From Candidatus Hydrogenedentes bacterium CG07_land_8_20_14_0_80_42_17 (GTDB lineage Bacteria; UBA8481), in the NCBI GenBank assembly GCA_002780065.1, contig PEWQ01000085.1, positions 1 through 11,091 on the forward strand: 11,091 bases of DNA, read 5' to 3'. Shown in pieces: positions 1-11,091 of the stretch. The translations under genes were made by a program, and so were the position numbers. Position 1 is the first letter of the stretch. Each line of letters begins with the position of its first letter. The notes under the pieces are model-generated. The model had not been told where the DNA came from, did not search any database, and was given only the letters and a program-made list of their open reading frames with translations.

Positions 1-1
1 T

Positions 2-1507
2 ACATGGTTCTATCTCGCCGGAAACTTCAGCATGCGCCTGCATGGCGTCCACGCGTTTCATGCTTTCCCGTACGTCATTCGTTGCGGCGGAATGCTCAAC
101 GTTTTCGGCGAGAAGTTGGCCAGGAAGACTGTTCACCCGGAAACCGGAGATGTCACCCTGGTCTGCGAGGGCTTTAACGAAAAAAATGACTATGTGCGTC
201 AAGCCCCGTGTGACCAGGACACCCTTCGCAAATTGGCGAAAGACACCGACTCGGAAAAACTGACGCGCTGGTTCAACCATGACGTTCCGAGGGAGTTCAA
301 GAAGCATCACGTCTTTGATGACGACGGCTACTTCATTGGAGACGCCAGCTTCATTTTCGTGCCCGATAACCCCAATTACGAAGATTCGGCGCGCATGCTT
401 TTCGACGAGCATGATCATCCCGTTGATCCCGAAAAGCTTGGCGGCATGTCCAAGGCGGCGGCCGCAAGATGCCAATGGCGGCGCTGCTACAAACTTGTTT
501 CTCTGCTGTATACGGACGCGCAACGCACATTCAGCCTCAGAGTGGCCGCGCGGCTGGTTTCGGGAAACAAGCACGAGTGTCCGATCTTTTACGAACTGGT
601 GGATCAGTTCGTCGCAAGCGTCGGCGTCGGCGTTATCAAGCGCCTACTGCTTGATCGCGGTTTTCTTGACGGCGAAAGGATATCCTTCTGCAAGCGTAAA
701 TACGGTATCGACATTCTCATTCCCGTCCGCAAGAACATGGACATTTATCACGATGCTCTCGGGATGTTGAAGAGCATGCAACTCGAGTTTCGGGAACACA
801 AGCCCGCAGTTCGTGAACCGGTTGATGCGCCTCGTCTGCCCGAAGCGCCCGTTCGTGTTCGCAAACGGGAACTGTCTCGTCAAAAAACAATCGCCGCAAA
901 AAAGGCGGAAGCGCCCTCGCCCGGTTCCAAGGACGTTCTCGTTCGCACCGAGGTCGCGGGAATGAACGACTTCACGAGTTGGAGTAGTTGTTCCGTTCCG
1001 CTCAGCGTCATCTACAATCGCGAGGTTTATGCGGACGGGCACGAACAAGTCTGGCTTCTGCTCGACACCCGGCGGATCACGAAGAACGATCCAGGAACGC
1101 GCAGGGAAGAGTATCGCGTACGAACGGAGATCGAAGAGGGACATCGGCAATTGAAGTGCTTTTGGGATCTCTCGCGCTTCACTTCCCGTGCTTTTTCACT
1201 CGTTCTGAATCAGATCGTTTTCGTTCTTCTGACCTTCAATCTCTTGCAGCTATTTCTTCGAAGTGCGGGCAACGAAAAGAAAAAGGAACTTCCTCGGCGA
1301 TCTCGGCCGAGGCAAATGGATCGGCTTCTCGTCACCGCCTCCGTGATCATCATTTACTGCGGGAACTACTTCGCCACTCTTGACCCCTTGGAATATACGG
1401 AAATTCTGCTCACACTTTCCGAGAACGCCAGGCAAAAGATCCTTGCGAAGACGCAACGGCTTCGGCGCGTTGATCCGAGGGAAATGCTACCCGTTCGCTC
1501 TCCATAG
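2..1507 (+). CDS. IS4-type DDE transposase, 5' end outside window
   Basis: This gene encodes a cut-and-paste transposase with an RNase H-like DDE core. The frame is open to the left window edge, so the gene is 5'-partial; the first in-window ATG is at 32, and residues below are counted from it. The IS4 signature Y-x2-R-x3-E-x6-K is exact (Y361, R364, E368, K375). Likely catalytic acidic residues are D104 (in FIGDASFIF), D208 (in LLLDRGFLDG) and E368. The long D208-E368 interval fits the beta-strand insertion of IS4/Tn5-like enzymes. Here it carries a Pro/Ala/Lys/Arg-rich, probably flexible stretch at about residues 258-300. A hydrophobic helix-rich segment follows the E (about 383-412). Base composition is much GC-richer than the genes from 1980 onward, which supports recent acquisition. 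Terminal inverted repeats could not be defined because the left end is missing. The family call is firm; whether the element is active is unknown. Confidence 0.9.
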   Translation, partial: TWFYLAGNFSMRLHGVHAFHAFPYVIRCGGMLNVFGEKLARKTVHPETGDVTLVCEGFNEKNDYVRQAPCDQDTLRKLAKDTDSEKLTRWFNHDVPREFKKHHVFDDDGYFIGDASFIFVPDNPNYEDSARMLFDEHDHPVDPEKLGGMSKAAAARCQWRRCYKLVSLLYTDAQRTFSLRVAARLVSGNKHECPIFYELVDQFVASVGVGVIKRLLLDRGFLDGERISFCKRKYGIDILIPVRKNMDIYHDALGMLKSMQLEFREHKPAVREPVDAPRLPEAPVRVRKRELSRQKTIAAKKAEAPSPGSKDVLVRTEVAGMNDFTSWSSCSVPLSVIYNREVYADGHEQVWLLLDTRRITKNDPGTRREEYRVRTEIEEGHRQLKCFWDLSRFTSRAFSLVLNQIVFVLLTFNLLQLFLRSAGNEKKKELPRRSRPRQMDRLLVTASVIIIYCGNYFATLDPLEYTEILLTLSENARQKILAKTQRLRRVDPREMLPVRSP

Positions 1508-1647
1508 AAAGCTGTTGTCGCCGAAACTTAAGCCACTATTGACCGCAATCACGATTTCCTCTTTTCGATCTGCGGCCACACCTGTTCAAGGGCGATTCCG
1601 CCAACACGAATTTTCGCCATGTCGAAGGAACCGACTCCGGCACCTGC

Positions 1648-1678
1648 GCCTATGGGCCGCCTTCGGCGTCCCATAGGC
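1648..1678. repeat. Strong 31-nt hairpin at the IS flank
   Basis: The arms GCCTATGGG (1648-1656) and CCCATAGGC (1670-1678) are perfectly complementary over 9 bp. After one C/T mismatch, CGCC (1658-1661) pairs with GGCG (1665-1668) around the 3-nt loop TTC. No T-tract follows immediately on either strand, so it is not a clear intrinsic terminator. It lies 140 bases past the transposase stop. It may belong to the insertion-sequence end or be a separate small palindromic element. Confidence 0.6.
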
Positions 1679-1720
1679 TGGAAAAACCTTGCTTTTGACC
1701 AGATAGTGTCTGAATTGCAG

Positions 1721-1750
1721 CATCTGGAGGCACGTGCTGGACAAGCATGC
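1721..1750 (+). repeat. Degenerate copy of the dispersed GC-rich repeat
   Basis: The 14 bases CATCTGGAGGCACG at 1721-1734 are identical to 9829-9842. Both are followed, after a gap, by AAGCATGC (1743-1750 here, 9865-9872 there). The gap is 8 bases here against 22 there, so this copy has lost about 14 bases from the first palindrome and lacks the second half. Order and orientation match the queA-fba element, so I read it as a decayed relative rather than chance. No second terminal TGGAGGCAC complement is visible nearby. Confidence 0.5.
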
Positions 1751-1831
1751 ATTACTAGTGCAGACTAAAGGCTGCGGTTGCCACTCGTATTGAATTGCCA
1801 TTGCTAATCACTAAACGCATCATGAATAAAT

Positions 1832-1905
<74 letters not shown>

Positions 1906-1913
1906 TAAAATCA

Positions 1914-1942
1914 TTTTAATACAATTCTTCTTATTGAGTCAA
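1914..1942 (-). promoter_or_regulatory. Predicted sigma70-type promoter of tRNA-Arg
   Basis: On the minus strand, TTGACT (1942-1937) is followed 17 nt later by TTAAAA (1919-1914), and the tRNA 5' end lies 8 nt further on. Spacing and the -35 element fit a housekeeping promoter; the -10 element is weaker. It lies back to back with the proposed manA promoter. Confidence 0.5.
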
Positions 1943-1970
1943 TTGCAGTTCTTATGTTTTGATATATGAT
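1943..1970 (+). promoter_or_regulatory. Predicted promoter of the manA operon
   Basis: A good -10 element, TATGAT (1965-1970), lies 16 nt after a weak -35 element, TTGCAG (1943-1948). Transcription would begin around 1976-1978, only 2-4 nt before the manA ATG at 1980. No Shine-Dalgarno sequence precedes that ATG, so the mRNA may be leaderless. Confidence 0.45.
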
Positions 1971-1979
1971 TCTCAATCT

Positions 1980-2699
1980 ATGAAACATTTGTGCCCAAAA
2001 CTTATCGCTCGTCCATGGGGCGGACATAGACTTTATTCTATGTTATCAAGAGAACTTGATGTTGAAAAGATCGGTGAAGCTTGGATACATGATGGAATGT
2101 CCAAACCGAAAATTATTTTGAAATGGATTGATGCTCATGACGTGCTTTCGATTCAAAACCATCCTTCTAAGATTGGCTTTTCGAAAAACGAGGTTTGGTA
2201 TTTTATTAAACCTCCGAAAGACAATAAAGTAATTGTCGGTTTGAATTGCTCGCTGGATGCTGACGATATCGAGAATCACATCGAAACTATTTCTGTCAAT
2301 CGCGGAGATGTTCTCGAAATTCCGGCCGGTTGTCCTCACGCTCTTACATCGGGAAGCCTTGTTCTGGAGCTTCAGGAGCCTTTGGATTGCACTTACAGAA
2401 TTTATGACTGGGGCCGCGGCAGAGAAATCAATATCGAAAAAGCAGTCGAGTCATTGACGAATGCAAAAACTGTATTACATCGCATTGAGAAACAAGTAGG
2501 AAGAGTTTCTGTAATTTATCGACCTGAATTTATGATGGATGTTATTTTTGGACCAGCCGAACTCTCTTTTGAAAAAAAAGGGATCATAAGTTTTACCTCA
2601 GGCAACAAATTCGCAAAATCTTTACTTCTCGAGAAAAAAGATAAGATTTCGATTCTTTCCAATGAAACTGCTGTTTGGACCTCGGATGGAAGTGATTGA
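1980..2699 (+). CDS. manA: Class I mannose-6-phosphate isomerase (compact)
   Basis: This cytosolic zinc enzyme interconverts mannose 6-phosphate and fructose 6-phosphate, linking glycolysis to GDP-mannose and glycan synthesis. Zinc-ligand motifs of type I phosphomannose isomerase are all present: Q59 and H61 in SIQNHPSK, E71 in KNEVWYF, and H120 in PAGCPHAL. They are followed by the family motif TYRIYDWGR (to R146). The N-terminal RPWGG motif (residues 11-15) requires a start at or before the ATG at 1980. An in-frame TTG at 1959 lies within the proposed promoter and is unlikely. At 239 residues the protein is shorter than typical ManA of about 300-400, mainly through shorter loops before the zinc site and a reduced C-terminus. 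The core is intact. It is the first gene of an operon, with rsmD starting 3 nt after its stop. Confidence 0.9.
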   Translation: MKHLCPKLIARPWGGHRLYSMLSRELDVEKIGEAWIHDGMSKPKIILKWIDAHDVLSIQNHPSKIGFSKNEVWYFIKPPKDNKVIVGLNCSLDADDIENHIETISVNRGDVLEIPAGCPHALTSGSLVLELQEPLDCTYRIYDWGRGREINIEKAVESLTNAKTVLHRIEKQVGRVSVIYRPEFMMDVIFGPAELSFEKKGIISFTSGNKFAKSLLLEKKDKISILSNETAVWTSDGSD

Positions 2700-2702
2700 C
2701 AG

Positions 2703-3227
2703 ATGTTGAGAATTATTGCCGGAGAACTAAAGGGAAGAAAGATACCTGTGCCGCCCGAGCATGTTAGACCGACTTCGAATAAAGTCCGAGAAGCTGTATT
2801 CGATATTCTCGGCTCTAGAATTTCGATCGCCGGGAAAAAGTTTCTCGACTGCTTTGCCGGCTCAGGAGCAGTCGGATTTGAGGCGATTTCCCGCGGCGCA
2901 GTTTTCACTGAGTTTGTTGAAGAGAACGGCAAGGCTTTTAATTATCTCAAGAGCACCATCGAATTGTTGAAACTTGATGAGCGTGCAATTGCTACAAGGG
3001 GGCGAGTTCCAAGACAGTCTAATTTTGATATTGCCTTTGCAGACCCTCCTTACAAAGATGAGAACGATTTTACTCATATTGCATCTCGAATTATTCCGAG
3101 CGGATTTATTATTCTCGAAAATGCAAATTCTGAACCGCCGGCAATTCCGGATGTTAATTTACTCCGCTCATACTCTTACGGCAAAACAAAGCTCCACTTG
3201 TTTCAGAAAAAAGTTTCCGATGAATAA
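2703..3227 (+). CDS. rsmD: 16S rRNA (guanine-N2)-methyltransferase RsmD
   Basis: This SAM-dependent methyltransferase modifies G966 (E. coli numbering) of 16S rRNA during 30S assembly. The N-terminus MLRIIAGELKGRKI and the segment RPTSNKVREAVFDIL (22-36) are hallmarks of the family. Motif I, LDCFAGSGAVGFEA (48-61), binds SAM, and the catalytic motif IV DPPY is at residues 114-117. The length of 174 residues is close to the usual 180-190. GGAAG-like purines in the end of manA (about 2687-2692) can serve as its ribosome-binding site. It is tightly coupled to manA (3-nt gap) and overlaps the start of the next gene by 8 nt. Its usual partner coaD is not adjacent here; the neighbours are a sugar isomerase and a cell-wall enzyme instead. 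Confidence 0.93.
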   Translation: MLRIIAGELKGRKIPVPPEHVRPTSNKVREAVFDILGSRISIAGKKFLDCFAGSGAVGFEAISRGAVFTEFVEENGKAFNYLKSTIELLKLDERAIATRGRVPRQSNFDIAFADPPYKDENDFTHIASRIIPSGFIILENANSEPPAIPDVNLLRSYSYGKTKLHLFQKKVSDE

Positions 3228-5151
3228 ATTCTGGAAGTTTTCAATAACTCTCTGTCTTATTCTGCTTGCCTTTGTTGTTGTAGGCAAGGCGCTGGCCGCG
3301 ATTCTAGATGAGCGAATAAATGTTGAGATAAATAAAACTGCTGAAAATTACGGGCTCTCCGCAAACTTGGATAAAATTTCTTTCGTATCTTTGAACTCGA
3401 TATCCATCGATGGTTTTGAGCTGGCTCTGCCTGAAGCAAAGCCGTTCTTTAAATCTGAAACATTGAAAATTAACTTCAATCTGCTCTCGTATATGCTGAA
3501 TAGGCCTTTCGTCTCGGGTGTAAAGTTCTTTCATTCAAATTTTATTTTGAGAAAAGATGAAGATGGAGAATGGGAGCTCGAAGGCATCAAGCGTACGAAA
3601 CGAGTCGGGACAAAATCGAAAGGCTCTTCGAAACTTGTATACCCGTTTTCTATTTCTGCTGAAAATTTTAATTTATCTCTTGAAACACCATCGTTTGATC
3701 AATCATTTGCGATTGATGAATTATCGGGCAGTGCTGATCCTGCCGCTAGTTCAGCTCATTTTGCACTTAATAAGTTGGACGGCTCTCTTGAAATAGACGT
3801 ATCAAAATCTGATTCAATAAGTATTAATCTGATCTCAAATAAGTTTCCGCTTCAGGGATTGCAATTTGGGATAGTGGATTTTTCTACGACTCGAGTGACA
3901 GCTTCTGCCGGAATGAATGTGGCTCGAGACGGAGAATACTCTGGAAATGCAAACGGTTTTATAGATGACATTGCCTTGAATCATAAACTTCTCTCACGGG
4001 GTACCGCTCCGGGATTTTCATTTTCGTTCGATGCCGGTTTTTACAAAAAAGGTGTCGCTTTTCTGATTAGGCATTTGGATATAGGCATGAACGGTGAGAC
4101 TGTAACATTGGCAGGCTCTTTAGCAAATACTTCCGTTTCCCATATAATTAATATGAAAGTTTTTTTCAAACATACAAAACTCGATCCTGTATTTAAGGCG
4201 ATTCCTAAGGCGCTGACGCCTCATTTAGACACTATTGCCGTGACCGGAGAAATAAACGGGGAATTCGATTTCCATTTTGACTCGTCTCGACCCGAAAATC
4301 TTGACTATGGATTTAATGGCAAAGTGGACAGCTTTTCAATAAATGTTTTAGGACCCGCAGTTAATATAGACTCACTGCGCGGAAATTTTATGCACATTGC
4401 AAGATTGCCTGGCGGAGAGACAAAATCTATTAGAGTAGAATCGGGCGCTCAGAATTTTGTACCTTACAAAAATATTCCTCTTCATCTTGTGGATGCGGTA
4501 TTGACTGCAGAAGATGGAAGTTTCTTTTACCATAATGGGTTTAGTCCCAGGCATATCAAAGATTCTTTAATTACCAATATTAGGGCAGGAAGAGTTGTTC
4601 GTGGCGCTAGTACGATATCTATGCAGTTGGCGAAAAATCTTTTCTTGAGCAGAGAACGAACATTTAGCAGAAAAATTGAGGAAGCACTTATTACTATGGC
4701 GCTCGAAGAAAAACTCGATAAGAAGAGAATGCTGGAAATATATTTGAATATTATTGAGTGGGGACCGGACGTATTTGGGATTGGCCCGGCGTCAAGCTAT
4801 TATTTCAATAAGCCGGCTTCTAATCTTACTGAGTTAGAATCTGCGTTTCTCGCTTCAATTATCGCGAGGCCGAATCATGCGTGGGGAAGGTTCCCGCTTG
4901 AAAGACTTGGAGAAGGCTGGATGACTTACATAAGATTGATTCTAGGCAAAATGTTTTTGCGCGGGCACATGAGTCTTGATGTTCTGAAAAACGCAGGTCT
5001 CTCAGATACTCATATTCAACAATTACTAATAATTAAAGGAGATACGGAACTTCAGGAAGTGCCAATATCTATTCCGCAGATACCCGCATCGGAAGAAGAT
5101 GGATTAGAAAATCGTTCCTCTAATCCATCGTATTTTATTTTAAACCATTAA
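3220..5151 (+). CDS. AsmA-like/GT51 peptidoglycan glycosyltransferase fusion
   Basis: This membrane-anchored protein has a C-terminal GT51 domain, which polymerises lipid II into glycan strands. The ATG at 3220 overlaps the rsmD stop (ATGAATAA) and gives an N-terminal transmembrane segment (about residues 4-26); a longer frame runs upstream but lies within rsmD. Residues of about 30-400 are beta-rich and resemble AsmA/TAM-type domains: short repeated strands, and the pattern of a LKINFNLLSYML segment followed by LRKDEDGEWELEG (110-122). The GT51 domain spans about 420-590. It has catalytic E431 in AEDGSFFYHNGF, then RGASTISMQLAKNLFL from 461, then KRMLEIYLNIIEWG and the ASSYYF and ESAFLASIIARP blocks. 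No transpeptidase domain follows, so it is a monofunctional, MtgA-like polymerase with a large extra domain. A terminator hairpin lies in its last codons. The GT51 call is certain; the AsmA-like relationship is inferred from pattern only. Confidence 0.88.
   Translation: MNKFWKFSITLCLILLAFVVVGKALAAILDERINVEINKTAENYGLSANLDKISFVSLNSISIDGFELALPEAKPFFKSETLKINFNLLSYMLNRPFVSGVKFFHSNFILRKDEDGEWELEGIKRTKRVGTKSKGSSKLVYPFSISAENFNLSLETPSFDQSFAIDELSGSADPAASSAHFALNKLDGSLEIDVSKSDSISINLISNKFPLQGLQFGIVDFSTTRVTASAGMNVARDGEYSGNANGFIDDIALNHKLLSRGTAPGFSFSFDAGFYKKGVAFLIRHLDIGMNGETVTLAGSLANTSVSHIINMKVFFKHTKLDPVFKAIPKALTPHLDTIAVTGEINGEFDFHFDSSRPENLDYGFNGKVDSFSINVLGPAVNIDSLRGNFMHIARLPGGETKSIRVESGAQNFVPYKNIPLHLVDAVLTAEDGSFFYHNGFSPRHIKDSLITNIRAGRVVRGASTISMQLAKNLFLSRERTFSRKIEEALITMALEEKLDKKRMLEIYLNIIEWGPDVFGIGPASSYYFNKPASNLTELESAFLASIIARPNHAWGRFPLERLGEGWMTYIRLILGKMFLRGHMSLDVLKNAGLSDTHIQQLLIIKGDTELQEVPISIPQIPASEEDGLENRSSNPSYFILNH
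5098..5141 (+). terminator. Intrinsic terminator overlapping the GT51 gene end
   Basis: GATGGATTAGA (5098-5108) and TCTAATCCATC (5119-5129) are a perfect 11-bp inverted repeat with a 10-nt loop. The T-rich run TATTTTATTTT (5131-5141) follows. The stem is not GC-rich but is long. It sits inside the last 18 codons of the gene, before the stop at 5149-5151, so the C-terminal coding sequence doubles as a terminator. It would end the manA-rsmD-GT51 transcript. Confidence 0.6.
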
Positions 5152-5155
5152 CTTT

Positions 5156-5182
5156 TTGCTTAAACCTGCCGAAAGATATATC
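5156..5182 (+). promoter_or_regulatory. Possible promoter of the 66-residue gene
   Basis: TTGCTT (5156-5161) and TATATC (5177-5182) are separated by 15 nt, which is short. The pair lies after the terminator of the upstream operon and before a strong ribosome-binding site, where a new promoter is expected. The match itself is modest. Confidence 0.3.
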
Positions 5183-5217
5183 AACTTGTTCAAATTATTT
5201 CTCCACGGAGGGAGAAT

Positions 5218-5418
5218 ATGCGTTGGTGTGAATGGACTCAACTGAAGCCCGGTATGAAGGTTGTGACGCCGATTTACGGGAAAAATCAACTTCTTCTCTC
5301 TGCAGGAATGGAACTCAATTGGAATATGATTCATCGACTTCCAATTTGGGGAATATTTCATCTCCTTGTTGATGCCGACCGCAGTGAATACGAATTGATT
5401 CAAAGGCATATCGACTGA
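5218..5418 (+). CDS. Small stand-alone domain like HD-GYP N-termini
   Basis: The predicted product has 66 residues. GGAGGGAG at 5207-5214 gives a strong ribosome-binding site for the ATG at 5218, which is the main argument that this is a real gene. The sequence contains LKPGMKVVTPIYGKNQLLLS, then AGMELNWNMIHRLPIWGI, then a strand FHLLVDAD. This matches the pattern 'L-x-PGM-x-V/L...GQ-LL-x-AG-x-L...I-x-x-L-x-x-WGI-x-x-L-x-V' seen in the small beta-rich module that precedes many HD-GYP (cyclic-di-GMP phosphodiesterase) domains. No HD-GYP or other catalytic part follows. There is no signal peptide or membrane segment, so it is probably cytosolic. It could be a binding module acting on a partner in trans. 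The 66-nt gap to the next gene has its own promoter-like -10 site, so co-transcription is not certain. Confidence 0.75.
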   Translation: MRWCEWTQLKPGMKVVTPIYGKNQLLLSAGMELNWNMIHRLPIWGIFHLLVDADRSEYELIQRHID

Positions 5419-5448
5419 ATCAAAAAAGTATCGCATGAAAAAATGAAA

Positions 5449-5457
5449 TGCTACAAT
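5449..5457 (+). promoter_or_regulatory. Possible extended -10 promoter of the CBM48-MBL gene
   Basis: TGCTACAAT (5449-5457) matches the extended -10 pattern TGnTATAAT with one substitution. No good -35 element is visible at the proper distance, which is acceptable for extended -10 promoters. Transcription would start near 5464, just ahead of the ribosome-binding site at 5470-5477. Confidence 0.4.
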
Positions 5458-5483
5458 AGCTGAAACAAAGAGGAGAGAATATT

Positions 5484-6686
5484 GTGGCTGACCGTTTACT
5501 ACCGATTATTCATGGAAATAAAGTGACATTTGAATTCGAACATCCAAATGCAACTATGCTGAATGTTTTAGGAACGTTCAATCACTGGGACATTAATAGC
5601 GGAGTGATGGAAAAAGGCGCCGACGGTATTTGGAGAAAAACCGTCGATGTTCCTTTAGAAGGCTCTTACGATTATAAATTCATTGCTGATGGCGAATGGA
5701 TTTTAGATCCTTTGAATCCCGACTACGGAAAGGACTCAAGGGATAGGTATAATTCAAGGTTTCAAATAACAACCTCGGCTTCCGCTGTTGATCATCTGAG
5801 AAGAATTGCAATTGGATTGGAAAATAATCCGCCGGGTGGAGATTTCAATGAACGAAAAAAACTTTTTGAACTTGCAGATACTATGCTTCAGCTTCCGTCG
5901 GCAGGTTACAGCCGAGTCTTAAAAAATCATTTAGTAGAGCGCATTGAATCTTTAACAAAGAAGCTGACGATTAAAGAGGATAGTTTTGTTGCCGGAGTTT
6001 ACTGTCATGGATTTGCGATTCAGTCAGCAGGAAAAAGTTTTGGTTTAGATATTGTCACTACACGCTCTGTTTACGGGATGTATTGGGATTTGCCTTCGAA
6101 AACAATTGAAGGTCTTGCAGACCAATTCGACTGTATATGTGCGTCTCATCTGCATCCGGATCATTGGGATCATTTGTTAATGAAATACGTTATAGCACGC
6201 GGAGGAAAGGTTCTCGTTCCTTCTGCTATTGCAGGGCGTTTTCCTGATGGAGCTGTTTCAGTAAAGCCGGAAGAGACAGTCGACGTTTTCGGATGGAAGG
6301 TTACTTTTCATTCAGGTCAGCATGTTTACGACGATCAAAATAAATTGATTCTGAATTATTATGAAGTTTTGACTCCGGATTGTAAACGCATTGTTCACAC
6401 TTCTGACCATGACTATACAACAGGAGTTAAACGCGGAGGCGATATAGACTTGCTGATTGCAAAAGCAGGCGGTGTGAATCCTGTTTTTGAAGGCAGAGGA
6501 AAGGACGCGTTTATTAACCTTTTACTTCACCTTAAACCCAATAAATTTATAGCCGGTCATTTGAATGAATTAGGGCACCCAATAAAAGGCGGCAGAGAGC
6601 CTTACAAAACGGGAATAGAAATTGTTGAATCCGCTCGGAATCGGAACGGAGAAATATTACATTGGGGAGAAACTTGGAAGCTGTAG
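5484..6686 (+). CDS. Glycogen-binding (CBM48) domain fused to MBL-fold hydrolase
   Basis: This 400-residue protein has no signal peptide and is predicted cytosolic. It starts at a GTG, with GAGGAGAG (5470-5477) as a well-spaced ribosome-binding site. Residues of about 12-95 form a CBM48/AMPK-beta glycogen-binding domain. LGTFNHWD, YDYKFIADGEW and LDPLNPD are present, and the three residues that contact glycogen in AMPK-beta1 (W100, K126, W133) correspond to W35, K65 and W72. A helical linker (about 102-165) leads to a metallo-beta-lactamase fold resembling the UlaG-like branch. It has the dinuclear metal motif HLHPDH (H222, H224, D226, H227) and later candidate ligands in FHSGQH (276-280), TSDHDY (D308, H309) and AGHLNELGH (H359, H365). 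Inference: a hydrolase, perhaps acting on a phosphoester or lactone of a sugar, held on or regulated by glycogen. The substrate is unknown. It converges with rpsT, with 6 nt between the stop codons. Confidence 0.88.
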   Translation: MADRLLPIIHGNKVTFEFEHPNATMLNVLGTFNHWDINSGVMEKGADGIWRKTVDVPLEGSYDYKFIADGEWILDPLNPDYGKDSRDRYNSRFQITTSASAVDHLRRIAIGLENNPPGGDFNERKKLFELADTMLQLPSAGYSRVLKNHLVERIESLTKKLTIKEDSFVAGVYCHGFAIQSAGKSFGLDIVTTRSVYGMYWDLPSKTIEGLADQFDCICASHLHPDHWDHLLMKYVIARGGKVLVPSAIAGRFPDGAVSVKPEETVDVFGWKVTFHSGQHVYDDQNKLILNYYEVLTPDCKRIVHTSDHDYTTGVKRGGDIDLLIAKAGGVNPVFEGRGKDAFINLLLHLKPNKFIAGHLNELGHPIKGGREPYKTGIEIVESARNRNGEILHWGETWKL

Positions 6687-6692
6687 AAAATC

Positions 6693-6953
6693 TTACTTCT
6701 GCTTCTTTGCAACAGCTTTAGATGCTCTTGAAATTATTCTTGAGGCTTTGCGCCTATGAATACTGCCTTTTTTTGCGGCTTTTGCTGCAACGCTCATTAG
6801 AGCTCTAAGAGCTTTTTCTTTTTCTTCTGGAGTTTTTGCTTCTACGACTTTGGATTTAAATGTTTTTACTTCAGAAATTATTGATTTATTCTTCAAATTC
6901 TTTTTTGCATTTTGCCTTGTTCGCTTTAATGTGTCCCTATGTCTTTTTGCCAT
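6693..6953 (-). CDS. rpsT: 30S ribosomal protein S20
   Basis: S20 is a primary 16S rRNA-binding protein of the small subunit body. The 86-residue product is very basic and helical. It has the typical N-terminus MAKRHRDTLKRTRQNAKKN, a central helix, and the C-terminal block KGSIHRRKASRIISRASKAV, all normal for the family, whose usual length is about 85-90. The Shine-Dalgarno AAAGGAGA (complement of 6959-6966) sits 5 nt before the ATG. The gene is monocistronic in this window, with its own strong predicted promoter at 7006-7033. Its end nearly touches the convergent CBM48-MBL gene. There is no clear intrinsic terminator between them, only a loose inverted repeat (6678-6684 with 6712-6718). Confidence 0.97.
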   Translation of the reverse strand: MAKRHRDTLKRTRQNAKKNLKNKSIISEVKTFKSKVVEAKTPEEKEKALRALMSVAAKAAKKGSIHRRKASRIISRASKAVAKKQK

Positions 6954-7005
6954 TGCTGTCTCCTTTAAAATTCAATAAGTTTAATTTCTATTTTTATTTC
7001 TTCGA

Positions 7006-7033
7006 ATAATACCATTGGGAATCCAAAGGTCAA
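7006..7033 (-). promoter_or_regulatory. Predicted sigma70-type promoter of rpsT
   Basis: On the minus strand, TTGACC (7033-7028) and TATTAT (7011-7006) are 16 nt apart, each with 5 of 6 consensus bases. Transcription would start near 6999 and give a leader of about 45 nt before the ATG. The tandem A/T-rich repeat directly upstream (7035-7054) is placed like an UP element. Confidence 0.65.
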
Positions 7034-7034
7034 T

Positions 7035-7054
7035 AGTTTTCAAAAGTTTTCAAA
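7035..7054 (+). repeat. Tandem 10-bp direct repeat upstream of rpsT promoter
   Basis: AGTTTTCAAA occurs twice head to tail (7035-7044 and 7045-7054) without a mismatch. Relative to rpsT it sits just upstream of the -35 box, at about -36 to -55. Its A- and T-tracts are where the RNA polymerase alpha subunit would contact an UP element. It could also be a repeated binding site for a regulator of either divergent gene. Confidence 0.6.
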
Positions 7055-7090
7055 AAATTGATTTTTTTCTTTCCATTTGCATTAAAACAG

Positions 7091-7096
7091 TATAAA
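7091..7096 (+). promoter_or_regulatory. Possible -10 element for the dksA-like operon
   Basis: TATAAA at 7091-7096 is a good -10 box, 67 bases before the dksA-like start codon. The sequence at the -35 position (around 7068-7075) is T/C-rich and does not match consensus, so this promoter may be weak or activator-dependent. Confidence 0.35.
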
Positions 7097-7163
7097 AACA
7101 TTCGCACGGACAGGCGGAGTTAAAAATTGCCTTGTTTCTAATTTTATTGGAAGGGTAAGGATT

Positions 7164-7655
7164 ATGGCAAAAAAAATTGTGAAGAAGAGTATATCAAAGA
7201 AAGTTATTTCGAAATCAGGCTCAAAAAAGTCTGTTCAGAAGAAGACGGTGAAGAAGAATATTGCAACAAAAAAAAGCAAGTCGTCAGCACCCGTAAAAAA
7301 ATCGTCAAATATTAAACTCAATTTCAAAAAAATTCGTCAACACCTCGAAGAAGAATTGGAAAAGCTAAAATCACGTATAGGGAGTTTGAAGGAAGACGAA
7401 TCTATGGATGAACTTACGAATGTCGGCGACATTACAGATGCCGCTTCTCAAGTTGAGGCAGGCATGCTGAGCAGGGAACTGCATCAGAGTGAGAGCGAAT
7501 ATATGAAGCAGGTGCAGGAAGCTATTAAAAGAATAGATGACGGCACTTACGGCAAATGCATAAAATGCGGCGGTAAAATTGAATCGGCAAGGTTGGAAGC
7601 TCTGCCTTATGCGCTTATTTGCATTTCCTGTAAACGGAAAGAAGAACACGTATAA
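7164..7655 (+). CDS. DksA/TraR-family zinc-finger protein with lysine-rich tail
   Basis: This is probably an RNA polymerase secondary-channel regulator of the DksA/TraR type, which modulates stable-RNA promoters together with ppGpp in studied species. The C4 zinc finger is CIKC-x17-CISC (C132, C135, C153, C156), followed by a short basic helix. The coiled coil (about 53-125) carries the DxxDxA tip motif that DksA needs for activity, as D89, D92 and A94 in DITDAA. The first 50 residues are an unusual extension with 18 lysines, no acidic residues and repeated KK pairs, resembling histone H1-like tails. The total of 163 residues is a little longer than E. coli DksA (151), but the added mass is the tail. 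It is divergent from rpsT and heads a likely operon with the SpoIID and queA genes. I leave the symbol blank because DksA and shorter paralogues are hard to separate by eye. Confidence 0.9.
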   Translation: MAKKIVKKSISKKVISKSGSKKSVQKKTVKKNIATKKSKSSAPVKKSSNIKLNFKKIRQHLEEELEKLKSRIGSLKEDESMDELTNVGDITDAASQVEAGMLSRELHQSESEYMKQVQEAIKRIDDGTYGKCIKCGGKIESARLEALPYALICISCKRKEEHV

Positions 7656-7693
7656 TTTTAAGTTTTTTTAGGGCGACATTAAGCATTCAATAT

Positions 7694-8809
7694 TTGAAAC
7701 ATTCTAATAATGTTTTTGCCGCTTTTTTATTTATTCTTTTGTTTTCATCTGAAAGCTATGCGGATAAAATTTTAGTAAAAGTATCGCTTGGTGAAATGAA
7801 CTCGGCAGTTATGTCAAGCTCATCTTTTCGTAGAGTCGAGTTGAATTACAGATCAAGATTGCCTTGGATTTCATCTGCTCTTCCGGATGGATTTATTTTT
7901 TTGAACGGCAGAAAATATCGAGGCAAGATTGAGATTAGACGATCTGCCGGAAGAAAAGTTAAAGCGATAAATACTCTTGAACTTGAAGACTATTTGCGCG
8001 GGGTAGTTCCATCTGAAATGCCTTCTAAATGGCCAATAGAAGCTTTGAAAGCTCAGACTGTCGTATCGAGAAGCTATGTTCTTTGGAGAATTCAACGTGA
8101 GAATGGTTTTTCATCAGGACAAACACTTGTTACTGCAACTGTATCGGATCAAGTTTATCGTGGAGCGTCAGCAGAAACAGATACCTCGAATTTAGCAGTG
8201 GATTCTACAAAAGGTGAGATTCTTTGGTTCGGAGGAGGAATTGTTCCCGCATATTTTCACGCATCGTGCGGAGGAATAACTGAACGTGCTTCAAATGTTT
8301 GGCCGCATACTGCAGAACGGCTCTCTAATGACTCTGCGTGGACTTTATCGAATACATATCTTTTTTCTCCAAAGGTTGATTTGGACTGCATTGCTTCATC
8401 TCATAATTCATGGAGAATGACTGTTGCTCCGAATAGACTTGCACTCTTGTTGAGAAAAAAATTAGGTTCTTTAATTGCAATAGATTCTGTGGAAATATCA
8501 GAACGTGATGAATCGGGAAGAGCCTTAAGATTTAGAGTGATTGGGCATAATTCAAGAAACGTTTCTGTGACTCGGGACATAGACGGAAATGAATTTAGAC
8601 TTATAGTTGGAGCAAATAAATTGAAGTCTCTGCTTTGCGAGATTGGCAGAGAGAATAATCAATTTTATTTCCAAGGCAAAGGTTGGGGGCATGGAGTAGG
8701 ATTGTGTCAGTGGGGCGCAAGAGCTATGGCTGAGCGTGGATTCAATTACAGGCAGATAATAGAAAAATATTATCCCGGCGTCGAATTGAGAACTGATGGA
8801 GCCGATTAA
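7694..8809 (+). CDS. SpoIID/LytB-domain peptidoglycan-cleaving protein
   Basis: This exported wall enzyme is related to B. subtilis SpoIID, a lytic transglycosylase that cuts glycan strands lacking stem peptides. Residues of about 7-23 form a signal peptide (hydrophobic core FAAFLFILLF, likely cut after SYA). The SpoIID domain contains LELEDYLRGVVPSEMPSKWP with candidate catalytic E108 (E88 in B. subtilis SpoIID), then EALKAQTVVSRSYVLW, then YFHASCGGITE. The C-terminal block KGWGHGVGLCQWGARAMAE ends in a YYPGVEL segment. At 371 residues it has a normal family size. The start is the TTG at 7694, the only initiator-like codon preserving the signal peptide. No good Shine-Dalgarno precedes it, so the start is uncertain. 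It lies 38 nt after the dksA-like gene and overlaps queA by one base. No sporulation genes are in view, and the family is also common in non-sporulating bacteria. Confidence 0.88.
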   Translation: MKHSNNVFAAFLFILLFSSESYADKILVKVSLGEMNSAVMSSSSFRRVELNYRSRLPWISSALPDGFIFLNGRKYRGKIEIRRSAGRKVKAINTLELEDYLRGVVPSEMPSKWPIEALKAQTVVSRSYVLWRIQRENGFSSGQTLVTATVSDQVYRGASAETDTSNLAVDSTKGEILWFGGGIVPAYFHASCGGITERASNVWPHTAERLSNDSAWTLSNTYLFSPKVDLDCIASSHNSWRMTVAPNRLALLLRKKLGSLIAIDSVEISERDESGRALRFRVIGHNSRNVSVTRDIDGNEFRLIVGANKLKSLLCEIGRENNQFYFQGKGWGHGVGLCQWGARAMAERGFNYRQIIEKYYPGVELRTDGAD

Positions 8810-9804
8810 TGTTCGATCCTCGATACGAATACATTTTGCCTCCGGACCGAATCGCTTATTATCCTGCAGAAAAACGCGATGAATCGAGATTGATGCTGGT
8901 TGACTGCGAAAATAATTTGATGTCGGATCAAGGAAAGTTTAAAGATGTAAAAAGGTTTTTTCGAGACGGAGATATTCTTGTCTTGAATAATACAAAGGTT
9001 TTTAAAGCTAGACTTTTTGGTGCGAGAAGATCAGGAGGCAAAGTCGAAGCACTTCTTTTAGAACAGAATTCTTCTCGAGTTAAAGCATTGTTGAAACCTA
9101 TGACGCGATTAAAAATAGGGGAGAAAATAAAATTTGGAGAATTCGAGGCTGAGTTTATTGGGAAGACAAGCGACGGAATCGGAATTTTAGAATTCGGAGA
9201 CAAGAGCGCGGCTGAGGTTCTTAAAAAATGTGGAAAAATTCCTTTGCCGCCTTACATCAAACGCCCTGCGGAAAAAATAGATGAAGAACGATATCAAACT
9301 GTTATTGCTAGTGAAGGGGATTCTGCGGCCGCTCCGACTGCCGGACTGCATTTTACTGAAAACTTAATTTCTGAATTGAATAGAATAGGAGTCAAAATAG
9401 TTTATGTGACTCTCGATGTTAGCTATGCAACTTTTGCTCCTTTGCGCGAGGGACAGACAAAACTTCATACTGAGAGATACAAAATTCCTGAAGATACAGT
9501 TTCGGCACTTTCTAATCTTTCGGGTGAAGGCAGAATAATTGCAGTTGGCACAACTGTGGTGAGAACGCTTGAAAGTTTTGCCATGACGGGAATTAAAGAA
9601 GGGGAGACTGACATATTTATTAGACCGGGCTTCGACTTCAAGTTCGTGTCTGCAATGATTACAAATTTTCATTTACCATCTTCTTCTCTCTTAATGCTTG
9701 TTCATGCTTTTTCCGGAGACATTATCTTTAATGCGTATGAAAAAGCTTTAGAATGGAACTTTCGTTTCTTCTCTTACGGCGACTGCATGATGATTCTACG
9801 GTAG
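8809..9804 (+). CDS. queA: S-adenosylmethionine:tRNA ribosyltransferase-isomerase QueA
   Basis: QueA transfers and rearranges the ribose of SAM onto preQ1 in tRNA, giving epoxyqueuosine at position 34 of the GUN-anticodon tRNAs. Family blocks are present in order: LPPDRIAYYPAEKRDESRLM (10-29), ILVLNNTKVFKARLFG (56-71), GKIPLPPYIKRP (142-153), AAAPTAGLHFT (173-183), IAVGTTVVRTLES (244-256), TNFHLPSSSLLMLVHAFSG (285-303) and FFSYGDCMMIL (320-330). The length of 331 is slightly shorter than E. coli QueA (356), the difference being mainly at the C-terminus. The usual LHVGxGTF motif is altered to LDVSYATF (202-209), so H becomes D203. The ATG shares its A with the spoIID-like stop (TAATG), and GGAG at 8798-8801 is the ribosome-binding site, so translation is likely coupled. 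No other queuosine gene is in the window. Confidence 0.94.
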   Translation: MFDPRYEYILPPDRIAYYPAEKRDESRLMLVDCENNLMSDQGKFKDVKRFFRDGDILVLNNTKVFKARLFGARRSGGKVEALLLEQNSSRVKALLKPMTRLKIGEKIKFGEFEAEFIGKTSDGIGILEFGDKSAAEVLKKCGKIPLPPYIKRPAEKIDEERYQTVIASEGDSAAAPTAGLHFTENLISELNRIGVKIVYVTLDVSYATFAPLREGQTKLHTERYKIPEDTVSALSNLSGEGRIIAVGTTVVRTLESFAMTGIKEGETDIFIRPGFDFKFVSAMITNFHLPSSSLLMLVHAFSGDIIFNAYEKALEWNFRFFSYGDCMMILR

Positions 9805-9832
9805 CACAAGAAAAAGAAAATCGCATCTCATC

Positions 9833-9923
9833 TGGAGGCACGCACGCCCTCGTGCGTGCAGAATAAGCATGCGTCGCAAGCACAGGCGAGGGCGTCCATT
9901 GACGCGTGGCGCCTGTGCCTCCA
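9833..9923. repeat. 91-bp nested palindromic repeat between queA and fba
   Basis: The ends TGGAGGCAC (9833-9841) and GTGCCTCCA (9915-9923) are a 9-bp perfect inverted repeat. Inside are two hairpins. The first is GCACGCACG/CGTGCGTGC (9838-9846 with 9851-9859, 4-nt loop CCCT). The second is GCACAGGCG/CGCCTGTGC (9880-9888 with 9910-9918), which encloses GCGTC/GACGC (9892-9896 with 9901-9905). The element is far GC-richer than its neighbours and sits between convergent genes, the usual place for REP/BIME-like elements. Its right 33 bp recur, inverted, at 11036-11068, and its left end recurs at 1721-1750. It has no coding capacity. It could also act as a transcription block for both genes, although no T-tract is present. 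Confidence 0.75.
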
Positions 9924-9962
9924 AGACGAGTGATTATATTTGAATAGGTTCGCCCTTACGTT

Positions 9963-10970
9963 TTACGCTTTCCCTGCAGAACCTAGCACATTTTTATTCT
10001 TATGCTTATACATCTCCATCAAAGCGTCTCGTGCAGGACCAAGATATTTTCTCGGATCAAACTCGCTTGGTTTCTCTTTGAAAACTTTTCTGATTAGAGC
10101 TGTCATCCATAGTCTGCCGTCAGAATCGATGTTCACCTTGCATACTGCCGATTTTGTAGCTTTTCGTATTTGCTCTTCAGGAATGCCGACAGAGTCTTTT
10201 AATTTTCCACCGCACTCTTCGATGATTCTCACTGCCTCTATCGGAACCGATGATGAACCGTGAAGCACAATCGAGAATCCTGGAATTCGTTTCTCGACCT
10301 CTTCGAGAATATCGAAACGAAGTTCCGGCGGAATTAAAATGCCGTCTGCATTTCTAGTGCATTGCTCCGGCTTGAATTTTGTCGCGCCGTGCGATGTGCC
10401 GATCGAAATTGCCAGCGAGTCGACGCCGGTTTTCTTAACAAATTCTTCGACCTCTTCAGGTTTTGTGTAATGAGTTGTTTTAGACGAAACTTCATCTTCA
10501 ATTCCGGCTAATACTCCCAGCTCGCCTTCAACTGTCACGTCATACTGATGAGCATAATCCACCACTTCTTTCGTTATTCGAACGTTCTCTTCAAATGGAT
10601 AATGAGAAGCATCGATCATTACAGATGAAAAACCGGTTTCGATGCATGACTTGCAGAGCGCAAACGAATCACCGTGATCTAGATGAAGCACGATTGGAAT
10701 TTCTTTTAGACCTTTTTCTTTTGCAAATTCTTTCATCATTGCTACTGCGCCTTGCCCCATATACCGCAGTAATGTTTGATTCGCGTATTTTCTGGCGCCG
10801 GATGAAACTTGTAGTATTACCGGCGATTGAGTTTCTGTGCACGCAATAATTATTGCTTGAAGCTGTTCCATGTTGTTGAAGTTGTATGCTGGAATTGCAT
10901 ATTGCCCGTCAATTGCTTTTTTGAAGAGTTCCTTAGTGTTGACTAATCCTAATTCTTTGTAATGAGTCAT
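9963..10970 (-). CDS. fba: Class II fructose-bisphosphate aldolase
   Basis: This zinc-dependent aldolase of glycolysis and gluconeogenesis cleaves fructose 1,6-bisphosphate to dihydroxyacetone phosphate and glyceraldehyde 3-phosphate. The class II TIM-barrel motifs are present: AIPAYNFNN (25-33), VLHLDHGDS (94-102) with D98 and zinc ligand H99, VEGELG (148-153), SIGTSHGATKF (189-199) with H194, VLHGSSS (235-241) with H237, and KVNIDSD (278-284) for phosphate and substrate binding. The length of 335 fits the class. The product is cytosolic. Translation starts at the ATG whose complement is 10968-10970, behind a very strong Shine-Dalgarno (AAGGAGGATGAT on the minus strand). That site and the start codon lie in an 11-bp inverted repeat. 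A related tagatose-bisphosphate aldolase cannot be fully excluded, but the motif set favours Fba. The gene is bracketed by inverted copies of a GC-rich repeat. Confidence 0.94.
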   Translation of the reverse strand: MTHYKELGLVNTKELFKKAIDGQYAIPAYNFNNMEQLQAIIIACTETQSPVILQVSSGARKYANQTLLRYMGQGAVAMMKEFAKEKGLKEIPIVLHLDHGDSFALCKSCIETGFSSVMIDASHYPFEENVRITKEVVDYAHQYDVTVEGELGVLAGIEDEVSSKTTHYTKPEEVEEFVKKTGVDSLAISIGTSHGATKFKPEQCTRNADGILIPPELRFDILEEVEKRIPGFSIVLHGSSSVPIEAVRIIEECGGKLKDSVGIPEEQIRKATKSAVCKVNIDSDGRLWMTALIRKVFKEKPSEFDPRKYLGPARDALMEMYKHKNKNVLGSAGKA

Positions 10971-10998
10971 ATCATCCTCCTTAATTTAGGATGATATG
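10968..10998 (-). promoter_or_regulatory. Hairpin covering the fba ribosome-binding site and start
   Basis: CATATCATCCT (10968-10978) and AGGATGATATG (10988-10998) form a perfect 11-bp inverted repeat with a 9-nt spacer. In the fba mRNA the downstream arm holds the end of the Shine-Dalgarno and the entire AUG, while the GG of AAGG falls in the loop. Folding would block initiation if the 5' arm is transcribed. At DNA level the same palindrome could instead be an operator. The sequence is certain; the function is inferred. Confidence 0.55.
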
Positions 10999-11023
10999 CT
11001 ATACGAAAAAATGATTAGTTCAA
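10996..11023 (-). promoter_or_regulatory. Possible promoter of fba
   Basis: On the minus strand, TTGAAC (11023-11018) is followed after 16 nt by TAGCAT (11001-10996). An overlapping alternative -10 is TATAGC (11003-10998). Both are moderate matches. The first choice would start transcription inside the 5' arm of the start-codon hairpin. A start further upstream is needed for the full hairpin to form in the RNA. Confidence 0.35.
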
Positions 11024-11035
11024 GAATGTTTCGCA

Positions 11036-11068
11036 TGGAGGTACAGGCGCCACGCGTCAATGGACGCC
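11036..11068 (+). repeat. Second copy of the 33-bp GC-rich repeat
   Basis: This stretch starts TGGAGGTACAGGCGCC and is identical at 32 of 33 positions to the reverse complement of 9891-9923 (T at 11042 versus C). The two copies therefore face each other across the fba gene. The copy continues directly into the 17-bp tandem array. Confidence 0.85.
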
Positions 11069-11091
11069 ACGCGTCAATGGACGCCACGCGT
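11048..11091 (+). repeat. 17-bp tandem repeat array, cut by window end
   Basis: The unit CGCCACGCGTCAATGGA runs 11048-11064 and 11065-11081, with the first 10 bases of a third unit at 11082-11091, all without mismatch. Each junction can fold as GCGTC-AATG-GACGC, and the unit contains the palindrome ACGCGT. There are no spacers, so it is not a CRISPR. The array probably continues beyond the window. The element at 9833-9923 holds only one unit. Confidence 0.85.

Follow-up and report, generated by a model that had tools for sequence, protein, structure and literature searches.

CBM48 domains have been described in amylolytic enzymes, AMPK, starch-targeting proteins, glucan phosphatases and some esterases. 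In combination with a metallo-β-lactamase (MBL) hydrolase, such a domain would represent a new glucan-associated activity in bacteria. P0001, the 400-residue product of the gene analyzed here, has this arrangement (N-terminal CBM48, helical linker, C-terminal MBL domain). Among the described systems that resemble its N-terminal part, the CBM of the AMPK β subunit (1z0m, 4yef) has the CBM48 fold and the W/K/W residues that are kept in P0001, but is only ~22% identical and is joined to a kinase-binding region instead of an MBL domain. The glucan phosphatase SEX4 (3nme, 4pyh) likewise combines CBM48 with a hydrolase and gives a weak sequence match (E 2e-4), and can be thought of as a functional analogue. 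Its catalytic domain, however, is a dual-specificity phosphatase that is followed, not preceded, by the CBM48, and P0001 lacks the dual-specificity phosphatase domain by which glucan phosphatases of the SEX4/laforin kind are defined. Feruloyl and acetyl-xylan esterases of the CBM48-CE1 kind (6rzn, 8bbp) also have an N-terminal CBM48 on a non-amylolytic hydrolase, which in their case is a xylan-related α/β hydrolase.

On the catalytic side, UlaG (L-ascorbate-6-phosphate lactonase, PDB 2wyl/2wym) shares with P0001 the MBL fold, an HxHxDH motif with the ligands that follow it, and N-terminal helices before the core, through which members of the UlaG family form hexamers, and the two MBL domains superpose with Z 21.7 (3.2 Å over 231 residues). 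UlaG has no CBM48, however, and is ~17% identical to P0001; aligned UlaG orthologues are >50% identical to one another (PMC3219644). The UPF0173 hydrolases (TM_1162, 3x2z; the cAMP-binding 7e3w) match the minimal MBL core (Z 21.4, 2.4 Å over 203 residues; 17% identity) but have neither the helical N-terminus nor a CBM48. NAPE-PLD (4qn9, 8p90) has its MBL fold behind a helix (Z 19.9 over 252 residues), but is a eukaryotic membrane phospholipase D, also without CBM48. A limited search of the open-access literature found no paper on a CBM48-MBL fusion, in agreement with a preliminary description, made from the sequence, which knew of no described system with this architecture.

The P0001 gene and its product

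The gene occupies positions 5484-6686 (+) of the window (the whole 11,091-nucleotide stretch of DNA that was analyzed), as defined by an open reading frame of 400 codons and by full-length homologues with identical domain order. Its start codon is GTG, 6 nt downstream of a Shine-Dalgarno-like GAGGAGAG at 5470-5477 (+), read directly from the sequence. The gene stands alone: its upstream neighbor, a transglycosylase gene, is ~330 bp away, and on the other side rpsT converges on it. Its base composition (GC 0.41, GC3 0.33) is like that of its neighbors, so that by this measure it is no recent arrival. At the N-terminus of the protein (MADRLLPIIHGNKVTFEF), a hydrophobic stretch is not visible by eye; with no evident signal peptide, the cytosolic location proposed in the preliminary description is probable.

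An alignment of 13 relatives gave an AlphaFold model of P0001 with high confidence over its whole length (mean pLDDT 89.3, pTM 0.85). The linker (residues 98-165; 5775-5978 (+)) is modeled as three helices (residues 99-114, 121-135 and 144-162), and alignments show it to be common to relatives with and without a CBM48, preceding the MBL domain in both.

The CBM48 domain

The CBM48/AMPK-β type domain (residues 8-97; 5505-5774 (+)) is matched above the Pfam cut-off by PF16561 (E 1.8e-7; 31.7 vs 26.8 bits) and by PF02922 (E 2.3e-6; 28.3 vs 22.4 bits). In a separate structure model of residues 1-166, residues 3-99 superpose on CBM48 structures; the top matches are CE1 esterases (Z 14.9-14.8), and the domain also matches the E. 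coli branching enzyme (Z 13.2), the AMPK-β1 CBM (1z0m; Z 13.0, 1.3 Å over 80 residues), AMPK-β1 complexed with glucosyl-cyclodextrin (Z 12.9, 1.3 Å over 79 residues) and SEX4 (Z 11.8). The AMPK-β-type module that the preliminary description had read from the sequence is thus confirmed, and superposition of a predicted structure on AMPK-β1 and UlaG, which it had suggested as a check, gave 1.3 and 3.2 Å, respectively. Alignment also agrees with its placement of W35 (5586-5588 (+)), K65 (5676-5678 (+)) and W72 (5697-5699 (+)) at contact positions of AMPK-β1, where they correspond to W100, K126 and W133. N90, in an NS motif (5751-5753 (+)), is placed by CBM48 alignment at what we take, as probable, to be the position of AMPK-β1 N150.

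These four residues are kept in P0001, in its homologue from genome G001 and in all six subtilase-linked forms (see below), that is, in 8 of the 10 fused CBM48s; the orthologues from G030 and G061 (2 of 4 orthologues) have W, R, F/Y and D in place of W, K, W and N. Between P0001 and the G001 protein, conservation is highest in the CBM48 (66%, compared with 35% in the linker and 49% in the MBL domain). W, K, W and N recur, however, in most of the CBM48s that the window genome encodes, for example in an amylase and in a probable outer-membrane protein. Since this is the usual CBM48 pattern of the genome, it is not specific evidence for glycogen.

Also encoded in the window genome is an apparently exported protein with four tandem CBM48 domains followed by a probable β-barrel (L056:7646-10675 (-)). 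Another apparently exported protein (L060:10196-12787 (-)) has six tandem CBM48 domains, and an ABC-transporter permease (BPD_transp_1; L060:3818-5191 (-)) has a CBM48 (PF16561, E 6.5e-13) in an N-terminal, probably extracytoplasmic segment.

The MBL domain and its metal site

PF13483 (Lactamase_B_3) matches P0001 below its cut-off (E 0.0026; 18.2 vs 24 bits), and its gathering score is reached by two relatives (L047 and L050). The model of the MBL domain (residues 166-400; 5979-6683 (+)) has the αβ/βα MBL fold and matches many MBL structures at Z 18-22; the assignment is secure because of the structural matches to UlaG (2wym) and UPF0173 (3x2z), after which NAPE-PLD, CPSF73 and CmlA come next. 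The HxHxDH metal site is HLHPDH (H222-H227; 6147-6164 (+)), aligned with HDHNDH of UlaG. H280 (6321-6323 (+)), which is invariant in the four CBM48-MBL proteins, is a candidate third-position metal ligand; D308 in SDHDY (6405-6407 (+)), aligned with the GD motif of UlaG, is a candidate bridging ligand; H359 in GHLNELGH (6558-6560 (+)) aligns with the UlaG ligand region as the last metal ligand. All seven (H222, H224, D226, H227, H280, D308 and H359) are present in 4/4 CBM48-MBL proteins, which bears out the earlier report of an intact site with further His and Asp ligands.

The description of the domain as UlaG-like holds for the fold. A profile of the family does match UlaG (E 2.9e-9); the UlaG equivalog model does not match P0001 at E<=0.1 (one relative matches weakly, E 9.6e-5), and the UPF0173 (PRK00685) model NF001911 matches 1 of 13 relatives (E 0.0017) and not P0001. 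Membership of P0001 in either family is not supported. Lactonases, phosphodiesterases, nucleases and diiron oxygenases all occur among the fold neighbors, and the reaction can therefore not be read from the fold.

Relatives and architectures

A helix-MBL relative is encoded in 13 of 386 widely sampled genomes (E<=1e-6), and narrower searches yielded more. Type I proteins (CBM48-MBL, active site intact) are found in the window and in G001, G030 and G061. The G001 homologue is full length and 50% identical to P0001, and those of G030 and G061, from another phylum, are 27-28% identical; domain order is the same in all. Recurrence of this order in three independent genomes, a comparison that the preliminary description had recommended, rules out an assembly chimera or mis-join. 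Type III proteins have the MBL domain without CBM48 and, in most, an apparent export signal as judged by eye (G283, G258, G384, G122, G157, G278); type IV is the MBL domain alone (G121, G413, G415, G404, G392).

In type II (~915-935 residues), an N-terminal region and a subtilase precede the CBM48 and the MBL domain. This form is found in six genomes (G198 and G328 of one phylum, G383, G422, G423 and G424 of another, both distinct from the type I phyla; genes at L047:1754-4555 (-), L048:5806-8604 (+), L051:7472-10252 (-), L092:4360-7104 (-), L093:4040-6799 (+) and L094:5178-7937 (-)), and no genome examined has types I and II together. The Asp, His and Ser motifs of the subtilase triad are intact, a signal peptide is not evident, and HxHxDH of the MBL domain is replaced by QRLPDH or HRLPDH. 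The stretch RLPDHLD is identical in 6/6 type II proteins, which suggests a site that is maintained in a changed form, not one in decay. It would have become a conserved (Q/H)RLPDH pocket, probably non-catalytic, and the module appears to be a glucan- or ligand-sensing tail of a cytosolic protease. (With a cytosolic subtilase that appears to be active, a CBM48 that is intact and an MBL site that is probably dead, this form allows a direct test of the idea of a bacterial protease that is tethered to glucan or senses it.) The N-termini of the G198 and G328 proteins are recombinase-like, with a Phage_integrase (PF00589) match over part of the model. The type II genes of G383, G422, G423 and G424 have similar genes upstream and, by a reading of the sequences instead of by profile, shikimate-pathway genes downstream. 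A search of the CBM48-MBL genomes for a free-standing equivalent of the long subtilase found none, the matches being generic subtilase-like ones (best E 4e-9 in G030, otherwise ~1e-6).

CBM48-MBL is a genuine and, as it appears, undescribed domain combination with a protease-linked sister form. Contigs of named genomes, scanned once for close relatives of P0001, yielded only an unrelated CBM48 match, and plasmids yielded none; a viral structure library gave CBM or MBL matches only separately. Assignment to an anti-phage system was considered and rejected: P0001 has no PADLOC match, and those of the subtilase forms are confined to the protease part and to the models for subtilase and IetS.

Origin of the fusion

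All ten fused CBM48s have a one-residue insertion (VPLEGSYDYKF in P0001 vs LP-VGKYQYKF in other CBM48s) that is found in 0/16 comparison CBM48s from the window genome and G030. The shared insertion supports one old CBM48-MBL fusion. The fused CBM48s also group together in a tree, with modest support (68/77); in the MBL tree the fused forms do not all group, and a single clade is not rejected (AU p 0.149). That one old CBM48-MBL module has been inherited in two architectures is well supported. The simplest reading is of a single ancient joining of CBM48, helices and MBL, with or without a subtilase, the hydrolase site having been lost in the subtilase form, and of spread over four phyla by descent or transfer.

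Proposed function and its alternatives

Our preferred reading, held tentatively and at somewhat less than an even chance, is that P0001 is a cytosolic dinuclear metallohydrolase tethered through its CBM48 to α-glucan or glucan-like oligosaccharides. The CBM48 would hold the enzyme on, or sense, α-glucan (most likely the cell's glycogen) or glucan-like oligosaccharides, and its binding would position the UlaG-like MBL site on the glucan or in its neighborhood. There a dinuclear metal site would activate water, and the MBL site would hydrolyze an ester, a lactone or a phosphodiester, a substrate class that is guessed by analogy with two fold neighbors, the UlaG lactonase and the NAPE-PLD phosphodiesterase. 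Binding of glucan is suggested by the retention of W35, K65, W72 and N90 and by the strong conservation of the CBM48; in plant PTST, starch binding requires the tryptophans equivalent to W100 and W133 (PMC4339375). A homologue of glycogen synthase (glgA) is present in 7/7 module-bearing genomes tested, against a background of 255/386 (66%), but this co-occurrence is not significant ((255/386)^7 = 0.055), and no glycogen genes are adjacent to P0001-type genes in any neighborhood looked at. Of the roles proposed in the preliminary description, targeting to glycogen is thus plausible, and action on a damaged sugar phosphate is conjectural. A wider proposition, that a glycogen-gated protease and a catalytic metallohydrolase are two alternative forms of one previously undescribed glucan-responsive CBM48-helix-MBL module in four phyla, we consider unlikely as a whole. 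In it, the MBL domain of the cytosolic subtilase would be a conserved pseudoenzyme. If true, the module would couple the state of the energy store to the repair of metabolites or the turnover of proteins, as a bacterial analogue of AMPK-β sensing.

The CBM48 might instead have a structural role: as an E-set domain packed on the MBL domain, it would shape the entrance to the active site and hold a dimer together, as in CE1 feruloyl esterases, without binding α-glucan, and the substrate would be a soluble metabolite. We regard this as only a little less probable than glucan tethering. For CE1-esterase CBM48s, the top structural matches of the P0001 domain, both a lack of starch binding and packing against the catalytic domain and one another have been reported (PMC8040265); the altered contact residues in half of the orthologues and the short, confidently helical linker are also consistent with such a role. 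On the other hand, the face of the CE1-type domain is described as aromatic-poor (PMC8040265), whereas W, K, W and N are all kept in the great majority of the fused CBM48s, and it is the CBM48, not the MBL domain, that is the better conserved between P0001 and the G001 protein.

The neighborhoods of the other type I genes (L044:2519-5044 (+), L045:8097-10470 (-) and L030:1492-3628 (-) in G001, G030 and G061, including hemA or cbiG) may point elsewhere, to tetrapyrrole (cobalamin/haem) metabolism. In G001, 3 bp separate the gene from the end of hemA (TIGR01035, E 2.9e-83); in G030, the interval to the preceding cbiG (cobalt-precorrin 5A hydrolase) is 4 bp, and G061 likewise has cbiG as the gene immediately upstream. 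P0001 would then hydrolyze an intermediate or by-product of that pathway, its CBM48 being a relic or binding something else. This adjacency in two of three lineages is a lead; as an explanation of P0001 it is improbable, since only two lineages show it, the pathway was picked after the fact and the window gene, flanked by the transglycosylase gene and rpsT, has no tetrapyrrole neighbor. (The presence of hemA itself is uninformative because all seven genomes tested have it.) A diiron oxygenase-type site like that of CmlA or FrsH, in place of a hydrolase, is very improbable. FrsH is matched both by profile (E 9.6e-8) and by structure (Z 18.8), and CmlA by structure (Z 19.1), but UlaG and UPF0173 rank higher in structure (Z 21-22) and 3kl7/UlaG higher in sequence. 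H280, itself a candidate ligand, may occupy the place of Glu377 of CmlA, a studied residue which we take to be a metal ligand of the diiron site, and if so this would also speak against an oxygenase. The glucan-tethered hydrolase remains our preferred reading.

Other genes of the window

The upstream neighbor of the P0001 gene (3067-5148 (+)) encodes a transglycosylase (PF00912) domain, unusually combined with a long preceding region that matches DUF748 weakly. A short ManA-like protein (1959-2696 (+); TIGR00218, E 1.2e-12, below cut-off) matches the mannose-6-phosphate isomerase model only in part. Near a tRNA gene (1832-1905 (-)) lies a DDE transposase gene (32-1507 (+)), the GC content of which is clearly higher (0.54 vs ~0.41); with the tRNA gene nearby, it is probably an inserted element.
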